Virus record (IMG/VR): IMGVR_UViG_3300023174_000044
Coordinates: 186,001-250,000 of that record
Strand: one strand, 5' to 3'
DNA length: 64,000 nucleotides
DNA from: a virus
In this document: positions 1 through 64,000 of the stretch, one piece after another
How positions within the stretch are numbered: the stretch's first letter is position 1
Layout: each line of letters begins with the position of its first letter
Program-made: the position numbers and the translations under genes
Notes under the pieces: model-generated
Databases searched by the model: none
What the model saw: only the letters and a program-made list of their open reading frames with translations
Told to the model about the DNA's origin: nothing

Positions 1-195
1 ATAAATTTCGTAGTGTCGTTGACTATTATAACGTGCTCTGAGTTCAAGGTGCATTAGATTGGGAATCCTTACAGTATCGGGTTCACCTTTTAGTGCGGCC
101 CAAACTTTAGCGCCTTGTGTTTCCGTAATGTCAATCAAAGTTTCAAGACCATAACAGTCCCACATGGCTAGAAATTGATGATCTTTGGGATTCAT
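1..195 (-). CDS. Partial conserved phage protein (3' end outside window)
   Basis: An open frame of 65 codons reads from an ATG at 195-193 off the left edge of the window without a stop. The protein begins MNPKDHQFLAMWDCYGLET. The start overlaps the TGA of the upstream gene in an ATGA junction, so translation is probably coupled. No family is recognised; it looks like one of the small soluble proteins typical of T4-like phages. Confidence 0.7.
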   Translation of the reverse strand, partial: MNPKDHQFLAMWDCYGLETLIDITETQGAKVWAALKGEPDTVRIPNLMHLELRARYNSQRHYEIY

Positions 196-440
196 AGATG
201 AAACTTTTTCAAATAGTTTTTGGCCAAGGTCAAATCTTCTTTGTTAATGGTATTGATGGTTTCATCAACTAGTTCTAGTAGAATTAGGCGCATGAGTGTT
301 TCGCTCATTTCTCGTTCTTCAAGATCCAAAGTTGCCTGCCAAGCTTCTATGTCCTCATAGTGTTCAAGGCTCCACATTATGTCCAGCATTTCAACCTGAC
401 GACCAGTGAGATTACTAATATTAATATCTTTATCAAACAT
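192..440 (-). CDS. Hypothetical acidic protein, 82 aa
   Basis: Small, helix-rich, acidic protein with an EREMSETLMRL-type heptad pattern in the middle, suggesting a coiled coil or helical bundle. Its ATG overlaps the TAA of the upstream 243-aa gene (TAATG) and its TGA overlaps the start of the next gene (ATGA), so three genes form one tightly coupled unit. Function unknown. Confidence 0.7.
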   Translation of the reverse strand: MFDKDINISNLTGRQVEMLDIMWSLEHYEDIEAWQATLDLEEREMSETLMRLILLELVDETINTINKEDLTLAKNYLKKFHL

Positions 441-1171
441 TATAACACCTTGACACGATTGAGTTGGGTTTTGTTGTCACGGTGAGCTTTTACAGTACCA
501 ACCAATTTGATTTGGATGCCCGAATTCAGCTGAGATTTGTAGCTGAAAAACAAGGCTCGATTATCTTGAGTAATTGCAGTAACCCAAAAAATGTTGTATG
601 TGTTGCTCCAATTGGCACTTACAACTTCTGCGTCCAATGCTACTTTGTCGCTGACATTGCCAACATAGCCGCCGCTGGCATTGCGTACACGATCCTGGAT
701 TGATTGGCGCACCAATGCACGTTGGTGGCTCTGTGGCAAACATGCAACCACAGCCAGTTCCAGGCGATGTTGTACTGAGTCAAATTCTTCTTCAACAGCT
801 ACAACTTTACTGACGCTTGCATCAAATGCACTTAGCTGACCTTTGAGCGCACGGAAGGTAAGGTCATTTTGCAAGAACCTACGGCACTCCTGCCCAATCA
901 CACGATCCTCGTCGGTGATGGAGCCGGGTACAGCCAGGAAGTCCATCATAATGTCACGATTGCGCTTCTTGATAGTTTCATGAGTACCATCTTCAGTGAT
1001 ATTAATTTTATCTTCTTTGAGATATTCTCCGTTGACACGTTGTGCCGCTACAGCCGCACCCCAAACATCATCAACAGAATACTTAAATGAATTCACTGTG
1101 GCTTTGGTGCGACGAACACCATAACGAGGATTGTAACCATTTGCTGGGGTAAAATAAGTCTTGGGATTCAC
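440..1171 (-). CDS. Conserved phage protein, 243 aa, OB-like C-terminus
   Basis: The start is a GTG at 1171-1169, preceded by GGAGACACC, a clear ribosome binding site; no better ATG lies upstream. The N-terminal half is basic and helical. The last 60 residues are beta-rich and end in GTVKAHRDNKTQLNRVKVL. By its pattern I compare this tail with small OB-fold or nucleic-acid-binding domains in other phage proteins. That comparison is by eye only. It lies between small early genes; function unknown. Confidence 0.7.
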   Translation of the reverse strand: MNPKTYFTPANGYNPRYGVRRTKATVNSFKYSVDDVWGAAVAAQRVNGEYLKEDKINITEDGTHETIKKRNRDIMMDFLAVPGSITDEDRVIGQECRRFLQNDLTFRALKGQLSAFDASVSKVVAVEEEFDSVQHRLELAVVACLPQSHQRALVRQSIQDRVRNASGGYVGNVSDKVALDAEVVSANWSNTYNIFWVTAITQDNRALFFSYKSQLNSGIQIKLVGTVKAHRDNKTQLNRVKVL

Positions 1172-1183
1172 GGTGTCTCCTGT

Positions 1184-1591
1184 TTACTTAACTAATACGT
1201 AGGGCTTGCTCCACTCACCAATATTCAAGTGAATGTAAAAAGCGGTGTCAAAATAATCTGTCATTGCATCACTGCGGTCGTACCACTGACGCTCGGGTGA
1301 AGTTTTAATGATACGCAAGAACTGATCGATTGCGTCCTTGGCTTCGCCAGTAAAATGATCTTGGAACCAGTAGGGGTTAATCTGCATGTAACCTTCTGCA
1401 AGACGACTGTCAACATGACGGTGATCTATGGTCTGATTGTGATTTTCAAAGAAATCAATAGGACCAGATTTAACAGTGACTTCAACGCTGAGCGAACCAC
1501 TGCCTTTACGGGCACTGAATTTAAACTTGGGGAATTGTGCTTTGAGTGCTTCGCGAATTGACTTGACTTCTTGTGCTCCGATGTATGCCAT
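1184..1591 (-). CDS. LPD29-like domain protein, 135 aa
   Basis: The N-terminus (IREALKAQFPKFKFSARKGS, then a beta strand and SGPIDFFE) resembles LPD29, the large-polyvalent-protein-associated domain 29, here as a free-standing protein. In the family this domain is found in phage and plasmid polyvalent proteins delivered with DNA; its biochemical role is unknown. The ATG at 1591 follows AGGAGCAG and sits downstream of a strong sigma70 promoter (1624-1652), so this heads a unit that includes the 243-aa and smaller genes below it. Confidence 0.65.
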   Translation of the reverse strand: MAYIGAQEVKSIREALKAQFPKFKFSARKGSGSLSVEVTVKSGPIDFFENHNQTIDHRHVDSRLAEGYMQINPYWFQDHFTGEAKDAIDQFLRIIKTSPERQWYDRSDAMTDYFDTAFYIHLNIGEWSKPYVLVK

Positions 1592-1623
1592 TTTCTGCTC
1601 CTGTTTTGTTAGTGTATGTGTAT

Positions 1624-1652
1624 ATTATAGCAAATTGGGAATTATTGGTCAA
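1624..1652 (-). promoter_or_regulatory. Sigma70-type early promoter
   Basis: On the minus strand TTGACC (1652-1647), 17-bp spacer, TATAAT (1629-1624). Predicted start of transcription is near 1617, giving a short leader with AGGAG before the ATG at 1591. It belongs to a family of near-identical promoters repeated through the window. Confidence 0.85.
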
Positions 1653-1658
1653 CCAAAA

Positions 1659-1910
1659 TCAATTGGCCATCAAATTGATTTGGACCTGGTGACCTTCGTG
1701 TGTAATCACGGTGCCCACTGGCCGGCCTTCGCCCAGAACTGGACTACGACGACGAATTTCCGCCAGATACTCCACAGCATATCGCAGAGCCGCACCATGT
1801 GATACTGTGGCTGTTTTTGTAAAAACATCGTTGATGGTTGCGTACATACCAAATCCGTCAATGATAAAACGAATTCGGGTGCTGTTGCTAAAACCAGATA
1901 CATGACGCAT
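1659..1910 (-). CDS. Hypothetical protein, 83 aa
   Basis: Starts at 1910 after AAGGAAAGCAAA, a good ribosome binding site. The basic, mixed alpha/beta protein has no recognised motif. Its stop lies just upstream of the promoter at 1624-1652, so it is the last gene of the unit that begins at the 2216-2244 promoter. Confidence 0.65.
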   Translation of the reverse strand: MRHVSGFSNSTRIRFIIDGFGMYATINDVFTKTATVSHGAALRYAVEYLAEIRRRSPVLGEGRPVGTVITHEGHQVQINLMAN

Positions 1911-1922
1911 TTTGCTTTCCTT

Positions 1923-2186
1923 TCAGCGGCTGAGATTCATAACACGGGCATCAAATTCCATGAAGCTGACTTCAAATGGAACCGATACTTCTTTGCCAAC
2001 ACGGCCAGCATCTTCGGCATCGCTCCAGCTGTCTTTGGTTACTACAATCACAAAACAATCGTAGCCACGGTTGTCAATTTTTTGAACAACACCTTCAACA
2101 AAACAATCTTCGCGGCCTACCATGGGTTTGAAGTCATATGCACGGATTGTGTCGCCAACTCGGGCAATTTTTGCAAATTTTAACAT
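1923..2186 (-). CDS. Small beta-rich phage protein, 87 aa
   Basis: I chose the ATG at 2186, which has AAAAAGGAGCTGGT in front. A longer frame to 2213 would begin upstream of the predicted transcription start. The protein (MLKFAKIARVGDTIRAYDF, then VEGVVQKIDNRGYDCFVIVV) looks like a small SH3/KOW-like barrel of the type seen in phage RNA- or DNA-associated proteins. Only the fold guess is offered; function unknown. Confidence 0.7.
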   Translation of the reverse strand: MLKFAKIARVGDTIRAYDFKPMVGREDCFVEGVVQKIDNRGYDCFVIVVTKDSWSDAEDAGRVGKEVSVPFEVSFMEFDARVMNLSR

Positions 2187-2215
2187 ACCAGCTCCTTTTT
2201 GTTTACTATACAAGT

Positions 2216-2244
2216 ATTATAGCAAAATGGGCAATTCTGGTCAA
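2216..2244 (-). promoter_or_regulatory. Sigma70-type early promoter
   Basis: Minus strand TTGACC (2244-2239), 17-bp spacer, TATAAT (2221-2216). It drives the 87-aa and 83-aa genes. A hairpin (2252-2276) lies immediately upstream, giving a stem-loop plus early promoter cassette. Confidence 0.85.
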
Positions 2245-2248
2245 CCAG

Positions 2249-2497
2249 CTATTTCTGCGACTTTTTTAAGCAGAAAAACGTGGCATCTACTGTGTTGCGA
2301 AAATACAACAGAACTTTTAACTCTGATTTTCTGCCTTTTCTGCGCCATTCTTCGTTGAGAAATTGCACACGATAAAACCAACGTCGACCTGCTTGGGTAC
2401 CCGGGAGGCCAAACATCTCGGTGGCTGTTGCCACAGCACCAACCTTCCAATCATCGGTCCAACTAATTTTACCGCCATCAACTCGTGTGGTTTTCAT
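2249..2497 (-). CDS. Hypothetical basic protein, 82 aa
   Basis: Translationally coupled to the zinc-ribbon gene upstream (TAATG at 2495-2499). Sequence contains MKTTRVDGGKISWTDDWKVG and an aromatic/basic middle. The C-terminal codons lie in the hairpin upstream of the next promoter. No family recognised. A competing frame at 2241-2450 lacks this coupling and was not chosen. Confidence 0.6.
   Translation of the reverse strand: MKTTRVDGGKISWTDDWKVGAVATATEMFGLPGTQAGRRWFYRVQFLNEEWRRKGRKSELKVLLYFRNTVDATFFCLKKSQK
2252..2276 (-). terminator. Hairpin upstream of early promoter
   Basis: Inverted repeat tttctgc/gcagaaa (2252-2258 and 2270-2276) around an 11-nt loop. It overlaps the last codons of the 82-aa gene ending at 2249. 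There is no clear U-tract, so termination is uncertain. A related hairpin occurs before the 5177-5205 promoter. Confidence 0.4.
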
Positions 2498-2793
2498 TAG
2501 TCACCTGAATCAATTTGATAACGATCGCCACAGTGGACACAATCATAATTGGTCAAACATCGCCCGGCATTACTGCTTTGATAATGGTGGGTGCATGGAT
2601 CACCTTGTGAGTTCAATCGGACTTTGCCACGTGGAGTGCCAAACATGTACTGACCGCCACAATTAGAACAGCCCAGGGTGTCTGTGTCTTTGTCGTATCC
2701 AGAGTATACGTGTTTGTATTTTTGTTGCTCGAGACTCGGTGTCACACGACCGGAGCCGTTGCACACAGGACAAGTTCTGTATTCTACTGTCAT
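2497..2793 (-). CDS. Zinc-ribbon protein, 98 aa
   Basis: Three cysteine-rich knuckles are visible: CPVCNGSGRV near residue 8 (DnaJ-type CxxCxGxG), CSNCGG near 42, and a C-terminal CVHCGDRY. A HH pair near residue 69 may add ligands. It probably binds one or two zinc ions. AAGGAAATAAA precedes the ATG at 2793. It could be a small nucleic-acid-binding or adaptor protein; function unknown. Confidence 0.7.
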   Translation of the reverse strand: MTVEYRTCPVCNGSGRVTPSLEQQKYKHVYSGYDKDTDTLGCSNCGGQYMFGTPRGKVRLNSQGDPCTHHYQSSNAGRCLTNYDCVHCGDRYQIDSGD

Positions 2794-2802
2794 TTTATTT
2801 CC

Positions 2803-3111
2803 TTACGCAACCAACCACAACAGTTCTTCTTTGACTTCAATGCTTTCGCTACCGTCGTACTCGTGTATTCTAAATTCAGCACCTACGTCAAGCCAGGCAA
2901 TTTCTAGATCTCTCATGCCACCATCATAGATGTCAGGATATTTGAGGCTAACATAAACTGCTAATTCATCCCATTGTTCTTTTTCTACAAAATCTACAAT
3001 CACAGGATTAAACAACAGCTCGGGCAACTCTTGATTCCAAGTTGACCAACCAGCACCAAAGCCGGGTGAGTATAATACTGCTACTTTACCGTCTCTGATT
3101 ATTTTTTTCAT
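2803..3111 (-). CDS. Conserved phage protein, 102 aa
   Basis: Begins MKKIIRDGKVAVLYSPGFGA, with a GWSTWN motif and an acidic C-terminal half. The pattern is like small conserved proteins in large T4-like phages, none of known role. The ATG overlaps the TAA of the 59-aa gene upstream (TAATG). Confidence 0.7.
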   Translation of the reverse strand: MKKIIRDGKVAVLYSPGFGAGWSTWNQELPELLFNPVIVDFVEKEQWDELAVYVSLKYPDIYDGGMRDLEIAWLDVGAEFRIHEYDGSESIEVKEELLWLVA

Positions 3112-3290
3112 TATTTGACTCCAAAATGTTCTTTGATCTGCATCATAGCATCGTCATAGCCATTTAGATACAAGTTAGACATGCATTCTCTCACAATCAA
3201 CTCGGCAAACTGTTCATAATCAAAATATAGTACAGTACCTTTATCACAAACCTTGCATTGACTGTGCAATTGTCGAATTCGGTCGTTCAT
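3111..3290 (-). CDS. Small phage protein ending KEHFGVK, 59 aa
   Basis: MNDRIRQLHSQCKVCDKGTV, then QFAELIVRECM and a C-terminal KEHFGVK. This MND(E)RI...FAELIVREC...HFG(V)E layout is a widespread family of tiny T4-like phage proteins; a second member of the same general type is at 47982-48197. Start overlaps the stop of the upstream gene (ATGA), stop overlaps the next start (TAATG). Function unknown. Confidence 0.75.
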   Translation of the reverse strand: MNDRIRQLHSQCKVCDKGTVLYFDYEQFAELIVRECMSNLYLNGYDDAMMQIKEHFGVK

Positions 3291-3520
3291 TCTACAATTC
3301 CTACACTTTTCTTAATCTCATAACGAGCAATCTTCTCGTCAAAGTACATGCGAGTACCTTCATTGAAAGGGCTCGCTACCACAATCTCGCCTAGCTCTGT
3401 GGCTAATAATTGTGCAAAGCGAGCAAGAATACTCTGAGTGTCTTCCATCTGGTCCATGGGGTCTCGGTCCAGAATCACTTGGTAATCATTAATGAGTTTT
3501 TGTACGTTCTGATGAATCAT
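3287..3520 (-). CDS. Hypothetical helical protein, 77 aa
   Basis: The ATG at 3520 follows GGAGTCTAAA and is preferred over a longer frame reaching 3637, which would overlap the 47-aa gene. The protein MIHQNVQKLINDYQVILDRD is helical and acidic in the N-terminal half, with a beta segment (GEIVVASPF) after it. No family recognised. Confidence 0.65.
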   Translation of the reverse strand: MIHQNVQKLINDYQVILDRDPMDQMEDTQSILARFAQLLATELGEIVVASPFNEGTRMYFDEKIARYEIKKSVGIVE

Positions 3521-3521
3521 T

Positions 3522-3665
3522 TTAGACTCCGGTATGCAAAGGGTTACGTCGACGCAGGTGGGCCAGTGCCCCTTCCTTGGTTTCAAAACGTCCTGAGATG
3601 GGCGTTTGATGTGCGCCACGCACAATGTACCAACCACCTAGCAAAGCATTATATACGACTTTCAT
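3522..3665 (-). CDS. Tiny conserved phage protein, 47 aa
   Basis: MKVVYNALLGGWYIVRGAHQ followed by TPISGRFETKEGALAHLRRR. GGAGGCAGT stands just before the ATG at 3665, which overlaps the stop of the previous gene (ATGA). The pattern (GGWYIVRG...GRF.TKE.A...L) resembles small read-out domains in phage genomes that predict a short beta-hairpin plus helix. Function unknown. Confidence 0.7.
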   Translation of the reverse strand: MKVVYNALLGGWYIVRGAHQTPISGRFETKEGALAHLRRRNPLHTGV

Positions 3666-3922
3666 ACTGCCTCCGCTGTTTTAGGAAAACGATCATAAGC
3701 CTCACTGGCTCCGTCACATGAGAATTTGCTAGAGCCAAACTGATTGATCACATGCACAAGGATGTCATCATAAGCGGCCCACTCAATGCACTCTTTGCGA
3801 GCTGTTTGATAGTTATTTGTTGTCAACAAAATTTGACGCCCGAATACATCTATGACAGCATCTTCCTTGGATGATACTTTAGTTACTACTCGATATTTGT
3901 AAGGCATGTTACCGTATCGCAT
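3662..3922 (-). CDS. Hypothetical protein, 86 aa
   Basis: Start ATG at 3922, one base after the stop of the upstream gene, with GGAG nine bases ahead inside that gene. A longer frame to 3997 overlaps the upstream gene by 70 bases and lacks a site. Mixed alpha/beta sequence without a recognised motif. Confidence 0.65.
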   Translation of the reverse strand: MRYGNMPYKYRVVTKVSSKEDAVIDVFGRQILLTTNNYQTARKECIEWAAYDDILVHVINQFGSSKFSCDGASEAYDRFPKTAEAV

Positions 3923-3923
3923 A

Positions 3924-4202
3924 TCAATTGCTCCAAAATGCTTCGCTGTCAACTCGGCAAGCCCAAGGTGTATCAGCGTCGATTTCCACAGGAACACCTG
4001 TCATTAAATTACGAACAGTGATCTTGGGTGCGGTGTAAGTGTCACGGCTCACAATGTTCAATTGGCTTTCGTTCCAACCTGCTTTGTTGCAAAGACGGGT
4101 GCGAGTTGCTTTGGCGGCACCAAAAGTTTTGTATGCACGGGTTCGGTTGGGACCGTCAGTAACAATTAAACCAGTACCTTTTGAGACGATTACGTATGAC
4201 AT
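3924..4202 (-). CDS. Conserved small phage protein, 92 aa
   Basis: First gene after the 4233-4261 promoter, with AAAAAGGAGTTAGAT before the ATG. Begins MSYVIVSKGTGLIVTDGPNR and has a basic AAKATRTRLCNKAGW segment, then a beta-rich half. It has the look of a small phage protein family with an N-terminal beta-hairpin; no role is known. Confidence 0.7.
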   Translation of the reverse strand: MSYVIVSKGTGLIVTDGPNRTRAYKTFGAAKATRTRLCNKAGWNESQLNIVSRDTYTAPKITVRNLMTGVPVEIDADTPWACRVDSEAFWSN

Positions 4203-4232
4203 ATCTAACTCCTTTTTAATTACTATACAAGT

Positions 4233-4261
4233 ATTATAACAGATCGGAATTTATTGGTCAA
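4233..4261 (-). promoter_or_regulatory. Sigma70-type early promoter carrying a stop codon in its -35 box
   Basis: Minus strand TTGACC (4261-4256), 17 bp, TATAAT (4238-4233). The TGA stop of the upstream 117-aa gene (4260-4258) lies inside TTGACC. Drives the genes from 4202 down to 2249. Confidence 0.85.
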
Positions 4262-4611
4262 TCTAACCGTGAACCTGCGTAAACACGATCCAGACCCAGC
4301 TTGTTCTTCAGTACTTCGGCATAGGCTTCTGCACCCGCTTCCAAGATGCTGATGCTTTGGGTAGGATAACCGCTGGGATTCCACATGCACAAGGAGCCGG
4401 TGTAGTCTTTACGGAAGCCGTGAGCCTGAAGTGCTTTGCCAATCTTGCTGTTAGAACGAACACCCCAAACGTTGACCCAGGCAAACCCACAGGCATCACG
4501 ATCACCGTGTTTTGCATAAAACGCCTTGGCGGCTGTACGGGCGGCCATTGCGGCTTCGTTGCAAGCGTCCTGGACTGCTTCTACATTTACTACTGTTGCG
4601 ATTGCCTTCAT
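4258..4611 (-). CDS. Conserved phage protein, 117 aa
   Basis: Helical Ala-rich N-terminus (AVQDACNEAAMAARTAAKAF), then CGFAWVNVWGVRSNSKIGK and a C-terminal VYAGSRLD. This FAWVNV...NSK.GK...GF...NPSG...E.GA.AYA pattern is one I associate with a conserved but uncharacterised family in large phages. It follows its own promoter and ends with a TGA embedded in the next promoter's -35 box. Confidence 0.75.
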   Translation of the reverse strand: MKAIATVVNVEAVQDACNEAAMAARTAAKAFYAKHGDRDACGFAWVNVWGVRSNSKIGKALQAHGFRKDYTGSLCMWNPSGYPTQSISILEAGAEAYAEVLKNKLGLDRVYAGSRLD

Positions 4612-4641
4612 TTCAAACTCCTTTTTAATTACTATGCTGTT

Positions 4642-4670
4642 ATTATAACAAATTGGGTATTTTTGGTCAA
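4642..4670 (-). promoter_or_regulatory. Sigma70-type early promoter
   Basis: Minus strand TTGACC (4670-4665), 17 bp, TATAAT (4647-4642), serving the 117-aa gene. A long inverted repeat (4688-4737) precedes it. Confidence 0.85.
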
Positions 4671-4687
4671 CCGTTTTGTGTGTTGTG

Positions 4688-4737
4688 AAAAAACAACACT
4701 TTCTGTCTATTTTTTAAGCAGATTTAGTGTTGTTTTT
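4688..4737 (-). terminator. Long-arm hairpin terminator before promoter
   Basis: Arms aaaaaacaacact (4688-4700) and agtgttgttttt (4726-4737) pair over about 12 bp around a 25-nt loop. On the minus strand the right arm ends in a T-run, fitting a rho-independent terminator for the metallopeptidase gene ending at 4748. Parts of it recur at 5242-5260 and 17941-17957. Confidence 0.55.
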
Positions 4738-4745
4738 ACGCAACA
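4727..4745. repeat. 19-bp direct repeat, copy 1
   Basis: gtgttgtttttacgcaaca occurs here and again at 5242-5260, in both cases at the end of a gene and next to a hairpin-promoter unit. This suggests the two regulatory cassettes share an origin. Confidence 0.8.
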
Positions 4746-4747
4746 GT

Positions 4748-5149
4748 TTAAAGCTCAATGGCTCTGCGGAACAGGATTTCTTGCTTGGAAAATGCTTGGA
4801 TTTCCCAAGGCTGTTCCAGATACGGAACCCGGCGTCCGTAGTACTTGCCTTTCCACAGTTTGCCACGTGGAGTTAACTGTAGTGTGCCTTTGGCAAATTG
4901 TGCAACATGGGTGAGCTCGTGTGCTAGAGTGGCGCCCATGGCCTGCAGATCTTTAACAGGCTTGAGCACAACCAAATAGGTGTCCAGACCTTTGAGAGGA
5001 ACTGTGGTACCCAGGTCTTCAAGATCAGGGTCTAATATGATGTGCAGGAGTTTTTTATGTTTTGTGAGCTTCAACTGCTCTATCATAGAAGGTAGAAGTG
5101 ATTCTACGTATTTTCTAGATTTAGTGGTGCCTTCAACATAAAATTCCAT
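4748..5149 (-). CDS. HExxH zinc metallopeptidase-like protein, 133 aa
   Basis: LAHELTHVAQFAKG near residues 79-92 gives the HExxH zinc site of minimal gluzincin/SprT-like peptidases. A downstream QPWEIQAF supplies a possible third ligand (Glu). The protein is close to the minimum size for such a domain and has no signal peptide, so it should act in the cytoplasm. AAGGAGTAATGC precedes the ATG. In phages such proteins are proposed to trim host or virion proteins; that role is inference. Confidence 0.75.
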   Translation of the reverse strand: MEFYVEGTTKSRKYVESLLPSMIEQLKLTKHKKLLHIILDPDLEDLGTTVPLKGLDTYLVVLKPVKDLQAMGATLAHELTHVAQFAKGTLQLTPRGKLWKGKYYGRRVPYLEQPWEIQAFSKQEILFRRAIEL

Positions 5150-5176
5150 GCATTACTCCTTGTTGCTATAACTTCT

Positions 5177-5205
5177 ATTATAACAAACCAGGGAATTCCA
5201 GTCAA
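5177..5205 (-). promoter_or_regulatory. Sigma70-type early promoter
   Basis: Minus strand TTGACT (5205-5200), 17 bp, TATAAT (5182-5177), serving the metallopeptidase gene. A small hairpin stands directly upstream. Confidence 0.8.
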
Positions 5206-5215
5206 CCAGCTATTT

Positions 5216-5234
5216 CTGCTTAATTTTTAAGCAG
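5216..5234 (-). terminator. Short hairpin upstream of early promoter
   Basis: ctgcttaa (5216-5223) and ttaagcag (5227-5234) form an 8-bp stem with a 3-nt loop. The same ccagctatttctgc context precedes the 2216-2244 promoter. It lacks a good U-tract, so it may be a weak terminator or an RNA-processing stem. Confidence 0.45.
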
Positions 5235-5241
5235 TTTTTGG

Positions 5242-5260
5242 GTGTTGTTTTTACGCAACA
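5242..5260. repeat. 19-bp direct repeat, copy 2
   Basis: Second copy of gtgttgtttttacgcaaca (see 4727-4745). It overlaps the last codons of the gene ending at 5251. Confidence 0.8.
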
Positions 5261-5952
5261 AAATCTATGTAACCAGATTCAGCAGTCCAGTCCATAGTTG
5301 ACAATTTCTTTGCAATAGCAGTCAGTGTTTCTTCTTTAGAAAACTCTGAATTCTTTTTAATCCAACGTTGGTGGTTCTTTGCCAACACATCAATGTTGTT
5401 TGTCCAACCTTGTTGCTGTAGGTTGTTGACAAAATTTTCTTTAAACAACAAATTAAAATTAATGTTTTTACCGTAGGTATTTGCAACACGATCGTACATG
5501 GTCTGCATCCATAATCTTTTTGATTGTTCAAACCAATACGAAGCGGCTTTTTCAAACTTTCCATTGAGGCAAAGAGTTTTAGCTATCTCAAACCAAGATT
5601 CGCCAGGTGCCACTTTAATTGCAAGTTTTTGTAGTTTCATTTGTCTTAGAACAACTTGTTCTTGCACTTGTGGATCAGTGACTATAATATTAATTAATGA
5701 CCAGTTGCTGTTGATAATTGGCTCAAATAAATGTGTGCTAACAAATCCATTTGGGGGTGTTGGCAATTGTTGAACAGCATCTTCCACAGACATTTCGTTG
5801 TCTTGTATTTTTCTTTCAAACTTTTTTAAAGAATAGTCAGAGGGAACACTGATACCAGACATGCGAGTTAACAAAATACCATTGCAACTGGTCACAAATA
5901 AATCACCGGCGGTGCCTCCGTTGTAGGAAACAAAAGTATAATCAGTATTCAT
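5251..5952 (-). CDS. Possible P-loop/sulfotransferase-like protein, 233 aa
   Basis: I use the ATG at 5952 (MNTDYTFVSYNGGTAGDLFV), overlapping the upstream stop by 11 bases; the frame stays open to 6000. The N-terminal strand plus GGTAGD loop resembles the nucleotide-binding turn of sulfotransferase-like phage proteins, and the rest is helical with several Trp. The gene lies in a unit with an AsnB-like ATP pyrophosphatase and an SGNH hydrolase, which fits a role in modifying a surface sugar or metabolite. The family call is weak. Confidence 0.55.
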   Translation of the reverse strand: MNTDYTFVSYNGGTAGDLFVTSCNGILLTRMSGISVPSDYSLKKFERKIQDNEMSVEDAVQQLPTPPNGFVSTHLFEPIINSNWSLINIIVTDPQVQEQVVLRQMKLQKLAIKVAPGESWFEIAKTLCLNGKFEKAASYWFEQSKRLWMQTMYDRVANTYGKNINFNLLFKENFVNNLQQQGWTNNIDVLAKNHQRWIKKNSEFSKEETLTAIAKKLSTMDWTAESGYIDFVA

Positions 5953-6973
5953 TTTTATGTTTGCAGATATGAGAAAGCCAACTGGGATTCCAGCGATCAA
6001 TTAAATCCTTCTGTAACTGTCCTGTGGCCAGTTGTTTAATCAAATCCTCTGTGTCTAGACTGATCACCGTCAAAAACAATTCAGGGTCTCTGTAAGGATC
6101 TAGTATTTGAAAATCACCAAACCATTGCTGGAACGTTGGTCTCGAATGCAATTTAACAATTGCTGATCTCAATAAATTAACATTGTCAAATGTATGCTCA
6201 GGGCCATATGTTGCAGTATCGTAACAGTCAAATTTTTGATCAACTAATTTTGAAGATTGTGCGTACAGTTCACCGTGATGCAAGAGTGCCAGATCGCCGT
6301 AGTATCCTGTGACCAAGTTGTTAATATTGTAAAATGCCGGCTTGACATTGTCTATCTGACTATACGGATAATCTATTGTTTCTTGAGTGTCACTGTAGAC
6401 CACGTCAAATGGAAGTTTGTTAAAATAAGACCTTGTGTGATTGGCCACAACTCCAGTAAACTCAACCTGATGATGCAATGCCAAAAACGCAAGAGTACTG
6501 GAGTCAAGTCCGCCCGAGAATGCAATCTGTGTTTTATCACTGATGTTTGCGCAAGTTTGTAAATTAGACAACAACCTTAGCTCAATGTCAACAAGTACCT
6601 GTTCCCAAGTTTTAATTTCAGGAACAATAGCAGATTTGATTTTTTTATACTGTAACCAATTGATTCCCAGCTCGTCGTGACAATTAAATTTAACCGTCAA
6701 CGGAGATATTGCTGTGTCTATGTACTTGTTAATATTGGTAAGAATAATGCCTTTGCCAAACCCAAGATTAAAATCTTTATAAAAACTAAACTCAACTGTG
6801 ACTTCTTCGTCACCAAACTCAAACTCAACAAAGTTTCCACCGTGCTCGCCTAAACGATAACCAAAAAATTTATCTTGATTAATATTATAGTAGGCATTAA
6901 CCCAAAGATGAGGGGCTAGTTGATGACGATATGGGAACTCTGTGAGCTCTTGTTCAGCGATGCAAAAGTACAT
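5942..6973 (-). CDS. AsnB-like N-type ATP pyrophosphatase, 343 aa
   Basis: The PP-loop FSGGLDSSTLA near residues 153-163 is the ATP-pyrophosphatase signature of asparagine synthetase and related amide-forming ligases. The protein lacks Cys at position 2 (it begins MYFC), so the N-terminal 130 residues are not a working glutaminase. It may use free ammonia, another amine, or an unknown partner. TAATG coupling links it to the 187-aa gene. A true asparagine synthetase would be about 500 aa, so a tailoring enzyme for a sugar or small molecule is as likely. Confidence 0.75.
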   Translation of the reverse strand: MYFCIAEQELTEFPYRHQLAPHLWVNAYYNINQDKFFGYRLGEHGGNFVEFEFGDEEVTVEFSFYKDFNLGFGKGIILTNINKYIDTAISPLTVKFNCHDELGINWLQYKKIKSAIVPEIKTWEQVLVDIELRLLSNLQTCANISDKTQIAFSGGLDSSTLAFLALHHQVEFTGVVANHTRSYFNKLPFDVVYSDTQETIDYPYSQIDNVKPAFYNINNLVTGYYGDLALLHHGELYAQSSKLVDQKFDCYDTATYGPEHTFDNVNLLRSAIVKLHSRPTFQQWFGDFQILDPYRDPELFLTVISLDTEDLIKQLATGQLQKDLIDRWNPSWLSHICKHKNEY

Positions 6974-7536
6974 TAAGGTTGTTGAATAAGATAGTTATAA
7001 TACTCGTAGTGCTTGTCTAACGTCCAGGCGGCTAGATCAACGTCGGTGCCATCGTGAGTTCGAAATCTTGCATTAAAAATATCAGTATAACGTTGCCACG
7101 GATTCCAAACACTTGGAGTATGACTGCCCCAACCCGATTCCTTAAGCAAATGATGTTTTTCTCTGCTGAGTTTTACAGTGGGACAATTAAGGGCTTGATC
7201 AATAGTAATTAGTCCTACAATCATTAAGTCCCGAATTCTCGCGGCAGGAATCAAGTGTTCAAAGTCTGTTTCAACGTCGGCGCCAATTTCGTGATAATGA
7301 GCACCCATGCCGTCACGTTGTTTAATGCAGTACTCATGACACCTTCTTAGCAAATTGTCCATGTCATCTCTGACCTGGCTCAGAGTCTGTTGGTCATTGG
7401 TACTGTTGCGATATATGTCTAGCACAGAAACTAAACGATCATGACAGTAGCGATAAGTGGCTCGGTATGCTTCTTGGTTACGGGGCGTCTTTGAATACAC
7501 TGGCGCAACAAAGTTTTCAAGTAGTTGTTGATTCAT
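6973..7536 (-). CDS. Hypothetical protein, 187 aa
   Basis: Soluble, His- and Tyr-rich helical protein; residues 60-130 carry C, H and E clusters (RRCHEYCIKQRDGMGAHYHE) that could bind a metal. It lies between the SGNH hydrolase and the AsnB-like ATPase, overlapping the former by 20 bases, so it probably works in the same pathway. No family recognised. Confidence 0.6.
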   Translation of the reverse strand: MNQQLLENFVAPVYSKTPRNQEAYRATYRYCHDRLVSVLDIYRNSTNDQQTLSQVRDDMDNLLRRCHEYCIKQRDGMGAHYHEIGADVETDFEHLIPAARIRDLMIVGLITIDQALNCPTVKLSREKHHLLKESGWGSHTPSVWNPWQRYTDIFNARFRTHDGTDVDLAAWTLDKHYEYYNYLIQQP

Positions 7537-8104
7537 CTATTAATCCTATCAAGCGTTTGGCCCATTGTGCATGACAGTTGGCGCTGTGATGCATTCCATC
7601 ACTGCCTTTGCTATCTACTATCCAAGATAGTCCTGGTAGTTTTTCATCAACATGCAAAATAATATTTTGATTGTTTAATACTGTATGGTATTGTTGATTG
7701 ATGTTTTCAATCATGATGTTAACAATTGGAACCTTGGCAAGATTACACAATAAATTACAAGTGATGATTGTTTGTAGCCAAGGATTATAAAAGTTTTCTT
7801 CACCTGATGTCAATAGCTGTTTAAAAACAGCGCCATTACTTTGAATGTTTTCGTTTGCGGCATAGCCATTGATCCAGGTGGTACGTCTAAAAACATTAGG
7901 CCACTGGCATATTACAAAATCAGGTAAATTTATTTTTAGTTCATGAACTAAATGTTTTTCTACATGAAAACAATTACCGCCGGGTGTTCCTAAATTTTTT
8001 ACAGAAAGTTGATAATGTTTGCTTAGTAAGCTTACATAGCATTCGTCAGGATTTACACCCACACCTGCGGTATGGCTACACCCTAGTGCAAGTGCGTGGT
8101 TCAT
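7517..8104 (-). CDS. SGNH/GDSL-like hydrolase, 195 aa
   Basis: Block I appears as LGCSHTAG near residue 8 (Ser nucleophile). Block II-III features follow as GTPGGNC near residue 40. The C-terminal DGMHHSANCHAQWAKRL supplies the Asp-x-x-His dyad. Length fits a minimal SGNH esterase or acetyl-esterase. No signal peptide is seen. With the adjacent AsnB-like and P-loop proteins it may edit acyl or other groups on a surface glycan; substrate unknown. Confidence 0.75.
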   Translation of the reverse strand: MNHALALGCSHTAGVGVNPDECYVSLLSKHYQLSVKNLGTPGGNCFHVEKHLVHELKINLPDFVICQWPNVFRRTTWINGYAANENIQSNGAVFKQLLTSGEENFYNPWLQTIITCNLLCNLAKVPIVNIMIENINQQYHTVLNNQNIILHVDEKLPGLSWIVDSKGSDGMHHSANCHAQWAKRLIGLIDESTTT

Positions 8105-9141
8105 TGCATTAGTCCCGGAGCAACAACACCTTCTTCAACGCCCATCTTGGAACCGTCACCGTGGAATGGTAGTTCCAGTTTGCCGCCACCAATGATGTGT
8201 ACTTCTCGCAGGAAGTTGCTCATTGCAGTTGGCGCAGTCCAAGTGGCGCCATCACCTTTGTAAAAGGCCCATTGTTGGCGTCCTTTGGCATGCACTACAC
8301 CGGAGTCATTCCATACATCTGAAATGCTGACACACAATTTACGCATCCAGCCATCGGGCATGGTCAATCCTGCACTACCAGCCAGGCGGAATAGCTCGTA
8401 CAAGCCAATAAAGCAACCTTGATCAATTTCTTCTTGATCAGGCCATGTGTGTTGAATTGCATCAAGTACATTAAACAACACTCGACCCGTTGGGTCTGCG
8501 TCAATTACTTTTTGTGCATACTTAAAGTGACTGAAGAAGTAGTCACTGTCGCCACGCAAGGCCACGCTCTTACGAGTGTTTTTATCTTCAAGGTCAATAC
8601 CCAGTGCATCAAATTGATCTTGCATTTTACGGGCACGAACAGTTTTGGTTTCTCTACTGCCATTTTTGTAACGCACCAACGCATTGCGATGAAGGTCGCC
8701 AGGGTTAAGGCGTTTGACTCCGGTGTCGTTGAGCATTTCAAATGCATAGCTGGGGAAGTTAGGGTCGTCTGTTTCTACCACAGCACAAGGTACTTCCGTG
8801 TAGCCCAGAATGGCCGCGGCCAGGGTACGGTGCTGTCCATCGTATGTTTCCACCCTGTCACGACCCAACACACGACATGCGCTCACCGGGGAGCAGATGC
8901 GAGGATCCCATTTTTTCATGATGCTAAGAATGTGCTTGTGAATTACATCACGCTGGACTTCATAGTCAATCCATAAAATATCAATTTTTTCTTGGTTGCT
9001 GGTTGGAAAATGCACAGCCAAAGCCTGGACTCGATTGCGCATTGCATCAATCTGTCCTTTGGTGATATTTAATTCTTTGATGATTGTAGCTTCAACTTCT
9101 GATGCTACTTCGGTGAGTTTACGTGTGAGGCGTTTAGACAT
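8101..9141 (-). CDS. ParB/Srx-type DGQHR domain protein, 346 aa
   Basis: The core VETYDGQHRTLAAAILGY (about residues 97-114) is the ParB/sulfiredoxin-like motif found in ParB N-domains and DGQHR proteins; these bind CTP or nucleotides in characterised members. There is no obvious HTH after it, so it is not a plain partition ParB. T4-like phages often carry such proteins without a known role. AAAGAAAGAT precedes the ATG, and a promoter (9221-9249) lies just upstream, making it the head of the 9.1-5.2 kb unit. Confidence 0.75.
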   Translation of the reverse strand: MSKRLTRKLTEVASEVEATIIKELNITKGQIDAMRNRVQALAVHFPTSNQEKIDILWIDYEVQRDVIHKHILSIMKKWDPRICSPVSACRVLGRDRVETYDGQHRTLAAAILGYTEVPCAVVETDDPNFPSYAFEMLNDTGVKRLNPGDLHRNALVRYKNGSRETKTVRARKMQDQFDALGIDLEDKNTRKSVALRGDSDYFFSHFKYAQKVIDADPTGRVLFNVLDAIQHTWPDQEEIDQGCFIGLYELFRLAGSAGLTMPDGWMRKLCVSISDVWNDSGVVHAKGRQQWAFYKGDGATWTAPTAMSNFLREVHIIGGGKLELPFHGDGSKMGVEEGVVAPGLMQ

Positions 9142-9220
9142 AGTATCTTTCTTTCGGTGTTAATGAAAGTATCATCGTTACAAGCACCATGCTCGATCTG
9201 TTTGATACCGTTCAAGTGTT

Positions 9221-9249
9221 AGTATAACAAAGTGTCAATTATTTGTCAA
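9221..9249 (-). promoter_or_regulatory. Sigma70-type promoter
   Basis: Minus strand TTGACA (9249-9244), 17 bp, TATACT (9226-9221). An approximately 75-nt leader leads to the ParB-like gene. Confidence 0.8.
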
Positions 9250-9260
9250 CCTAGTACTTT

Positions 9261-9566
9261 TTACTTAAAAAAGATCAAGACCATTAGACTACTTTGAATA
9301 ATAAACCCAAGTGCAATGGTAACAATGTTGAGGAAGTTGCGTTGTACCACTGCTTGTGCAAACATAGCAGTTAGTCCTGACCAAGTCAACAACACCATGT
9401 CTACACTGGGCATCCGATCACTGAGTCCAGTTAACACAGCAATCAGTGTTGGCAATGTAGCAGAGTGTAATAGTACAACTGCCAACCAACTTAGCGTGGC
9501 TGCCGAGATTGGAGCAACCCATTCTTGTAGCCAGGCCACAGTTTTTTCAATATCAAAGTTTTTCAT
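9261..9566 (-). CDS. Small membrane protein, holin candidate, 101 aa
   Basis: Three hydrophobic segments are visible (about 19-41, 55-72 and 79-100) with a charged cytoplasmic N-terminus. The gene follows the SleB-type lysin with no gap (stop 9567, start 9566). Size, topology and position fit a class I holin, which would let the lysin reach or be activated in the periplasm. Holins cannot be recognised by sequence alone, so this is inference from context. Confidence 0.6.
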   Translation of the reverse strand: MKNFDIEKTVAWLQEWVAPISAATLSWLAVVLLHSATLPTLIAVLTGLSDRMPSVDMVLLTWSGLTAMFAQAVVQRNFLNIVTIALGFIIQSSLMVLIFFK

Positions 9567-10133
9567 TTAAATGTCCTTGTAAAAGATATGACGTCCAATT
9601 TTTGTTACACGTTTTTTGTTCCACTGCGGGTTTACATAGTCTGCATGATAGTAAAGTGCATCTTTAAGTTCAGGCAGTCGGAATCCATCAATCATGACCA
9701 TCTTGGCGGCTTCAGCACTCTCATCCCATAGCTTTTTATGAACAGGCTTGGTTTTGAAATTCTGCTCACAGTACCATGAGAATTGGCAAAGCACTCGTTC
9801 ATAAATTACGTTCTTTTGGTGAACTACCTGACACGGATCACTAGGAAATTTTCCGCTTTCTACACGATTCATAACCACCTGTGCTACTGCCAGCTTTCCT
9901 TCTGCTGGTTCGCTGGCAGCTTCCCAGTAGACATTCTGTGTCATACATTGTAGTTTGCGTTCTTTTTCTTTAAGAGCTGTTTTAAAAGCCCCAATTGAGC
10001 CTACTTCTCCAAAATTAACATTGGTCAGGCTATCGAGTTTGTTTTGGACCACTGTAGTAACTAGTCCTATGCCAAATAAGGCAATTATCAAAAATATTGA
10101 CAAATTAACTGTCATTTTGATATATTTTGTCAT
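9567..10133 (-). CDS. SleB-type cell wall hydrolase (probable endolysin), 188 aa
   Basis: An N-terminal hydrophobic segment (about residues 8-27) could act as a signal anchor. From about residue 55 the sequence matches the SleB/Hydrolase_2 family: MTQNVYWEAASEPAEGKLAV contains the catalytic Glu, followed by VAQVVMNRVESGKFP and a C-terminal ALYYHADYVNPQW. These enzymes cut the glycan strand of peptidoglycan. With the membrane protein directly downstream it forms a likely lysis cassette, expressed from the strong promoter at 10257-10285. Confidence 0.8.
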   Translation of the reverse strand: MTKYIKMTVNLSIFLIIALFGIGLVTTVVQNKLDSLTNVNFGEVGSIGAFKTALKEKERKLQCMTQNVYWEAASEPAEGKLAVAQVVMNRVESGKFPSDPCQVVHQKNVIYERVLCQFSWYCEQNFKTKPVHKKLWDESAEAAKMVMIDGFRLPELKDALYYHADYVNPQWNKKRVTKIGRHIFYKDI

Positions 10134-10256
10134 TGGTTTCTCCTTTGGTTATAGTGCGCAGTTGCCTGTGCACCAAGAGCCTGAAAATATACAAAAGCTC
10201 TTGATTTTCCATACTCTAAATTTCCGAGGACGTAAGTTTATATATGGGATATGTAT

Positions 10257-10285
10257 ATTATATAAACTATACTTTATTGTGTCAA
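10257..10285 (-). promoter_or_regulatory. Consensus sigma70 promoter of the lysis genes
   Basis: Minus strand TTGACA (10285-10280), 17 bp, TATAAT (10262-10257): a perfect consensus. The leader of about 115 nt holds a hairpin (caagagc/gctcttg around 10177-10206) before the AAAGGAGAAACC ribosome site, so translation may be tuned by RNA structure. Confidence 0.8.
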
Positions 10286-10297
10286 CTAATTTGATAA

Positions 10298-10555
10298 CTA
10301 TGCCCATTTTAACAGAAACGCACAGCAATCTCGGTCAGAATCAAAATAAAATCGATAACGTCCCGGGCGCTGATCCGAGCTTACCTCTACCAATTGCCAG
10401 CGCCACTCATTGATTAATTCAGATTTGGACCAAGAAATTATATCATCAATTGCGCCGTGTGGTTTGGAAATCTCCTTGACATAAGGAAAGGTGTCCCCGG
10501 CTCTGCTGACATAGGATTCGTATTCCGGAACAGGGGTAAGTTGTATTGTGCCCAT
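10298..10555 (-). CDS. Conserved T4-type phage protein, 85 aa
   Basis: Contains ISWSKSELINEWRWQLVE and SSDQRPGRYRFYFDSDRD. This WRWQ...SSDQRPGRY.FYFDS.RD..AF..KW pattern is a well conserved small family in marine and freshwater T4-like myoviruses, still without function. TAATG-coupled to the gene above. Confidence 0.75.
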   Translation of the reverse strand: MGTIQLTPVPEYESYVSRAGDTFPYVKEISKPHGAIDDIISWSKSELINEWRWQLVEVSSDQRPGRYRFYFDSDRDCCAFLLKWA

Positions 10556-10803
10556 TAGACCTTTATATAGTTCTTGTGAATATACTGGTCTGCACTTTCT
10601 GCGGAGGGTTTGTAAAACAATACATGATCTGTTATGTTAAAATAATTGCAGAACGACTGCCCCAATCTTGTTCCATATTTCAAAGACTCAAATGTATATT
10701 CTTTTTTAAATTGCTCGTATTGCTGTGATTCTAGAAACGTTTCTCGAACAACTGGATTAATGTCTTTGATTAGTGGTTGAAACCACGGTTGTTTAATAGT
10801 CAA
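10555..10803 (-). CDS. Hypothetical protein, 82 aa, TTG start
   Basis: No ATG fits; the best start is a TTG at 10803-10801 with GAGGTAATCTT ahead, overlapping the TGA of the upstream gene. The protein is basic and aromatic (MTIKQPWFQPLIKDINPVVR). No family recognised. It sits between two conserved phage genes in one transcript. Confidence 0.6.
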   Translation of the reverse strand: MTIKQPWFQPLIKDINPVVRETFLESQQYEQFKKEYTFESLKYGTRLGQSFCNYFNITDHVLFYKPSAESADQYIHKNYIKV

Positions 10804-11531
10804 AAGATTACCTCGGCATTACCAAGTTGGTAGTAGGCACGTGCTCGATGGTATCCACGATGTTGTTTGGGAAACAAATAAGATCGTAGACGTATATTAT
10901 CTTGCGCCAATACACCAGTAAGCATGTACAACAATGGATTCTGATGATCTACTGATATCAAGCAAGGAGATCTACAGAGGTCTGACATGAGCCAAAAATC
11001 CATTGACTCCTTGGATCGACGACTCTTAAAGACACGCTCAATCAATCGATAGGTTCCATCTATTTGGCCTAGATTTATTCCAATAATTTTATTCTTAGTT
11101 ACATCATCAGAAGTTTGTTCTATTACACGATCCATGGCACAATCCTCGGCATAAAAATAAGGAAGTCGGTAAATCATGCCAAGCTCATTTTTAGTAATAT
11201 TTAAATCACCGCAGACTAATTTTCCAAGTGTGGCACGAAAGTCACTTAGAGTCCCGCCATACTTGAGTTGGTCCCAAGTGATACGACCTCTGTAGTATTC
11301 TCTAATTTTACTGGCTGTGTTCCGGTCCTCAACGGTGGCAGTTACAGCATCAAGGTCAAGCCAGCGTGTACCAGGATGACTCAACCAATGTCGATAGCTT
11401 GCACATGATAGTGCAATTGGGTCGTCTTTAAAAGATATACAGGGCAGAGTTGGATTGAGCAGAGATTCAAGTGCGGTTAACGCATTATTTTCAGAAAGAT
11501 TCATAGTATTTTCCAATATCAAATCAGTCAT
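10800..11531 (-). CDS. Conserved phage protein, 243 aa
   Basis: The open frame reaches 11543, but that ATG lies only two bases after the -10 box and upstream of the expected transcript start. The ATG at 11531 or the one at 11504 (after GGAAAATACT) is more likely; I give 11531. The protein has a WDQLKYGGTLSDFRATLGKL segment and a C-terminal RAYYQLGNAEVIF. It resembles uncharacterised conserved proteins of T4-like phages. Confidence 0.65.
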   Translation of the reverse strand: MTDLILENTMNLSENNALTALESLLNPTLPCISFKDDPIALSCASYRHWLSHPGTRWLDLDAVTATVEDRNTASKIREYYRGRITWDQLKYGGTLSDFRATLGKLVCGDLNITKNELGMIYRLPYFYAEDCAMDRVIEQTSDDVTKNKIIGINLGQIDGTYRLIERVFKSRRSKESMDFWLMSDLCRSPCLISVDHQNPLLYMLTGVLAQDNIRLRSYLFPKQHRGYHRARAYYQLGNAEVIF

Positions 11532-11545
11532 AGTTGCAGTCATTC

Positions 11546-11574
11546 ATTATAGCACAAGTTGTATTATTTGTCAA
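11546..11574 (-). promoter_or_regulatory. Consensus sigma70 promoter
   Basis: Minus strand TTGACA (11574-11569), 17 bp, TATAAT (11551-11546), a perfect match to consensus. The transcript should begin near 11539 and carry the three genes down to 10298 with almost no leader. Confidence 0.8.
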
Positions 11575-12034
11575 TTTCCATCCAGGTATGGTCGCCCATG
11601 TATTTTACTTGAGTAATATACTCATAATCAACTGGTGCACCGGTATTCCAATCATTGGGTCCGTGATGTGTTAGTAACATCTTTTTTTTTCGTTTGTCCC
11701 ATGCTAGCCAATAACATTGTCCCATTACAACTTGAAATTGATATTCAGCCGCATGTACAGCATCTGTAACATCTAGCCTACGTTTGATATCCTGTGCTTG
11801 TTTTTCTAATACTGCAACCAGTTCCATGATTCTATCATATTCTTGCTGGGCATATATCCTAGCATGATTGATCATTATATCTTTTTGTTTGGTAACAGGT
11901 ACTAGATCAAATTTAGGTCCACCAGATTCAGTTGCGTAAGGAGTTACGTTCCTATTAAAGAAATGAATCAGTGTGTTGCCTGTGGCAACGTCAAAACTGG
12001 TTCGGCCTTTGGCAGAGTTTGGCTGGTCTTCCAT
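11564..12034 (-). CDS. DUF2452-like protein, 156 aa
   Basis: The ATG at 12034 overlaps the TAA of the upstream gene (TAATG); another in-frame ATG is at 12043. Residues about 60-150 (long helix with QAQDIKRRLDVTDAVHAAEY, then YWLAWDKRKKKML, GPNDW and GDHTWMEI) match the layout of DUF2452, a family also known from eukaryotes, with no established function. Cytoplasmic; no signal. Confidence 0.65.
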   Translation of the reverse strand: MEDQPNSAKGRTSFDVATGNTLIHFFNRNVTPYATESGGPKFDLVPVTKQKDIMINHARIYAQQEYDRIMELVAVLEKQAQDIKRRLDVTDAVHAAEYQFQVVMGQCYWLAWDKRKKKMLLTHHGPNDWNTGAPVDYEYITQVKYMGDHTWMEIDK

Positions 12035-12759
12035 TAATCCCATAGACCCTGGTAGTACTTGCCAAATAAGCTGAAGCCGTTTTGAATACGTGCTTCTACT
12101 ACCTTCATGCCTTCATAATCACATTTATATGTATTTTTAGGACCGTCCTTCATTTGAAAGAACTTGTGCTCACCCTTGGGTACTTCGTTACCATCCTTGT
12201 CCACAGGAACACTAATCCAATCAATATCACCTGAACGATAAGCATCCTGCCAGGAGTCATCCATCTTGCACTCAAACGCAAAGATCATTTCGTCCATGAC
12301 CCAATCCCAGCGTTTGAAGTGATTGTCATCAATGTCCCACTCGTTTTCTTTGGGTGGTGCGGCTGTGCTACGTAGGTGTTCAGGCACATCCTCATCTTCC
12401 ACTAGCGGGCTACCATGTTTGGTTGCTTTGAGCTGTCGCAACATGGGCAACACAATATGAGCCAAGGTATGATCCATGCTCCAAGTATCGTAGCGATCAA
12501 TTTTAACATATTCAATCTTTGGATGCACTCGATCCAACACCCACATGATACCTTTGCTAATAGGCTCAAGACGATCACTCCACTTTTCACACCACTCGGG
12601 CCGCTCTACGTATGTGGACTTTTCTTGGCGTTCGTCTTCTAGTGTTTGCAGAAGTTTCCAACGAGCACATTTTGACCAGTCAGTCCAGAAGAACATGTAG
12701 TCCAGCATGGTATAAGGTGAGATCCAATGATCTCGATATCCGCTGATATAAACTTTCAT
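12034..12759 (-). CDS. Conserved phage protein, 241 aa
   Basis: Begins MKVYISGYRDHWISPYTMLD at 12759, where the ATG overlaps the stop of the 57-aa gene (ATGA). It is rich in Trp and Asp (IEYVKIDRYDTWSMDHTLAH, LPMLRQLKATKHGSPLV). The sequence pattern recurs in many large phages, where it is left as unknown. It has acidic clusters and no membrane segment. Confidence 0.75.
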   Translation of the reverse strand: MKVYISGYRDHWISPYTMLDYMFFWTDWSKCARWKLLQTLEDERQEKSTYVERPEWCEKWSDRLEPISKGIMWVLDRVHPKIEYVKIDRYDTWSMDHTLAHIVLPMLRQLKATKHGSPLVEDEDVPEHLRSTAAPPKENEWDIDDNHFKRWDWVMDEMIFAFECKMDDSWQDAYRSGDIDWISVPVDKDGNEVPKGEHKFFQMKDGPKNTYKCDYEGMKVVEARIQNGFSLFGKYYQGLWD

Positions 12760-12929
12760 TTTATTTCTTTCCACTTTAACATTGCTACCAGTTCCTTTTT
12801 TGTGTCTTTAAATTCAATAGCCCAGGAATCGTTGTACCAAGCCCAACAATAATCTTGACCTGTTTCAAACCCAATACTAGATAACCAATTGGAAATTTCT
12901 AGTAGTCTCCAGGAATCAAATACCATCAT
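12756..12929 (-). CDS. Small hypothetical protein, 57 aa
   Basis: A frame from two tandem ATGs (12929 and 12926) to TGA at 12756 encodes MMVFDSWRLLEISNWLSSIG, then a Trp/Tyr-rich strand segment and a basic tail. The stop overlaps the following start (ATGA). Nothing identifies its role. Confidence 0.6.
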   Translation of the reverse strand: MMVFDSWRLLEISNWLSSIGFETGQDYCWAWYNDSWAIEFKDTKKELVAMLKWKEIK

Positions 12930-12937
12930 TTGTCTGA

Positions 12938-13261
12938 TTAACCAGTAGACTTAAATCGCTGAATAACAGCGTCATCACCGTCGGTGATCTTGATTTGTAA
13001 TTGCTTACTCGACAGTTTGTCCTGAATCTCTTTAACTGACCGTCCTTGTACTACAAATTCATTGGTAGCGGTGTTCCAAACGTAAAACATTCCGCCAACT
13101 TCTTCTATTCGTGCTCCGATAATTAATTCTGATATACGAAGAGTTTCTTGACTGTTTGCATCAATTAGCATGTCTGCAAGTCTCCCTAGCACAATATATG
13201 CTAGCCATATACAAACAATAATTCCAACCAACAATCCTAATAAAAAATCAGCTAATTCCAT
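12938..13261 (-). CDS. Membrane-anchored protein, 107 aa
   Basis: The ATG at 13261 (MELADFLLGLLVGIIVCIWL) is chosen because it starts just after the upstream stop; a longer frame overlaps that gene. One N-terminal transmembrane helix (about 5-27) anchors a beta-rich cytoplasmic domain (FYVWNTATNEFVVQGRSVKE). Similar single-span small proteins occur in T4-like phages. Role unknown. Confidence 0.65.
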   Translation of the reverse strand: MELADFLLGLLVGIIVCIWLAYIVLGRLADMLIDANSQETLRISELIIGARIEEVGGMFYVWNTATNEFVVQGRSVKEIQDKLSSKQLQIKITDGDDAVIQRFKSTG

Positions 13262-13262
13262 T

Positions 13263-13991
13263 TTATTCCTTGCGCTTTCTACAATTCCAATACAACTCAT
13301 GAATCTCTGCGGCAGACTCGTAGTGTTTTTTAAATTCAAAGTACTCAACACATTTTGTATATAGCCCTTTATTTAAATCAATATTGTGTAAGGACTCTGC
13401 GTCGACAACACAATATTCTTCAGGTACAGGACGAACATGTTTTATTAAATTATGAACTTCTACTGCTTCTGCAATTACTGTTGTGGGTGCTGTTTCATAA
13501 AATTCTTTAGCAGAATCATACCAGGTCCAGTTTTCTTCTTTGATTCCTTGATAGAATTCTCTCCAGTCGTTGCCTTGAACGCTGGACTTAAAGGCATTGA
13601 AATCATCTATGTATTGTTGTACCGGTCTACCACCCAGTGTTGGATGAACATTTAAGTAATGTGCTAAACAACTTTTTTCATCGTCAAAATTCAATATCAA
13701 TAGTTTATCATAATCGTAGGCTGGCCAATCATGTGTGTGTAATATCTGCATAAAAGAATCTAATTTTTCTCTATGTAAAAATTCACTTTTCAACCAATTT
13801 TTTTGACTACGGTTTGAGCTATAAACTTCTCTGCGAATAAATTCAAGTTTGGCATCAACAGTATTATCAATGTCAATATCAAAAATATCAGCATAGTTAC
13901 ATTTGTCATCAAGAGACAGCAACCATCTCAAATGATTGCCACAGCCGCCCCTGGGGAAAATTATACCTCTACGCAAGTTTTTATTTGGCAC
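13263..13991 (-). CDS. Sulfotransferase-like P-loop phage protein, 242 aa
   Basis: The start IIFPRGGCGNHLRWLLSLD (about residues 10-28) has the strand plus glycine-rich loop expected of a sulfotransferase-type PAPS site (phosphate-binding turn RGGCGNHL). The rest contains Asp/Tyr-rich helices. The family assignment is by pattern only. It overlaps the cupin gene upstream by 11 bases and probably shares its transcript. Confidence 0.5.
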   Translation of the reverse strand: MPNKNLRRGIIFPRGGCGNHLRWLLSLDDKCNYADIFDIDIDNTVDAKLEFIRREVYSSNRSQKNWLKSEFLHREKLDSFMQILHTHDWPAYDYDKLLILNFDDEKSCLAHYLNVHPTLGGRPVQQYIDDFNAFKSSVQGNDWREFYQGIKEENWTWYDSAKEFYETAPTTVIAEAVEVHNLIKHVRPVPEEYCVVDAESLHNIDLNKGLYTKCVEYFEFKKHYESAAEIHELYWNCRKRKE

Positions 13992-14430
13992 GATTGTTAA
14001 GATATTGTTCGTGTTGTATCCATTTATTTTTTACCAAGAATCCCCATTCACGTTTCTGTGTACCGGGCATGAACATGGTCCAACATTCTACACTAGGGTC
14101 TAGTTCAATGCGATGAAAACTATTAGCACTACAAGTGCGAAAATGACCAGGCTTCCGCCAATGTGCAATTTCTCCAACTTTCTCTCCTTGGTTATTAAAC
14201 TGTGGAATCCATTCCCAGTAGCCACCTTTTAAAATGAGAGTGGCATAAGGCCAAGGATGGTCATGCACATCATCAGGATCTGATTTGAGAAACTTGTGTA
14301 TAAAGATGTTAAATGGAAACCATTTCCTATCTTTGAGAAAAACATAGTATCGTTCCAGATATGGTTCGTTGCTTTGTCGATCCAGAATCAATCGATACCG
14401 TCCTAGTCGATGCATGAGTGTTTTAATCAT
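13981..14430 (-). CDS. Cupin-like phage protein, 149 aa
   Basis: DVHDHPWPYATLILKGGYWE near residue 55 gives the HxH...G pattern of a cupin metal site, and FHRIELD near 108 adds the second motif. These proteins usually bind a metal and may be dioxygenase-like or sugar-binding. The ATG at 14430 lies exactly six bases after the -10 box, so the message is probably leaderless; a second ATG (14415) has no ribosome site either. Confidence 0.7.
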   Translation of the reverse strand: MIKTLMHRLGRYRLILDRQSNEPYLERYYVFLKDRKWFPFNIFIHKFLKSDPDDVHDHPWPYATLILKGGYWEWIPQFNNQGEKVGEIAHWRKPGHFRTCSANSFHRIELDPSVECWTMFMPGTQKREWGFLVKNKWIQHEQYLNNRAK

Positions 14431-14436
14431 ATATGT

Positions 14437-14465
14437 ATTATACACTAAAATAATTTATTAGTCAA
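14437..14465 (-). promoter_or_regulatory. Sigma70 promoter with predicted leaderless start
   Basis: Minus strand TTGACT (14465-14460), 17 bp, TATAAT (14442-14437), then six bases to the ATG of the cupin gene. Transcription should start at or next to the ATG. Confidence 0.75.
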
Positions 14466-14477
14466 GTTTAATGTAGA

Positions 14478-14485
14478 GTTAAATA
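14478..14485 (+). promoter_or_regulatory. T4-late-type promoter element (candidate)
   Basis: gttaaata seven bases before the ATG of the 219-aa gene. T4 late promoters use TATAAATA at -10; similar TAAATA boxes precede several plus- and minus-strand genes here. Spacing would put the RNA start almost on the ATG. Confidence 0.4.
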
Positions 14486-14492
14486 TTGCACT

Positions 14493-15152
14493 ATGGAATT
14501 CTCCGCTACTAATTGGTTGACTTGGCAACGTGCTTCTAATGCTGTTAATTTTTTGGATCCACCATTTAGATTAGGCAACTATTATCCAGATTGGTTCAAA
14601 AATCTTAAAGCTGACGTTAGACATTACTTGCCCCAAGGTCATATGCAAAATAACACAGCCCGGGTATGTTTAGGCTTACGTGGTATCAATAGTGTGGGAT
14701 GGACCATCATTGATCCAAAGTACCCATACATTGGCGGCGCCGTGGTATTCCATCCTGAGCAGTTACATGGTACCAAGTGGTGCGAAAAAGATTCTTCTGG
14801 TGAATATGTTTGGAAAATAGTCCTTAATGCATTACCCTGGAGAGCAAAAATGGCTCCAGGATGGAGATTGATTGTTGGAGATTATCCATTGGCATTCAGT
14901 GAGGATTGGCATACATTTTCAGGTTGTGTGGATGCAAACTACAAGATCAATGATGATGGCCAATTGGGATCCTTTTACAAATATGATGAGCCCATTGACC
15001 CCAACTTTAACTATTACAATATTGAATCAGTGATGGCTGTTAAACAGCACATGGTTGCTACTCCATCAGGAGCTGTGACTTTTTCAATCATTCCATATTA
15101 TGATCCTGATTATCAGGCACCGATGTTCAAAGGCTATCCAAGTCTTGATTAA
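14493..15152 (+). CDS. Conserved phage protein, 219 aa
   Basis: One of few plus-strand genes. Starts MEFSATNWLTWQRASNAVNF; carries YYPDWFKNLK, a GLRGINSVGW strand and a ALPWRAKMAPGWRLIV segment. This DPPF..GNYYPDWFK... layout is seen in cyanophage-type proteins of unknown role, some linked to virion accessory functions. No close ribosome site is visible. It ends in front of a strong bidirectional terminator. Confidence 0.65.
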   Translation: MEFSATNWLTWQRASNAVNFLDPPFRLGNYYPDWFKNLKADVRHYLPQGHMQNNTARVCLGLRGINSVGWTIIDPKYPYIGGAVVFHPEQLHGTKWCEKDSSGEYVWKIVLNALPWRAKMAPGWRLIVGDYPLAFSEDWHTFSGCVDANYKINDDGQLGSFYKYDEPIDPNFNYYNIESVMAVKQHMVATPSGAVTFSIIPYYDPDYQAPMFKGYPSLD

Positions 15153-15162
15153 TCAGTCAAGC

Positions 15163-15187
15163 AAAAGCCCTACTTGGTAGGGCTTTT
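15163..15187 (+). terminator. Bidirectional rho-independent terminator
   Basis: aaaagccctac (15163-15173) and gtagggctttt (15177-15187) form an 11-bp stem with a 3-nt loop and T-runs on both strands. It separates the plus-strand 219-aa gene from the convergent HTH gene. Confidence 0.85.
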
Positions 15188-15196
15188 GGCAAATGT

Positions 15197-15234
15197 GTCC
15201 AGTTTGGGCTGGACAGCGAATCTAGATTCTAGAT
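15197..15234. repeat. Tandem small hairpins between convergent genes
   Basis: tgtccag/ctggaca (7-bp stem, 15197-15216 region) is followed by gaatctagattctagatt, itself self-complementary. With the terminator just before it this makes three stems in about 70 bp. They may reinforce termination or protect 3' ends of the HTH-gene message. Confidence 0.5.
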
Positions 15235-15503
15235 TAGACTAAACCAAGGGCCAGAGCCTTGTAACCAGCGGCAACAATCTTGCGGCTTGGCTTGCCGAGT
15301 GCGTACTCGGTAACACGAATGCCATTACCGGCTGTGCGGCTGTTGGCATAAACAGCAAAGCCGTTTTGGCGGATGCGGCTTACTTCAGCACCCAAGTTAC
15401 CAACGCCAAAGCGTTTCTTGGCCTCAGCTGGGCTGAGTGTTTCACCGCTTTGCAAGGCGCGGAAGACCTTGTAAGTTTTAGTAGTTTCGTTAAAATGTTT
15501 CAT
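15234..15503 (-). CDS. Winged-helix DNA-binding phage regulator, 89 aa
   Basis: Residues about 5-60 (ETTKTYKVFRALQSGETLSP, AEAKKRFGVGNLGAEVSRIR) form a compact helix-turn-helix with a short wing (GFAVYANSRTAGNG). Close relatives are common in T4-like cyanophages and usually carry no name. Its own promoter and terminators make it a one-gene unit, as expected of an early regulator. Target unknown. Confidence 0.75.
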   Translation of the reverse strand: MKHFNETTKTYKVFRALQSGETLSPAEAKKRFGVGNLGAEVSRIRQNGFAVYANSRTAGNGIRVTEYALGKPSRKIVAAGYKALALGLV

Positions 15504-15558
15504 AGTTTTTACCTTTCAGATTTAAAATAATGATGTTTTGTTTTTGCATCATGTGCTT

Positions 15559-15587
15559 ATTATAATATGTTTAGCGTAGATATGCAA
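15559..15587 (-). promoter_or_regulatory. Sigma70-type promoter of the HTH gene
   Basis: Minus strand TTGCAT (15587-15582), 17 bp, TATAAT (15564-15559). The -35 is weaker than the TTGACC family, suggesting different timing or activation. The leader is about 50 nt. Confidence 0.65.
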
Positions 15588-15595
15588 TAGCGTTT

Positions 15596-15621
15596 GGCAA
15601 ACTAAGTTAAAACAGTTTGCC
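15596..15621 (-). terminator. Hairpin at the end of the 17.5-15.6 kb unit
   Basis: ggcaaact (15596-15603) and agtttgcc (15614-15621) form an 8-bp stem. No strong U-tract follows on the minus strand. It is well placed to end the transcript whose last gene stops at 15644; another weak stem (tggaca/tgtcca) lies at about 15630-15653. Confidence 0.45.
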
Positions 15622-15643
15622 GATTACATGGACAATGTTTATT

Positions 15644-15877
15644 TTATGTCCACTTCAACAACGATATAGTGTAATCTTTTGGATCTGACCATGTAACCCA
15701 TTCTATTTCGGCATCAACATTGAATCCGTTGATCTGCAAAAACTTGAGAGCTTCTTCTCGGGCCTGTAGTCGTTTGGTCTGATCAAAGTTGGCTAATCTT
15801 GCGCCAAATCTCTGATCCAACTCGGTGCGAAGTCTAGCAAAATTGTTAAGTTGGTGAAATCTAATGCGTTTGGTCAT
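15644..15877 (-). CDS. Small basic protein, 77 aa
   Basis: MTKRIRFHQLNNFARLRTEL, with a helical RLQAREEALKFLQINGF segment and a C-terminal strand. ATGA-coupled to the SWIM protein gene. It has the size and charge of small nucleic-acid-associated phage proteins but no known motif. Confidence 0.65.
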   Translation of the reverse strand: MTKRIRFHQLNNFARLRTELDQRFGARLANFDQTKRLQAREEALKFLQINGFNVDAEIEWVTWSDPKDYTISLLKWT

Positions 15878-16221
15878 ACTGTGATTTTAACGTGTTTACA
15901 GTCGCCGCGAAATCTAAAACCACTACAAGTACAAGAATAGGTTCCGTTAAGTTCTGACACTTTGTATTCATCACCTTTACTACCTTTTACAGTCCACACA
16001 CGACCTTCAGGTTGTTCCTCTTTAGCCTGGAATTTCCATGAATTTGGCACTTCAACAAATTTGCGACCACGTACATCGAACCCAATGGGCTTTTTAAATC
16101 TAAATGGGGAGGCGGTGCCATGCCTTACATAGGCATACATTTTGCTTTTGGAATCATTTAAAAAGTAAACATGGTTTGGGAACTTATCGGCCCACTCGGT
16201 CACTTCAAGAAATGCTTTCAT
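15874..16221 (-). CDS. SWIM zinc-finger phage protein, 115 aa
   Basis: C-terminal YSCTCSGFRFRGDCKHVKI gives the CxC...CxH SWIM zinc site. The N-terminal half (MKAFLEVTEWADKFPNHVYF, then RFKKPIGFDVRGRKF) matches a conserved T4-type small protein that usually precedes this finger. SWIM domains bind DNA or protein; the phage role is unknown. The start overlaps the upstream stop by four bases. Confidence 0.8.
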   Translation of the reverse strand: MKAFLEVTEWADKFPNHVYFLNDSKSKMYAYVRHGTASPFRFKKPIGFDVRGRKFVEVPNSWKFQAKEEQPEGRVWTVKGSKGDEYKVSELNGTYSCTCSGFRFRGDCKHVKITV

Positions 16222-16400
16222 GATTTTAACGTTACACTAGATTTGAATACGCCACCTATTACCACTATGGCCAACCAAGTCTCAAACGAGTAAGGAATAG
16301 CCAGTGAAGGAAACAATGTATTCAATGACCAAATGGTTGCAACAGGGCCAATAACGACCAAAAATACAACGAATAGAATTGCAAGAAAAAGTTTTGACAT
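16218..16400 (-). CDS. Small membrane protein, 60 aa
   Basis: Two hydrophobic segments (about 3-24 and 40-56) separated by LNTLFPSLAIPYSFETW. This motif is shared by small two-span proteins in many tailed phages. It overlaps the SWIM gene by four bases. Probably inner-membrane; role unknown. Confidence 0.7.
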   Translation of the reverse strand: MSKLFLAILFVVFLVVIGPVATIWSLNTLFPSLAIPYSFETWLAIVVIGGVFKSSVTLKS

Positions 16401-16404
16401 AAAA

Positions 16405-16563
16405 TTATCCTTTTATTTGATGACGGTATTCACGTTTAAGCCAATATTTGTATTTGTGAAAATACTCTTTCATGGTCATACGTGGCTGGCCCCAACCATC
16501 GTGTTCGTCGCAGTTGTCTCTCCAGAGATCATTGAGCCATTGACGAAACGGTTTAGCAGTCAT
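16405..16563 (-). CDS. Small conserved phage protein, 52 aa
   Basis: MTAKPFRQWLNDLWRDNCDE, then RMTMKEYFHKYKYWLKREYR. The W..NC.EH......EY...Y.YWLKREYR pattern is typical of a tiny T4-like phage family. Its ATG overlaps the stop of the KOW-like gene (ATGA). Basic C-terminus; function unknown. Confidence 0.75.
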   Translation of the reverse strand: MTAKPFRQWLNDLWRDNCDEHDGWGQPRMTMKEYFHKYKYWLKREYRHQIKG

Positions 16564-16853
16564 ACTACCTCTAACATGTTAGCAGGAACTTTCCACAACC
16601 CAGTGGTCAATCGACCATTATTAGATTCACGAATTGTAATGTATTTGATAGCAATCTTTTCCACAGTACCAACAACAGTTACTCCACGTTTGGCACTGGT
16701 GAACTTTACGGTGCTACCAATGGTCACACTTCGTTTCTTTTGTTGCGTGAGTTGGACACGGGCAAATCGAATTGCATCACCAATGCTAACAAGCTCATCA
16801 TTGGTAAATGATCCGGCAATAATTGCACTATTAATTTCTTGGATGGTAGTCAT
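16560..16853 (-). CDS. KOW/SH3-like small phage protein, 97 aa
   Basis: ATG at 16853 follows TTAAGGAAACAT and gives MTTIQEINSAIIAGSFTNDE. After a helix (AIRFARVQL) comes a beta barrel signature, GSTVKFTSAKRGVTVVGTVE, and KVPANMLEVV at the end. It matches an abundant T4-like small protein with a KOW-like half. RNA or ribosome binding is a reasonable but unproved idea. Confidence 0.75.
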   Translation of the reverse strand: MTTIQEINSAIIAGSFTNDELVSIGDAIRFARVQLTQQKKRSVTIGSTVKFTSAKRGVTVVGTVEKIAIKYITIRESNNGRLTTGLWKVPANMLEVV

Positions 16854-16861
16854 ATGTTTCC

Positions 16862-17068
16862 TTAACATTCAATATCAATATTACGACCTTTGTCTAGATC
16901 TAAACGAAGGTTTCTACTTACTCTCTCTGCAATGATTTGTTCAACTCTGCGTTCTTCAATCTTTTTAGCATAGTCTTCAGTTCGTTGTTTTTCCAGCCGA
17001 TTTTGATCAATTCGATACTGTTCTAGATTGTGTTTTACAACACTTTGTTCTGCTCTTGAGATATTCAT
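16862..17068 (-). CDS. Coiled-coil protein, 68 aa
   Basis: Almost entirely one charged helix (HNLEQYRIDQNRLEKQRTED, KKIEERRVEQIIAERVSR). Such short coiled coils are common phage accessory proteins. No further clue. Confidence 0.6.
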   Translation of the reverse strand: MNISRAEQSVVKHNLEQYRIDQNRLEKQRTEDYAKKIEERRVEQIIAERVSRNLRLDLDKGRNIDIEC

Positions 17069-17080
17069 ACTTGCAATCCT

Positions 17081-17458
17081 TTACGCTACCTTGCGAAAAT
17101 ATTGGTAGGGCAGGCCCAGGTCGTAGCACAAGTATTCCCAATCACCATTGGCTGAGCTAGATTGCATGATCCAGCGAAGTGCAGTCTCACGGTCACCAGC
17201 ACCCATACAGATGGTGTTGATAACATGACGTTCAAACTTGTCGATGGCCTCGGCCTCAGAAGCCTTGCGAGCGATCTCTTCTTGCTCAATAGCTACACCA
17301 AGTCCTTCAAACTCAGCATCAAACTGCTCCAAAGTCCAAGTTGAAGTGTCAACACCACGTGGGCGAACACCGTAAGCGTCCTTGTACATATCCCAGTAAA
17401 GTTCCCGGGCTTGTTCTAGCTCTGACAGCTCGTCCCAAGATTTAAATTCTGTAGTCAT
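17081..17458 (-). CDS. Conserved phage protein, 125 aa
   Basis: ATG at 17458 follows AAGGAGCCACAA. SWDELSELEQARELYWDMYK then a GVRPRGVDTSTWT turn and helical C-terminus. The SWDELSELEQ.R..YWD.YKDAYG.RPRG pattern is a widespread small phage family of unknown role. First gene of a unit that runs to about 15644. Confidence 0.75.
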   Translation of the reverse strand: MTTEFKSWDELSELEQARELYWDMYKDAYGVRPRGVDTSTWTLEQFDAEFEGLGVAIEQEEIARKASEAEAIDKFERHVINTICMGAGDRETALRWIMQSSSANGDWEYLCYDLGLPYQYFRKVA

Positions 17459-17488
17459 TTGTGGCTCCTTATTTCTTACTATGTTCAT

Positions 17489-17517
17489 ATTATAGCAAAT
17501 TGGGATTATTTGGTCAA
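17489..17517 (-). promoter_or_regulatory. Sigma70-type early promoter
   Basis: Minus strand TTGACC (17517-17512), 17 bp, TATAAT (17494-17489). The last codons of the 41-aa ORF overlap the -35 and spacer. Leader contains AAGGAGCC. Confidence 0.85.
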
Positions 17518-17631
17518 CCGTTTTATCAACAACTGATTCAGGGTTGGTTTGAGTCCTAGCTTCTTACGGAGCAGTTCACCCAGAGTTGGCTTTTTGATTT
17601 TTGTCATCTTCTTTTGTTTTTTTGTTTTCAT
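17506..17631 (-). CDS. Lys-rich small protein, 41 aa
   Basis: MKTKKQKKMTKIKKPTLGEL, then LRKKLGLKPTLNQLLIKRL. Very basic and helical, so nucleic acid or membrane surface binding is possible. Its ATG lies exactly six bases after the -10 of its promoter, suggesting a leaderless message. The coding end runs through the next promoter's -35. Confidence 0.6.
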   Translation of the reverse strand: MKTKKQKKMTKIKKPTLGELLRKKLGLKPTLNQLLIKRLTK

Positions 17632-17637
17632 GTTCTA

Positions 17638-17666
17638 ATTATAGCAAAAGGGCAATTATTGGTCAA
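17638..17666 (-). promoter_or_regulatory. Sigma70 promoter, leaderless-type spacing, stop codon in -35
   Basis: Minus strand TTGACC (17666-17661), 17 bp, TATAAT (17643-17638), six bases, ATG. The TGA stop of the 77-aa membrane gene (17665-17663) lies within TTGACC. Confidence 0.8.
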
Positions 17667-17896
17667 CCAAATGCTTTTACTAGCCCTGTGAGCCCAATAA
17701 TTACACTTACAAAGTTAACAAACATCTGTGGTTTATTTGCAACACGGATTGTCCATATTAAAAATAAGATAGTTCCCACAAAAAATGTAAGGATATTGTA
17801 AGGATATGCCGCAGGTCCAACGGCGTTTAAGCTGTGGCCTGCAACAATAAACAGGGCTCCAGCCCACTGTAGTATTTCGTTAGTATCTAATTTCAT
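17663..17896 (-). CDS. Three-span small membrane protein, 77 aa
   Basis: Hydrophobic segments at about 10-28, 33-50 and 57-75. ILQWAGALFIVAGHSLNAVG and YPYNILTFFVGT resemble a small T4-like cyanophage membrane protein family. The ATG is six bases past the -10 (leaderless-type). Probably inner membrane; role unknown. Confidence 0.7.
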   Translation of the reverse strand: MKLDTNEILQWAGALFIVAGHSLNAVGPAAYPYNILTFFVGTILFLIWTIRVANKPQMFVNFVSVIIGLTGLVKAFG

Positions 17897-17902
17897 GTTA
17901 TT

Positions 17903-17931
17903 ATTATAGCAAAATGGTAATTATTGGTCAA
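17903..17931 (-). promoter_or_regulatory. Sigma70 promoter, leaderless-type spacing
   Basis: Minus strand TTGACC (17931-17926), 17 bp, TATAAT (17908-17903), AATAAC, ATG. A small hairpin (17939-17958) is adjacent. Confidence 0.8.
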
Positions 17932-17938
17932 CCAAAAT

Positions 17939-17958
17939 TTGTTGTGAAAAAACAACAA
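17939..17958 (-). repeat. Hairpin with repeat shared with 4683-4699
   Basis: ttgttg/caacaa stem over a poly-A loop; the stretch gttgtgaaaaaacaaca is identical to that at 4683-4699 beside another early promoter. It marks a recurrent stem-loop plus promoter module. Confidence 0.6.
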
Positions 17959-18065
17959 GAATTTAATAAAATTTACCCATTTTGTGTCAACGATCTTGTG
18001 AGCGCAGGCGTTATTATATTATACAGAGATAATTCTGTATATTTTAACTTTAAAGGAAATTTACC

Positions 18066-18281
18066 ATGAAATTAGTCGCAACATTAATCGCTTCAGCATT
18101 TGCTGTCACTGCTTTTGCCGCAGAACCTGCCAAAAAAGAAGAAAAGAAAGCTGATGCCAAGCCTGCTGTTACAGCGCCGGCCAAGCCAGCACCTGCCGCA
18201 ACTGCGCCAGCAACGCCTGCAAAAAGTGAGCCTGCTAAGAAGGACGCACCAAAAGCAGACGCAAAGACAGCCGCGAAATAA
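18066..18281 (+). CDS. Secreted Ala/Lys/Pro-rich protein, 71 aa, host-like
   Basis: A clear signal peptide (MKLVATLIASAFAVTAFAAE, cut after AFA) leads to a low-complexity tail of A, K, P and E (AEPAKKEEKKADAKPAVTAP...). AAAGGAAATTTACC precedes the ATG. This composition is typical of small periplasmic proteins in betaproteobacteria and not of T4-type phages, so host capture is likely. Its role in the periplasm is unknown. The +1 frame continues past its stop into a conserved phage-like tail (see next entry). Confidence 0.75.
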   Translation: MKLVATLIASAFAVTAFAAEPAKKEEKKADAKPAVTAPAKPAPAATAPATPAKSEPAKKDAPKADAKTAAK

Positions 18282-18283
18282 TC

Positions 18284-18459
18284 TAGAAGAAGATGATGAC
18301 TTTGAGATCAACGACGAAGTCACATTTGGACGTAATCGCAGGAGTTCACAGTTTGGAAAAGTTATACACGAGGACGAAGACCTTTCCGATTATGTCCTAA
18401 ATAGATTGTACTTGGCCAGGATGTTGGCCTTAAAAAAACGTCAGGAAGTTTGGGGGTAA
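18284..18459 (+). pseudogene. Start-less phage gene remnant or +1-frameshift extension
   Basis: In the +1 frame relative to the secreted protein a frame continues to TAA at 18457-18459 and encodes EEDDDFEINDEVTFGRNRRS, then DLSDYVLNRLYLARMLALKK and RQEVWG. The end looks like a genuine small phage family (SDYV..RL.LAR.LALKK..EVWG). No ATG, GTG or TTG with a ribosome site begins it. Either the 5' part was replaced when the secreted-protein gene inserted, or ribosomes shift +1 at AAA-TAA-T. The strong terminator right after it shows that the region is transcribed as one unit. Confidence 0.5.
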
Positions 18460-18477
18460 AATCCCAAACTTTTTTTT
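18447..18477 (+). terminator. Rho-independent terminator
   Basis: agtttggg (18447-18454) pairs with cccaaact (18463-18470), followed by eight T. Ends the plus-strand secreted-protein unit. Confidence 0.9.
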
Positions 18478-18507
18478 GACTATTTTCTCAGTAGAAACCA
18501 TTAGAGA

Positions 18508-18522
18508 TATTGCAACGCAACA
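18508..18522 (+). promoter_or_regulatory. PhaR-like palindrome, imperfect copy
   Basis: tattgcaacgcaaca, 14 of 15 bases the same as the perfect palindrome in the phasin promoter (25280-25294) and in the same orientation relative to its gene. It lies about 50 bases before the DUF3563 gene and directly before cataaata (18521-18528), a T4-late-like box. A shared host regulator is suggested but not shown. Confidence 0.5.
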
Positions 18523-18570
18523 TAAATACTCCGTAGAAACCACGAGTACCTACTGACAAGGACACATATA

Positions 18571-18747
18571 ATGACATATCTATCAAACAAAATGCTGTCT
18601 ATCTTGGAACGTTTAAGTGAAATGTTCCCTGGTAGTAGTTACCAAAGCCGCTTGGAACAATATCTAAGCACCAAAGGCATTACCGATGCCGCACAGTTGG
18701 AAAATTATATCCGACATTTTAATTCTCAAAAGGAAAACTATCTATGA
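18571..18747 (+). CDS. DUF3563-like protein, 58 aa
   Basis: MTYLSNKMLSILERLSEMFP, then SSYQSRLEQYLSTKGITDAA. The YQSRLEQYL motif and the length match DUF3563, a family of short proteins best known from betaproteobacteria. Function unknown. It heads three tiny overlapping plus-strand genes. The family's distribution supports host origin and a betaproteobacterial host. Confidence 0.7.
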   Translation: MTYLSNKMLSILERLSEMFPGSSYQSRLEQYLSTKGITDAAQLENYIRHFNSQKENYL

Positions 18748-18842
18748 AAAAAATCGTCAACACACTTTACAAAGGCTTAATTAACTGGGCCGAAACTATT
18801 GCCGCTTATCGCAACAGTAATGCCAGTAAACACTACTATTAA
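18744..18842 (+). CDS. Tiny protein, 32 aa
   Basis: MKKIVNTLYKGLINWAETIA followed by AYRNSNASKHYY. ATGA overlap with the DUF3563 gene supports translation. Probably an amphipathic helix with a basic end. No family recognised. Confidence 0.55.
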   Translation: MKKIVNTLYKGLINWAETIAAYRNSNASKHYY

Positions 18843-18843
18843 A

Positions 18844-18942
18844 ATGAACTTTATAGACACCGTAATAATGTTGCTACGCTGGAAGCAACAAGGGTGGGAA
18901 GTACATCCTGTTATTGATGATGACTTTACTGGCTGGTTTTAA
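18844..18942 (+). CDS. Tiny protein, 32 aa
   Basis: MNFIDTVIMLLRWKQQGWEV followed by HPVIDDDFTGWF. It starts one base after the previous stop. Short hydrophobic N-terminus and acidic end. It ends just before the convergent 150-aa gene. Weak evidence apart from spacing. Confidence 0.45.
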   Translation: MNFIDTVIMLLRWKQQGWEVHPVIDDDFTGWF

Positions 18943-18943
18943 G

Positions 18944-19384
18944 TTACAACAACCAACCTAGATCTAGACGCTGATGTATCCAGGGATAAATTGGCGTTTC
19001 AAAATCCATATACCAAATGCCATTCCAGCCCAGGTAATTGGCATGTACGATCTTATCCTTGTTTCCTAGCCAATCGTCAGGATATGTTGGCTGATATTTA
19101 GAATAAACTTTGAAATCTGATTTGATATTTTGAAATCTAACAGAATCAATAATCACTGCCATGTCTAGTTCTGGCGGCTGTATTTCTTTATAATTTTTAT
19201 TAAAAAACTCAATGCTTAGTCTATGCTGTCCAGGATACACCGACTGTACAATTAGAAAATCCTGGCTATGTGAATCTGTAACTGTCCATAACACATGATC
19301 ATCAAGCTTGATAGTATATTCAGGAACAGTTGTTACCATTCTTGTACTGACTGAAAGATTAATTTTGATATCGTTTTTTTGCAT
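18944..19384 (-). CDS. Beta-rich protein, possible carbohydrate-binding domain, 146 aa
   Basis: I use the ATG at 19384 (MQKNDIKINLSVSTRMV); the frame is open to 19396. Strands such as YTIKLDDHVLWTVT, YPGQHRLSIEFFNKNY and LDMAVIIDSVRFQNI suggest a jelly-roll similar to Ca-dependent carbohydrate-binding modules. It overlaps the radical SAM gene by 26 bases. Virion decoration or a glycan-binding partner is possible; uncertain. Confidence 0.55.
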   Translation of the reverse strand: MQKNDIKINLSVSTRMVTTVPEYTIKLDDHVLWTVTDSHSQDFLIVQSVYPGQHRLSIEFFNKNYKEIQPPELDMAVIIDSVRFQNIKSDFKVYSKYQPTYPDDWLGNKDKIVHANYLGWNGIWYMDFETPIYPWIHQRLDLGWLL

Positions 19385-20666
19385 AACCGTACTCATCTAA
19401 AAATTCTGCTAGTTCTGGCACAAACTCACGCAAGTCATGTTCTCGCAATTGATCAAACTTAGTACAATAGTCAGTTAGCTCTTGTCTAACAGTTTCTATA
19501 TTGACTCCAGTCTGGTACAACAATCCTATAACCATTTGTGCATGATGGGATATTGATTCTACCACTCTTGATTGATTTCTAACATTAATATCGTGCAGTA
19601 TATCTTTATCTTTAAGAATAAATCTTGACAGTCTTGATTTAATTATTTCCTTAGCTGAATTAGGAAGGTAACAGGGTCTAAAAAACTCTGGACGATGCAG
19701 GACATTACTGTCAATAATAATAGAATGTTCTAGACAAAAATCTAAAAGTTTATCGTAATGCATCAGACTTAACAGTTGAGGAACTGAGCGTAATACTGTG
19801 CTAAATTTTTCATTGGTGCAAGCCAGATATTGTCGAATGTTGTCGACAATCTTGTTAGTTTTTCCTGGGTATCGAATATAATCATTGCTAATATCAAGGT
19901 TTTCAATGCTGATTTCAATCTGCACAGATTTAAATTTTTCTAATTGTGTCATCAACTCAGGGTCGTAGATAGTTCCATTGGTTACAAAAGTCAGATGAAA
20001 ATCTGTGTGATTGTTATTGCACAAGAACGTTATCAAATCTCTAAATCGCTTGTGGTACAACGGTTCTCCGCCCATGACATGCAGACAAATAATATCATTG
20101 TTGTTTAACAAGTGATCACAGAATTTTCCCCAGGTGGGTGTATCGGTCCAGTCGTGTTTGATCGGAATACTGGAATCTCTTAGACCAATTTTATTCAAAT
20201 CAGCGGCTAAGAGTGTGCTGTTAAATCCATCACACATTACGCAGGCCATATTGCAAATATTACTAAAACTGATATGATAAAATCTTGGACTAGATTTATC
20301 AGCATTAATAATTTTCCAAACAGGACTTTCTTCGGCGCTTTGTTGGAAATCCTGTCCCGGAAATATAGCAGCCTGCAGATTTCTGCGACTACGAAATGTT
20401 ACTTCACTATGCTGATCTTCTTTATAACAACGATGACATCGGGCAACAGAGTCTCCGTTGAGTATGTTTTTTCTTGCTGATTGAACTGATTTTGAATTTG
20501 AAAAATATTCATCCACAGTCATTAAATTAATATGCTCATTGCCCGGTAAGTCAGCACGATCAGCAAAATGACAAAAGTTCATTGTGCCGTCAGAATTGAT
20601 CCTGACTTCAGTCCAGGGACTGATACAAAAAGTTTGTTGGTTGATATTCAATTTATTTTGTTCCAT
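19359..20666 (-). CDS. Radical SAM enzyme with twitch/SPASM-like clusters, 435 aa
   Basis: The core motif CNMACVMC (about residues 137-144) is a CxxxCxxC [4Fe-4S]/SAM site, followed by a glycine-rich MGGEPL strand. Cysteines near the N-terminus (CISPWTEV... C...CHRCYKED) look like auxiliary cluster ligands of twitch-type phage radical SAM proteins. Such enzymes make radical modifications on peptides, sugars or nucleotides. The substrate is unknown. The phage also carries IscU and IscA, which could supply its clusters. Confidence 0.8.
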   Translation of the reverse strand: MEQNKLNINQQTFCISPWTEVRINSDGTMNFCHFADRADLPGNEHINLMTVDEYFSNSKSVQSARKNILNGDSVARCHRCYKEDQHSEVTFRSRRNLQAAIFPGQDFQQSAEESPVWKIINADKSSPRFYHISFSNICNMACVMCDGFNSTLLAADLNKIGLRDSSIPIKHDWTDTPTWGKFCDHLLNNNDIICLHVMGGEPLYHKRFRDLITFLCNNNHTDFHLTFVTNGTIYDPELMTQLEKFKSVQIEISIENLDISNDYIRYPGKTNKIVDNIRQYLACTNEKFSTVLRSVPQLLSLMHYDKLLDFCLEHSIIIDSNVLHRPEFFRPCYLPNSAKEIIKSRLSRFILKDKDILHDINVRNQSRVVESISHHAQMVIGLLYQTGVNIETVRQELTDYCTKFDQLREHDLREFVPELAEFLDEYGYAKKRYQN

Positions 20667-20682
20667 TGTTGTTACTTATCGT

Positions 20683-20690
20683 GGTAAATA
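20683..20690 (+). promoter_or_regulatory. T4-late-type promoter element (candidate)
   Basis: ggtaaata four bases upstream of the ATG at 20695, between two divergent genes. Late-type promoter by similarity to TATAAATA; the short distance leaves almost no leader. Confidence 0.4.
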
Positions 20691-20694
20691 TAGG

Positions 20695-22272
20695 ATGCGA
20701 GACTTAATCAATATTCTAGATAACTTTGTGTTTGAAGCACGTGGTCTTAGTGCCAGAAATCCCGGCGATGAGTTTGTACGTACCGGATCCACTGATGATA
20801 AGGACAAAATTGTTTTTCAAGGCATGCAATTTTACCCAGATCCGGGAAAATATCCCAGTTACGAAGATATGATCGCGGCGTTTGATCAAGTACAACGATC
20901 AATCAAACACCCAATTGAAAAAATTAATCAACCGTCTGCACGTACACTGGCATTTGCAATTGCACAATTTGATACTGCTGTTGGTCGTAGATATCTTGCC
21001 AAGTTTGCCTCGGACATTAAACCAGTACGCACCCAAAATACCTTTTTTCAAACAGTAGATATCCCTGGCGGATTTAATCAAGTTAGTGCAAGAGGCAGCA
21101 AAGAAAAAGTTGGATACAAGCCCAGCGATGTGTTAACTAATTTTAAGAGCCAAACTGCGGCCGGCATACTAGAACAAATTCGATCCAAGTTTGGCGCGGA
21201 CAGCACTGAGTATCAGGCGGCAGCAATTTTTAACAAGTCCACACAGTTCCCAATTGTGGTTCCTGCAGGTAACATGGACTTTGGGGCTTTTCGAGATTAT
21301 TTCTGCGAGATGTTACAACCTATTGCACTGATGAATAGCATGCCAGTCAAGGGCAACGCCGGTAAGGCCGCTGAACTATTTCTGGGTGGCAACTACAGTG
21401 ATTGTGTTGTGTCATTCAATGAAGGTGTGGGCGGAGAACTCTATGACAGTTTATTAGTAGCGCCAAATGGCAAACAGATTAAACTATCTAGTAAGGGCGC
21501 AAAAGGTGCAATGGCATCCAGTGTTAACTTACTCAAGAGTGTGCGTGAACTTGAAGCGGCAGGGATGACACAGTTTACTGAGCAGTATGCAGATGTAATT
21601 GATATCTTGGAAACCATCAACAAAGGCAATCACGACTCGGGACCATTGAACCTTGCCATACAACTTGACATGATTGACAAAACTGAAGCACAACAGGTAA
21701 TGACTTTAAAACAGTACGCTGGTGTAAAGGGCTTTGATATTGACAATACCGACCTTACTGACAATCTCAAAGCAATCTACAAAGAACGCAAAGCTGATGA
21801 TCCATCTAAAATTGTTCCGTTAAATCACCTGGTATCTAGCATTGCCTACAAAGTCTGTAACGAAATTAATTTAAAAACAAATTTCAGTGAAGCAGGTGCA
21901 GATATTCTCAACAACTCTGCGTTTGTTCAAATGTACACTGAAGCTAAAAAAGGCAAAGAAGAATTTATCATCACTGGGTTTACCACAGTATGGCCCAGCA
22001 AGTTGTTTACCGAAGTAACATTAGAAGCACAAAAGAGTTATTCAAGTACTTCAAGTTCAGGAGGCAAGCTGGTGTTTAATATCAACAAAGAACCTAGAGT
22101 AGAACTCAACGTAGAAAAGTCAGCTACTACAAATGCGCCAGGCGCAAACAAAGCCGGGGAGTTGGTAGACTATATTCCACCACGCAGTGATATCAAAGCG
22201 GCGGGTGATGTTGGCACTCCAAAGCACCCTGACCAGGCATTGGGTCGTAAGCGTCGCCCTGGTGGCCGTTAA
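20695..22272 (+). CDS. Large conserved phage protein, 525 aa
   Basis: ATG at 20695 (MRDLINILDNFVFEARGLSA); the frame is open further upstream, inside the divergent gene. Motifs GDEFVRTGSTDDKDKIVFQG and MQFYPDPGKYPS resemble N-termini of large conserved proteins in T4-like jumbo phages. The C-terminus is Gly/Ser-rich and basic (RKRRPGGR). It may be a virion or injected protein; the late-type promoter fits this, but there is no proof. Confidence 0.6.
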   Translation: MRDLINILDNFVFEARGLSARNPGDEFVRTGSTDDKDKIVFQGMQFYPDPGKYPSYEDMIAAFDQVQRSIKHPIEKINQPSARTLAFAIAQFDTAVGRRYLAKFASDIKPVRTQNTFFQTVDIPGGFNQVSARGSKEKVGYKPSDVLTNFKSQTAAGILEQIRSKFGADSTEYQAAAIFNKSTQFPIVVPAGNMDFGAFRDYFCEMLQPIALMNSMPVKGNAGKAAELFLGGNYSDCVVSFNEGVGGELYDSLLVAPNGKQIKLSSKGAKGAMASSVNLLKSVRELEAAGMTQFTEQYADVIDILETINKGNHDSGPLNLAIQLDMIDKTEAQQVMTLKQYAGVKGFDIDNTDLTDNLKAIYKERKADDPSKIVPLNHLVSSIAYKVCNEINLKTNFSEAGADILNNSAFVQMYTEAKKGKEEFIITGFTTVWPSKLFTEVTLEAQKSYSSTSSSGGKLVFNINKEPRVELNVEKSATTNAPGANKAGELVDYIPPRSDIKAAGDVGTPKHPDQALGRKRRPGGR

Positions 22273-22844
22273 CGTGCTAGACGGCTGATACTATCGCAGA
22301 TACCAAATGCAAGTGCTTCTTCTGCACTGAGCCAAACATCATGTGGTGGCAACAAGCATTGCTTGAGTTTTTCTTCATCAAGTCCAGTTGCCTGCTTATA
22401 AAGATTAACCATGCGTTTTTGGCACAGCTCAAATTCTTTAATTGTGGCAAACAATTCATGCGCTTTGCCTTCGGATCCCCAGCTGAACTGGTGACTTAGA
22501 ATACTGGTATTTGGAGTTAGAAGTCTACGTCCAGGTGAGCCAGCTAAAAAGATCAATAAACCTGCTGAAGAAATTTGTCCTAACCCAACTGTTTTAATTG
22601 GGATATTGCTACTTTGCATAACATCAATTAGGGCAAAGGCAGATTCAACTTCTCCACCCTCGCTACAAATCATCAACAGCAATTCTTTTTTCTTTTTCTT
22701 AACAACATAGTTGGCATGCAAAATCCACTCGACTACTGGCTTAACGCTTTCGGTGTCAACTGGACCCATAAAGGCATACATACCAGCTTCAAGTAAGCTT
22801 TGTCCAGGGCTAATGTAATCTTCATCATCTTTAATTTGTGTCAT
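22269..22844 (-). CDS. clpP: ClpP-like serine protease, 191 aa
   Basis: Catalytic triad visible: Ser93 in GQISSAGL, His118 in LSHQFSWG, Asp169 in HDVWLSAEEALAFG. The oxyanion segment SEGGEVES is near residue 61. Length is like host ClpP (about 195-207). It would assemble into a barrel fed by an ATPase such as the ClpX at 44970-46166. It converges on the 525-aa gene by four bases. Sequence differs from host ClpP around the active site (ISSAG instead of AASMG), so partner choice or specificity may differ. Confidence 0.85.
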   Translation of the reverse strand: MTQIKDDEDYISPGQSLLEAGMYAFMGPVDTESVKPVVEWILHANYVVKKKKKELLLMICSEGGEVESAFALIDVMQSSNIPIKTVGLGQISSAGLLIFLAGSPGRRLLTPNTSILSHQFSWGSEGKAHELFATIKEFELCQKRMVNLYKQATGLDEEKLKQCLLPPHDVWLSAEEALAFGICDSISRLAR

Positions 22845-22864
22845 GTAATTTCGCTCAAAAGAAA

Positions 22865-22908
22865 AGGGCTAGCTAAAAGTGTGTTATAATATACTTTTAG
22901 CTAACCCT
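22865..22908 (-). terminator. Strong terminator after lipoprotein gene
   Basis: agggctagctaaaagt (22865-22880) and acttttagctaaccct (22893-22908) form a 16-bp stem with one mismatch; on the minus strand TTTTCTTTT follows. Ends the 23.8-22.9 kb lipoprotein unit before clpP. The loop also contains TATTATAA. Confidence 0.85.
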
Positions 22909-22924
22909 AGTACTTATGGTGAAC

Positions 22925-23512
22925 TTACTCGGGCTTTTGAGTTTCTTTCCGTTCCATCTCTTTAAAGCTTTCACGACTACGGGTTTCGGCTAGTCTACGC
23001 TGGTTACGAGCATCGGTCACTTTCTGGATTCCGTTTGCTTCCCCAATTGGTAGTGCAATTAAAACATAAGCTCTAAAACGCCCATTTTCAGAAATAACCT
23101 TGATACCTTCTGCGGCAACTTCTACGCCCGAAATATCAACACCTGGGCAATAGGTTTTGATTGCCAGTTCGCTGAACTCAGTACTGGCATTCTCACTGTC
23201 TGTTCGGTAAATCTTGCTTTGCTGGTCTACACGACCGCCTGCACTCATACAAATTTTGCCAAATGCAACAGTTTTAGCCTTGGTAACTGCCATGCTATAG
23301 TCTGGGCTCACAGCCGTACCATTCTGATATACAGCAGATTTAGAAACTGGTAGATTAGTCATCCATTTGGGTGCTTTGTCAATGGCCTGTTCAGCCGCTT
23401 TTTCTCTACGCTGTTCATCATCATAGGCCCTGCGTTCGTAAGGGTCTTTGGGAGACGAACTACATGCCGCCAAAATAACCACAATGGGTGCCAATAAAAT
23501 AAGTTTTTTCAT
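22925..23512 (-). CDS. Lipoprotein, LPP20-like, 195 aa
   Basis: Lipobox LAAC at residues 14-17 after a basic, hydrophobic signal, so the mature N-terminal Cys is lipidated. PKWMTNLPVSKSAVYQNGTA and the AVTKAKTVAFGKICMSAGGR helix-strand pattern resemble LPP20-type lipoproteins with a SHS2-like domain. Arg/Glu-rich C-terminus. It follows two tiny genes on one transcript and ends at a strong terminator. It could modify the host envelope or exclude other phages; inference. Confidence 0.75.
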   Translation of the reverse strand: MKKLILLAPIVVILAACSSSPKDPYERRAYDDEQRREKAAEQAIDKAPKWMTNLPVSKSAVYQNGTAVSPDYSMAVTKAKTVAFGKICMSAGGRVDQQSKIYRTDSENASTEFSELAIKTYCPGVDISGVEVAAEGIKVISENGRFRAYVLIALPIGEANGIQKVTDARNQRRLAETRSRESFKEMERKETQKPE

Positions 23513-23521
23513 AATTTTTCC

Positions 23522-23644
23522 TTAACGAGTTTTAATCCATTCGCCGGCTTTTTTAAGATCTTCGCCGGCACCACCTACTGCCCCGCCCATGGTTCCACAG
23601 GCTGTGAGCATCGAGACAAGTAAAATAACAACTGCTTTTTTCAT
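23522..23644 (-). CDS. Entericidin-like lipoprotein, 40 aa
   Basis: MKKAVVILLVSMLTACGTMG, then GAVGGAGEDLKKAGEWIKTR. Lipobox LTAC and the GAGEDLKKAGE amphipathic tail match entericidin A/B, short membrane-active lipoproteins of Gram-negative hosts (toxin/antidote pair in E. coli). ATGA-coupled to the TM gene upstream. A role in membrane stress or lysis timing is possible. Confidence 0.75.
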   Translation of the reverse strand: MKKAVVILLVSMLTACGTMGGAVGGAGEDLKKAGEWIKTR

Positions 23645-23769
23645 TTTGCCATCTCCTGACTTTGAGTTTTAACCGAGTCCACTCCTTTGTCAATCATACG
23701 AGCAATACCGCTGAATCCAACAGTAGCAAGTATTAGACCAAAAATGGTTCCAATAACAAACATCTTCAT
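23641..23769 (-). CDS. Single-span membrane peptide, 42 aa
   Basis: AGGAGGCTATA before the ATG is a perfect ribosome site. MKMFVIGTIFGLILATVGFS is a transmembrane helix followed by GIARMIDKGVDSVKTQSQEM. Matches a tiny T4-like cyanophage membrane family. First gene of the 23.8-22.9 kb unit. Confidence 0.75.
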   Translation of the reverse strand: MKMFVIGTIFGLILATVGFSGIARMIDKGVDSVKTQSQEMAK

Positions 23770-23801
23770 TATAGCCTCCTGGCGTTAATTAACATAGCAC
23801 A

Positions 23802-23830
23802 ATTATACATAAAATGCAATATCTAGTCAA
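23802..23830 (-). promoter_or_regulatory. Sigma70 promoter of the lipoprotein unit
   Basis: Minus strand TTGACT (23830-23825), 17 bp, TATAAT (23807-23802). The leader ends in AGGAGG. It overlaps the end of the upstream secreted-protein gene's 3' end region. Confidence 0.8.
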
Positions 23831-23831
23831 G

Positions 23832-24389
23832 TCAAAATTTGTCTGTAACTACCCATTTGCCTTCTCGGATTTGGCAAATAACACCCTGGTATGTTCGGAT
23901 ATCTCTAGCAACAAAGTTAGATTCCACAAACCATTTACATTCGGTTCCATTATGATAAAAACGGTTTGGGTATTCTGGATGGGGCCTAAATTGACCAACA
24001 TCACCAACTGTACCAACTTGTGTGCTGGACAGGACGGACAATGTTGGTTGGTCCTTGCAGATCAGAGTCTTTTCACTAGTGGTTTGATTTTTGCCCACAC
24101 GTTCTCTAACCGAATCGTCGGCTCTAGAAACTGCAATAGCACAGGCTTCATTTTCGGGACGGTCGCCGGACCAATTGTACTCTCCAAAAGCAGTATGCCA
24201 ATTTACCCCTACTCTGGCCCTAAAGTCAACTAGACATTTTTTGCCAGTTGCAGTAGCAACCACATCTCTCCTGATCTGACTGCGTTCTGCAATAACCACA
24301 GAAGTTTTGGTAACGGAACGATCTTGTAGTACACATTCTTGAGCACCAACAGCCGCTGGTATCAGTAAAAGTATTAATGTTTTTTTCAT
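23832..24389 (-). CDS. Secreted Cys-containing protein, 185 aa
   Basis: The ATG at 24389 (MKKTLILLLIPAAVGAQECV) overlaps the upstream stop (ATGA). A signal peptide ends at AVGA-QE. The mature part has six cysteines that could pair in the periplasm, and an ACAIAVSRADDSVRERVG helix. No family recognised, though a similar layout is seen in other phage secreted proteins. It lies below two lipoproteins, making a three-gene envelope unit. Confidence 0.7.
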   Translation of the reverse strand: MKKTLILLLIPAAVGAQECVLQDRSVTKTSVVIAERSQIRRDVVATATGKKCLVDFRARVGVNWHTAFGEYNWSGDRPENEACAIAVSRADDSVRERVGKNQTTSEKTLICKDQPTLSVLSSTQVGTVGDVGQFRPHPEYPNRFYHNGTECKWFVESNFVARDIRTYQGVICQIREGKWVVTDKF

Positions 24390-24727
24390 GAGCAATCTCT
24401 TGTCAAGTGCAGTAGATGTTGATTAATCAACCAGTTTGTGCGACCACTGTGAATACTTTGTCGCTGATAGTGTTCTTCATTGTCTGTCCAACGGCTCCAG
24501 GGTTGTGTTAAATTTCCCACACCTGCTAGCATACGTTCATCTCTTCCAGAACGCATGCTCTGCAGAAACTTAATTTGCTGTTCTTTAATACGACAATTAA
24601 TTTGAAAGCTTTCCAAATCAATAGCATGTATCGGCTGTTGTACAGCACAGCCACTAAACAGGCTGACAAATATAACGGATGCGCCAAATGCGGCTACGAA
24701 CCTGGCGTTGAAATTCTGCAGAATCAT
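24386..24727 (-). CDS. Lipoprotein, 113 aa
   Basis: Hydrophobic segment about residues 10-25 ends in the lipobox LFSGC. The rest is helical and charged. It overlaps the preceding lipoprotein gene by 74 bases in another frame. Overlapping lipoprotein genes recall Rz/Rz1 spanins, but the geometry (both with lipoboxes) does not fit a classical spanin pair. Confidence 0.65.
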   Translation of the reverse strand: MILQNFNARFVAAFGASVIFVSLFSGCAVQQPIHAIDLESFQINCRIKEQQIKFLQSMRSGRDERMLAGVGNLTQPWSRWTDNEEHYQRQSIHSGRTNWLINQHLLHLTRDCS

Positions 24728-24869
24728 TTTGGGTACTCTGAGTTTCTAACCATCTGATTATGGCATGTCGATTGGCACAATCATCTGGAATGAGTGTGAC
24801 GTCAACAGGCGGCCGGGTAGATGTACACCCTGTAATTAATAAAATGGATAAAAGAAAAATCCTGTTCAT
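24654..24869 (-). CDS. Small lipoprotein, 71 aa, leaderless-type start
   Basis: MNRIFLLSILLITGCTSTRP at 24869, with lipobox LITGC. The motif PPVDVTLIPDDCANRHAIIR is like small lipoproteins of T4-like marine phages. The start lies exactly six bases after the -10 box, so the transcript should begin at the ATG. The C-terminal half overlaps the next lipoprotein gene out of frame. Confidence 0.7.
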   Translation of the reverse strand: MNRIFLLSILLITGCTSTRPPVDVTLIPDDCANRHAIIRWLETQSTQNDSAEFQRQVRSRIWRIRYICQPV

Positions 24870-24875
24870 GTAGCT

Positions 24876-24904
24876 ATTATACACAAACAGGATTTATTGG
24901 TCAA
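24876..24904 (-). promoter_or_regulatory. Sigma70 promoter, leaderless-type spacing
   Basis: Minus strand TTGACC (24904-24899), 17 bp, TATAAT (24881-24876), AGCTAC, ATG at 24869. Drives the envelope unit down to 23832. Confidence 0.8.
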
Positions 24905-24921
24905 CTAGACCGATAGCCAAA

Positions 24922-25197
24922 TTACTTCTTGGCTGTGGTATTTTGGTAAGCTTTCATAACGCCTTCACCAAATTTGGTGTAGTCAAATTTCATTGCTTCC
25001 TGGCTGGCTTTTACCATTTCTTGTGCCACTGTGGTAAACGTATCTACTCCGACCTTGGCGGCTTTTTTGGTGTAGTCTGCTTGGGCGTCAATGAACTTGA
25101 CCATTGAGTCTTTAACAGTTTCGTTTTGAATGAATGTGTTAACAAAAGTTTTTTTACCGGTTTGAACGGTGTCGATTAGTGCGTCTGCTGTGAACAT
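24922..25197 (-). CDS. Phasin-like protein, 91 aa
   Basis: FVNTFIQNETVKDSMVKFID and an amphipathic KFDYTKFGEGVMKAYQ end match the helical pattern of phasins, the small proteins that coat polyhydroxyalkanoate (PHA) granules in betaproteobacteria. It is shorter than most (140-190 aa) and may keep only the granule-binding helices. AAAGGAGAACACT precedes the ATG. Its promoter has a palindrome over the -35 box, like PhaR-type control of host phasins. A role on host PHA granules, or as a decoy, is inference. Confidence 0.75.
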   Translation of the reverse strand: MFTADALIDTVQTGKKTFVNTFIQNETVKDSMVKFIDAQADYTKKAAKVGVDTFTTVAQEMVKASQEAMKFDYTKFGEGVMKAYQNTTAKK

Positions 25198-25263
25198 AGT
25201 GTTCTCCTTTAATTAAGCGAGTTTACGATTTAGGACCCGGCCTATCCAGCGTCCTTAGTCTAT

Positions 25264-25292
25264 ATTATATATGATAAATTGTTGCGTTGCAA
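25264..25292 (-). promoter_or_regulatory. Phasin promoter
   Basis: Minus strand TTGCAA (25292-25287), 17 bp, TATAAT (25269-25264). The -35 lies inside the 25280-25294 palindrome. The leader is about 60 nt. Confidence 0.7.
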
Positions 25293-25294
25293 CA
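25280..25294 (-). promoter_or_regulatory. PhaR-like operator, perfect palindrome over the -35 box
   Basis: tgttgc-gtt-gcaaca, a perfect 6-3-6 palindrome with TGC-N3-GCA core, covers the phasin -35 hexamer. In PHA-producing bacteria PhaR repressors bind TGC/GCA-rich palindromes in phasin promoters until PHA polymer titrates them. The match of site, position and gene is seen; binding by host PhaR is inference. Confidence 0.65.
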
Positions 25295-25406
25295 TTTTTA
25301 CGTGTTATTTTGGTATGTTTGGATAAATTGATAGTGTTATATGGAAGTGTACTAATAAAATACCATTATCTTAAAGATCATAGTAAATAACACATAGGAG
25401 AATCAA

Positions 25407-25700
25407 ATGATTACATTTATTAAAAAACTTTTTGGGCTAGAAAAACCCTCAGTTACAGAAGCACCGTATAAGGTAGAGACACCGACATCAGTTGTAACAC
25501 CACTGACGGTGGGGTCTGAAGGAGTTGCACCAGCGGTTAAACCCAAAGCTGTTGTGGTTGAAAACACCGAAATTATACCCGTGAGCTTTTCTGACATACC
25601 AGTAATGGTTGCTACAACAAAAACACCTGCTAAAAGAGGACCCGCAAAACCAAAAGTTGCTAAAACGCCGCGAACACCTACAAAACCTGCGGCAAAATAA
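25407..25700 (+). CDS. Protein with Ala/Lys/Pro-rich tail, 97 aa
   Basis: MITFIKKLFGLEKPSVTEAP, then a Thr/Val-rich middle and a histone-H1-like tail (KTPAKRGPAKPKVAKTPRTP). TAGGAGAATCAA precedes the ATG. Such tails bind DNA or RNA non-specifically. It is convergent with the racemase gene. Function unknown; nucleoid or virion DNA packing are options. Confidence 0.65.
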   Translation: MITFIKKLFGLEKPSVTEAPYKVETPTSVVTPLTVGSEGVAPAVKPKAVVVENTEIIPVSFSDIPVMVATTKTPAKRGPAKPKVAKTPRTPTKPAAK

Positions 25701-25709
25701 ACAAGGTCA

Positions 25710-26417
25710 CTAAGTCTTTGCGCCGGAGAAATAATGTGCGGCGATCACCGACTGTACAAGGCTGTCTAGGCTGTTAACAATGGGTATGCCATCCTCAATG
25801 GAAATGTTGATACTCAAGGGCAATTCGGTACAGCCTAGAACCACAGCTTGTGCGCCACGATCGATCAAGCTATGAATTACTTTCATTAGCAACAACTGAG
25901 ATTCTGTAATCTTGCCGGCCTTGACCAGGTCAATAGCAGGTTGTACAAAAAAGTCCATTTCAGCACGATCTGGAACTATACATCTCCAGCCTTGTTGCTC
26001 TAGTCTTTCTTGATATAAACCATATTCTATTGTGCCTTGTGTGCCCATGATGCCAATGGTGGTATTGTCAAGCTGTAATTTACGGAGCTCGTCGGCTATG
26101 CTTTCTACTATGTGTAAGATGGGCACACCCATTTTGACCATGTCATTGTACCAAAAATGTGCTGAGTTACAAGGAATAACAATACTGTCACACCCTAGTG
26201 TTTTTAATGCCTGTATACCTTGTAACATCAACAGTAATGGCCGATTGTCGCCGGCCTGTATACTTGTACTACGATCAGGAATTCTTGGCTCATTCCACAA
26301 CACAAAAGGTATGTGTTCTTGATCGCAAGTGGCCGGCGACTGCCTGATTAATCTAGTTACAAACTCTGCTGACGCTGCCGGTCCCATGCCTCCTAGTATG
26401 CCAAGTTTTTTTACCAT
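25710..26417 (-). CDS. Asp/Glu racemase family protein, 235 aa
   Basis: ATG at 26417 (MVKKLGILGGMGPAASAEFV). GGMGPAAS plus the two catalytic Cys, C83 in PCNSAH and C196 in GCTELP, match aspartate/glutamate racemases. These interconvert L- and D-Asp or Glu. It is the last gene of an apparent acidic amino-acid unit (binding protein, symporter, sensor-like protein). D-Glu or D-Asp feeds peptidoglycan, so it might change wall synthesis or nitrogen supply. Confidence 0.8.
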   Translation of the reverse strand: MVKKLGILGGMGPAASAEFVTRLIRQSPATCDQEHIPFVLWNEPRIPDRSTSIQAGDNRPLLLMLQGIQALKTLGCDSIVIPCNSAHFWYNDMVKMGVPILHIVESIADELRKLQLDNTTIGIMGTQGTIEYGLYQERLEQQGWRCIVPDRAEMDFFVQPAIDLVKAGKITESQLLLMKVIHSLIDRGAQAVVLGCTELPLSINISIEDGIPIVNSLDSLVQSVIAAHYFSGAKT

Positions 26418-26476
26418 ATTAAAATTAATACTATTAGTATGACTATGATGCCAGCAATGACTCCTGGTAGTCTCAT
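26411..26476 (-). CDS. Tiny transmembrane peptide, 21 aa
   Basis: MRLPGVIAGIIVILIVLILI plus W: one membrane helix and nothing else. The ATG overlaps the upstream stop (ATGA) and the frame ends inside the racemase start region. Coupled spacing supports expression. It could regulate the symporter or sensor above it, as tiny membrane peptides often do. Evidence is limited by size. Confidence 0.5.
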   Translation of the reverse strand: MRLPGVIAGIIVILIVLILIW

Positions 26477-27078
26477 TTTTTATCAAACAGTAAACTTGAC
26501 GCAACAATTAGTACAGTCTGTGCTAACTCTACTTCTGTTGGTTGCTCTTTCCAACCTACACTTATTTGTCCTATAAACAATCCAGGGTCTGCTGGCACGC
26601 TTATGCGACACATGTATGTTACTCCATAGTTTTTATAAGTAAATCCAATATAACTTTGTGGTGTTAGATACGGACCGCATGGAATTTTGCCTGACATTAA
26701 TCCAATTACATCTTCGTTGTTGCTGTGATTCTTAGTAAGCAACCCCACATTGGTTCCATCATGGACTGTGTCATGTCCTGAGCCTCGTGTAGTTAGATAT
26801 ACTAATTTTCTGGTGTTCAGTAATGTGTTAACTTGGAATACAGCCACAAGCTCTGCATCTGTATTCTTTAGTATAAAATTGACTGCTTGTTCATATTTGC
26901 CGTTCATCTTGGGCAAGGCCTGTTGAGCACGATAACTTGCCATGAAGTTATCTTTTTCAGTATAGGCTACCCATCCTAAAAAAGTGAATAGGCAAAGGAA
27001 CACAACTGTAAATAGGCGAAATGGACTTTCGCCTATAAACTTTAACAGTTCAAGCAGTAACTCTTTAAGTTTGTCCAC
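26473..27078 (-). CDS. Membrane-anchored GAF-like sensor protein, 201 aa
   Basis: One transmembrane helix (about residues 20-39) follows a short charged N-terminus. The remaining 150 residues (DAELVAVFQVNTLLNTRKLV, LMSGKIPCGPYL, SYIGFTYKNYGVTYMCRISV) have the strand order of a GAF-like ligand-binding domain. It overlaps the symporter gene by 14 bases. It may sense a metabolite or modulate the transporter. No output domain is present. Confidence 0.65.
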   Translation of the reverse strand: MDKLKELLLELLKFIGESPFRLFTVVFLCLFTFLGWVAYTEKDNFMASYRAQQALPKMNGKYEQAVNFILKNTDAELVAVFQVNTLLNTRKLVYLTTRGSGHDTVHDGTNVGLLTKNHSNNEDVIGLMSGKIPCGPYLTPQSYIGFTYKNYGVTYMCRISVPADPGLFIGQISVGWKEQPTEVELAQTVLIVASSLLFDKK

Positions 27079-28342
27079 CGGCAGTTACCTCTTTGTCGCA
27101 TACAAATGCTGTGACTGCTACGTTGCCGTGTACATGACTTGCTGTGCGAATCATATCCATTAATGGATCAACTGCTATCAACAATACCAATACAGCTTCG
27201 CTTGGTAGTTTTAACAAATCACAAACAACTGCTACAGTAGCAACTGTTAAGATACCTGTTGTACCTGCACTTGCTAATCCGGCTAAAATACTACCAAACA
27301 ATACAACTGCTAAACCGGTAAGTCCTAGAGGAGCATCATAGATGTTGGCAATGAATACTGTAGCAATAGCATAGTAAACAATGCTACCAATACGGTTAAC
27401 AGTGAAACTTAGTGGAACTGTTAGTTCAACTCCACCTTTGTCAAAATGTAGTTTATGTAAGGCTTCTTGTGCGTATGGAATACAAGCCAATGAACTACGT
27501 GAACTAATAGCAACAATTAATGTTTCTTTAGTTTCACGGATAACAGTGGCAAGGCTTAATCCACTACGTGCCCAAATCACAGCAGTACCTGCGGCAACTA
27601 CTAATAGTCCGCCAATGAACTGTTGGAACACAAAGTCAAACATTGTTAAGAAAATACCAACTCCAACTTTACCAACTTGACTGCTGATCATTGCCAACAA
27701 TGCAAATGGTAGGAAGTAGTTTAAGAATTTGAAAATACTAATACTTGCTTGTTGAACACTCTTCAGTACTTCAACCAACATACGTTGTCCTTCTGTTTTC
27801 AAGTGACCCAGTGCAACTCCAAATATCAAACAGAAGATAACAATCTTCAAACTTTCACCATTGTTCAGTGTGGCAAAAATGTTTTCTGGGATAAACTTCT
27901 CTGCCATTTTACCAGCACTGACTGCGGGTGCCGTTGACATTGGTTCGTGAAGGGTAATGTTTAATTCAGTTCCGGTATCTTTGTTGTTGACTAGTACACC
28001 AAATTCTGTTTTCTTCTCAGGAGTCATTTCTGTACCTGTTACTAGTACAGTTCCTACACCAATAACAGCAGCCAAGAACATACTGCCAACAAAGCCCACA
28101 ATAATTTTGCGAATTAATTCCTGACTACCTTCTTTTTGTAATAGCCCAATGATACCAACTAGAATAGTTGCTAACAAAAATGGTAGTACAACTACCTTTA
28201 GCAAACTAATATAGATACTACCAATACTGTCAAGACCCATACTAAACTCAGGTGCGTAAACGCCGCCTAAAATACCTGCGATAATTGATCCTAAAATAGT
28301 CCAAGGACTAGTCAGGAAACTTTTTAAATGTGTTGTTGTCAT
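27065..28342 (-). CDS. Dicarboxylate/amino acid:cation symporter (DAACS), 425 aa
   Basis: About eight membrane spans with re-entrant loops. Family signatures are visible: SSRSSLACIP (HP1 serine-rich loop), NRIGSIVYY (NMDGT-like TM7), AGLASAGTTG (HP2) and DPLMDMIRTASHVHGN (TM8 substrate/Arg motif). These transporters import glutamate, aspartate or C4-dicarboxylates with Na+ or H+. TM7 motif is changed (NRIGS for NMDGT), so the substrate may differ. A phage-encoded symporter of this family is unusual. Confidence 0.85.
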   Translation of the reverse strand: MTTTHLKSFLTSPWTILGSIIAGILGGVYAPEFSMGLDSIGSIYISLLKVVVLPFLLATILVGIIGLLQKEGSQELIRKIIVGFVGSMFLAAVIGVGTVLVTGTEMTPEKKTEFGVLVNNKDTGTELNITLHEPMSTAPAVSAGKMAEKFIPENIFATLNNGESLKIVIFCLIFGVALGHLKTEGQRMLVEVLKSVQQASISIFKFLNYFLPFALLAMISSQVGKVGVGIFLTMFDFVFQQFIGGLLVVAAGTAVIWARSGLSLATVIRETKETLIVAISSRSSLACIPYAQEALHKLHFDKGGVELTVPLSFTVNRIGSIVYYAIATVFIANIYDAPLGLTGLAVVLFGSILAGLASAGTTGILTVATVAVVCDLLKLPSEAVLVLLIAVDPLMDMIRTASHVHGNVAVTAFVCDKEVTAGGQT

Positions 28343-28351
28343 GCTAAATCC

Positions 28352-29185
28352 TTATTTCTTTTCAGCTTTGTAGCGATCCATTAACTTTTTAGTGTCAATG
28401 TTGTTGTATTCATTCTTAATAACGTAATTAACAATGCTTAACAATTGAATCGATTTGGGATTTACTGCTACTGCAATATAGTCCACGCTGTCACTAATTG
28501 CAATTGTTTTGGTACTAATTGCGGCATCTGGCTTTTCGAAGGCAATTTTCTTAATTTCAAATTCGTCACGGTAAGCGGCAGCAATAGTGCCCTTGGTAAC
28601 ATTATCAATAATCACATCCCATTTTTCTTCAGGAATAAATGTTGCGTTAGGAAAGTTAATACGAGCAAATGTGTCGTAGCTGGAATTCTTGATAAAACTT
28701 ATCTTGCCATTGAAGTCACGGATAACTTGATATGTTTCTTTACCTTGACTGTTTTGACTTAGCCATAGACGATTAACAATTAAACTTTGTCTTAGCTTAA
28801 CATAAGGATCACTGAATCTAACTACTTGTAGTCGAGGACCAGTTACTGACAGTTTACTAACTGCAATGTCTGCTTTGCCTTCTCTGATCTGTTCAACAAC
28901 TTCAGCAAAGCTTTCTGCATCGCGTCTGAACTGCACAGGAACTCCAAGTAGGACACCAATTCGTCGAGCTATCTCGACGTCAAGACCATGAATGTTATCC
29001 CCTTCTCCGGAGAAGAAAGGAGGAACATCTTTTTTGGTCATTGACACAACAAGAACATTAGCTTTCTTGATTGCGGCAATATCTGAAGGTAGTGGTACTG
29101 TTGAGTTAGCCAGCTGTGCTTGTCCCGTTGCCGGGGTAGTCCACAGGGTAACTAGTACGGATAGTAATAATAGTAGTTTTTTCAT
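28352..29185 (-). CDS. Periplasmic amino-acid-binding protein (SBP_bac_3), 277 aa
   Basis: Signal peptide MKKLLLLLSVLVTLWTTPAT and mature protein with the bilobed family-3 pattern: KKANVLVVSMTKKDVPPFFS, IHGLDVEIARRIGVLLGVPV, EQIREGKADIAVSKLSVTGP, and a late DSVDYIAVAVNP. Members bind polar amino acids for ABC importers or sensors. Here the next gene is a secondary symporter, not an ABC permease. The ATG at 29185 is chosen over a frame to 29224 because of the signal peptide; a T4-late box ends five bases before it. Confidence 0.8.
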   Translation of the reverse strand: MKKLLLLLSVLVTLWTTPATGQAQLANSTVPLPSDIAAIKKANVLVVSMTKKDVPPFFSGEGDNIHGLDVEIARRIGVLLGVPVQFRRDAESFAEVVEQIREGKADIAVSKLSVTGPRLQVVRFSDPYVKLRQSLIVNRLWLSQNSQGKETYQVIRDFNGKISFIKNSSYDTFARINFPNATFIPEEKWDVIIDNVTKGTIAAAYRDEFEIKKIAFEKPDAAISTKTIAISDSVDYIAVAVNPKSIQLLSIVNYVIKNEYNNIDTKKLMDRYKAEKK

Positions 29186-29190
29186 AATTA

Positions 29191-29198
29191 TATTTATA
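29191..29198 (-). promoter_or_regulatory. T4-type late promoter TATAAATA
   Basis: An exact TATAAATA on the minus strand, five bases before the ATG at 29185. No -35 box stands upstream, which fits T4-like late promoters. Spacing predicts a leaderless late message for the amino-acid operon. Confidence 0.6.
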
Positions 29199-29270
29199 GT
29201 CAAATGTCCAGGACATACTTGCATTATGCCGAACAGTATCTAATAGAATTGTTGATTTAAAGAATAAAAA

Positions 29271-29292
29271 AAGAGCCTTTTTTGGGGCTCTT
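29271..29292 (-). terminator. Rho-independent terminator
   Basis: aagagcc (29271-29277) and ggctctt (29286-29292); on the minus strand the stem is followed by seven T. Ends the 218-aa gene unit before the amino-acid operon. Confidence 0.85.
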
Positions 29293-29373
29293 GGTACTGG
29301 TTACGCAAATCCAGCGACACGCTATCTTGTGCCCGGTTTTAAAGGGTTAAAAACTAACATTAAATGCTAGTCA

Positions 29374-30030
29374 TTACTTTCCTAATAATGTATCAACTTT
29401 AGCTTCAGCGGCGTCTAAACGTGCTTCAATAGCATCTAGTGCTGAATTTGAAGGAATAGCAACTGCTTCAACAACTTGTTGAACTACTTCAGGAGCAACA
29501 GCTTCAACACCTGTTGCGGCAGCAATAACTTCGGCAACTGCTTCAGCAACTTGTTGTGCTACTTCGGCGGCCGGAGCTGGCATGTCAGCCACTGCTTGCA
29601 TGATAGCTTCTGTGATTGCAATCGGGTCAACTACAACCTCTGGGTCGGCGGCGACGACTGCTTGAACTGCGGCTGAAATGATGTCAGCAACTTCTTCATG
29701 AGCAACTGCTTCTGATTCAACTTGTGCTGTAATAACGTCAGCAACAATGTCAGCGGCTTCTGCGTGGTCAGCACTTGGAGAAAGTGCAACTACTTCTGCA
29801 ACTGCGCTTTGAATGCTTTCAACTGCTTGTGCCGCTGCCGCAACAATAGCGTCAACGTGTTCTTGAGTTTTTACAGCAATTAATTGCTCTACTTGAACTT
29901 CAACAACGGATAATCTTGCGTCTAGTTCTTCAATACTAGTAGCACCGTCTGTATTAACTGTTGTACCGGTTAAATTTGCTAATTTGGCTTCTACGGCTAC
30001 TAATCTTGTAGCTAAATCATCTAATCTCAT
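29374..30030 (-). CDS. Low-complexity Ala/Val/Glu coiled-coil protein, 218 aa
   Basis: Heptad-rich ends (LATRLVAVEAKLANLTG; LDAIEARLDAAEAKVDTLLG) frame a middle made of repeating VAEVV/AQQVAEAVAEVI units. Very acidic and almost free of aromatic residues. Probably an extended trimeric or tetrameric coiled coil, such as a virion fibre or scaffold. GGAGAAACCC precedes the ATG. No catalytic motif. Confidence 0.65.
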   Translation of the reverse strand: MRLDDLATRLVAVEAKLANLTGTTVNTDGATSIEELDARLSVVEVQVEQLIAVKTQEHVDAIVAAAAQAVESIQSAVAEVVALSPSADHAEAADIVADVITAQVESEAVAHEEVADIISAAVQAVVAADPEVVVDPIAITEAIMQAVADMPAPAAEVAQQVAEAVAEVIAAATGVEAVAPEVVQQVVEAVAIPSNSALDAIEARLDAAEAKVDTLLGK

Positions 30031-30113
30031 GGGTTTCTCCTTGTGGGGTTAGTTTGTGTGCCACCATGACACATAATTATTTAACAGATATTATGTGACA
30101 GTGATGTTACAAA

Positions 30114-30836
30114 TCACGACCAATATTTAGATGAGTCCAAACTATCCCAATATTTTTTATTGTTGCGATTTGCAAAGTTCTTGACAAGATACTTGGCCAT
30201 GCCCATGTATCCCATTTTCTTAAACCTGCGCGAATCTTGGCCAAAGTGGTGTCGAACAATTCGAAACTTTCTAGGGCTGTATTTCCTAGATAAAAAGTAA
30301 TCTTCCGACGTTGAAAACTGTTCAGGAAATCCTCCAAACTCCTCAAAACGATCTCTGCGGGTCAGCATGAATGCTCCCACAGCAAATGGACTAATGTATT
30401 TCAACACATGATTGATTAGGTTAAATGCTGTGAACCCAATCTTGGCACGTAGGTCCTTGTCATAGCATTTAATATTGAGTCCAATAAGATCTAAATTTTT
30501 ACGCTCAATTAAATTAACTGCATCACGTATAACCGTAGGTTTAAAGAAGCGAACATCAGCATCAATAAACAAGATGTAAGGTGTAGTTACCAGTCGTGCT
30601 CCACAATTTTTAGCAAAGGAAACAGGCCCACCATCTATGATTTCTACATTCAAATTGCCCTTTGTTGCTTGGATAACTTCACGGGTATTGTCAGTTGAGC
30701 AGTCTGCAATAATAATTCTAGTGCTACCTATCATTTGATTGCGCAGATGTGTTAGAAGATAGGAAATATAGTTTTCCTCATTCTTACAAGGAATCACAAT
30801 AGTAATTTTATCACTGAATTTTATTGTTTCTTGCAT
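30114..30836 (-). CDS. Family 2 glycosyltransferase, 240 aa
   Basis: GT-A fold markers: ITIVIPCKNEENYISYLLTH at the N-terminus, ADCSTDNT (nucleotide-sugar), FIDADV (DxD-type metal site, about residues 88-93) and SEDYFLSRK (acceptor/base region). No long membrane segment. It transfers a sugar from a nucleotide donor. Next to the LpxH-like and desaturase genes it suggests changes to lipopolysaccharide or another surface glycan. AAGGTGGTAGCAG precedes the ATG. Confidence 0.8.
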   Translation of the reverse strand: MQETIKFSDKITIVIPCKNEENYISYLLTHLRNQMIGSTRIIIADCSTDNTREVIQATKGNLNVEIIDGGPVSFAKNCGARLVTTPYILFIDADVRFFKPTVIRDAVNLIERKNLDLIGLNIKCYDKDLRAKIGFTAFNLINHVLKYISPFAVGAFMLTRRDRFEEFGGFPEQFSTSEDYFLSRKYSPRKFRIVRHHFGQDSRRFKKMGYMGMAKYLVKNFANRNNKKYWDSLDSSKYWS

Positions 30837-30875
30837 TCTGCTACCACCTTAAAATTGTCAAACTTCAGTTTGTAC

Positions 30876-31739
30876 TTAATTGTATTTAATGTCTGCAGGC
30901 AAGAGTGTTGATCCAGGAAAGTCAATTCTATCCGTCCCGGAACGTCCTGAGGATTGTTTACGTGAACTGCCAGTATTATCAGTATCCACACGGTCTTTCT
31001 CCTTGGTCCATGTAACTATTTCCCATGTACCATCGTGGTGTTCTACCAGTGCTGTACAACTTTCAACCCAGTCGCCATCATTCATATACGCAACACCATC
31101 TATGGTTTTTATTTCAGCGTGATGTATGTGTCCACAGATCACACCGTCAAACCCACGCTTCTTGCAGTAAGCGGCAAGATTCTGTTCAAATTTGAATATA
31201 AAGTCTACGGCTTTTTTTACTTTGTGTTTAAGATACTTACTAAGACTAAAGTACCCAAAACCCATGCGATGACGGATCCAATTGAATTTGCTATTAAGCG
31301 ATAAAATAATGTCATATGCTTTGTCTCCTAAAAATGCTAGCCATGGTGCCAGTCTGGTAATGCCATCAAACAGGTCACCGTGTGTGACTAGATAGTGCTT
31401 GCCGTTGGCACCTATATGTTCGATTTGATTGTGTATTTCTACATGACCAAAACTAAAACCATACGGTATCATGGGTCTTAGAAACTCATCGTGGTTGCCT
31501 GCTATATAAACAACACGGGTGCCACGCTTGGCATGACCCAGAACTCTTCGTACTACATTGGTGTGGCTTTGCTTCCAACGCCATTTGTTTTGTTGTATGC
31601 GCCAGGCATCAATGATATCCCCTACCAAATATAATGTGTCGCAGGAATTGTGTTTGAGAAAGTTGTTTAACTTATCCGCTTGACAGTCTTTGGTACCAAG
31701 ATGAACATCGCTGACAAAGATACTGCGGTATGTCTTCAT
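30876..31739 (-). CDS. LpxH-like metallophosphoesterase, 287 aa
   Basis: Five metallophosphoesterase motifs in order: SDVHLG, GDIID, GNHDE, THGD and GHIHHAE. With the KWRWKQSH insertion this matches UDP-2,3-diacylglucosamine diphosphatase (LpxH/LpxH2), which makes lipid X in lipid A synthesis. It is longer than E. coli LpxH (240) because of a charged C-tail. A phage copy could push or divert lipid A synthesis. Neighbours (GT2, desaturase) support an envelope role. Confidence 0.75.
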   Translation of the reverse strand: MKTYRSIFVSDVHLGTKDCQADKLNNFLKHNSCDTLYLVGDIIDAWRIQQNKWRWKQSHTNVVRRVLGHAKRGTRVVYIAGNHDEFLRPMIPYGFSFGHVEIHNQIEHIGANGKHYLVTHGDLFDGITRLAPWLAFLGDKAYDIILSLNSKFNWIRHRMGFGYFSLSKYLKHKVKKAVDFIFKFEQNLAAYCKKRGFDGVICGHIHHAEIKTIDGVAYMNDGDWVESCTALVEHHDGTWEIVTWTKEKDRVDTDNTGSSRKQSSGRSGTDRIDFPGSTLLPADIKYN

Positions 31740-31790
31740 CTATTATTTAAGATAAAGACTAACAAAGATCATTACAATTTTATTACAAAA

Positions 31791-32501
31791 TCATACTCTT
31801 GTTGATATTTTAGCCAACTTTAAAAAGCCAAATAATTTAAGATACATCCATCCAACGTCAAATTCAAACCAGCGTCGACTCAGACGAGGATTGCCTGGAT
31901 CAAGGTGATGGTTATTGTGTAGTTCTTCACCACCAATGACAATTCCCCAAGGACTGAAGTTACGACTATGATCTTTGGTTACGCCATTTCTGTACCCTAT
32001 CCAATGCCCAACACCGTTGACAACACCTGCGGCCCAGAATGGAATCCATAACATCTGAACTCCCCACACTACAAATCCCCACCAGCTGAAACAAAGTAAA
32101 TTTATGCCCAATAGCAAAGTAATTCCTAAACGACTGTGTGCGGAATATATGTTGTGTTCTATCCAATCATCCGGGGTTCCAACACCATAGGCATTGACCA
32201 TGTTTGTATCTTTGCTTGCTGAATGATATAATCCTGCTCCTTTGAATAACACATGCCAGAATCCATAAACATGCGGAGAGTGAGGATCGCCTTCTGCATC
32301 ACTATGTCTGTGATGTTTGCGATGTATTGCTACCCACTGTTTGGTAACCATGCCTGTTGTCAACCATAACCAGGCTCGCATAAAATGTTCAAGTATCGGA
32401 TTGAATTCTATTCCCCGATGCGCTTGGCCACGATGTAAAAATAAAGTAACACATACTATGGTAATATGTGTCGCTGTCAATGTGTATATTAGTGCTATCA
32501 T
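31791..32501 (-). CDS. Fatty acid desaturase, 236 aa
   Basis: Three histidine boxes: HRGQAHR, HRKHHRH and ELHNNHH, with four hydrophobic spans. This is the membrane di-iron desaturase/stearoyl-CoA type. It adds a double bond to acyl chains and could make the membrane more fluid during infection. The ATG at 32501 is preferred to a GTG at 32540 because a terminator hairpin covers 32521-32544. The gene is unusual in a phage. Confidence 0.8.
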   Translation of the reverse strand: MIALIYTLTATHITIVCVTLFLHRGQAHRGIEFNPILEHFMRAWLWLTTGMVTKQWVAIHRKHHRHSDAEGDPHSPHVYGFWHVLFKGAGLYHSASKDTNMVNAYGVGTPDDWIEHNIYSAHSRLGITLLLGINLLCFSWWGFVVWGVQMLWIPFWAAGVVNGVGHWIGYRNGVTKDHSRNFSPWGIVIGGEELHNNHHLDPGNPRLSRRWFEFDVGWMYLKLFGFLKLAKISTRV

Positions 32502-32520
32502 GTAGTATATAGCTGACAAA

Positions 32521-32544
32521 AATAGTGCTACATATAGCACTATT
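32521..32544 (-). terminator. Rho-independent terminator
   Basis: aatagtgcta (32521-32530) and tagcactatt (32535-32544) form a perfect 10-bp stem with a 4-nt loop; the minus strand continues TTTTTG. It ends the amidinotransferase/membrane gene transcript and separates it from the desaturase. Confidence 0.85.
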
Positions 32545-32555
32545 ACTACAAGGGA

Positions 32556-32843
32556 CTAAGCAAGCATCCTAATCAGGCCAATACTGTCAATGGTGGTTAG
32601 CAATAGGTAGTTAGCCAACATGCCAAATGATTTCCTAGTATAAGCAGCCCAAGCATAGAGAGCGCAGCCAGCAATCCAAATAGGGTACAGAATAAGTAGA
32701 GGCGGAGTTGGGACTGTTGTTGCCATAGTAATGGAACAGCCAATGCTAATAGCCCAAGCGAGCAACTCAATAACAAAACGAATTCTATTAGACTTAAAGT
32801 CATCTTGTATCCAATCAAATGTAGGTTTTAAAAGTTCATTCAT
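32556..32843 (-). CDS. Conserved three-span phage membrane protein, 95 aa
   Basis: MNELLKPTFDWIQDDFKSNR then LLAWAISIGCSITMATTVPT and YAWAAYTRKSFGMLANYLLL. This WAISIGCS.TMA...P.PP...YP.WI.GC...AWAAYTR.SFGMLANYLLL pattern is a conserved T4-like cyanophage inner-membrane protein. Role unknown. A 5' fragment of the same gene lies in the scar ORF at 33891-33977. Confidence 0.8.
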   Translation of the reverse strand: MNELLKPTFDWIQDDFKSNRIRFVIELLAWAISIGCSITMATTVPTPPLLILYPIWIAGCALYAWAAYTRKSFGMLANYLLLTTIDSIGLIRMLA

Positions 32844-33898
32844 GATTTGTTGGGGAAAAAATCCTGCATCACACCTTCTCTGTGCAGGTCAAGTGTTACA
32901 CAATGTATGCCACCGTCCCAAAAATATCTATGTCTAAACGGCACAATGTGAGGAGTAATACCATATCTATCCAAGGCATCAAACACTTGTTTGTTGTAGT
33001 TAAACACCATGACATTCTTGGGATCAATAATCAACATGTTGACATCAAACACAGTTTCTTCTACGTATCCTGTCCAATGTCCCAGCCAGGTTTCAATAGT
33101 TTCAATTACATCATTGTCGTATTCAAAACCTGGGATCCACCACTTGCCGCGATTTTTTTGTTTTAAATCTAAAAATGGTTTAACCTTGCTCCAACTTTGG
33201 TCTTGAAGATACACCACTTCCCATCCAGGAAAAGTTTTTTCATAAGTGGGGATGTCACACAAACTAATAATCAATCCAGGACAAACAGGGCAGAATACGC
33301 CATCGGCATGACCACCAGTTTTAACTATATGATTTCTTGTATGTAAAAAATTTTCATTAATTTCTTTTTCAAGATTTCTTACTTGATCTATATTGGGCAT
33401 TGTTCCAAAATATAAATCTTTTCCTATCCTAGATATCATTGCACCATTGATAGTTGGGTGATTACTTATTTTAATTTGATTGCCCTGAGATTGTACATGT
33501 TTTACAATATCTCCATAACAGTCTTGCATGGTGGCAGTTAGCTGACTGCTATTCCACGTGCTGATATTTGTGTTAGAACCGAGAAACATTTCTGAATCTG
33601 GCTTAGATGTATAAAAATCTTCTCCAGCCATGATCATAATATCCCTCGGACACATTGGTGGTGGAATATATCTTTCGCCTAATATTTTTTCTGTAGGAAA
33701 ATTAGGCCTTAGTATCTCTACTCCAAATTCTTGCAATTTTTCGATTATGTGCTGGTAATCTTCTTCTGTTTCGGTGGCTATTTTTTCCATGAGTTTACGC
33801 ACATGTGTTACCTTAATCCATGAATAAAATTCAGGTGGGTAGCTACGACCTACTACACAAACTTTCAAAGGATCCCAGTGTTGGTACACACTATACAT
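32840..33898 (-). CDS. Amidinotransferase-family protein, copy 2, 352 aa
   Basis: PENTEIN fold of glycine/inosamine amidinotransferases and arginine deiminases. Start MYSVYQHWDPLKVCVVGRSY, CPRD near residue 85, GGHADG near residue 200 (His), and the nucleophile Cys333 in GGIHCVTLDLHREG. Such enzymes move an amidino group from arginine to an amine or hydrolyse it. The paralogue at 33974-35113 is a tandem duplicate. Overlaps the membrane gene by four bases (ATGA). Confidence 0.8.
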   Translation of the reverse strand: MYSVYQHWDPLKVCVVGRSYPPEFYSWIKVTHVRKLMEKIATETEEDYQHIIEKLQEFGVEILRPNFPTEKILGERYIPPPMCPRDIMIMAGEDFYTSKPDSEMFLGSNTNISTWNSSQLTATMQDCYGDIVKHVQSQGNQIKISNHPTINGAMISRIGKDLYFGTMPNIDQVRNLEKEINENFLHTRNHIVKTGGHADGVFCPVCPGLIISLCDIPTYEKTFPGWEVVYLQDQSWSKVKPFLDLKQKNRGKWWIPGFEYDNDVIETIETWLGHWTGYVEETVFDVNMLIIDPKNVMVFNYNKQVFDALDRYGITPHIVPFRHRYFWDGGIHCVTLDLHREGVMQDFFPNKS

Positions 33899-33977
33899 TT
33901 ACATGTCTTTCATAAACCTGTTCACTGTTAAAGTTATCTTGAATACATTCAGGTGTGGGCTTTAGTAGTTCATTCAT
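33891..33977 (-). pseudogene. Chimeric duplication-scar ORF, 28 aa
   Basis: MNELLKPTPECIQDNFNSEQ followed by VYERHVNV. The first 16 residues copy the start of the 95-aa membrane gene (MNELLKPTFDWIQDDF); the last 11 equal the end of the UV endonuclease (SEQVYERHVNV). It lies between two amidinotransferase copies and keeps the same ATGA-type overlaps at both ends. It is a remnant of the tandem duplication, and is probably still translated as a coupling peptide. Confidence 0.8.
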
Positions 33978-35113
33978 TTTTTATTTGGAAAAAAGTCTTG
34001 CATCACACCTTCTCTGTGTAGATCAAGTGTTACACAGTGGATGCCGCCGTCCCAGAAATATCTGTGTCTAAAATTAATAACGTGTGGAGTAATTCCATAT
34101 CTACTTAGTGCTTCAAACACGCGATCGTTGTAATTGAACACAATGACATTTTTTGGATCAATAATCAGCATGTTGACGTCAAACACAGTTTCCTCAACAT
34201 ACCCGGTCCAATGTCCTAGCCAATTTTCTACAACATCAACCACATTCTGATCGTATTCAAAACCCGGTATCCACCATTTACCGTTGTTTTTGGCTTTTAA
34301 ATCTTTGAATGGTTTAATGTGGTCCCAACTCTGTCCTGGGAGATAAACAACTTCCCAGCCTGGAAAAGTTTCTGCATAAGTTGGTACATCTTTTAAACTA
34401 ATAATTAGTCCAGGACAAACCGGACAGTAAACAGCATCTCCGTGACCACCGGTATTGATAACATGTGTACGATTATTTGGAAACTCTTGGTTGACCACTT
34501 GTTTGATCTTGTTCTGATCGTCAGTGTACGATTCTGTGGCAAAGTATAAGTCTTTACCAATTCGAGATGCCATCATTCCTTGCACACAGGGATGAGGACT
34601 GGTCTTTATTATATTACCCTGTGATCGAATACGATCAAATATTTTTTTATAAGGGGAGTGATGACGAAATACTTCTTCTTTGCTTGCATCAAGCCAATTG
34701 TGTACTTCAAGGCATTCCTGTTGTACATGACTTGGTAAATCAGTGATGTCTACTGATTTTTCTGGCCAGCTTGGATCTTTAACTACGTTATAGAATTCTT
34801 CCCACTGATTTTTTGGTCTATAAAATGTCTCACCAATCATAACCATAATGTCTCTGGGTTGCAGAGGAGGAGGTGTAAAAGGAGTCCTTGTCTGATTAAA
34901 CCATTCTACAGGAATCTCAGGACGCAATACCTCTACACCAAAAGTTTCTAGCACCGTTGCAATTTTTTGCAGATCTTCTTCTGTTTCAATGGCAATACGC
35001 TCAAACAGTCTGCGCACATGTGGGACTTTGATCCAGTTATAGAACTCAGGTGGGTAGCTACGACCTACTACACAAACTTTTAATGGGTCCCAGTGTTGGT
35101 ACACACTATACAT
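33974..35113 (-). CDS. Amidinotransferase-family protein, copy 1, 379 aa
   Basis: Same motifs as copy 2: VVGRSYPPEFYNWIKVPHVR near the start, QPRD near residue 100, TGGHGDAVYCPVCPG (His), and nucleophile Cys360 in GGIHCVTLDLHREG. The extra 27 residues form an insertion near 105-150. The start overlaps the uvdE stop. The two copies differ by many substitutions, so the duplication is not very recent or is under divergent selection. Confidence 0.8.
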   Translation of the reverse strand: MYSVYQHWDPLKVCVVGRSYPPEFYNWIKVPHVRRLFERIAIETEEDLQKIATVLETFGVEVLRPEIPVEWFNQTRTPFTPPPLQPRDIMVMIGETFYRPKNQWEEFYNVVKDPSWPEKSVDITDLPSHVQQECLEVHNWLDASKEEVFRHHSPYKKIFDRIRSQGNIIKTSPHPCVQGMMASRIGKDLYFATESYTDDQNKIKQVVNQEFPNNRTHVINTGGHGDAVYCPVCPGLIISLKDVPTYAETFPGWEVVYLPGQSWDHIKPFKDLKAKNNGKWWIPGFEYDQNVVDVVENWLGHWTGYVEETVFDVNMLIIDPKNVIVFNYNDRVFEALSRYGITPHVINFRHRYFWDGGIHCVTLDLHREGVMQDFFPNKK

Positions 35114-36125
35114 TTACATGTCTTTCATAAACCTGTTCACTAGCCAGGTTCTTGCCTTTGGCTTCGCATTGAATATCAAATGTATCAGCAAAGGTCAATG
35201 CCCAATCGGTCACAGCGTCGTTCCAATAGAAGTCACTGTGTGCCCGGAGTTTCTGTTTCTTATAACCTCTAGCAAGAAGTTTATCAAGATCGGGTCTAGT
35301 TCCTCGGTCATGGTCAACCAAAAGGTCCTCGCGACTAACACTATAATGAAGTGCAGGACGAGCGCCGCGCCAAGAGTCAATAACCCGCTTGACACGATCG
35401 TCCTGCGCGGTAATGTACTCTCCCGAGTTAATCCAGTGGTGGTGTAGGTCCAATACAAGAGCCACATGCTGAGCCACAGCCAAAGTAGTGTCAAGTCCAT
35501 TTGTCATCTCATCATTCTCGATGGTAATTAAGTTTCTTGCTTCGGGGCTGAGCCTACTCAGAGTCTGCAAGAATTTAGCGGCACCACCTTTACCGCTCAA
35601 GTGTACGTTGATCTTGAACCCGTTGTCATGCCATGTGTTACCATAGCCCATCCACCGTGCCATATCAGCGTGGTATTCAAATTCCAGGATTGAACGTTCT
35701 ACAATTTCATCTGCTTCGCTTGCTAGTACACAAAACTGGCCAGGATGGAAACTCAAACGCACACCGTATTTACGTGCGGCTTCGCCTACGGGGGCAAAGA
35801 TCTTTGCACAGTGATCTTGAATTTCTTGCCGTTGCCACCAGGCAATCCATGATGGTTCAGTATAGCCCTGGAGCATTTCGCTACCGAGACGAACCATTCT
35901 ACGTTCAGGGGGTAGTGTGGCTACACGTTCGATCATCCGCACAGCCGCCGATGTATTGTGATTCATGATATCCCATTGGCGTTGGTCTGCTTCGTCCGCA
36001 TGCTCACGAAGCCACCTCATGGTAGTTGATCTGCCGTTTAGGTCACGGTCTTTTGCGTTAACTTTCATACCGCCACATTCTGTGGGGTCATTAAGCCATT
36101 TGCAACAAAATCCAATTCGTCCCAT
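35106..36125 (-). CDS. uvdE: UV damage endonuclease, 339 aa
   Basis: ATG at 36125 follows TAGGAGCCACT. TIM-barrel UvsE/UvdE features: MGRIGFCCKWLND at the start, LSFHPGQFCVLAS, FKINVHLSGKG, NLITIENDEM, LVLDLHHHWIN and the metal ligands in LHYSVSRE and RAHSDFYW. The enzyme nicks DNA 5' to cyclobutane dimers and 6-4 photoproducts, starting light-independent repair. It suits a phage in sunlit water. The stop overlaps the next gene's ATG. Confidence 0.85.
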   Translation of the reverse strand: MGRIGFCCKWLNDPTECGGMKVNAKDRDLNGRSTTMRWLREHADEADQRQWDIMNHNTSAAVRMIERVATLPPERRMVRLGSEMLQGYTEPSWIAWWQRQEIQDHCAKIFAPVGEAARKYGVRLSFHPGQFCVLASEADEIVERSILEFEYHADMARWMGYGNTWHDNGFKINVHLSGKGGAAKFLQTLSRLSPEARNLITIENDEMTNGLDTTLAVAQHVALVLDLHHHWINSGEYITAQDDRVKRVIDSWRGARPALHYSVSREDLLVDHDRGTRPDLDKLLARGYKKQKLRAHSDFYWNDAVTDWALTFADTFDIQCEAKGKNLASEQVYERHVNV

Positions 36126-36133
36126 AGTGGCTC

Positions 36134-36325
36134 CTACCATTGATGAATAACGTTAACACAAATAAAGAAACATGTGATTATATGTATGATAACCCAAAAT
36201 GTCTTAAGGAAAAGCGCAATTCTAGCTTCACGCAAAGAAAGAATGGGAACATCGGGTCGATCTTCATCTGTCTGGCCCATCAAATGCCCAGTGGCTCTGG
36301 ACCAGATGCGTTCAAGTGAATTCAC
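36134..36325 (-). CDS. Conserved single-span phage protein, 63 aa
   Basis: MNSLERIWSRATGHLMGQTD, then PDVPILSLREARIALFLKTF and WVIIHIITCFFICVNVIHQW. The IWSR..G...G.T.....PD.PIL..REA.IALFLKTFW.I.H..TC pattern is a well conserved T4-like cyanophage membrane protein. Role unknown. It precedes uvdE by eight bases. Confidence 0.75.
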   Translation of the reverse strand: MNSLERIWSRATGHLMGQTDEDRPDVPILSLREARIALFLKTFWVIIHIITCFFICVNVIHQW

Positions 36326-36347
36326 AATAAAATCCTAGTGAGTTTGT

Positions 36348-36902
36348 TTACACTAGTAATTTTAACACATTTGGCATTACATCGCAAGTGAGATTGGATA
36401 ATTTTTTAAAGGATTTGTCAACAGAATTTGGATGATCAACCAAAACCCATTGCGTATCTGGGCTAGCCATAATAATACTATGTATTAGGGCAAAATAATT
36501 GAAGTTTTTATGCTCTTGAAATCTGTCAGAGGTTTTTTCTTTTTCAGATAAATCAAATCCAGCTAATAATACAATATCCGAAATGTTGCTAACTAGGTGT
36601 AATGCCACAACATCTTCTGGGCAGTCTACTTCCTGTGTAAATGTACCTTCGTAGAGTTTAACACCCATTGGTCTTCCTATAGATTGGTAATAGTCTTTAG
36701 GCACATAAAAATTACAAACAGCTTGAAATGCACGTTGAATTAATTCTTGTGCTTTTGTCATGTCGTGACATATAACATTGTCAGTGGAGCATCCACGCCA
36801 GGTCTTCCATGAACCCCAGGTTGGACCTATGCTTTTAATAGAATCAAGGTTAACTGTTGGATCAATTTGATAGCTGTCGGCAAATACCCAATTTATTTTC
36901 AT
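36348..36902 (-). CDS. Conserved T4-type phage protein, 184 aa
   Basis: MKINWVFADSYQIDPTVNLD, then IGPTWGSWKTWRGCSTDNVI and RAFQAVCNFYVPKDYY. The motif set is shared by a conserved protein of T4-like cyanophages that usually lies beside tail fibre genes. Here it follows the fibre gene with a four-base overlap. Possible role in fibre assembly or recognition; unproved. Confidence 0.75.
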   Translation of the reverse strand: MKINWVFADSYQIDPTVNLDSIKSIGPTWGSWKTWRGCSTDNVICHDMTKAQELIQRAFQAVCNFYVPKDYYQSIGRPMGVKLYEGTFTQEVDCPEDVVALHLVSNISDIVLLAGFDLSEKEKTSDRFQEHKNFNYFALIHSIIMASPDTQWVLVDHPNSVDKSFKKLSNLTCDVMPNVLKLLV

Positions 36903-38176
36903 TCAACAGCCTTTAAAGATTGCCAACGAAATGCGCCAATACATACCCAGGCAAACGGAGTGTTGGGTTTTGGATCACTGTTAAACACAATGTCTCCGCG
37001 TGAGCCACTATATCCAGGAACTGTTGGTTCAAATGCAATACGATGTTTGTCAATTCTAATTTTTTTGACAGTGGTCTGACCTTCGGCATCTATATCAATG
37101 CTGGCCTGTCTATTAACACCGATCGACAATCCTTGTTTCCGACCTGTTCCAAAATATGCTTGATCTTTAGAAATTTTGCCCGACAACAACGATACTTCTT
37201 CGTCCCACACACTCAGAGCCATCTCTGGTTGATTGGTATTGATACCCACACGTTTATTGATAACCGCTAGAGTATCAAAGATTTTGGCCTGGCCCAAAAC
37301 AGCAAGTTCTCTAAGAGTGCCAACTTTTTGTAAATTTGATTCAACAATTGTTGGATTAATACTGTCATTTGCAATAAGTGGTTTTCCGTTTAGTGTAACT
37401 TCACTGAAGTCAATTCCCCCAGCCTTGGCAATATCCAATACTTGATTAACTAAATGATTTTTCCATTCATCGTTGGATAGTTCTAGTGTGAGTGACGCAA
37501 TTTTTGTAGCAAGTTCATTCCACGAATTGTTATCGGTGTTGATTTGTCCTTTTACAACAAGATTTTGTACTGTTAATGTGTCATCAACAATGGCATTTTT
37601 AGAAATAAGATTATTTTCTACTATCACAGTATCGTCAGTGACAATTAATTCTAATTTGGTTGATTGATCAATAATGCCTGAAGTTTTAAAATTGGTAATT
37701 AGTCGATCTTGCCAACGAGTAATACCGTTGTCAATTTCATTAACTAACATTTTGTTTAGATCTATTCCGCTGATCTTTTGCAAAAGTTTTAGTGACATTT
37801 GCTTGTGAATAGTATTTTCAATTTTGTTTAACCAAGTAGAATCAACTACTAGATTATCAATTGTAGACTCAACAAAAGTCTGCACAGAATTATCAACTGC
37901 CATTGATATTTTACTAGCATCTATGTATGAATCTAATCCAGGCACATGCCCTTGTTCAAATAATTTAGTAACACTATTTTGTACAGTGGATACCAAATCA
38001 GGAACTGTTGATATATTGCTAAATTTTGCAGTAATCCTATCTTGTACATGTTTTGTAATTTGTTCTTCAATGGCATTGAGCCATTTGCCGTTGCTCATGA
38101 CGGCAGCAACTTGTTCAGCAACTGCTTTTGCTATTTGTTGTTCTACTAACTCTGTTACCGATTTGGTGTCAAGCAT
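36899..38176 (-). CDS. Tail fibre-like protein, 425 aa
   Basis: Long repetitive helix/strand regions with Asn/Asp-rich turns (QRITAKFS..., ISKNAIVDDTLTVQNLVVKG) end in a domain with AKIFDTLAVINKRVGINTNQ and QAYFGTGRKQGLSIGV, as in T4-like long fibre or baseplate-associated trimers. No enzyme motif. Likely a virion fibre or adapter protein. Confidence 0.7.
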   Translation of the reverse strand: MLDTKSVTELVEQQIAKAVAEQVAAVMSNGKWLNAIEEQITKHVQDRITAKFSNISTVPDLVSTVQNSVTKLFEQGHVPGLDSYIDASKISMAVDNSVQTFVESTIDNLVVDSTWLNKIENTIHKQMSLKLLQKISGIDLNKMLVNEIDNGITRWQDRLITNFKTSGIIDQSTKLELIVTDDTVIVENNLISKNAIVDDTLTVQNLVVKGQINTDNNSWNELATKIASLTLELSNDEWKNHLVNQVLDIAKAGGIDFSEVTLNGKPLIANDSINPTIVESNLQKVGTLRELAVLGQAKIFDTLAVINKRVGINTNQPEMALSVWDEEVSLLSGKISKDQAYFGTGRKQGLSIGVNRQASIDIDAEGQTTVKKIRIDKHRIAFEPTVPGYSGSRGDIVFNSDPKPNTPFAWVCIGAFRWQSLKAVE

Positions 38177-39086
38177 GTTCTCTCCATAAATCTAATGTCG
38201 TACAGTGAAAACCGCCGCCTAATGTTCTACTATGTCGTAATTCCAACGGAACTACTGTAAAACCTCGTTGCTCTAGTATGCGTATCAACTCTGTTTGCTT
38301 TTGGTCAACAATCACTGTTGTTGGGTCAACCACTAACATATTTAAGGCAATCCACTTGCTAGCATACGGGTAATTATAGAAGTCTTGCTCAATAACTTCA
38401 TCTATATAAATTTTATCCCATTTTTCAAAAATTTTAGGGCAATTTGATGAATTAACCCTGCTACCATTCAACAATACAAGGCCTTCGCGCAATGCGGTAA
38501 TTGTAGAGTCAATATGCACACCACTATAAAAATTACAAATTTCAATCTCCACATCCGGGAACTGTTGTTGTAGCCAATCATATGCGGCACGATTGCCTGA
38601 TGGTGACTCTAAAAATAGCATCTTATCGTTTAGACGCAGTAGATTGGCCGCATCCAAAATCATACCTTCATTCCTGGGCATGTGTAGATAATTTGGTGAC
38701 AAGTCAACAATGTTGTGATAGCATTGTAATTCCATGTTTCGACATGGATACATCATGGCAGTATCTACAATGGTGTCTTTATAAACTAGCAATCTGTCAC
38801 GTGGGCAATAGTTGTACATTCCATCATGTGTTTGAAAGTTAAGTGGTTCCGGACGCACAACTTCTACACCTAGGCTGATCAGGGTTGTTGCCAACTTATC
38901 CAGATCTTCATTGGCTTCGTCAATGATCCTTTGAGGCACAGGACCACGTGGAACAGGAGTTTTTTTCCAGGAAGTTTTGTTACTTTCCAATTTAAACACA
39001 GGATCGTTCACAGGCCAGTTTGCATCTGTGGCAGATCCAACTACACAAGTTTTAAGTTTATCCCATTCGTTTTGGCTATAAATCAT
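38169..39086 (-). CDS. Amidinotransferase-family protein, third paralogue, 305 aa
   Basis: MIYSQNEWDKLKTCVVGSAT, CPRDRLLVYKD near residue 95, a GVHIDSTI loop near 195 (His) and Cys295 in GGGFHCTTLDLWRE. It resembles StrB-type inosamine-phosphate amidinotransferase more than the other two copies. The phage therefore has three members of one guanidino-group family. The overlap with the tail fibre gene is eight bases. Confidence 0.75.
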   Translation of the reverse strand: MIYSQNEWDKLKTCVVGSATDANWPVNDPVFKLESNKTSWKKTPVPRGPVPQRIIDEANEDLDKLATTLISLGVEVVRPEPLNFQTHDGMYNYCPRDRLLVYKDTIVDTAMMYPCRNMELQCYHNIVDLSPNYLHMPRNEGMILDAANLLRLNDKMLFLESPSGNRAAYDWLQQQFPDVEIEICNFYSGVHIDSTITALREGLVLLNGSRVNSSNCPKIFEKWDKIYIDEVIEQDFYNYPYASKWIALNMLVVDPTTVIVDQKQTELIRILEQRGFTVVPLELRHSRTLGGGFHCTTLDLWREHA

Positions 39087-39601
39087 AGATGTCCAGTAAT
39101 TTGAAGAGTGTACCTTGGTTCAAGTCCAATGTTAGCTGCCATATGTGGAGTATCGTATGACCATTCAACCACGGTGCCGGCTTGCCAATTAACAACAGGT
39201 TCTCCTAACACTTCAAGATAATGTCCTGACTTCCAGTCTTCTACCAGAACAATAGCTCGTCTTATTTTGTGCTCTTGACCTTTTAATTTAAAAATATCAA
39301 CATACCTAACATAAAGATCACTATGGGCTGGCATCACTGTTCCAGTATGCATTCTGTAATAAGCAGTACCAATATCTTTCCATCCCCGAGATTCAAACAA
39401 ATTAATAAATTTTTGATTCCACGATGGTAATTGATGTCTCATGTCACAAAGGTCACCAGTAATTTTGCTCTGATATCCTTGATTGATCCAATGGTTAACA
39501 CTTATTGGATCGTTAAACGGTTCATTGATGTAGTCAAGATGTTTGTATTCATTATCCCAGAATACATCAATGTTGTACTTACGACTGTCGTGTGTTGCCA
39601 T
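39083..39601 (-). CDS. Fe(II)/2OG oxygenase-like protein, 172 aa
   Basis: The C-terminal half has the HxD...H...R facial triad: H and D in PAHSDLY near residues 92-97, a late H in TPHMAANIG, and R in RYTLQITG. Beta strands around them fit a double-stranded beta-helix dioxygenase of the aspartyl-hydroxylase type. It overlaps the dehydrogenase and the amidinotransferase, so the three may act on one guanidinylated or oxidised sugar or peptide. Confidence 0.7.
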   Translation of the reverse strand: MATHDSRKYNIDVFWDNEYKHLDYINEPFNDPISVNHWINQGYQSKITGDLCDMRHQLPSWNQKFINLFESRGWKDIGTAYYRMHTGTVMPAHSDLYVRYVDIFKLKGQEHKIRRAIVLVEDWKSGHYLEVLGEPVVNWQAGTVVEWSYDTPHMAANIGLEPRYTLQITGHL

Positions 39602-40817
39602 AGTGGATAATTTTGTAACCTGTCATATCAACCATTTTGCGCCATGGATCTACAATGATACTGCCAGCTTCAATAGGAGTATAGAATGTATCGTCTCGTA
39701 CATCTCCAGTGTATCCATAGGTAATTTGTCGATTGTGTGCCATTAATAATACCACAGGGCCTTTGACAGATGCAATTACATCGTTGTTGTCATCTGCCAA
39801 TGGATCTAAATATTTAACGGTGCGGCCTGCTTCTTTAATGTAGTGCCCAATTAAAGTGCTGTAGCTACCAATACAATAAGGAACATCAGGCTTGTATGCT
39901 TTGCCATGAATGATAATTGGTAAATTTTTCTTTTCAGCAATATCAACAAGAAATAGTGCTAGATTTTTTGCTTGAACTTCTCGAGCATGCATGATTGTAT
40001 CAAACAAGTCATATCCAATGTCATACTCTTCAGCCAGCCAGCGCAAGGCAATGTTGTCACGTGGGTGGCATGCTCCTGCATCGCCCATGCCAGCTGTCAT
40101 GTACTTGGGTCCCATAATACGCATGTTTGACTGTGCCAGTGCGTCAGTGACAACGTCAACGTTGATGTTACCAATCTTTAGTGCAAAGTCTTGAATCATG
40201 TTGACCAGTCCTACCTTGGCACTGATGAATGTATTATAGAAGATTTTGATGGCTTCGCATTCGTCCCAGGTGCCAGTCACATAACGTGGATTGTTTTTCA
40301 TCAATGGACGATAGATATCTATTAGATCTCGCATTTCGCTGGCATCGCCTGTTTCTGTACCAATCATGACCATTTCAGGATTGGCCATGTCCCATTTTAC
40401 GCTTCCCATGGCAATCAAATAAGGGTTGTATAAAAACTGATGTTTGTTATCTAACAACGTGGCAAAATGTCTACGTGTAGTTCCTGGAAGTACTGTAGAA
40501 ATCAACACTACTCGTTTTGGTGTGGTGGCAAATTTGTTTACTTTAACCAGGGCATCCTTAACTGCGTCGTGTCCAAAATCTTTTGGCTCCATATGACTAG
40601 ATGGTACACTTCCGTCATACCCTTCGGTATGCGGTGTTGGTACAGCAATGAAAATCCAGTCACTCTTGTTGACTACCTCTTCGATGTCACAAACTTTAAC
40701 CGACTCGCTTTCTCGTGGGTAAATATCATAACCACGTACAGTATATTTTTCAGCGAAGACTTCTGCGCAATCCAAACCTAGCTTACCTAGGCCAATAAAC
40801 CCAATATTATTTGACAT
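39579..40817 (-). CDS. UDP-sugar 6-dehydrogenase, 412 aa
   Basis: NAD site GFIGLGKLG at residues 6-14, VPTPH and the catalytic Cys in GACHPRDNIALRWL (equivalent to GGSCFPKD of UDP-glucose dehydrogenase). C-terminal domain has GKAYKPDVPYCIGS. It oxidises UDP-glucose or another NDP-sugar to a uronic acid, for capsule or LPS sugars. The overlapping oxygenase and the divergent transferase make a surface-sugar cluster. Confidence 0.85.
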   Translation of the reverse strand: MSNNIGFIGLGKLGLDCAEVFAEKYTVRGYDIYPRESESVKVCDIEEVVNKSDWIFIAVPTPHTEGYDGSVPSSHMEPKDFGHDAVKDALVKVNKFATTPKRVVLISTVLPGTTRRHFATLLDNKHQFLYNPYLIAMGSVKWDMANPEMVMIGTETGDASEMRDLIDIYRPLMKNNPRYVTGTWDECEAIKIFYNTFISAKVGLVNMIQDFALKIGNINVDVVTDALAQSNMRIMGPKYMTAGMGDAGACHPRDNIALRWLAEEYDIGYDLFDTIMHAREVQAKNLALFLVDIAEKKNLPIIIHGKAYKPDVPYCIGSYSTLIGHYIKEAGRTVKYLDPLADDNNDVIASVKGPVVLLMAHNRQITYGYTGDVRDDTFYTPIEAGSIIVDPWRKMVDMTGYKIIHYGNTRQS

Positions 40818-40836
40818 GTTAATTCCTATTGATAAA

Positions 40837-42120
40837 ATGTATCACTACCTCGAAAGTTGTGTTGATTGTGATGTATTAATTTATCACTTTTATCCACACG
40901 GTAGTAAAGAAATTGAAGACCTTTCACAGTTTTCTAGTAAAGATCGTTCTTGGTTTGAATGGAACACCAGTTTGCTTATGGTCATGCACGATCAGGAACC
41001 TTTGAATTTTGACTATTACGATGAGGATAATTTAACAAACAGTATGTTACCTTGGTTTGATAAACACGACAAGTTAACTGCAAAAACCATGGAATTGGTG
41101 CCCGAAACTAAAGATATTTTAAGTAGACAAAACTTAAACTTTGTCTGTTACGGTCGTTCAATCTATGATAAAACGCTAATTTGTCACAGTGAGCAAAGAT
41201 CTGAAAATTTAAAAAAGTACCAAGAAAATAACATGGTAGGGGTTTATTGGTGGAGTCATGCAATTATTTCTAGAGACTGGTATCGTTATGCCGAACTTGA
41301 TCCGTTGTTGATTTATACAAACTCATTTAACAAAGACTTTAACATTTACAATCGAGCATGGTCTGGTTCTAGAGAATATCGTGTAAAATTTACAGACCTG
41401 CTTGTTGAAAACAATTTGATTAATAACTCAAACATTAAATTTTCTACTACCTGTGATCAACAACATTATCAACAATATCTTTATAAAAATCCAAAATTTA
41501 TACCTAACAATGATTTATCAATGTTGCCTGAACCAACAGCGTCATCGACTTATAGTGCAGATTATTCTGCGGACGACTACAAAGAATGTTGGTTTGATGT
41601 TGTGCTTGAAACACTATTTGATGATCAACGGTTGCATATCACAGAAAAAACCCTACGACCAATTGCCTGTGGCAAACCATTTATTTTGACAGCCACACAC
41701 GGAAGCCTTGAGTATCTTCATAGTTATGGTTTTAAAACATTCGGGGATTACATCAACGAAAGCTATGATTCGATCTCAGATCCGTATCAACGATTAGAAG
41801 CAATAATTCAGTTAATGACAAAAATATCAATGCTATCACCAAATGAAAAAGAAGAACTTAATAAAAAATTTCTTCCTATAATCAAATACAATCAGCAAAG
41901 ATTCTTTAGTAAAGAATTTAGTGACCGGGTAATCAACGAATTTAAAACAAATTATAAATTGGCCAGAGACATTGCTAATCAGCATTGCACTGGACAAGCT
42001 TGGAAATTTGTTAACAAACTTAACTGTACCAATCCTGAAATAAAAGAAAATCTGTTTAGCGAGAATCCCAAAAAATCCAAAGCTGATATTATTAAGTTTT
42101 TTAAACTAATTAAAAGCTAA
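40837..42120 (+). CDS. Glycosyltransferase-like phage protein, 427 aa
   Basis: The C-terminal third (LHITEKTLRPIACGKPFILT, YGFKTFGDYINESYDSI) matches the donor-binding region of FucT/GT10-type transferases found in phages. An earlier ATG at 40816 overlaps the dehydrogenase start; 40837 avoids that overlap. No membrane helix. It probably adds a sugar, perhaps a uronic acid from the neighbouring dehydrogenase, to a glycan or virion part. Divergent promoters must lie in a very short gap. Confidence 0.65.
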   Translation: MYHYLESCVDCDVLIYHFYPHGSKEIEDLSQFSSKDRSWFEWNTSLLMVMHDQEPLNFDYYDEDNLTNSMLPWFDKHDKLTAKTMELVPETKDILSRQNLNFVCYGRSIYDKTLICHSEQRSENLKKYQENNMVGVYWWSHAIISRDWYRYAELDPLLIYTNSFNKDFNIYNRAWSGSREYRVKFTDLLVENNLINNSNIKFSTTCDQQHYQQYLYKNPKFIPNNDLSMLPEPTASSTYSADYSADDYKECWFDVVLETLFDDQRLHITEKTLRPIACGKPFILTATHGSLEYLHSYGFKTFGDYINESYDSISDPYQRLEAIIQLMTKISMLSPNEKEELNKKFLPIIKYNQQRFFSKEFSDRVINEFKTNYKLARDIANQHCTGQAWKFVNKLNCTNPEIKENLFSENPKKSKADIIKFFKLIKS

Positions 42121-42475
42121 TCTTTTTTTCAATTACTCCGGCCCAATGTTCTCCCGGATCTGCTTGTTTGTATTCTTTAATGCGTATAGCAACATCGTCA
42201 TAAAAACTGTTGAGTTCACCTCGCCATTTGCCCATTAAATGCTCAAGTGCATCTTCGCAGTACTTCCAATTTTTAAGACGATAGTTTTTCATCATGTTAT
42301 TGTGCAATTCTCTAAAACGATCCAGAGTCACAAACTCTTCAAGACCCACCTTTTCAACCAGGCAATATGCAGTTACTGGGGTAGCAGACCCTGAAAACAA
42401 TAATGTATCTAATTCAAGTATTGTGTATTTTTGATCAATTTCTTTGACGTTTTCTTCACCTAAAATTATGTTCAT
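42110..42475 (-). CDS. Conserved T4-type phage protein, 121 aa
   Basis: MNIILGEENVKEIDQKYTIL, then LDTLLF, FRELHNNMMKNYRLKNWKYC and HLMGKWRGELNSFYDDV. The pattern is a conserved small protein of T4-like cyanophages whose role is unknown. It overlaps the plus-strand glycosyltransferase-like gene by 11 bases at their 3' ends. Confidence 0.75.
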   Translation of the reverse strand: MNIILGEENVKEIDQKYTILELDTLLFSGSATPVTAYCLVEKVGLEEFVTLDRFRELHNNMMKNYRLKNWKYCEDALEHLMGKWRGELNSFYDDVAIRIKEYKQADPGEHWAGVIEKKISF

Positions 42476-42487
42476 GGTCTAAATCCT

Positions 42488-42495
42488 TTTAAATA
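42488..42495 (+). promoter_or_regulatory. T4-late-type promoter element (candidate)
   Basis: tttaaata six bases before the ATG of the phosphoesterase gene; spacing would give a leaderless late RNA. Confidence 0.4.
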
Positions 42496-42501
42496 TGTAT
42501 C

Positions 42502-43290
42502 ATGCAATTTTCATTTGATCTTATTTCAGACCTTCATTTAGAAACGTGGCCCGAGTTTAATTGGGAAGGCCAAGCCACCAGCCAATTCTGTATTGTTGCT
42601 GGGGATGTTTCAAAAAGTCACCAACTCCTTTCACAGTCCCTCAGTCACCTTAGTGACTGTTACCAAGGTGTTTTTTATATCGACGGCAACGACGAGCATA
42701 AACAAAATCTCAATCAAATTGGGGGCAATTACAAAGAAATTCAAGGTATCCTTGATGAGTTTCCAAATGTCATTTATCTTCAAGACAACGCTGTGGTAGT
42801 CAATGGTGTAGCAATCATTGCAACCAATGGTTGGTGGACCTGGGACTTTGATGCTGATCTTGATCCGGTCGAAAGCAAACAAGCATTTAGAGATAAGTTC
42901 AACTGTGAATCCTGGGTTCCTGAGGTTATTGAAAGTATTGCATTTAATGATGTTGATTATCTGTCTTCGTCAGTTAAACGGCTACAAACTCATAGCGATG
43001 TTAAAAAAATTATTGTTGTCACACATACAGTACCGTCTAGAGATTTAATTAGTCACGACGTTGAACTAATAGGAACACATAGATACAATACCATGGGTAA
43101 TAGTTTTATTCAACAAATACTACACGAAGATTCAGAAAATAAGATTAGTCATTGGTGCTTTGGGCATTATCATGGCAGCGTTGATCGAGTAATTGACGGA
43201 ATACGATATGTTAACAACTGTAAAGGAAGAGGTGATACACAATGGAAGAAGTCAGTTTATCATCCTTTACGAATTGAAGTTGATTTTTAA
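42502..43290 (+). CDS. Calcineurin-like phosphoesterase, 262 aa
   Basis: SDLHLE near residue 9, a GD in VAGDVSK near 33, GNDEH in place of GNHD near 62, VTHTVPS near 172 and GHYHG near 218. The order and spacing fit the metallophosphoesterase fold, and a two-metal centre is likely. The altered GNDEH may shift substrate choice. Similar T4-like phage phosphoesterases are known without substrates. It ends four bases inside the ClpS gene end. Confidence 0.8.
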   Translation: MQFSFDLISDLHLETWPEFNWEGQATSQFCIVAGDVSKSHQLLSQSLSHLSDCYQGVFYIDGNDEHKQNLNQIGGNYKEIQGILDEFPNVIYLQDNAVVVNGVAIIATNGWWTWDFDADLDPVESKQAFRDKFNCESWVPEVIESIAFNDVDYLSSSVKRLQTHSDVKKIIVVTHTVPSRDLISHDVELIGTHRYNTMGNSFIQQILHEDSENKISHWCFGHYHGSVDRVIDGIRYVNNCKGRGDTQWKKSVYHPLRIEVDF

Positions 43291-43589
43291 GCAATCTCGG
43301 GTTCTAATTTAATCTGCAGTGGGTACCCTTCGGTTCTGGCACTAACAGTAATTTCAATTCCCTTTTGCTCGGCAATTTCATACGGCAAAACTGCAACACA
43401 GGCAGATCCTGCATCGTGAATATCTGTTGTAATTTTTTCAGCGGTAACTGTGGTATATTCAAAATATTGAATTAAACTTCCAATTACAAATTCCATAGAT
43501 GTTTGATTGTCGTTGATATAGATAACCTTAAACATTGGAGGCTCTGCCAATCTTACGTTTGGTTTAATTCTATTTTTGGTGTCGGCCAT
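43287..43589 (-). CDS. clpS: ClpS-like adaptor, 100 aa
   Basis: Core AEPPMFKVIYINDNQTSMEF matches the ClpS fold that binds N-degron substrates (P-(M/Y)-(K/F)-V...ND..TPMEFV). EKITTDIHDAGSACVAVLPY and EIAEQKGIEITVSAR follow as in ClpS. In hosts ClpS brings N-end-rule substrates to ClpA. The phage carries ClpX and ClpP as well, so it could steer degradation to chosen host proteins. Start ATG at 43589; an earlier ATG at 43625 is less likely. Confidence 0.8.
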   Translation of the reverse strand: MADTKNRIKPNVRLAEPPMFKVIYINDNQTSMEFVIGSLIQYFEYTTVTAEKITTDIHDAGSACVAVLPYEIAEQKGIEITVSARTEGYPLQIKLEPEIA

Positions 43590-43610
43590 TGTTATTATCT
43601 TCCTTTGCGG

Positions 43611-43641
43611 ATACTTGTAGGGCACCGTGCCCTACAAGTAT
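43611..43641 (-). repeat. 15-bp-arm palindrome between Hsp20 and ClpS genes
   Basis: Arms 43611-43625 and 43627-43641 are exact inverse complements around one base. No U-tract follows on either strand, so it is unlikely to be a simple terminator. It may be an RNase III/E processing site, an RNA-stability element or a protein-binding site. Confidence 0.6.
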
Positions 43642-43659
43642 TTAACATTAACTATTATA

Positions 43660-44094
43660 TTATGAAGCGTAGTTAATTGCAATAGTTTTTGGCTTGGCTG
43701 AGTCAGGAATTACACGCTCTAGCTTGACAGATAAGATTCCGTCTTTGGCCACAGCATCCTTAACTTCAACATGATCACCTAGACTAAATGTGCGAATAAA
43801 CTTGCGAGCACTAATGCCCTGATGACGGAAAATATATCCTTCGGGCGTTGTTTCTGTTTTTTCGCCGGTGATAATAATTTCACCGTCTTTAACAGTGATT
43901 TCAAGATCGCCTTGATTAAATCCGGCCACGGCAACCTGTACTTCGTAGGTGTTTTCACCTGTTTCTACAATGTTATATGGAGGATAATTAGTTGCGGCGT
44001 GATCGATCTGATTAACAATACGATCAAATAGTCTATCAACGCCAATAGCGTTACGATAGAAGGGGGTGATATCAAAAGATGTGATTTTAGTCAT
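43660..44094 (-). CDS. Hsp20/alpha-crystallin small heat-shock protein, 144 aa
   Basis: Alpha-crystallin domain about residues 40-135: YNIVETGENTYEVQVAVAGF, DLEITVKDGEIIITGEK and GILSVKLERVIP. C-terminal KPKTIAIN holds an IXI-like motif. N-terminus (RLFDRIV...) is like IbpA. It holds unfolded proteins, perhaps virion proteins, in a refoldable state. T4-like cyanophages often carry hsp20. Next to clpS, it adds to a protein-quality cluster. Confidence 0.85.
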   Translation of the reverse strand: MTKITSFDITPFYRNAIGVDRLFDRIVNQIDHAATNYPPYNIVETGENTYEVQVAVAGFNQGDLEITVKDGEIIITGEKTETTPEGYIFRHQGISARKFIRTFSLGDHVEVKDAVAKDGILSVKLERVIPDSAKPKTIAINYAS

Positions 44095-44160
44095 GTCATT
44101 TCTCCTTTATTAAGCAAGTTGACTATACATGTAGCCCGACCATCGGCGCTACAAAGTATA

Positions 44161-44189
44161 TTTATACAGGAAATTTCTAGATAAGTCAA
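44161..44189 (-). promoter_or_regulatory. Hsp20 promoter (sigma70 or late type)
   Basis: Minus strand TTGACT (44189-44184), 17 bp, TATAAA (44166-44161). The sequence TATAAATA (44166-44159) also matches a T4 late promoter, so the site may serve both early and late. Confidence 0.65.
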
Positions 44190-44213
44190 TACTGTTTGGC
44201 GTTTTTGTCTACC

Positions 44214-44657
44214 TTAGCTGTGTAAGTTATGTTGTCGTTTGTCTTTAAGAATAGAAAGAGTCAGGCGAGCTACACAAGTCAATTTGCCAGCATCATTTTT
44301 TAAATCAATGGCCCACACATGAATAGAATTGCCTAATTGAATAGGACAAGCTGTTGCAGTTACCCATCCTCTTTTTACTGGGGCAATATGATTGGCATTG
44401 ATATCTAATCCCACGCATCGAAATCCTGATTCAATTGCATAATAGGCAGCATAAGATGCTACGGTCTCTGCCAGGACTACATTCATGCCACCGTTTATAG
44501 AACCCCAAGGTTGCATGGTTTTATGGTCAACAGGAATACGTGCAGTCACATAATTGTCACCAATGTCTGTAAATTCAATACCTACATGTTCCCCACTATT
44601 TCCTTTACTCAATGCATTGAGCAAGTCTAATGATATAGGTTTTTTCCAAATGGTCAT
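44214..44657 (-). CDS. Hotdog-fold thioesterase, 147 aa
   Basis: MTIWKKPISLDLLNALSKGN and GSINGGMNVVLAETVASYAA closely follow EntH/YbdB-type hotdog thioesterases (which have HGG...LAE). The catalytic Glu of LAET is kept; the usual His of HGG is Asn. It probably hydrolyses an acyl-CoA or aromatic thioester. With the desaturase this adds a second lipid-related activity. Function in infection unknown. Confidence 0.8.
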   Translation of the reverse strand: MTIWKKPISLDLLNALSKGNSGEHVGIEFTDIGDNYVTARIPVDHKTMQPWGSINGGMNVVLAETVASYAAYYAIESGFRCVGLDINANHIAPVKRGWVTATACPIQLGNSIHVWAIDLKNDAGKLTCVARLTLSILKDKRQHNLHS

Positions 44658-44695
44658 TAATTATTCTCCCAACATTAATTGTGGTTACTATACCT

Positions 44696-44908
44696 CTATT
44701 TGATATTCCTGACCTTGTATTCGCAGTCTGCCCAAGTAATAAAAAACAAAGTAAAGTGCTCAGGTTGATTTAATCCAAGTCGATATTTTAAACCCTTGGC
44801 TACTTTAGTTGTATAAGGTATGTTGTGTTTTTTTGCCCAGAGATCAACTGCATCTTCAAGGTCATCAAAATTGTCCATTGCGTTTAAAATATCAAATTCA
44901 ATGTACAT
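44696..44908 (-). CDS. Small acidic protein, 70 aa
   Basis: MYIEFDILNAMDNFDDLEDA then VDLWAKKHNIPYTTKVAKGL. Helix followed by a beta-strand half ending in DCEYKVRNIK. No family recognised; the position beside clpX suggests a possible adaptor, but this is only context. Confidence 0.6.
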   Translation of the reverse strand: MYIEFDILNAMDNFDDLEDAVDLWAKKHNIPYTTKVAKGLKYRLGLNQPEHFTLFFITWADCEYKVRNIK

Positions 44909-44969
44909 TAATAAAGTTTTTTTTGGGAGCTCTTGACTTTATAGAACTGCTTTCCCCAAAATATTTTCC

Positions 44970-46166
44970 TTATATGTTATCAGGATTATTTATTAGGTCG
45001 GCATTGATATTCACGCATTTAATTTCTCGCTTGACATAGTCTCGTAGTTTAAACATGTGCGGCATTAGTGCTCGTTCAACTTCGGATTGCAAAGCTCTTG
45101 CTCCAGTTCCTGAATTAATTGCACGTTTTACAATTGCGTCAATACTGCTAGATTCAAAATTTAGTTCAACTTGATCTTGTTTGAAAATCCAACGATATTG
45201 ATCTAAGATATTGTGTTTTACTTCAGTCAGTACACGAGTCATTGATGACTCATCTAATTCTTCCAAAGTAACTACACTAGGAAAACGTCCTACAAATTCA
45301 GGAATCATTCCAAAACGCACCAGGTCGTCTGGAGTAACCTGGGTCAGGTCAACATCTCTGTTAGAAATCATTTCTGTGTTAAATCCAATATTTGATCCGT
45401 TGATACGATTTTTTAAAATGCTGTTAAGGCCAACAAATGCTCCACCTGTAATAAACAAAATTTTACTGGTGTCAATTTCGATCATTTCGCCTCCGGGATG
45501 TTTTCTACCACCGGAGTTTGGAATACGACATACAGTACCTTCAACTAGCTTTAGCAATGCTTGTTGAACACCTTCTCCTGATACGTCCCTGGTGATACTA
45601 GTGCTTTCACTTTTACGTGCAATTTTATCAATTTCATCTACAAATACAATTCCATGCTGTGCTTTTTCAACGTCATTACCCGATGCCGCATATAATCGAC
45701 TAATCAACATTTCAACGTCGTCACCAACATAGCCTGCTTCAGTAATACTGGTAGCATCTGCAATAACAAACGGAACATCTAAATATCTTGCCACTGTCTT
45801 GGCAAGAAGTGTTTTACCTGATCCAGTTGGGCCAAGCATAAGAATGTTGGCTTTGGATAGTTCAATTTCTGTTCCTATGTTTTGTAGTCGTTTGTAATGA
45901 TTAACAATTGCAACGCTAAGAACAACTTTTGCACGATCTTGACCAATAACGTATTGATCAAGAAATTCTTTAAGCTTCATGGGATCCATGCGTTCTACGT
46001 CATTGATGATTTCTGCTGGGGGCTGGTCTTCTAACAAGTCCTGGCATAATGTAACACATTCGTTGCAGATTGCAACATCGTCACTGACAATTAGTTTTTT
46101 TACTACGTCTTTTTCTTTACCACAGAAGCTACAGGCGTGTTTGTGTTGTTGCAGTACAGCAGTCAT
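44970..46166 (-). CDS. clpX: ClpX ATPase, 398 aa
   Basis: N-terminal C4 zinc site (C12, C15, C34, C37), Walker A GPTGSGKT (112-119), GYVG pore loop (near 150), Walker [10 protein letters not shown] and a NIGF loop near residue 255 that docks on ClpP. Length is slightly below host ClpX (about 424). It unfolds tagged proteins for ClpP. With the ClpP-like protease and ClpS-like adaptor this phage could run its own Clp machine or redirect the host one. ATG overlaps the previous stop. Confidence 0.9.
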
Positions 46167-47647
46167 TAAATTGGTCCTTGTTTAAGTTTTTCTTCGATTT
46201 GAGAACGTTCACTGTCATTGAGCAGTTCAGGGTCGTACTCGCCTGAACTTATTTTACTAATTAAATAATCAATATAAGAGTCATTGTATACATATCTGTC
46301 GGTTAATTTTTTATCAACTTCAATCCATTTTTGTCCATTATATTTAAATAACTTGGTTGGTTGGTATGTTATGTTAAGATACATGTCTCCTTTTGCAGAA
46401 GACTCGGGCAATTGGTCTCCATAAGGAATGTCTGAATCTTCATCACTGGTGTTTAAATAATCCTCCCAGGGCGAATGATCAATAAAACCTGCGTCAACTA
46501 ATCGCCGTTGATTTTTTAAAGTTTCTTTAGGATTATCTGCTTTCCACCGACGTTTAGCTTCTTTGACTGCTTCGGAATCGTTATCAACTTCTTCTTGAAC
46601 TTCTTCTTGAACTTCTTCTTCAACTGGGTCACAATCCGGGTTAGCACAAACAAATCCTATGCTAGGCACATCGACTAATGGTATGCCACATTTTACACAA
46701 GGTATAGTATCTGGTTCAATTGATAGTATTTCAACTGGAGAAGTTTCTGGATCCTTAGGGAATAATTCTGTTTTGACTGCAACTTCGCCTTCGGGCAATC
46801 CAAATGCTTCTACTGATTTTTTAAGTTGGGCAATCTGTTCTTCGGTTAACGGCCCATCGTCTTCTTCGTATGCTGGTGTTTTTTCTAAATCTTCTTTACG
46901 CCACTTTAAACTTTCAGTTGCGGCCAACAACATCATGATAGCCAACGGATCAAACACAGCAACAATGATGATAATAACCCAGGTAACTGCTTTTTCCAAC
47001 AAGTTGGCATCGGGGTTATCCCCGTAGACAAATGCGGCAATGTATTTTATCGGTCCAACTTCGGCTTCTACTTTACGAACTTCTGCCGCAATCGGCGCTC
47101 GCTGTTCAGCAAGTATGCTAACTTTTTTCTGTTCGGCTTCAATTTCAGCAAGGAGACGCCCACGTTCCTTTTGTTGACTCCTACGGAGAGCCACGGACTT
47201 ATCTGCACCCGTTTCTGTTGTACTTCGACCCATGACTTGGTCCACTGCCTCATCCATTTGTTTAAGCGCCTTACGATTTGCATCTATATTGTCCTTGGCT
47301 GTTTTAATTTTTTCATCGTATACTGCAATCTTGGCCTGCACATCACCTGATACTAGGCTTTGGTCACTGTGTGCTTTTGACAAGAATCCAAAAATACCCA
47401 TTGATGTTATTATCATCAATATACCAACTGCTGGCACTAGATACAATTTCATGGTTAACCGGCAACGGTGCCAGTATTCATGTAGCCAGACCGTTACAAC
47501 TAGTTTAGCAACCTCAAGTACGGACCCCATAATCATGATGGGCACCACCGCCGCCGCAAATATAGCCGCTAGGCCTGCAATTGAATAGAAAGCGGCAATG
47601 GCAGATAAAGATAGGGCTATTGCCAAAGTTAGTAGTGACAAAAACAT
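46166..47647 (-). CDS. Large membrane/coiled-coil phage protein, 493 aa
   Basis: Four hydrophobic segments in the N-terminal 250 residues surround a long coiled coil ([40 protein letters not shown]). The C-terminal half holds CVKCGIP...CANPDCD (zinc ribbon), a [11 protein letters not shown] tract and [21 protein letters not shown]4-like cyanophages carry similar proteins of unknown role, often near clpX-type genes. Probably inner-membrane, with a cytoplasmic tail. Confidence 0.7.
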
Positions 47648-47649
47648 AG

Positions 47650-47919
47650 TTAGTTATTTACCGGTTTTTTAATCTCTTCTTTGATCAACTCAACTCCTGT
47701 TTTAAGCGTAATCCATACACCAAACTTAGAATCCGGCACTTCAAACCAAACATCAACTCGAGGGTCAATTGACCATTTAACTTTATCAAGTTTACGCCGT
47801 ACCTTTCCTTGACAACACCATTCTTTACCAAACAAGCGGCGACACTCAGCCATGACATTATACCATTGCTGAGAGTTTTTTATTGCAAAATAAAACTTGT
47901 GGTATTCTTTATTTTCCAT
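47650..47919 (-). CDS. Hypothetical protein, 89 aa
   Basis: MENKEYHKFYFAIKNSQQWY, then ECRRLFGKEWCCQGKVRRKL and a beta-rich end (VDVWFEVPDSKFGVWITLKT). Two adjacent Cys and a basic patch. No known family. It precedes the large membrane protein gene by two bases. Confidence 0.65.
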   Translation of the reverse strand: MENKEYHKFYFAIKNSQQWYNVMAECRRLFGKEWCCQGKVRRKLDKVKWSIDPRVDVWFEVPDSKFGVWITLKTGVELIKEEIKKPVNN

Positions 47920-47981
47920 CCATATCTTTATCTGCGACCTTCTTTAAAATAATAAAGTTTCTTCATTGAAGAATGGCTATA

Positions 47982-48197
47982 TTATTCTAATCCAAAATGT
48001 TTGAGTAAAGCTTTTTCCTTGCCAGATACTGTGGCACATTCGCGAACAATGCCTTCAGCAAATAACTGTAATTCATCCAGGCGCAAGGCACAGAATAAAC
48101 TTGGATTTGCTTTAAATGCATCAAGAAAGTCCTCCTCATTGAGTTTTTCTTTAAAAGCACTATCGGCAATTTTAATAAAATTTTCATGCATAGTCAT
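47982..48197 (-). CDS. Small phage protein ending LLKHFGLE, 71 aa
   Basis: Helical, with LDELQLFAEGIVRECATVSG and a final KEKALLKHFGLE. It belongs to the same broad type of T4-like small proteins as the 59-aa gene at 3111-3290 (FAE.IVREC...HFG.E). Function unknown. AAGGAGAAAAATT stands before the start, which overlaps the ligase stop by four bases (ATGA). Confidence 0.75.
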   Translation of the reverse strand: MTMHENFIKIADSAFKEKLNEEDFLDAFKANPSLFCALRLDELQLFAEGIVRECATVSGKEKALLKHFGLE

Positions 48198-49567
48198 AAT
48201 TTTTCTCCTTGTTCAAATCCACGGAATCGCAAAAATCGAGGAAACCTCAGACTGTACGATCCGTCTTGGTTTTGCGTAACTGCGTCAGCTTCAACTTCAA
48301 CCACGCACCCCAAAAGTTTATCCCTAGCGGTCCAATACTCATCGCGATCGCTATCAGACAAACCACTGCCAACATTAACCCTAATATTTCGGTCATTATC
48401 GACTCCTTCACAAATTATAGCACCCAACCGGCCAAGATTGCGACCGGTTCCTTCTTCGAAACCCACAATATCGAGATCAACAGTGATAGTAGGTTTCCAT
48501 TTCATCCAAAAGTCTGAACGTTTGCACTCGTAAGGTGCATCCATTGTTTTGATCATAATGCCTTCGTAGCCTTCTTCTACTGACGCTTCGGCAAACCTAC
48601 GCATGACATCATGCCCTTCTGCTGTGTCTAAGTCCACATCCATACCAGGCATGATTTGCACACACCCATTTTCTGGTAACATTGCTTGAGCACGTTTTAA
48701 GAGATCAATTCGCTTGTGCTGTTGCAAATTACAAAAGCCTTCACGGAACTCTGTCAACGGCAAGATGTCAAACACATGATACACCATGTTGTCTGTTCGA
48801 GCATTGCTCTTGCGTTGAGCCTGTTTCATCAGGTCCTGGAAATTCTTGCCCACAATCTCGCCATCCAACACAAACTGTCCACCAAAGGCAGAATTACGTT
48901 GAAATGCTTTGCGATGTTCTTCAACAAAGTCAACAATCTGTGGGAAGTTCTCAAACTCTTTGCCATTACGACTGTACAATGTACAAGCAGATCCATTCAC
49001 AACTGCCAACACACGCACACCATCCAGCTTGACTTCCAGGCGCTTGATGCCTTTTAGTTTCTTGGGCTGGTCTGTAGAGTCCTGTGCTAGCTGGCAACTG
49101 AAGATTGGTATCTTCCATTCAGTCTTGCCCAGTACTTTGTTTAGAGTTTTCTCTGAGATACCGCATCTCAAGTCCTTGATCAACACCCGTCGAGCCAAGT
49201 TATTCCACTCGTCTGAGTCAAACATTTGACTGCAAGTTTCAATTGCCTCTCTTGCACGATTACCGGTGACGCTTCTGGTACGTAGACTTTCTAACAAGGC
49301 CCAAAACGTAGTCCAGGGGTTAGGCATACCGGTCAGTCCGTTGGTCTCGGGTACCTGACGGATGTTAAAAGTGTAGAAAGGATTATAGGCCTGGTAGCAA
49401 TTAAAGAGAAAACATTGTGCATCGGCACTACCAAGTCTTGCCGCCATTAGTGCTTTTTCAATGGTTTTTTCTTTGTGTATGCGACTGTCCGAACTTTCTA
49501 AATCACGTATCCAGCCTGCGGCCATTGTGTTGTCAAACCTTTCGTCGCTAAAATTAATATCTTGCAT
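48194..49567 (-). CDS. ATP-dependent DNA ligase, 457 aa
   Basis: Adenylation motif I in RLEVKLDGVRVLAVV (nucleophile Lys of KLDGVR, about residue 180), motif III FVLDGEIVG, motif IV EGYEGIMIKT, motif V FWMKWKPT, and OB-fold C-terminal strands. T4-type size (487 in T4). It seals nicks in DNA during replication and repair, including uvdE-made nicks. A TAAATA box overlaps its start region (49570-49577), possibly a late-type element. Confidence 0.85.
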   Translation of the reverse strand: MQDINFSDERFDNTMAAGWIRDLESSDSRIHKEKTIEKALMAARLGSADAQCFLFNCYQAYNPFYTFNIRQVPETNGLTGMPNPWTTFWALLESLRTRSVTGNRAREAIETCSQMFDSDEWNNLARRVLIKDLRCGISEKTLNKVLGKTEWKIPIFSCQLAQDSTDQPKKLKGIKRLEVKLDGVRVLAVVNGSACTLYSRNGKEFENFPQIVDFVEEHRKAFQRNSAFGGQFVLDGEIVGKNFQDLMKQAQRKSNARTDNMVYHVFDILPLTEFREGFCNLQQHKRIDLLKRAQAMLPENGCVQIMPGMDVDLDTAEGHDVMRRFAEASVEEGYEGIMIKTMDAPYECKRSDFWMKWKPTITVDLDIVGFEEGTGRNLGRLGAIICEGVDNDRNIRVNVGSGLSDSDRDEYWTARDKLLGCVVEVEADAVTQNQDGSYSLRFPRFLRFRGFEQGEKL

Positions 49568-49572
49568 AGTAT

Positions 49573-50067
49573 TTAACTTCCTGTAGAAAGGATAAGTGTA
49601 CGTGGATCATCTTTGGCAATTTTAAAACCTTCAATAAACATGTGGTGTTCATCACCGCTGTCACGGATACAGGCATTGGCCGCAACATACAATGCCGACC
49701 AGGTCAGTCCATTGATCTCAGAAATCACTGTGTCGTCGCCCCAATGATCTTTGTATAACACACGATTCACACCTTCAAAGGGATGACGATCGCTGAGATT
49801 GTTTGCGTCGTAGACACTCCACACAGCTGACAATCCTAGTTGATTTTGAACATCACTGTAATGCTCTTGTTTAAGTTCAAACGACTTGCTGTCTTGTTCG
49901 TATGCACTGGTAAGACCTTTGCGAATGTCTGTTGCGGCACGGGCCAGCTTGATGTACAGTTCAGGTTTGAGTACTTCTTCAAGCTGTGCCCTGACCTGAT
50001 CCAACTCCCACAAGGCGTTGTGTATAGTCTTGAATTCTTCAGCAGTGATTGTAGGGCTACAGTTCAT
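49573..50067 (-). CDS. Conserved T4-type phage protein, 164 aa
   Basis: MNCSPTITAEEFKTIHNALW, then QVRAQLEEVLKPELYIKLAR, HYSDVQNQLGLSAVWSVYD and a C-terminal HHMFIEGFKIAKDD...LILSTGS. This sequence pattern is a conserved cyanophage T4-like protein with no role assigned. Helical N-half, beta-rich C-half. Confidence 0.75.
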   Translation of the reverse strand: MNCSPTITAEEFKTIHNALWELDQVRAQLEEVLKPELYIKLARAATDIRKGLTSAYEQDSKSFELKQEHYSDVQNQLGLSAVWSVYDANNLSDRHPFEGVNRVLYKDHWGDDTVISEINGLTWSALYVAANACIRDSGDEHHMFIEGFKIAKDDPRTLILSTGS

Positions 50068-50073
50068 TATAAA

Positions 50074-50226
50074 TTATTCCTTAACAAACGACACACCTGA
50101 TGCCATTATCATCAGACCAAATGATGCTGTCAATGCGGCGTAAAATAAATCAAGATCTGTTTGACTGTGCTCAATGCCACCGACTGCACCAAAGGCAATC
50201 AATAACCCAATCATAATTCTAATCAT
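50074..50226 (-). CDS. Two-span small membrane protein, 50 aa
   Basis: MIRIMIGLLIAFGAVGGIEH then a short polar loop and LTASFGLMIMASGVSFVKE. TAATG overlap with the gene above and a stop just before the next start show a real, short gene. Probably an inner-membrane accessory peptide. Confidence 0.65.
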   Translation of the reverse strand: MIRIMIGLLIAFGAVGGIEHSQTDLDLFYAALTASFGLMIMASGVSFVKE

Positions 50227-50702
50227 TATGCTGTTTCCTTTACAGTTTCCAAGGCTTCTGACAGCAATACCAGTTTGTTATAAAACTTTGTATCACTCTC
50301 GTAAGTGTTACCCACATACCAGACACCATCTTGCATAATATAATACCATTCTGCACAGCATCCGTCGGCACGTTCAAAGAACTTGGCAAAGGTTAAATCC
50401 ACTGCAAAGTCGACGCCTTCTTCTCCACGGTCACGACCGTAGAACGTGCATGAATCTCCGTGGTCCAACTTGTATTGCTCACGTTCCGCTGGCGTGAGGT
50501 CAAAGTGACTGAAGGCATGTTTTTCGCCGATGTTCGGGCGGAGGCTACTGAGGTCCCCAAGGGCCACAAGGTGGTTTGCTTTTGCTGAGTCATAGTGTTC
50601 CTGTAGAATAAGACCATTGTGTTCGAGATAGCCATCCCAGTGACAGTAAACTGATTTACATTTATCACCATGCATAACTGCGATGCGACTACGAGTACCC
50701 AT
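50226..50702 (-). CDS. Conserved phage protein, 158 aa
   Basis: MGTRSRIAVMHGDKCKSVYC, then HWDGYLEHNGLILQEHYDS and FYGRDRGEEGVDF. This is a very common conserved protein of T4-like phages (GTRSRI...YCHWDGYLEHNG...LGDLSSLRPNIGE). Its function is unknown. AAAGGAGCTTGAT precedes the ATG. Under control of the 50734-50762 promoter. Confidence 0.8.
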   Translation of the reverse strand: MGTRSRIAVMHGDKCKSVYCHWDGYLEHNGLILQEHYDSAKANHLVALGDLSSLRPNIGEKHAFSHFDLTPAEREQYKLDHGDSCTFYGRDRGEEGVDFAVDLTFAKFFERADGCCAEWYYIMQDGVWYVGNTYESDTKFYNKLVLLSEALETVKETA

Positions 50703-50733
50703 ATCAAGCTCCTTTGTGTTTCAGTATATGTAT

Positions 50734-50762
50734 ATTATAGCAAATTGGGAATTATCGGTCAA
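50734..50762 (-). promoter_or_regulatory. Sigma70-type early promoter carrying a stop codon in its -35
   Basis: Minus strand TTGACC (50762-50757), 17 bp, TATAAT (50739-50734). The TGA of the upstream gene (50761-50759) is part of TTGACC. Confidence 0.85.
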
Positions 50763-51181
50763 CCTAAAGGAATGACCCTGGGATTGTTGGCCAGTACCTT
50801 TTTGGCACTTGCAAGAAATTTGGTATCACGTTTAAAATCTGCAAGACGGCTTTCGGGATAAAACTTGACAGTGAGTTCATCAATATTAAAGTGAGCTTTC
50901 TTAATCTGATCTGCTACCTTGTTATACGGTTGTGTCTCTAGCTCTTTGATTAGGGACTGTTCTTTGGCCACAGCCTTTTCAAATTTAGTTTTGTCTTTGT
51001 GATAGGTTGCAATGTAGTCTGTCCTAAGTTTAACATTAGTATGACACATGTCAATTCCCCATTGTAAATGATGTTGGGCTTCTGCTAGATTCTTGTACTG
51101 CCTGGGCGTCTTACGCTCAGTCCAGCCCATGTCATTGACCTGCAAGTAGGTACCATTGTCTAATAGGATAGTGTGTTTCAT
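50759..51181 (-). CDS. Hypothetical phage protein, 140 aa
   Basis: Strand-rich start (MKHTILLDNGTYLQVNDMGW), central basic helix (YHKDKTKFEKAVAKEQSLIK) and a C-terminal SAKKVLANNPRVIPLG. No family recognised. Its stop codon lies in the next promoter. Confidence 0.65.
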   Translation of the reverse strand: MKHTILLDNGTYLQVNDMGWTERKTPRQYKNLAEAQHHLQWGIDMCHTNVKLRTDYIATYHKDKTKFEKAVAKEQSLIKELETQPYNKVADQIKKAHFNIDELTVKFYPESRLADFKRDTKFLASAKKVLANNPRVIPLG

Positions 51182-51214
51182 TTTGGTGGCTTCCTTTTTA
51201 ATTGCAGTACAAGT

Positions 51215-51243
51215 ATTATAACAAAACGGGAATTATCGGTCAA
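51215..51243 (-). promoter_or_regulatory. Sigma70-type early promoter carrying a stop codon in its -35
   Basis: Minus strand TTGACC (51243-51238), 17 bp, TATAAT (51220-51215). The TGA of the upstream zinc-finger gene (51242-51240) lies inside the -35. Confidence 0.85.
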
Positions 51244-51530
51244 TCGATATATTTTGGATACTTGGGACGTTTAGGGCAGAAGGGACAGTCGGCATCCTTG
51301 CAAACGCCTTCCAGCCACTTGTTGCAAGGGTCACAATAATTGCTGTCAAATTCAACATTATAACTACGGAAAGTTCCACAATGAAAACACCCAATATCTT
51401 CCTCAGGGTCGAACTGTAGTCGGACCTTGGGATTGGCATTACGACGACTAAGATTTGGATTGCGGTCGTGCGCCTCCGCTTTCATTGTTGTGAGATACGG
51501 TCTACAATTTTCCCAACCATTATGCATCAT
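51240..51530 (-). CDS. Multi-Cys zinc-binding protein, 96 aa
   Basis: ATG at 51530 (MMHNGWENCRPYL) follows GGAGTAAGATT. Clusters CFHCG, YCDPCNKWLEGVCKDADCPF and CPKRPKYPKY could hold two or three zinc ions. It may bind nucleic acid. The N-terminal half is basic. No named family. Confidence 0.7.
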   Translation of the reverse strand: MMHNGWENCRPYLTTMKAEAHDRNPNLSRRNANPKVRLQFDPEEDIGCFHCGTFRSYNVEFDSNYCDPCNKWLEGVCKDADCPFCPKRPKYPKYID

Positions 51531-51534
51531 AATC

Positions 51535-51795
51535 TTACTCCGAAAATTCGTAAAACTTAACGCTGGCATCCAACTTTTGTAATTCTTTTGCCGCCGCAGT
51601 CAATTCCTTGTAACGTGATTGGACCAGGCTACGGGGCAATTCACCATCGCATGTGAGATTCTCAGGACTCAGATCTGAGTCGATTGAATCAGCAATCTTC
51701 TGACGGTCAGTAGCATTGTCCAGGGTAAGTTCTTTGGCGCCAAAGATTGTGGCATAAGCGTTTTTACGAACTAGGTATGTTTTTAATGCTGACAT
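51535..51795 (-). CDS. Conserved small phage protein, 86 aa
   Basis: ATG at 51795 (MSALKTYLVRKNAYATIFGA) follows AAAAGGAGTTAACA. The C-terminal half (LTCDGELPRSLVQSRYKELT, AAAKELQKLDASVKFYEFSE) matches a family of small proteins in large phages. Function unknown. Confidence 0.75.
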   Translation of the reverse strand: MSALKTYLVRKNAYATIFGAKELTLDNATDRQKIADSIDSDLSPENLTCDGELPRSLVQSRYKELTAAAKELQKLDASVKFYEFSE

Positions 51796-51825
51796 TGTTA
51801 ACTCCTTTTTAATTACTATACAAGT

Positions 51826-51854
51826 AGTATAGCAAATTAACAATTATCGGTCAA
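51826..51854 (-). promoter_or_regulatory. Sigma70-type early promoter
   Basis: Minus strand TTGACC (51854-51849), 17 bp, TATACT (51831-51826), preceded by the terminator hairpin 51863-51888. Confidence 0.8.
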
Positions 51855-51862
51855 CCAAAAAG

Positions 51863-51888
51863 AAAACCCCAGGAATTCCTAGGGTTTT
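51863..51888 (-). terminator. Rho-independent terminator
   Basis: aaaaccccaggaa and ttcctagggtttt (51863-51875 and 51876-51888) form a near-perfect stem; minus strand continues with CTTTTT. Separates the gene at 51910 from the next promoter. Confidence 0.85.
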
Positions 51889-51909
51889 TGTTGTAAAAAA
51901 GCCACAAAT

Positions 51910-52110
51910 TTAGGTTGACAAGCAACGAAATAATTGGGAATTCAGATCATCAATTTCTTCGCGAGGAACATAGAAATCTGTAGTACTATCGTAGTACTCA
52001 CCGGCTTTGGGGTCATAGTACAAAACCCTGCCATTGACATAATGAAACGGACCTTCTAGCCCTTTGCGGGGCAAAAAACGGTCATCCTTTTGAAACTTTA
52101 CCCAGGCCAT
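51910..52110 (-). CDS. Small acidic phage protein, 66 aa
   Basis: ATG at 52110 (MAWVKFQKDDRFLPRKGLEG) follows CAAGGAGTTCAGAA. Beta-rich, with DPKAGEYYDSTTDFYVPREE. It overlaps the preceding gene by 29 bases. No family recognised. Confidence 0.65.
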   Translation of the reverse strand: MAWVKFQKDDRFLPRKGLEGPFHYVNGRVLYYDPKAGEYYDSTTDFYVPREEIDDLNSQLFRCLST

Positions 52111-52315
52111 TTCTGAACTCCTTGTCAACATAAAATTGGATTAGTTCTCGTTGAATTTGTGTGATCAAATCACCGTGGTCTTCGTTGACAACAAAACGTA
52201 CCGGGCATCTGCCCCAGGCTTCATTTTGGTTAAAGTCAGCAAACCACTTTCGATGTTCTTTGTTGTAAGGGTTAAACACAACCCAGGGGCGACCGTGCAA
52301 TGATAATCTACTCAT
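52082..52315 (-). CDS. Conserved phage protein, 77 aa
   Basis: MSRLSLHGRPWVVFNPYNKE, then HRKWFADFNQNEAWGRCPVR and a helical tail. The R.VVFNPYNKEHR.WFA.FN....W..CPVRF pattern is common in phage genomes. The function is not known. Transcribed from the 52355-52383 promoter. Confidence 0.75.
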   Translation of the reverse strand: MSRLSLHGRPWVVFNPYNKEHRKWFADFNQNEAWGRCPVRFVVNEDHGDLITQIQRELIQFYVDKEFRNGLGKVSKG

Positions 52316-52354
52316 TTAATAGGCTCCGTGTTCTAAAGTTTTAAACATAACGCA

Positions 52355-52383
52355 ATTATAAAATAATTCCAATTTTGTGTCAA
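52355..52383 (-). promoter_or_regulatory. Sigma70-type promoter
   Basis: Minus strand TTGACA (52383-52378), 17 bp, TATAAT (52360-52355). Directs transcription of the 52.3-51.9 kb genes. Confidence 0.8.
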
Positions 52384-52402
52384 CCTCTAAGTTAGTAACT
52401 GC

Positions 52403-54280
52403 TTACAATTGGGTATCTGTAGGAACACCAACAGCACCCAAAGCGGCAATATTTCTAGCTTCACGCATTGACGCAATAATTGCCTGGCCTGTCTGGTTGC
52501 TGGTATCAGCTACACTATTGATGTAGTCTGCGGCTTGTCCGGGCTCTACATCTTTACCATAAGAGTGCAGACTTGACGCAAACGACAGCACAGAAGATGT
52601 TGCATTTGGCTGTAGGTTAGCAAAGTCAATCTGTGCTTTAGTCTGATTGGTTTTTTCTCTTTCCAACTGAGCTGCCATATTACCAAATGCCGATGTTGTT
52701 ATAGCAACATTGGTGGAATTTGTTGTGGCAATGTTTGAAATATCGCTGGCCGCAATTGGGATTAGCACATCAAAAACACTAGCATACAAACTTGGAGCAG
52801 AGTTTGCTGGCCCATACGTTCCTGCACCGGGCTGTGGTGCTGGTATTATAATTTCTCCCAGTTCTGCCGGTGGTGGCGACGGATTTGGATTAGATTGATT
52901 GTAGGATCCACTTAACACGTAATTCATCACTGTAAAAACGCCAAGCTTGACAGAACTATTTGGATTTCCGTTATCAAATGATAGAGTGTAAAATGCGTTT
53001 GCTGTTGCAAGGTTTGACATGGTTGCTGTCACAATCGGTAATTCAACATTTTGTGTGGCGCCAGCGGCTGTACCGATTACGTCGTTTAATACAAGAGTAT
53101 TCCCTGGACCAGTTCCTGATCCCAGCTGAGATTGTAGTGTAGAACCAACTGAAGCCGGCACCGGTGTTGTTAACGCATTTATATCTCCAAGACCTGTGTT
53201 GGTTTCTATGCCAGTAACAGCTTTGCTCATTGATACCAGCGTGGAATTAAAAATTCCCTTGATCTGCATTAGAGATGCTACCAGTGCTTTGTTAGCCAAG
53301 GCTTGGTCTTGAGGGATAATTTTTTGTAACGTGTTATAAAGATCAATGTATGTTTGTGGCAATACTGTTGCTAATTGTTGATTAACGCTGCCTGACTGGT
53401 CTACATAAATTTTTTGTAATCCGTTGGCAGTAGGTGCAGTAAATCCGCCAAAGCTGGTAGGGAAAATCTTAACAGGGTTTAATAAATCAGCCATTGTTGA
53501 AATATTACTTGTGGTAACTTTCATAATAGCATTGACCTGTGATAGTGCATCACCTGTAATTTTTGTCATGCCTTCATACAAGGCCTTGTTTACGTTTTCG
53601 GCAAACTCAACTTTGGCTATACTGTTTAATTGACTGTCAGTGGCACCGGCAGCAATGGCCATGGCACGTATAGCAGGTGTTAGTCCGGCAACATTTATAA
53701 ACTGTTTTAGTAATGCGGCTGGGCTACCAAGACTATTAAGGTCTTTAAGATTGATCAGGCTGCCAAGCTTTTGCAGATCTTCACCAAACTTTTGCAAATT
53801 TGAATTAACACTGGAAAATCCACCAGTGGTCAGATCATCCATGTTGGTAAACGTGGTTGCAAGTGTTTTAGATTTTTCGTTGGCCTTTAAGAATTCGTTG
53901 GCCTGTGAAATGTATCCTTTTGACTGAGAAAAGATTTGCGTAAATTTGCTGACATCACTGTTACCTGTTTCTGTATTGGCGATCATGGTGATATAGCCAG
54001 TAAACCCAGTGGTATAGGTATTGCCTAATACATTGGCCGCTGTTGATGGGATAGCATTAGTAACAGCAGGAAAGTTTGATGCTCCTAGTGTTTGTAAATT
54101 GGCTATTGTGGCATTGCCAATATTGCCAGCAATGGCATTGGCCACCACACCCATGAACTGCTTAACAACAGCAACGTTGTTGTAATTGGTAATATTTAAA
54201 GTTAGATTACCACTGACAGTGATGCCTTGATTTTCTGTAAGGCCTGCGCTGGCAATCAATTGAGAAGGACTCAGACCCAT
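52403..54280 (-). CDS. Large virion-type structural protein, 625 aa
   Basis: Ser/Thr/Asn/Ala-rich sequence with long helical stretches and a Pro-rich bend (NPNPSPPPAELGEIII). Start MGLSPSQLIASAGLTENQGI. It has no enzyme motif and the composition is typical of tail or baseplate proteins. The PAAR spike gene lies directly upstream on the same transcript, supporting a baseplate or tail-tube neighbourhood. Confidence 0.65.
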   Translation of the reverse strand: MGLSPSQLIASAGLTENQGITVSGNLTLNITNYNNVAVVKQFMGVVANAIAGNIGNATIANLQTLGASNFPAVTNAIPSTAANVLGNTYTTGFTGYITMIANTETGNSDVSKFTQIFSQSKGYISQANEFLKANEKSKTLATTFTNMDDLTTGGFSSVNSNLQKFGEDLQKLGSLINLKDLNSLGSPAALLKQFINVAGLTPAIRAMAIAAGATDSQLNSIAKVEFAENVNKALYEGMTKITGDALSQVNAIMKVTTSNISTMADLLNPVKIFPTSFGGFTAPTANGLQKIYVDQSGSVNQQLATVLPQTYIDLYNTLQKIIPQDQALANKALVASLMQIKGIFNSTLVSMSKAVTGIETNTGLGDINALTTPVPASVGSTLQSQLGSGTGPGNTLVLNDVIGTAAGATQNVELPIVTATMSNLATANAFYTLSFDNGNPNSSVKLGVFTVMNYVLSGSYNQSNPNPSPPPAELGEIIIPAPQPGAGTYGPANSAPSLYASVFDVLIPIAASDISNIATTNSTNVAITTSAFGNMAAQLEREKTNQTKAQIDFANLQPNATSSVLSFASSLHSYGKDVEPGQAADYINSVADTSNQTGQAIIASMREARNIAALGAVGVPTDTQL

Positions 54281-54283
54281 TTT

Positions 54284-54574
54284 TTATCCTGCAAATACAT
54301 CGCCGGATCCTTGACTAATTTGTGTGCATTGTGGGCCAAGGGCGTCACCAACTCTGGCAATGGGTTTACCATTCACAAATACAGATCCCGACCCACCAGT
54401 GACTTTTGATTCGTGAATAGGGCATTTGCCCTTTTTAAGTTTATGCGGATCAGTACTGTCGCCTTGGCGTACAACGCCAACGCCGTTTACTTTTACGTCT
54501 CCACTGCCAGAGATCAACGTAGGCGGACTACAATCAACCACACACTTATCACCAATTCTTGCTACTGCTGGCAC
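54284..54574 (-). CDS. PAAR-domain spike-tip protein, 96 aa, GTG start
   Basis: Starts at GTG 54574-54572 after GGAGAGAGAAC. Repeats of GSGDVKVNGVGVVRQGD and GSGSVFVNGKPIARVGD plus CVVDCS, CPIHES and GPQC are PAAR features. These cone-shaped proteins cap the central spike of contractile tails (T4 gp5.4-like) and bind a metal with Cys/His. It supports myovirus morphology. Confidence 0.85.
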   Translation of the reverse strand: MPAVARIGDKCVVDCSPPTLISGSGDVKVNGVGVVRQGDSTDPHKLKKGKCPIHESKVTGGSGSVFVNGKPIARVGDALGPQCTQISQGSGDVFAG

Positions 54575-54764
54575 GTTCTCTCTCCATAAGATCTTTAAAT
54601 CTACTTTTCCAAAGATCAATTTCATCGTGATCTTTATCATTGTGTGGCAGCGGAGGAATCTCCGGGTCAAACTCAATAACATGATCAAGAATTTCGGGAA
54701 TGTCTTCGTACCTTAGATAGGTATTGACTTTCCCGTTAACCATAATTTTAAAGCAATGCGGCAT
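54549..54764 (-). CDS. Conserved small T4-type protein, 71 aa
   Basis: MPHCFKIMVNGKVNTYLRYE, then ILDHVIEFDPEIPPLPHNDK and ELWKSRFKDLMERE-type end. The DHVI.F.PEIP..PH....HE.I.LW..R...LM.RE pattern is known from T4-like phages beside the PAAR gene; role unknown, perhaps spike assembly. Overlaps the PAAR start by 26 bases. Confidence 0.75.
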   Translation of the reverse strand: MPHCFKIMVNGKVNTYLRYEDIPEILDHVIEFDPEIPPLPHNDKDHDEIDLWKSRFKDLMERERASSSKNW

Positions 54765-55063
54765 TAGCCCGTGATAATTTGCTTGCTAATTGGTGCAATT
54801 CCAGTGGTAGCCTGAATGTAACTGTTACGAACATCCTCACGAGCTTCGGCAATCATTGCCCAACTAGAATTATTTAGTCGCATATCTTTGTCCTTGTTTG
54901 CACTAAACAAAGTTGGCATCATTTGTAAACCTTGTGGGCTTAGTATGCAACTAATTGGTTCTTTGATAATCATGTAATCAGCATGAATTTCAAGTATCTT
55001 TGCAACTAGTTCTTCTCCGGTAATGAGTTTAAATGTATAAGTTTCGTTAATTTTTGGTGTCAT
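54764..55063 (-). CDS. Sm-like/LSm-type small protein, 99 aa
   Basis: Beta barrel start YTFKLITGEELVAKILEIHA followed by MIIKEPISCILSPQGLQMMP and TLFSANKDKD. The GEE.VAK....D...I..P..I.....G....P pattern fits an Sm-like fold found in T4-like cyanophages. RNA or protein binding possible. Coupled to glutaredoxin (ATGA). Confidence 0.65.
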   Translation of the reverse strand: MTPKINETYTFKLITGEELVAKILEIHADYMIIKEPISCILSPQGLQMMPTLFSANKDKDMRLNNSSWAMIAEAREDVRNSYIQATTGIAPISKQIITG

Positions 55064-55323
55064 AGTGTTCCTAAGTTAATACCCAAACGTGTTCTAATTT
55101 CGTCTGCGTTAAGCTTACTTAAACCTTGAAAGCCACCATCGACAAATAATTTATTGCCGTTGTAAATTTGTGGAACTGTGCGGTGTCCTTCACCAACAAT
55201 AAAGTCACGGGCACCGGTGTCTTGGTCAATTTTAACTTCATTAAATGGTATTTCCCATTTTGTTAGTAGTGCTTTTGCCTGATCGCAAAATGGGCAATGA
55301 TTTTTTGAATATACTGTTATCAT
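55060..55323 (-). CDS. Glutaredoxin, 87 aa
   Basis: CPFC at residues 10-13, TVP at about 50 and a C-terminal FVDGGFQGL (GG glutathione site). It donates electrons to class I ribonucleotide reductase, encoded just upstream. The gene order nrdA, nrdB, glutaredoxin fits one transcription unit. Slightly longer than T4 NrdC. Confidence 0.9.
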   Translation of the reverse strand: MITVYSKNHCPFCDQAKALLTKWEIPFNEVKIDQDTGARDFIVGEGHRTVPQIYNGNKLFVDGGFQGLSKLNADEIRTRLGINLGTL

Positions 55324-55348
55324 TATTGTTTTCCTAATATAGATTAAT

Positions 55349-56476
55349 TTATAAACTTAATCCTGTAAATGTATTTGAATCAACATCTTGTTTTGTGCCG
55401 CCGACAATGTAACTAGAGATTTCTGTTTCCTGTGGCGCTACCTGTACCTCTGCGCCAGCAATCCATTTAGCAGTCCACGGTAATGGATTACTGCCCAGTT
55501 TCATTCCACAGTCTAACCCTATTGCAGTCATGCGTTTACAGGTCAACCAGTCCACGTAGTCAGATAACAATTTTTCGTTGAGTCCAATCATTGATCCATC
55601 TTTAAACAAATACCGTGCCCAGGATTTTTCTTGTGAGGCAGCGGCCAAAAACATTTTTTCACATTCAACTTTGGTTTCTTCTCTGATAGAAGCAAAGTCG
55701 GGATCATCTTTAGGTAGGATTTTAATCAATGTTTGTGTAGATGCCAGGTGCAGATTTTCGTCGCGAGCAATTAATTTAATAATCTTGGCATTGCCTTCCA
55801 TTTTCTTGAGTTCTGCAAATGCCCAACTACAAGCAAAACTAACATAAAAACGAATGCCTTCAAGTGCATTGACGCTGTTGATAGCTAACCATAGTTTTTT
55901 CTTAAGTTCATATTCGTTCACTACAATATCTTTGCCATTAACGACGTGATTGCCTGCACCCAGATATTGATATGCAGTACTTGCTTCGATGCAGTCATCA
56001 TAATATTTACTGATGTCCTTGGCACATTCCATGATTTCTTCAATGTTAGTTAGTTCATCAAATACTACACTTGGATCAGAAAATACATTTCGAATAATGT
56101 GAGTGTAACTGCGACTGTGAATAGTTTCGCTAAATGCCCAGGTCTCAATCCAAGTTTCTAATTCAGGAATTGATACCAATGGTAAAAAAGCAAGATTAGG
56201 ACTGCGGCCTTGTACACTATCTAACAAGATCTGTCGTTTTAAATTGCTAGTAAAAATATGTTGTTCAAAGGTTGTTAAGTCTTTAAAGTCTTTAGCATCT
56301 CGTAATACATCAACTTCTTCTGGTCTCCAAAAGAAACCCAATTGTTTGTCAGTCAACTTGTCAAATTGTTTGTACTTTAGTGTTTCGTATCGTTGTACGT
56401 TAACCGGTCCGGCAGGGTCCAGAAAAGCTAGTTTTTCCGTGTGGTGTTTTGTTGTTATTGGATTGAATACCGACAT
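55349..56476 (-). CDS. nrdB: Ribonucleotide reductase small subunit (class Ia), 375 aa
   Basis: Metal and radical site pattern: first carboxylate in [24 protein letters not shown] with the E-x-x-H pair and the radical Tyr four residues after the His, and ENLHLAST with the second E and H. C-terminal residues (NTFTGLSL) would bind NrdA. Generates the tyrosyl radical for dNTP synthesis. Start at 56476, 12 bases below nrdA. Confidence 0.95.
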
Positions 56477-56488
56477 GTTATTTCTCTT

Positions 56489-58807
56489 TTAAATCTTACA
56501 ACTGTCACAATCATCCATGGATTGATCAACAGTAGAGTCAATACTTTCTAACAGTATTGACTTTCCTTGCGACAGTCTTTCTGCGTCAATTTCTCCGCTG
56601 CCATCGTATGTATTGAAATAGTATAGCTGTTTACCACCATACTTGAAGAACATGATAAGATGCTTGAGCATTTCGCTCATTGGAATCTTTTCATCTTCAA
56701 AGAATTGTGGATTATAACTTGTGTTAACACTAATACCCTGATCAATATATTTTTGCAGAACTGCCATAATTTTCAAATATCCCTCTGGGCTTTTTTGACT
56801 CCATAGCAATTCATATTTGTTTTTTAGTCGACGATACTCTGGCACAACCTGCTTGAGCACACCATCTTTACTTTGTTTGATAGAAACATAACTACGAGGT
56901 GGTTCAACCCCGTTGGTACTGTTACTAATCTGCGCACTGGTTTCTGCTGGCATTAGAGCCATTAATGTAGAATTGCGTATACCATGCTCGCGCAGTTGAC
57001 TACGCAGACCTTCCCAGTTAACATAGTCAACATGCGGTACTAATTCATCAACTTCATGTTTGTATGTGTCAATGGGGAGAATGCCATCACCGTATTTGGT
57101 TTCATTGTTTTTAGGACATGCTCCTCTTTCTTTGGCAAGATCTGCGCTGGCTTTGATTAGATAATAACTCCAGTACTGTGCCCACTTGTCAACCACCGGC
57201 AATGCCCGTGGATCAGTATAGGTTAGATCATTTTTTGCTAACCAGTAGGCAAAATTGATAATACCAACGCCCAACGGTCTACGATTCTGTGTAGCAAGTT
57301 CAGCGGCAATAACAGGATAACTCTGATAGGATAACAAATTGTCTAGTCCTCGAACAGCAAGTGTGCAGGCTTTTTCCATGTCTTCAGGGTCCTTGAACAC
57401 TCCCCAGTTGATAGCACTCAGTGTACATAGTGCAATTTCGCCTTCGGCGTCATGGATATCTTTAAGGGGTTTAGTCGGTAAATCAATTTCACAGCAAAGA
57501 TTGCTTTGTTTAATTGGTGCAAGTTCAGGTTTAAAACTGCTGTGACTGTTGGCATGATCAACATTTTGCAAGTACACACGACCTGTGTCTTTACGTTCTT
57601 GCATGAATGCAGTAAACAGATCAATTGCCTTGACTTTCTTTTTACGCAACTTGGTATTACGCTCGGCTGTTTCGTATAGTTCTCTGAACCGATCTACATC
57701 TGCATAAAATGCATCAAACATTTCAGGAACATCGTGTGGACTAAACAAAGTGATGTCGCCGCCAGTGAGTAATCGTTCGTACATGACCTTGTTGAACTGT
57801 ACTCCGTAGTCCATGTGACGAACACGATTGTCTTCAGTGCCTTTATTGTTTTTAAGAACCAACAGATCCTCAACTTCTAGATGCCATACTGGATAATACA
57901 ATGTTGCCGCTCCATTGCGAACCCCACCTTGACTACAACTGCGTGTGCCAGCCTGGAACATCTTATAAAAAGGAATAACACCGGTATGATATGCATCACC
58001 GTTACGAATAGGACTACCAATGGCACGAATACGGCCGGCGCCTATGCCGATGCCAGCCTTTTGACTTACATATTTTACAATACTAGATGTTGTGGCATTG
58101 ATGCTGTCAAGACTATCGTCAGTTTCAATTAGCACACAGCTACTGAATTGACGTTGCGGTGTTCTAACTCCAGCCATCACCGGAGTAGGCAAACTAATTT
58201 GATGTGTGCTAATTGCATCGTAGTAATCTTTGACCCACATCATCCGTGCTTCTCGAGGATATTTACTAAACAATGTTGCCGCAATAAGCAGGTATGCGAT
58301 CTGGGGTGTTTCTAATATCTCTTTGGTTACACGATTTTGTACAAGATACTTGCCGCGGAACTGTTCCATGGCTGCATAGGTCAACTGGTCATCACGATCA
58401 TGTTTAATGTATCCATTTAAACGTTCCCACTCCTCGGAACTATAATCATTTATCAACTCACGGTCGTAGAATCCACGAGCTACGTTTTGTTCCACTAATT
58501 GGAAAAGATTGCATGGTTCATATTTGCCATAGACTTCTTTACGCAGATGATAGTTGATTAAACGACCAGCAACATATTGGTAATTTGGTGTTTCTTCACT
58601 GATTAAATCAGCGGCGCTTTTGATCAGGGTTTCTTGGATGTTTGCAGTTGGGATTCCATTATAAAACTGTAAATGGCTTTTGATTTCTAGTTCACTAGCA
58701 CTGACTCCTGTGATTCCTTCTGTTGCCCAAAAAACTACTTTATGCATTTTTTCGAGATTGAGTGGTTCTCGAGTACCATCTCTTTTTGTTACTTGTATTT
58801 GTGTCAT
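56489..58807 (-). CDS. nrdA: Ribonucleotide reductase large subunit (class Ia), 772 aa
   Basis: N-terminal ATP-cone (TQIQVTKRDGTREPLNLEKM), FSSCVLIETDDSLDS (redox Cys), SNLCCEIDLPTK with the substrate-site Cys and catalytic Glu, PAETSAQISNSTNGVEPPRS, and the C-terminal DDCDSCKI shuttle Cys pair. It reduces NDPs to dNDPs with NrdB and glutaredoxin. Length fits the T4 and E. coli enzymes. It allows a large phage genome to be copied. Confidence 0.95.
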   Translation of the reverse strand: MTQIQVTKRDGTREPLNLEKMHKVVFWATEGITGVSASELEIKSHLQFYNGIPTANIQETLIKSAADLISEETPNYQYVAGRLINYHLRKEVYGKYEPCNLFQLVEQNVARGFYDRELINDYSSEEWERLNGYIKHDRDDQLTYAAMEQFRGKYLVQNRVTKEILETPQIAYLLIAATLFSKYPREARMMWVKDYYDAISTHQISLPTPVMAGVRTPQRQFSSCVLIETDDSLDSINATTSSIVKYVSQKAGIGIGAGRIRAIGSPIRNGDAYHTGVIPFYKMFQAGTRSCSQGGVRNGAATLYYPVWHLEVEDLLVLKNNKGTEDNRVRHMDYGVQFNKVMYERLLTGGDITLFSPHDVPEMFDAFYADVDRFRELYETAERNTKLRKKKVKAIDLFTAFMQERKDTGRVYLQNVDHANSHSSFKPELAPIKQSNLCCEIDLPTKPLKDIHDAEGEIALCTLSAINWGVFKDPEDMEKACTLAVRGLDNLLSYQSYPVIAAELATQNRRPLGVGIINFAYWLAKNDLTYTDPRALPVVDKWAQYWSYYLIKASADLAKERGACPKNNETKYGDGILPIDTYKHEVDELVPHVDYVNWEGLRSQLREHGIRNSTLMALMPAETSAQISNSTNGVEPPRSYVSIKQSKDGVLKQVVPEYRRLKNKYELLWSQKSPEGYLKIMAVLQKYIDQGISVNTSYNPQFFEDEKIPMSEMLKHLIMFFKYGGKQLYYFNTYDGSGEIDAERLSQGKSILLESIDSTVDQSMDDCDSCKI

Positions 58808-58810
58808 TGT

Positions 58811-59236
58811 TTAACCTATTAAATGGCGTACTTGTTCGCCGTCGACTGTTTTTTTAATTTTAATGTTTGCGGTAGAAATATTTAACAACTCTTCCGTGGA
58901 CCAATTCAATATATATTTCCCTTGGTTGATTAGGACTAAATTAGTCTCTTCACAACTGGCCAATTCAATGTTGTTAATGTCTGGATGATCTATCATTATA
59001 GTAGTATACACTATTCCTAGAGATCTTGCAAGATCACAGAACAGATTATCTGATAAAAGTTCCCAGGGATTTGGCCAAGTTTCCTGATCGTCCCAGTGTA
59101 GATGATAAGGAGTCCAGGGTGTTTGTTGCCACCACCGGTTTATTTTGTTTAAAGAAGATTCGAGGCTAAGATTCTTAGCCTCTTCTCGAAGAATGGACCA
59201 TTGTATTAAACGGTCCTCAAATTTTACAGGCCACAT
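58811..59236 (-). CDS. Conserved T4-type phage protein, 141 aa
   Basis: MWPVKFEDRLIQWSILREEA, INRWWQQTPWTPYHLHWDDQ and TWPNPWELLSDNLFCDLARS. This WW...PW..YHLHWDD...WP.PW.LLSDN pattern is a conserved cyanophage-type protein of unknown role that often lies by tail or nucleotide genes. Starts four bases before nrdA's transcript gap. Confidence 0.75.
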   Translation of the reverse strand: MWPVKFEDRLIQWSILREEAKNLSLESSLNKINRWWQQTPWTPYHLHWDDQETWPNPWELLSDNLFCDLARSLGIVYTTIMIDHPDINNIELASCEETNLVLINQGKYILNWSTEELLNISTANIKIKKTVDGEQVRHLIG

Positions 59237-59239
59237 TAA

Positions 59240-60826
59240 TTAAGCAAGGTGAGCAATAGAATAGGTTAGTGTTCCGGGGTCCCCGGTGTTGGTTGTTGCA
59301 TATTTTACAGATACAGTATTAACTACCTGTGTGGCAGAAAGTGTGACTCCAGCAGTTAAGTTTTCAGTGTAGTCATCACTGTAAGATAATGTTAAACTAC
59401 TGTCATCGCTGACTTGCGCAGTAACAATCATTGTGCCGTGTCTGATTGAACTAGAACGAGAGATGGTATAATCAAGTCTAAAGGCCTTGGTGTCAACTGA
59501 ATTGACACTAAAGATTGTTTGGTTGGACTGATTATTACCTAGAGTAAAAGTTTTTCCTGATTCTCTAGCATATCTGCCCAGTTGAATCAATGTGGTAGTG
59601 TCCACTGACCCGCCAACAATGTCTATCCGTGGGTAGATGTTGTTGTCAGCATCTGTTCTTGCAAACAAATCACTGACTGAAATATTATTATCATTGCCAA
59701 ATTTAACAACTGAACAAGCTGGGCTAGTTGTGTAATTGTTACCAACGTCTAAGAATGCATTATATGCACTAACGTTTAATCCGACTTCGTCATAATATAT
59801 GCCTTCAGCATATATTCTATCAAATATGTTGTGTACGGCACGGAATCCCGACGGGCCTCCATTAATGGGTGTTCCTTCTCCAAGTACAATACCTCTATAG
59901 AGTGTGTCAAATTTACTGTTGCTAACTGTTATACCTTCAATTTGATAATCTGTGTTTATACCATATGTTAGGCCTTGGAACTGACATTTATCAAATACTA
60001 TTTGATTGCAAACCAAGTTTGTTGTGCTATAAAATCTCACACCGGCAACGTCGTCGATACTTTGATTTGTGCTAATGTCAGTGTCCGACAATGGTCCAAT
60101 AAAGTTAACACTATCAAACCAACATTGTGTTGCATCTTCAACATTGAAAATATCCGTTACCACTGTACTTTCAAAAGTCATTGAAGAAATTTCAATGTTG
60201 CGAGGAGCAACTGCTCCATTGTTTCCAATATTTGCACCAGTTTGTTGTTGACTATCACCATAACGTGCAACATAAGCAGATAAGCTACTTAAATCAGTAG
60301 AAATATCAAGTTGGATGATAGAGCAGTTTGCACCTTCGCCGACTAGTTTTGCGTAAGTTGGAATAATAAGTGATTCTGTAATTTTATATGTTCCGGCTGG
60401 AAAATACAAAGTTCGACGTATCTGACTATTTGTGTCTCTACAATAAAGTTGGAATAATGCTCGATTAATGGCTTGGGTATCGTCAGCATGGCCATCACCT
60501 TTTGCTCCAAAATCTCGTACATCGGCAATATCATCTAGTTTGGCCTGAAGCGTTCTAATAGTTGGGTCGTCTGGAGTTGGCCCGGTCTGTGCGGCATACC
60601 CCACAGCAATATCTTGATAAGTGTAATTGCTTAAAACAGTGATGTCTGAAAATTCTGTTAAAATTTCAGTGTTGCCGATGACTGGAGCACCTTCGTCGGG
60701 TGTTCCGTTGCCTATAAAAAGTTGGCGACTGTCAATACACCAGCCGAATTCAGCTCCCGAAAGCTGTGGAAGGTTCTCCTGGAGACCTTTCCGATTTGTA
60801 ATTCTTGATACTTGTACTATAGCCAT
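59240..60826 (-). CDS. Tail spike/fibre with pectate-lyase fold, 528 aa
   Basis: N-terminal virion anchor RITNRKGLQENLPQLSGAEF...FGWCIDSRQLFIGNG, then DVRDFGAKGDGHADDTQAIN, the entrance to a right-handed beta-helix typical of depolymerising spikes. Repeated NN/SNS turns continue for about 300 residues and a beta-rich C-terminal domain follows. It likely binds or cuts host surface polysaccharide. A late-type AATAAATA lies 25 bases upstream. Confidence 0.8.
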   Translation of the reverse strand: MAIVQVSRITNRKGLQENLPQLSGAEFGWCIDSRQLFIGNGTPDEGAPVIGNTEILTEFSDITVLSNYTYQDIAVGYAAQTGPTPDDPTIRTLQAKLDDIADVRDFGAKGDGHADDTQAINRALFQLYCRDTNSQIRRTLYFPAGTYKITESLIIPTYAKLVGEGANCSIIQLDISTDLSSLSAYVARYGDSQQQTGANIGNNGAVAPRNIEISSMTFESTVVTDIFNVEDATQCWFDSVNFIGPLSDTDISTNQSIDDVAGVRFYSTTNLVCNQIVFDKCQFQGLTYGINTDYQIEGITVSNSKFDTLYRGIVLGEGTPINGGPSGFRAVHNIFDRIYAEGIYYDEVGLNVSAYNAFLDVGNNYTTSPACSVVKFGNDNNISVSDLFARTDADNNIYPRIDIVGGSVDTTTLIQLGRYARESGKTFTLGNNQSNQTIFSVNSVDTKAFRLDYTISRSSSIRHGTMIVTAQVSDDSSLTLSYSDDYTENLTAGVTLSATQVVNTVSVKYATTNTGDPGTLTYSIAHLA

Positions 60827-60851
60827 GTTGTGAGATCCGTTTAGTTCTAGT

Positions 60852-60859
60852 ATTTATTC
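60852..60859 (-). promoter_or_regulatory. T4-late-type promoter element
   Basis: Minus strand AATAAATA, one base off TATAAATA, 25 bases before the spike ATG, as expected for a late structural gene. Confidence 0.5.
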
Positions 60860-60871
60860 AGGATTGCAAGC

Positions 60872-61591
60872 TTACTGTTGTAGATAGAATTGCTCTACTT
60901 TACGCCACCACTGGTCTCTATAGTGCTCAAACTCTGCGCCTTCAATCACAAATTCTTGATATTCCGGGGGCTTAATGATGTTAAACTGGTCGTCTAAGTC
61001 TGGTTTAACGCACATTAAAACAACACCTTTTTTAATATTTGTTCCGTGCAGTTCGTTGTGCGCTTCGGCGTAGGCACACAATTGCATAAAATAATCATCT
61101 ACCCATTCGCGTTTTTTAGGTTTATTAGTTTGTTTATAATCCAAGATAGCTTCTTGGTTTAGGTGTATTCCTGCACCATCTGTGGTACCTGCATAGATAT
61201 TAGGAAAATACAGCGGAACTTCAATACCCCAAAACTCATCGACGTTTTTTAAACCTTTGTCCGCTACAACTTTAGCCATGGCATGACTGGGCCATGAATA
61301 AGGGTTACTGCCCGGATCTTTAATTTCGCCGTCACGTACATACTGCTCAAGATATGTGTGCATACGTGTTCCTCGGTTGGCGGCTTCTGTGGTGATCTGT
61401 TGTGCTTTTTCTACCCCTACACTTCGGCGCCAGCGATTTAAAGCTTCGACTTTTTCTTGTGGTTTAGTTTTATCCAAAATTGTAGTTACGCTAGGAAGAT
61501 TTTTGCCGTCGGGTGTGGCATAAAAACGTTTACCATCGACGGTGACTCGAGGAATTGGTTGGTAGTTATATCGGTTAATTAATTTTGTCAT
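60872..61591 (-). CDS. PD-(D/E)XK exonuclease-like protein, 239 aa
   Basis: Core motif: GTTDGAG..., then ILDYKQTNKPKKREWVDDYF, with Asp, Asp-x-Lys and Tyr-x-x-Gln-Leu-Ala-Tyr (QLCAYAEAHNELHG) like Cas4/RecB-type nucleases of T4-like cyanophages. The ATG at 61591 is chosen; 61606 is also open. Likely a role in recombination or DNA-end processing. It overlaps the sulfotransferase gene. Confidence 0.75.
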   Translation of the reverse strand: MTKLINRYNYQPIPRVTVDGKRFYATPDGKNLPSVTTILDKTKPQEKVEALNRWRRSVGVEKAQQITTEAANRGTRMHTYLEQYVRDGEIKDPGSNPYSWPSHAMAKVVADKGLKNVDEFWGIEVPLYFPNIYAGTTDGAGIHLNQEAILDYKQTNKPKKREWVDDYFMQLCAYAEAHNELHGTNIKKGVVLMCVKPDLDDQFNIIKPPEYQEFVIEGAEFEHYRDQWWRKVEQFYLQQ

Positions 61592-62186
61592 TGTGAATTT
61601 TATCAAGTTGGTTTTCTTTAAGTGGATCGTATGCGGTATGCGGTCTAAACACTTCTGATTCCATCATTGAATCAAACGTGTCTTTGCACTGATTATAATT
61701 TTTAATTAAAGTTTTAATATTATGTGGGGATTTTTGAGTTTCTTTTATTTTTCTAATTGGAACAATGTTTAGTCTGTCAAATACCAGTTGATAGTTATTG
61801 ATGAAATCTTCAAAATAAAAAATTTCTATGTTCTTATATAATTTTGCAGTTTCAGAAGTTGTGCAACTTTGTTGATACCACCGATGCCAATTAAACTGAT
61901 ATGCAAATTCTGAATCAGAGCCAGCACAATCAATATCAAATGGTTCTATAGTGTTTCCTGAATATTCAACATATTCGTTGGTTCGTTTGGCAATGCACAT
62001 TGACAAAATAGATGCAAGAAGGTCTCTTCGGTCGCAAATTACTAAAACTGAATTTTTATTGATAGTTGGTAATACCAGATCATGTGTATGTGTAACTTGG
62101 TGCCAGTCAACACAACATCCAATAAGTTTGCTTAAAAATATACTGCCGGTCCTGCCAGCAGATGTAACCAGGTACTCAACACTCAT
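61575..62186 (-). CDS. Sulfotransferase-like protein, 203 aa
   Basis: TSAGRTGSIFLSKLIGCCVD is a 5'-phosphosulfate loop (GRTGS), and VLVICDRRDLLASILSM is the 3'-phosphate motif (R...S). A classic small PAPS sulfotransferase core. It could sulfate a host glycan, peptide or phage molecule. It precedes IscA (start at 62509), itself in an Fe-S cluster with IscU. Substrate unknown. Confidence 0.7.
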   Translation of the reverse strand: MSVEYLVTSAGRTGSIFLSKLIGCCVDWHQVTHTHDLVLPTINKNSVLVICDRRDLLASILSMCIAKRTNEYVEYSGNTIEPFDIDCAGSDSEFAYQFNWHRWYQQSCTTSETAKLYKNIEIFYFEDFINNYQLVFDRLNIVPIRKIKETQKSPHNIKTLIKNYNQCKDTFDSMMESEVFRPHTAYDPLKENQLDKIHNDKIN

Positions 62187-62509
62187 TACACTCTAAAACT
62201 TTCTCCGCAACCGCAACGATCTCTTTCATTGGGATTGATAAAATCCATGCCTTGTTTGAGACCATCGCTTTTCCATACCATGGTTAGTCCATTTAGATAA
62301 GGCATATCTTTTGGACTAACATAAACTTTAAAGCCGCTTGGATCTTCATAGTCTACTACATCATCCAGTGGGTTGTCAACAAATTCTACTCGATAGGCTA
62401 ATCCACTACAGCCAGTGGTATGCACACTTATTCGTATTCCTAGACCTTTGCCTCGACTGACTAGTGCTTGTTGTATTTTTTCTGAGGCGTCATCAGATAT
62501 ATTAATCAT
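62186..62509 (-). CDS. IscA/HesB-type Fe-S carrier, 107 aa
   Basis: ATG at 62509 (MINISDDASEKIQQALVSRG). Cys34 in TTGCSGLAY, Cys99 and Cys101 in DRCGCGESF give the three-Cys pattern of IscA, and 107 aa is the usual length. It binds and hands on Fe-S clusters. IscU lies two genes upstream on the same transcript. Candidate clients in the phage are radical SAM and other Fe enzymes. Confidence 0.9.
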   Translation of the reverse strand: MINISDDASEKIQQALVSRGKGLGIRISVHTTGCSGLAYRVEFVDNPLDDVVDYEDPSGFKVYVSPKDMPYLNGLTMVWKSDGLKQGMDFINPNERDRCGCGESFRV

Positions 62510-63092
62510 TTTTAAAATAACCTCCGCAAGCAAAGCTAACACGTAATATATCATCAACTACAGGGCCAAGTGGTTGATGCAGGCAAGAGCCGTTATGCCC
62601 CACTAGCTGGCCCGGCTCGGGCAAAATTCTCTCTGTGACATTTAAATTGGTGTCATAATAGAGTAATGGGCCGCCCCAGCTTTGTTCCCAGGTTGGGTTT
62701 AAATAAATCACAGTTGATTCGTAGCTAGAAATATCATCTTCTAGGTCTCTATGAATTACATCATCCTGTCCTTTTGTTAGCCCGTTAATTACAAAATTAA
62801 ATATTTGAAAATTTGGACCATATGCCTGCATAACTTTATTTAGAATTGTAACCCAGATTGGAGATATGGTTGACTGCCAATTAGGCTGATTTATAAACCA
62901 GGTACTAGGGTCTGACTGTAATATTTTACCTGAGTAACTAGAAAACACTCGATAACGCCATACATTTTTAGTTACGCTGTTATCAAAAGAACACCTCTTA
63001 GAATATTGCCACTTTGGGATATTTTCAATTTCAGTCCAGGCCAGATCTAATTCGTCTTTTGTTAAAAAATTTGGAATATTTCTTAAAATCAT
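62502..63092 (-). CDS. 2OG-Fe(II) oxygenase (PKHD-type), 196 aa
   Basis: VIHRDLEDD (H-x-D, about residues 104-110), a later H in CLHQPLG and R in LRVSFACGG form the iron and 2-oxoglutarate triad on a jelly roll. Prolyl-hydroxylase-like. It lies between IscU and IscA and overlaps both. Substrate unknown; it may be a protein or sugar modifier. Confidence 0.8.
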   Translation of the reverse strand: MILRNIPNFLTKDELDLAWTEIENIPKWQYSKRCSFDNSVTKNVWRYRVFSSYSGKILQSDPSTWFINQPNWQSTISPIWVTILNKVMQAYGPNFQIFNFVINGLTKGQDDVIHRDLEDDISSYESTVIYLNPTWEQSWGGPLLYYDTNLNVTERILPEPGQLVGHNGSCLHQPLGPVVDDILRVSFACGGYFKND

Positions 63093-63475
63093 CTAGCATG
63101 TCTTTTTTTATAATCTTCTACAGCCGCTTTGATTGCGTCTTCTGCAAGAATAGAGCAGTGAATCTTAACAGGGGGCAGGGCTAGTTCTTCGGCAATTTCG
63201 GAATTTTTAAGTTGGCTGGCTTGGTTGATGTGCATGCCTTTGACCCATTCTGTAACAAGGCTCGAGCTTGCAATAGCCGATCCGCAACCATACGTTTTGA
63301 ATTTTGCATCTGTAATAATACCTGTATCATGATCAACCTTTATCTGTAATTTCATTACATCTCCGCAAGCAGGTGCGCCCACCATGCCGGTGCCCACATC
63401 TTCGTCGTCCTTTTCAAAGGAGCCCACGTTGCGGGGATTTTCGTAATGATCAATTACCTTGTTTGAGTATGCCAT
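63089..63475 (-). CDS. iscU: IscU-type Fe-S scaffold, 128 aa
   Basis: ATG at 63475 gives MAYSNKVIDHYENPRNVGSF and exactly 128 residues, like bacterial IscU. Ligands C37 (ACGDVM), D39, C64 (YGCGSAIASSSL), H106 and C107 (HCSILAED) are kept, plus the LPPVK chaperone-binding motif. Assembles Fe-S clusters with host IscS. Phage-encoded iscU with iscA is unusual. Confidence 0.9.
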   Translation of the reverse strand: MAYSNKVIDHYENPRNVGSFEKDDEDVGTGMVGAPACGDVMKLQIKVDHDTGIITDAKFKTYGCGSAIASSSLVTEWVKGMHINQASQLKNSEIAEELALPPVKIHCSILAEDAIKAAVEDYKKRHAR

Positions 63476-63483
63476 GTGATTTC

Positions 63484-63603
63484 CTAATTCATTATTCCGT
63501 GGGCTATGCACCATAGCTCTAAACTTATCTTATACAATAAGTATGTGCTGAGTAATCCTGTTAGCAACAACAAGATCTTGTTTTGTAATAACTTTGTTGT
63601 CAT
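63484..63603 (-). CDS. Single-span membrane peptide, 39 aa
   Basis: MTTKLLQNKILLLLTGLLST then YLLYKISLELWCIAHGIMN. One membrane helix. The ATG at 63603 overlaps the upstream stop (ATGA). No family recognised. Confidence 0.6.
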   Translation of the reverse strand: MTTKLLQNKILLLLTGLLSTYLLYKISLELWCIAHGIMN

Positions 63604-63911
63604 TGAGTGCAAGTCCGTGTGCGTGTGATTGTTCCGTCTGCGTGTTGTGTTTCTGTCCAAGGTGTACAATTTTGTTGCACAACCACTGGAGGATTTTGTA
63701 CAATTACAGGCGGTTGAACAATAACCTGCTGTTGTTTGGCAATTTCATAACCTATTACACCTGTTACAACAGGTGCAACCCACCACCCGATACCTGGACC
63801 ACGATAATATCCATGATGATGGTGACTATAACGAATGCCGTTTCCATGATGTTGTGCCAATGCCGGCAATGTTGCACAGGTTAATGCCAGGGTGATGAAT
63901 AATTTTTTCAT
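63600..63911 (-). CDS. Secreted His/Gln-rich protein, 103 aa
   Basis: Signal peptide MKKLFITLALTCATLPALAQ, then YSHHHHGYYRGPG and a glycine-zipper-like GVIGYEIAKQQQVIVQ. It could bind metal through the His run. GGAGAAATGTT precedes the ATG. A host-like small secreted protein. Confidence 0.7.
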   Translation of the reverse strand: MKKLFITLALTCATLPALAQHHGNGIRYSHHHHGYYRGPGIGWWVAPVVTGVIGYEIAKQQQVIVQPPVIVQNPPVVVQQNCTPWTETQHADGTITRTRTCTQ

Positions 63912-63958
63912 AACATTTCTCCGAAAGTATTATAATATAACGCCTTAGAACTGTTATT

Positions 63959-63987
63959 AGTTTACAGGATTTAACTGATTAAGTCAA
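63959..63987 (-). promoter_or_regulatory. Putative promoter of the secreted-protein/Fe-S unit
   Basis: Minus strand TTGACT (63987-63982), 17 bp, TAAACT (63964-63959). A second TATAAT (63934-63929) lies closer to the gene without a good -35. One of them should drive genes down to 59240. Confidence 0.4.
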
Positions 63988-64000
63988 GTCTTTTATAAAC

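What the first reader, a model, noticed from the sequence alone, without database searches (positions are those of the whole stretch)
5251..8104. AsnB-like ATP pyrophosphatase without a glutaminase Cys, with an SGNH hydrolase
The 343-aa protein has a clean SGGLDSS PP-loop but no Cys2 and a short divergent N-domain. Neighbours are an SGNH hydrolase, a P-loop protein and a metal-rich unknown. This resembles tailoring operons for surface glycans or small molecules rather than amino-acid synthesis.
Basis: partly seen in the sequence, partly recalled or inferred. Interest (0 to 1): 0.55.

Follow-up and report, generated by a model that had tools for sequence, protein, structure and literature searches.

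The report
Glutaminase-dead AsnB-type ligase in jumbo phage
A giant bacterial virus carries an asparagine-synthetase-like enzyme whose ammonia-making half has shrunk and lacks its catalytic cysteine, so it probably joins an activated acid to free ammonia or another amine; distant relatives in other large phages often sit beside a radical-chemistry gene, and the reported four-gene group is not a fixed operon.

Summary
Window 5942-6973(-) encodes a 343-aa AsnB-type PP-loop protein (SGGLDSS) without Cys2. A 22-sequence alignment, a moderate-quality AlphaFold model and structure search indicate a shortened, vestigial class-II glutaminase domain followed by an AsnB / beta-lactam-synthetase-type domain. 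dN/dS 0.12 between two phage lineages suggests a working protein.

The four-gene tailoring operon is not supported. The 187-aa 'metal-rich' gene follows a ParB-like gene in 71 of 74 related loci, so it is core. The slot between them varies: SGNH here; an HNH-looking gene, a GIY-YIG-looking gene or nothing in others read. Close copies of the PP-loop and last genes occur only in two near-identical lineages.

Following homology outward gave the more interesting result: a sister family of glutaminase-dead AsnB-like proteins (29 viral loci, 20 distinct genes; none confirmed in a pattern-limited scan of 84,980 prokaryote genomes). It adjoins a radical SAM gene in 19 of 29 loci (13 of 20 distinct; 9 of 16 without the four discovery cases). 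The window's protein is a remote outlier and lacks that neighbour.

Best reading: an ATP-dependent carboxylate ligase using ammonia or an amine directly. A glycan or small-molecule substrate is plausible from context, unproven.

The parts
8101..9141 (-). ParB-like core phage gene, 346 aa
   Evidence: weak PHROG ParB-like hits; relatives in 74 loci
7517..8104 (-). SGNH hydrolase, 195 aa, accessory gene in the slot between two core genes; overlaps ParB-like by 4 nt
   Evidence: Ser10 and His172 each in 46 of 47 aligned rows; slot differs in the loci read; dN/dS 0.15
6973..7536 (-). Core phage protein, 187 aa, HNH-like DFEH...N...KH positions; partner of ParB-like
   Evidence: follows ParB-like in 71 of 74 loci; alignment A10; dN/dS 0.02
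5942..6973 (-). Glutaminase-dead AsnB-type PP-loop ligase, 343 aa
6614..6973 (-). Vestigial, shortened class-II glutaminase domain (residues 1-120), no Cys2
   Evidence: profile match E 5e-4, above 2000 shuffles; AsnB / beta-LS / CarA structures align from residue 1
6497..6517 (-). PP-loop SGGLDSS (residues 153-159)
6293..6310 (-). TGYYGD motif (residues 222-227), counterpart of AsnB SGxGAD (counterpart recalled)
   Evidence: G223, G226 and D227 in 22 of 22 rows
5954..5956 (-). Lys340 codon, invariant KN; falls near residues 440-444 of beta-lactam / carbapenam synthetase
   Evidence: 22 of 22 rows; aligned ranges
5251..5952 (-). Unknown 233-aa protein (ATG start), overlaps the PP-loop stop by 11 nt; no relatives found outside these phages
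   Evidence: dN/dS 0.09
19359..20666 (-). Radical SAM/SPASM protein of another subfamily, beside the 20584-22272 gene, a few genes from whose counterpart phage G004 carries the AsnB-like/radical SAM pair

Best explanation
The 343-aa protein is an AsnB-type ATP-dependent ligase. Its C-terminal PP-loop domain adenylates a carboxylate with ATP, releasing pyrophosphate, and transfers it to free ammonia or another amine, because its glutaminase half is only a shortened remnant without the nucleophilic cysteine. It is made together with an SGNH hydrolase and a small unknown protein, all inserted around a core ParB-like/187-aa gene pair of a jumbo phage. Shown: gene content, missing Cys2, retained synthetase motifs, fold similarity of a moderate model, purifying selection, non-conservation of the four-gene order. 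Inferred: catalytic activity, ammonia or amine as nucleophile, and a sugar or small-molecule acceptor (the last step is the weakest).
For: Profile of the sister family (window protein left out) finds it at E 4.5e-9; N part E 5e-4 and C part E 2e-9, both best in a set with 2000 shuffles. Asn_synthase hits 8 of 22 and GATase_7 2 of 22 family rows at E 0.1 or better. hhalign lays TPLRDLEIF on the VPFLD motif of E. coli AsnB, though with only 30% probability. AF2 model with 22 sequences, pTM 0.60; the 12 entries with highest Z (10.1-11.8) are AsnB/ASNS, beta-lactam synthetase, carbapenam synthetase or TsnB9, 11 of 12 aligned from residue 1; the other 38 entries listed start at residue 115 or later. 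Invariant D157, G226, D227, D296, K340, N341 in 22 of 22 rows. dN/dS 0.118.
Against: The model is only moderately confident (pLDDT 59); stretches under 50 lie in the synthetase domain (177-216, 225-262) and in the N-domain itself (30-47, 83-91, 100-116). The glutamate after GD, the RSP and the QHWH motifs kept in most relatives are absent here. The protein itself matches Asn_synthase only at E 0.12. PDB sequence profiles gave nothing significant. Z margins over the best single-domain PP-loop entry are small (10.1-11.8 against 9.6). No substrate or partner is identified.
Confidence: 0.6

Rival explanations
1. The gene is part of a surface-glycan tailoring set: the ligase amidates a uronic acid or an amino-acid-modified sugar (for instance from the phage's own UDP-sugar dehydrogenase) and the SGNH protein acylates or deacylates the same glycan.
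For: Window has UDP-glucose/GDP-mannose dehydrogenase and GT2 genes. In phage G035 (L152) three SGNH genes stand beside a carbamoyltransferase, a few genes from a DegT aminotransferase and an epimerase. In phage G023 (L148) the order is SGNH, two small genes, another AsnB-like type, an amidinotransferase look-alike, one more gene, cytidylyltransferase, PfkB kinase, epimerase.
Against: In the window the sugar genes are 23-34 kb away; each context above is one phage; the four-gene order is not conserved.
Confidence: 0.3
2. It is a remnant of the AsnB-like/radical SAM system of sister phages that has moved and now does something else, or little.
For: Very long branch (6.6 changes per column), shortened N-domain, several family motifs lost, no radical SAM neighbour.
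Against: dN/dS 0.118 over two lineages, intact frame, overlapping genes.
Confidence: 0.15
3. It is a PP-loop enzyme of base or tRNA modification (QueC-, TilS- or LarE-like) rather than an amide ligase.
For: Weak PHROG QueC-like / PAPS reductase and NCBIfam LarE / TilS hits around the PP-loop.
Against: Of the 50 entries listed, only AsnB-family structures reach residues before 115; the cysteines after residue 120 are at 141, 250 and 337, not the cluster recalled for QueC.
Confidence: 0.08

Closest known systems
Beta-lactam synthetase and carbapenam synthetase (1JGT/1MC1, 1Q15/1Q19)
   Same: Two-domain AsnB fold; glutaminase domain without working Cys (recalled); Z 10.6-11.8 over most of the model.
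   Different: 343 aa against about 500; N-domain shortened; no clavam/carbapenem genes noticed nearby; 10-16% identity.
TsnB9 / FzmA-type AsnB homologues of natural-product pathways (7YLZ)
   Same: AsnB homologues proposed or shown to move a nitrogen group onto a carboxylate (passages of PMC6133997 seen); Z 11.5 for TsnB9.
   Different: They take the nitrogen group from a glutamyl carrier (same passages); the window protein has no Cys2.
Glutamine-dependent asparagine synthetase AsnB
   Same: PP-loop SGGLDSS, SGxGAD-like and PFLD-like motifs.
   Different: No Cys2, N-domain about 120 aa instead of about 200 (recalled).
Phage proteins annotated asparagine synthase (e.g. Achromobacter phage Motura) and PHROG 1550 QueC-like
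   Same: Foldseek E 2e-4 for A0A514CSI5; PP-loop also near position 147 in phrog_1550.
   Different: 10-12% identity in the three best viral fold matches; phrog_1550 matches only 25 residues.

Membership tests
Glutamine-dependent asparagine synthetase (AsnB) | N-terminal nucleophile Cys2 of the class-II glutaminase | tested here: not met
   Residue 2 is Tyr; no Cys2 in 20 of 20 full-length rows, itself included
Glutamine-dependent asparagine synthetase (AsnB) | Complete glutaminase domain | tested here: not met
   N-domain about 120 aa; even against its relatives it lacks about 16 residues after GY and 7 before
AsnB-type synthetase superfamily (AsnB, beta-LS, CarA, TsnB9) | PP-loop SGGxDS and SGxxxD-like motifs in a synthetase domain | tested here: met
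   SGGLDSS and TGYYGD; G155, D157, G223, G226, D227 in 22 of 22 rows
AsnB-type synthetase superfamily (AsnB, beta-LS, CarA, TsnB9) | Two-domain fold, Ntn-like N-domain plus PP-loop domain | tested here: met
   Foldseek E 1e-4 to 5e-4, 13 of 13 matches under 0.001; Z 10.1-11.8, 11 of 12 entries from residue 1; model of moderate quality
Beta-lactam / carbapenam synthetase | Cyclisation of a beta-amino acid to a beta-lactam | not testable with these tools
   needs enzyme assay
QueC | Zinc-binding cysteine cluster after the PP-loop domain (recalled) | tested here: not met
   Cys only at 4, 98, 141, 250, 337
Lasso-peptide cyclase system | Precursor peptide gene beside the AsnB-like gene | tested here: inconclusive
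   Beside 18 sister genes the recurrent small ORFs looked like out-of-frame/antisense ORFs or known phage genes (judged by eye); the window locus was not screened for a precursor
Sister AsnB-like/radical SAM pair of phages | Adjacent radical SAM gene | tested here: not met
   No radical SAM gene next to 5942-6973; the one profile match in the window is at 19359-20666
SGNH hydrolase (7517-8104) | Block I Ser and block V His | tested here: met
   S10 and H172 each in 46 of 47 aligned rows

The most novel reading that the evidence does not exclude
Jumbo phages own a virus-only family of glutaminase-dead AsnB-like ligases that work with a dedicated radical SAM enzyme as a two-enzyme pathway making an undescribed amide modification of a host or virion molecule; the window's protein is a runaway member that has swapped its radical SAM partner for an SGNH hydrolase and a new small protein.
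Probability: 0.25. Interest if true: 0.72.

Novelty: new variant of a known kind. Interest (0 to 1): 0.45.

Why it matters
AsnB-type enzymes without glutaminase activity make some unusual amide bonds, beta-lactams among them. A family found here only in viral records, often next to radical SAM genes in phages that can carry ten or more such genes, points to chemistry that phages may use and that my searches found no assay of. The pair is small, contiguous and expressible, so its product is directly testable.

Tried and rejected
Rejected: the four genes as a conserved tailoring operon. Rejected: the PP-loop proteins of about 255-320 aa found by PF00733 in these phages (L100-L115, L117) as kin of the finding; they read like NAD synthetases (by eye, no family search). 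Rejected: ClpP as functional partner of the sister family; the same ClpP occurs in records without a match to that family, e.g. G013, G017, G027, G047, so the adjacency looks positional.

Looked for and not found: relatives in 50,697 GenBank phages of the window's PP-loop, last, SGNH and 187-aa proteins (E 1), P0006 (E 0.01), L146 (E 0.1) and L183 (E 1); L148, another AsnB-like type, gave one weak hit, E 0.09. Sister-family members in 84,980 prokaryote genomes: 68 pattern hits, none confirmed (a scan limited to two peptide patterns). Failed: AlphaFold with two sequences (pLDDT 30). PDB sequence searches: nothing significant (best E 0.65, 0.054, 0.15, 0.057; TsnB9 appears at E 1.7).

Literature: listings only (titles and starts of abstracts) for searches on jumbo phage, asparagine synthase/synthetase, radical SAM, PP-loop and SGNH; none of the listed titles describes the pair, but the 7 papers listed that hold the terms were not opened. 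Searches were on known AsnB homologues; of PMC6133997 passages were seen. Most subscription papers are outside the library, and bioRxiv is not held as such.

Against the pairing: 10 of 29 sister loci (7 of 20 distinct genes) have no radical SAM neighbour. Four of the 13 adjacent cases (L175, L176, L194, L198) are the ones in which I first saw it and from which the radical SAM profile was built; without them it is 9 of 16, chance 2e-8 to 5e-7. The estimate takes 700 bp per gene, uses radical SAM density of other records and ignores shared ancestry. Of 19 records searched for that radical SAM profile, 6 gave none, among them both searched records of the L178 type (57 and 149 kb). The tree does not cluster the adjacency label (6 changes, shuffled mean 6.0). 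Two of 13 neighbours (L182, L194) are a distant radical SAM subfamily (25 and 24% identity to the first row). The 18 sister rows also share a cysteine in GNFC (residue 68-72); the window protein lacks it, but in the sister family a role of that cysteine is not excluded.

Full report
WHERE IT IS. The window is bases 186,001-250,000 of a 262,308-base virus record. The genes lie on the minus strand in the order ParB-like (8101-9141), SGNH (7517-8104), 187-aa protein (6973-7536), PP-loop protein (5942-6973), small unknown (5251-5952). Reading frames overlap by 4, 20, 1 and 11 nt, with the last start placed at ATG 5952 as in the second lineage. Co-translation is therefore likely.

OBSERVATION. The PP-loop protein has SGGLDSS at 153-159, Tyr as residue 2 and no cysteine shared with its relatives. 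By itself it matches curated families only below threshold (ATP_bind_3 E 0.055, Asn_synthase E 0.12) and nothing real in PDB sequences. Close relatives were found in four other IMG/VR records, 96-100% identical, which makes two lineages including the window's.

THE NEIGHBOURS. Using the ParB-like gene as an anchor gave 74 loci from IMG/VR records. The 187-aa protein follows it in 71 of 74; the other three (L083, L086, L087) end within 4 bases of the ParB match. It is thus a core gene and not part of a tailoring set. In seven loci read, the slot between the two holds SGNH in L014, an HNH-looking gene in L018 and L019, a GIY-YIG-looking gene in L054, another gene in L029, nothing in L017 and no listed ORF in L044 (HNH and GIY-YIG by eye). 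Close copies of the PP-loop gene and the last gene are in 4 of 50 related records searched, all near-identical; for the PP-loop gene two more records gave remote matches at E 1e-4. SGNH relatives occur in 15 of 50 records at E 0.01 or better, up to four per record.

WHAT THE PP-LOOP PROTEIN IS. One of the remote matches (P0006, in G004) fits both ends of the protein in order (N-terminal piece E 0.013). A profile of the shared C-terminus then found more, and a profile of those, without the window protein, found 29 viral loci with 20 distinct genes and no confirmed prokaryote match. The same profile finds the window protein at E 4.5e-9 through about 64 C-terminal positions. Splitting the family profile, the N part matches residues 1-120 at E 5e-4 and the C part matches the rest at E 2e-9, each on top of a set with 2000 shuffled sequences (the columns come from alignment A8, which included the protein). 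Of the 22 rows, 8 hit Asn_synthase and 2 GATase_7 at E 0.1 or better. hhalign places TPLRDLEIF on VPFLD of E. coli AsnB, with 30% probability only.

STRUCTURE. With 22 sequences AlphaFold gives pLDDT 59 and pTM 0.60. Foldseek's 13 matches under E 0.001 are all asparagine synthetase, carbapenam synthetase, beta-lactam synthetase or TsnB9. By VIA-align these families take ranks 1-12 of the 50 entries listed (Z 10.1-11.8, rmsd 5.2-8.0 A, 244-293 residues), 11 of 12 starting at model residue 1, whereas the other 38 begin at residue 115 or later, the best at Z 9.6. So the N-domain is most likely a reduced glutaminase fold, though parts of it are low-confidence. Model residue 1 pairs with residue 3 of 1CT9, so there is no place for the nucleophilic cysteine. 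Invariant Lys340 falls near residues 440-444 of beta-lactam and carbapenam synthetase, where I recall their essential lysine (recall, not tested).

IS IT ALIVE? Between the two lineages dN/dS is 0.118 for the PP-loop gene, 0.150 SGNH, 0.089 last gene, 0.027 ParB-like and 0.020 the 187-aa gene. All are constrained; core and accessory genes differ by several fold.

THE SISTER FAMILY. In 19 of 29 loci (13 of 20 distinct genes) the AsnB-like gene directly adjoins a radical SAM gene, in three arrangements: tail to tail, upstream on the same strand, downstream on the same strand. The partner carries a CxxxCxxC core and N-terminal cysteines. Radical SAM genes are frequent in many of these records: 9-19 matched stretches (some genes count twice) in 9 of 19 records searched, 1-2 in four, none in six. 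That density would give 5-8% chance adjacency; 13 of 20, or 9 of 16 without the four discovery cases, is far above it, though shared ancestry is not modelled. Seven of 20 distinct genes lack the neighbour. The window phage has other radical SAM proteins, one of them beside its 20584-22272 gene, near whose counterpart phage G004 carries the pair. A tree puts the window protein on a very long branch (6.6), apart from the other 18 rows (midpoint root, long-branch warning), so the radical SAM link must not be transferred to it without proof.

CONTEXT FOR FUNCTION. The window also encodes a UDP-sugar dehydrogenase, a GT2 glycosyltransferase, a fatty-acid desaturase and a 2OG-Fe(II) oxygenase-like protein just under the cut-off, and an amidinotransferase related to arginine:glycine amidinotransferase (PDB match E 1e-17). 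In phage G035 (L152) three SGNH genes stand beside a carbamoyltransferase and near DegT aminotransferase and epimerase genes. In phage G023 (L148) another AsnB-like type lies between an SGNH gene (two small genes away) and an amidinotransferase look-alike, followed after one gene by cytidylyltransferase, PfkB kinase and epimerase. This favours a tailoring role on glycans or small molecules without showing it.

VERDICT. Observation confirmed, interpretation partly supported. The likely mechanism is ATP-dependent amide formation with ammonia or another amine; the acceptor is unknown. New variant of a known kind.

Noticed in passing
G000:43,853-50,797; G035:318,412-324,287 (L152): Runs of five radical SAM genes in jumbo phages; 9 of 19 records searched show 9-19 matched stretches (some genes count twice), 6 of 19 none. 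In L152 three SGNH genes and a carbamoyltransferase follow.
   Followed up: partly
L175-L203: AsnB-like/radical SAM gene pair of phages, often right after a ClpP-like gene; the ClpP is also present in phages without the pair.
   Followed up: partly
window 32840-33898, 33974-35113, 38169-39086: Three look-alike amidinotransferase genes; 33974-35113 matches arginine:glycine amidinotransferase (E 1e-17) and, weaker, SxtG, HsvA and inosamine-phosphate amidinotransferase in the PDB. The other two were judged by likeness only.
   Followed up: partly
L100-L115 and L117; L163:15560-16390: NAD-synthetase-looking PP-loop genes recur in this phage group, including just outside the window.
   Followed up: no
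L145:8418-10140 and L146:10809-12700: A further AsnB-like type (about 385 aa) has an unknown gene (197 and 245 aa, homology untested) directly upstream with overlapping frames in both phages.
   Followed up: no
window 25710-28342: Asp/Glu racemase (Pfam E 3e-40) two genes from one that reads like a dicarboxylate symporter: unusual metabolic cargo for a phage.
   Followed up: no
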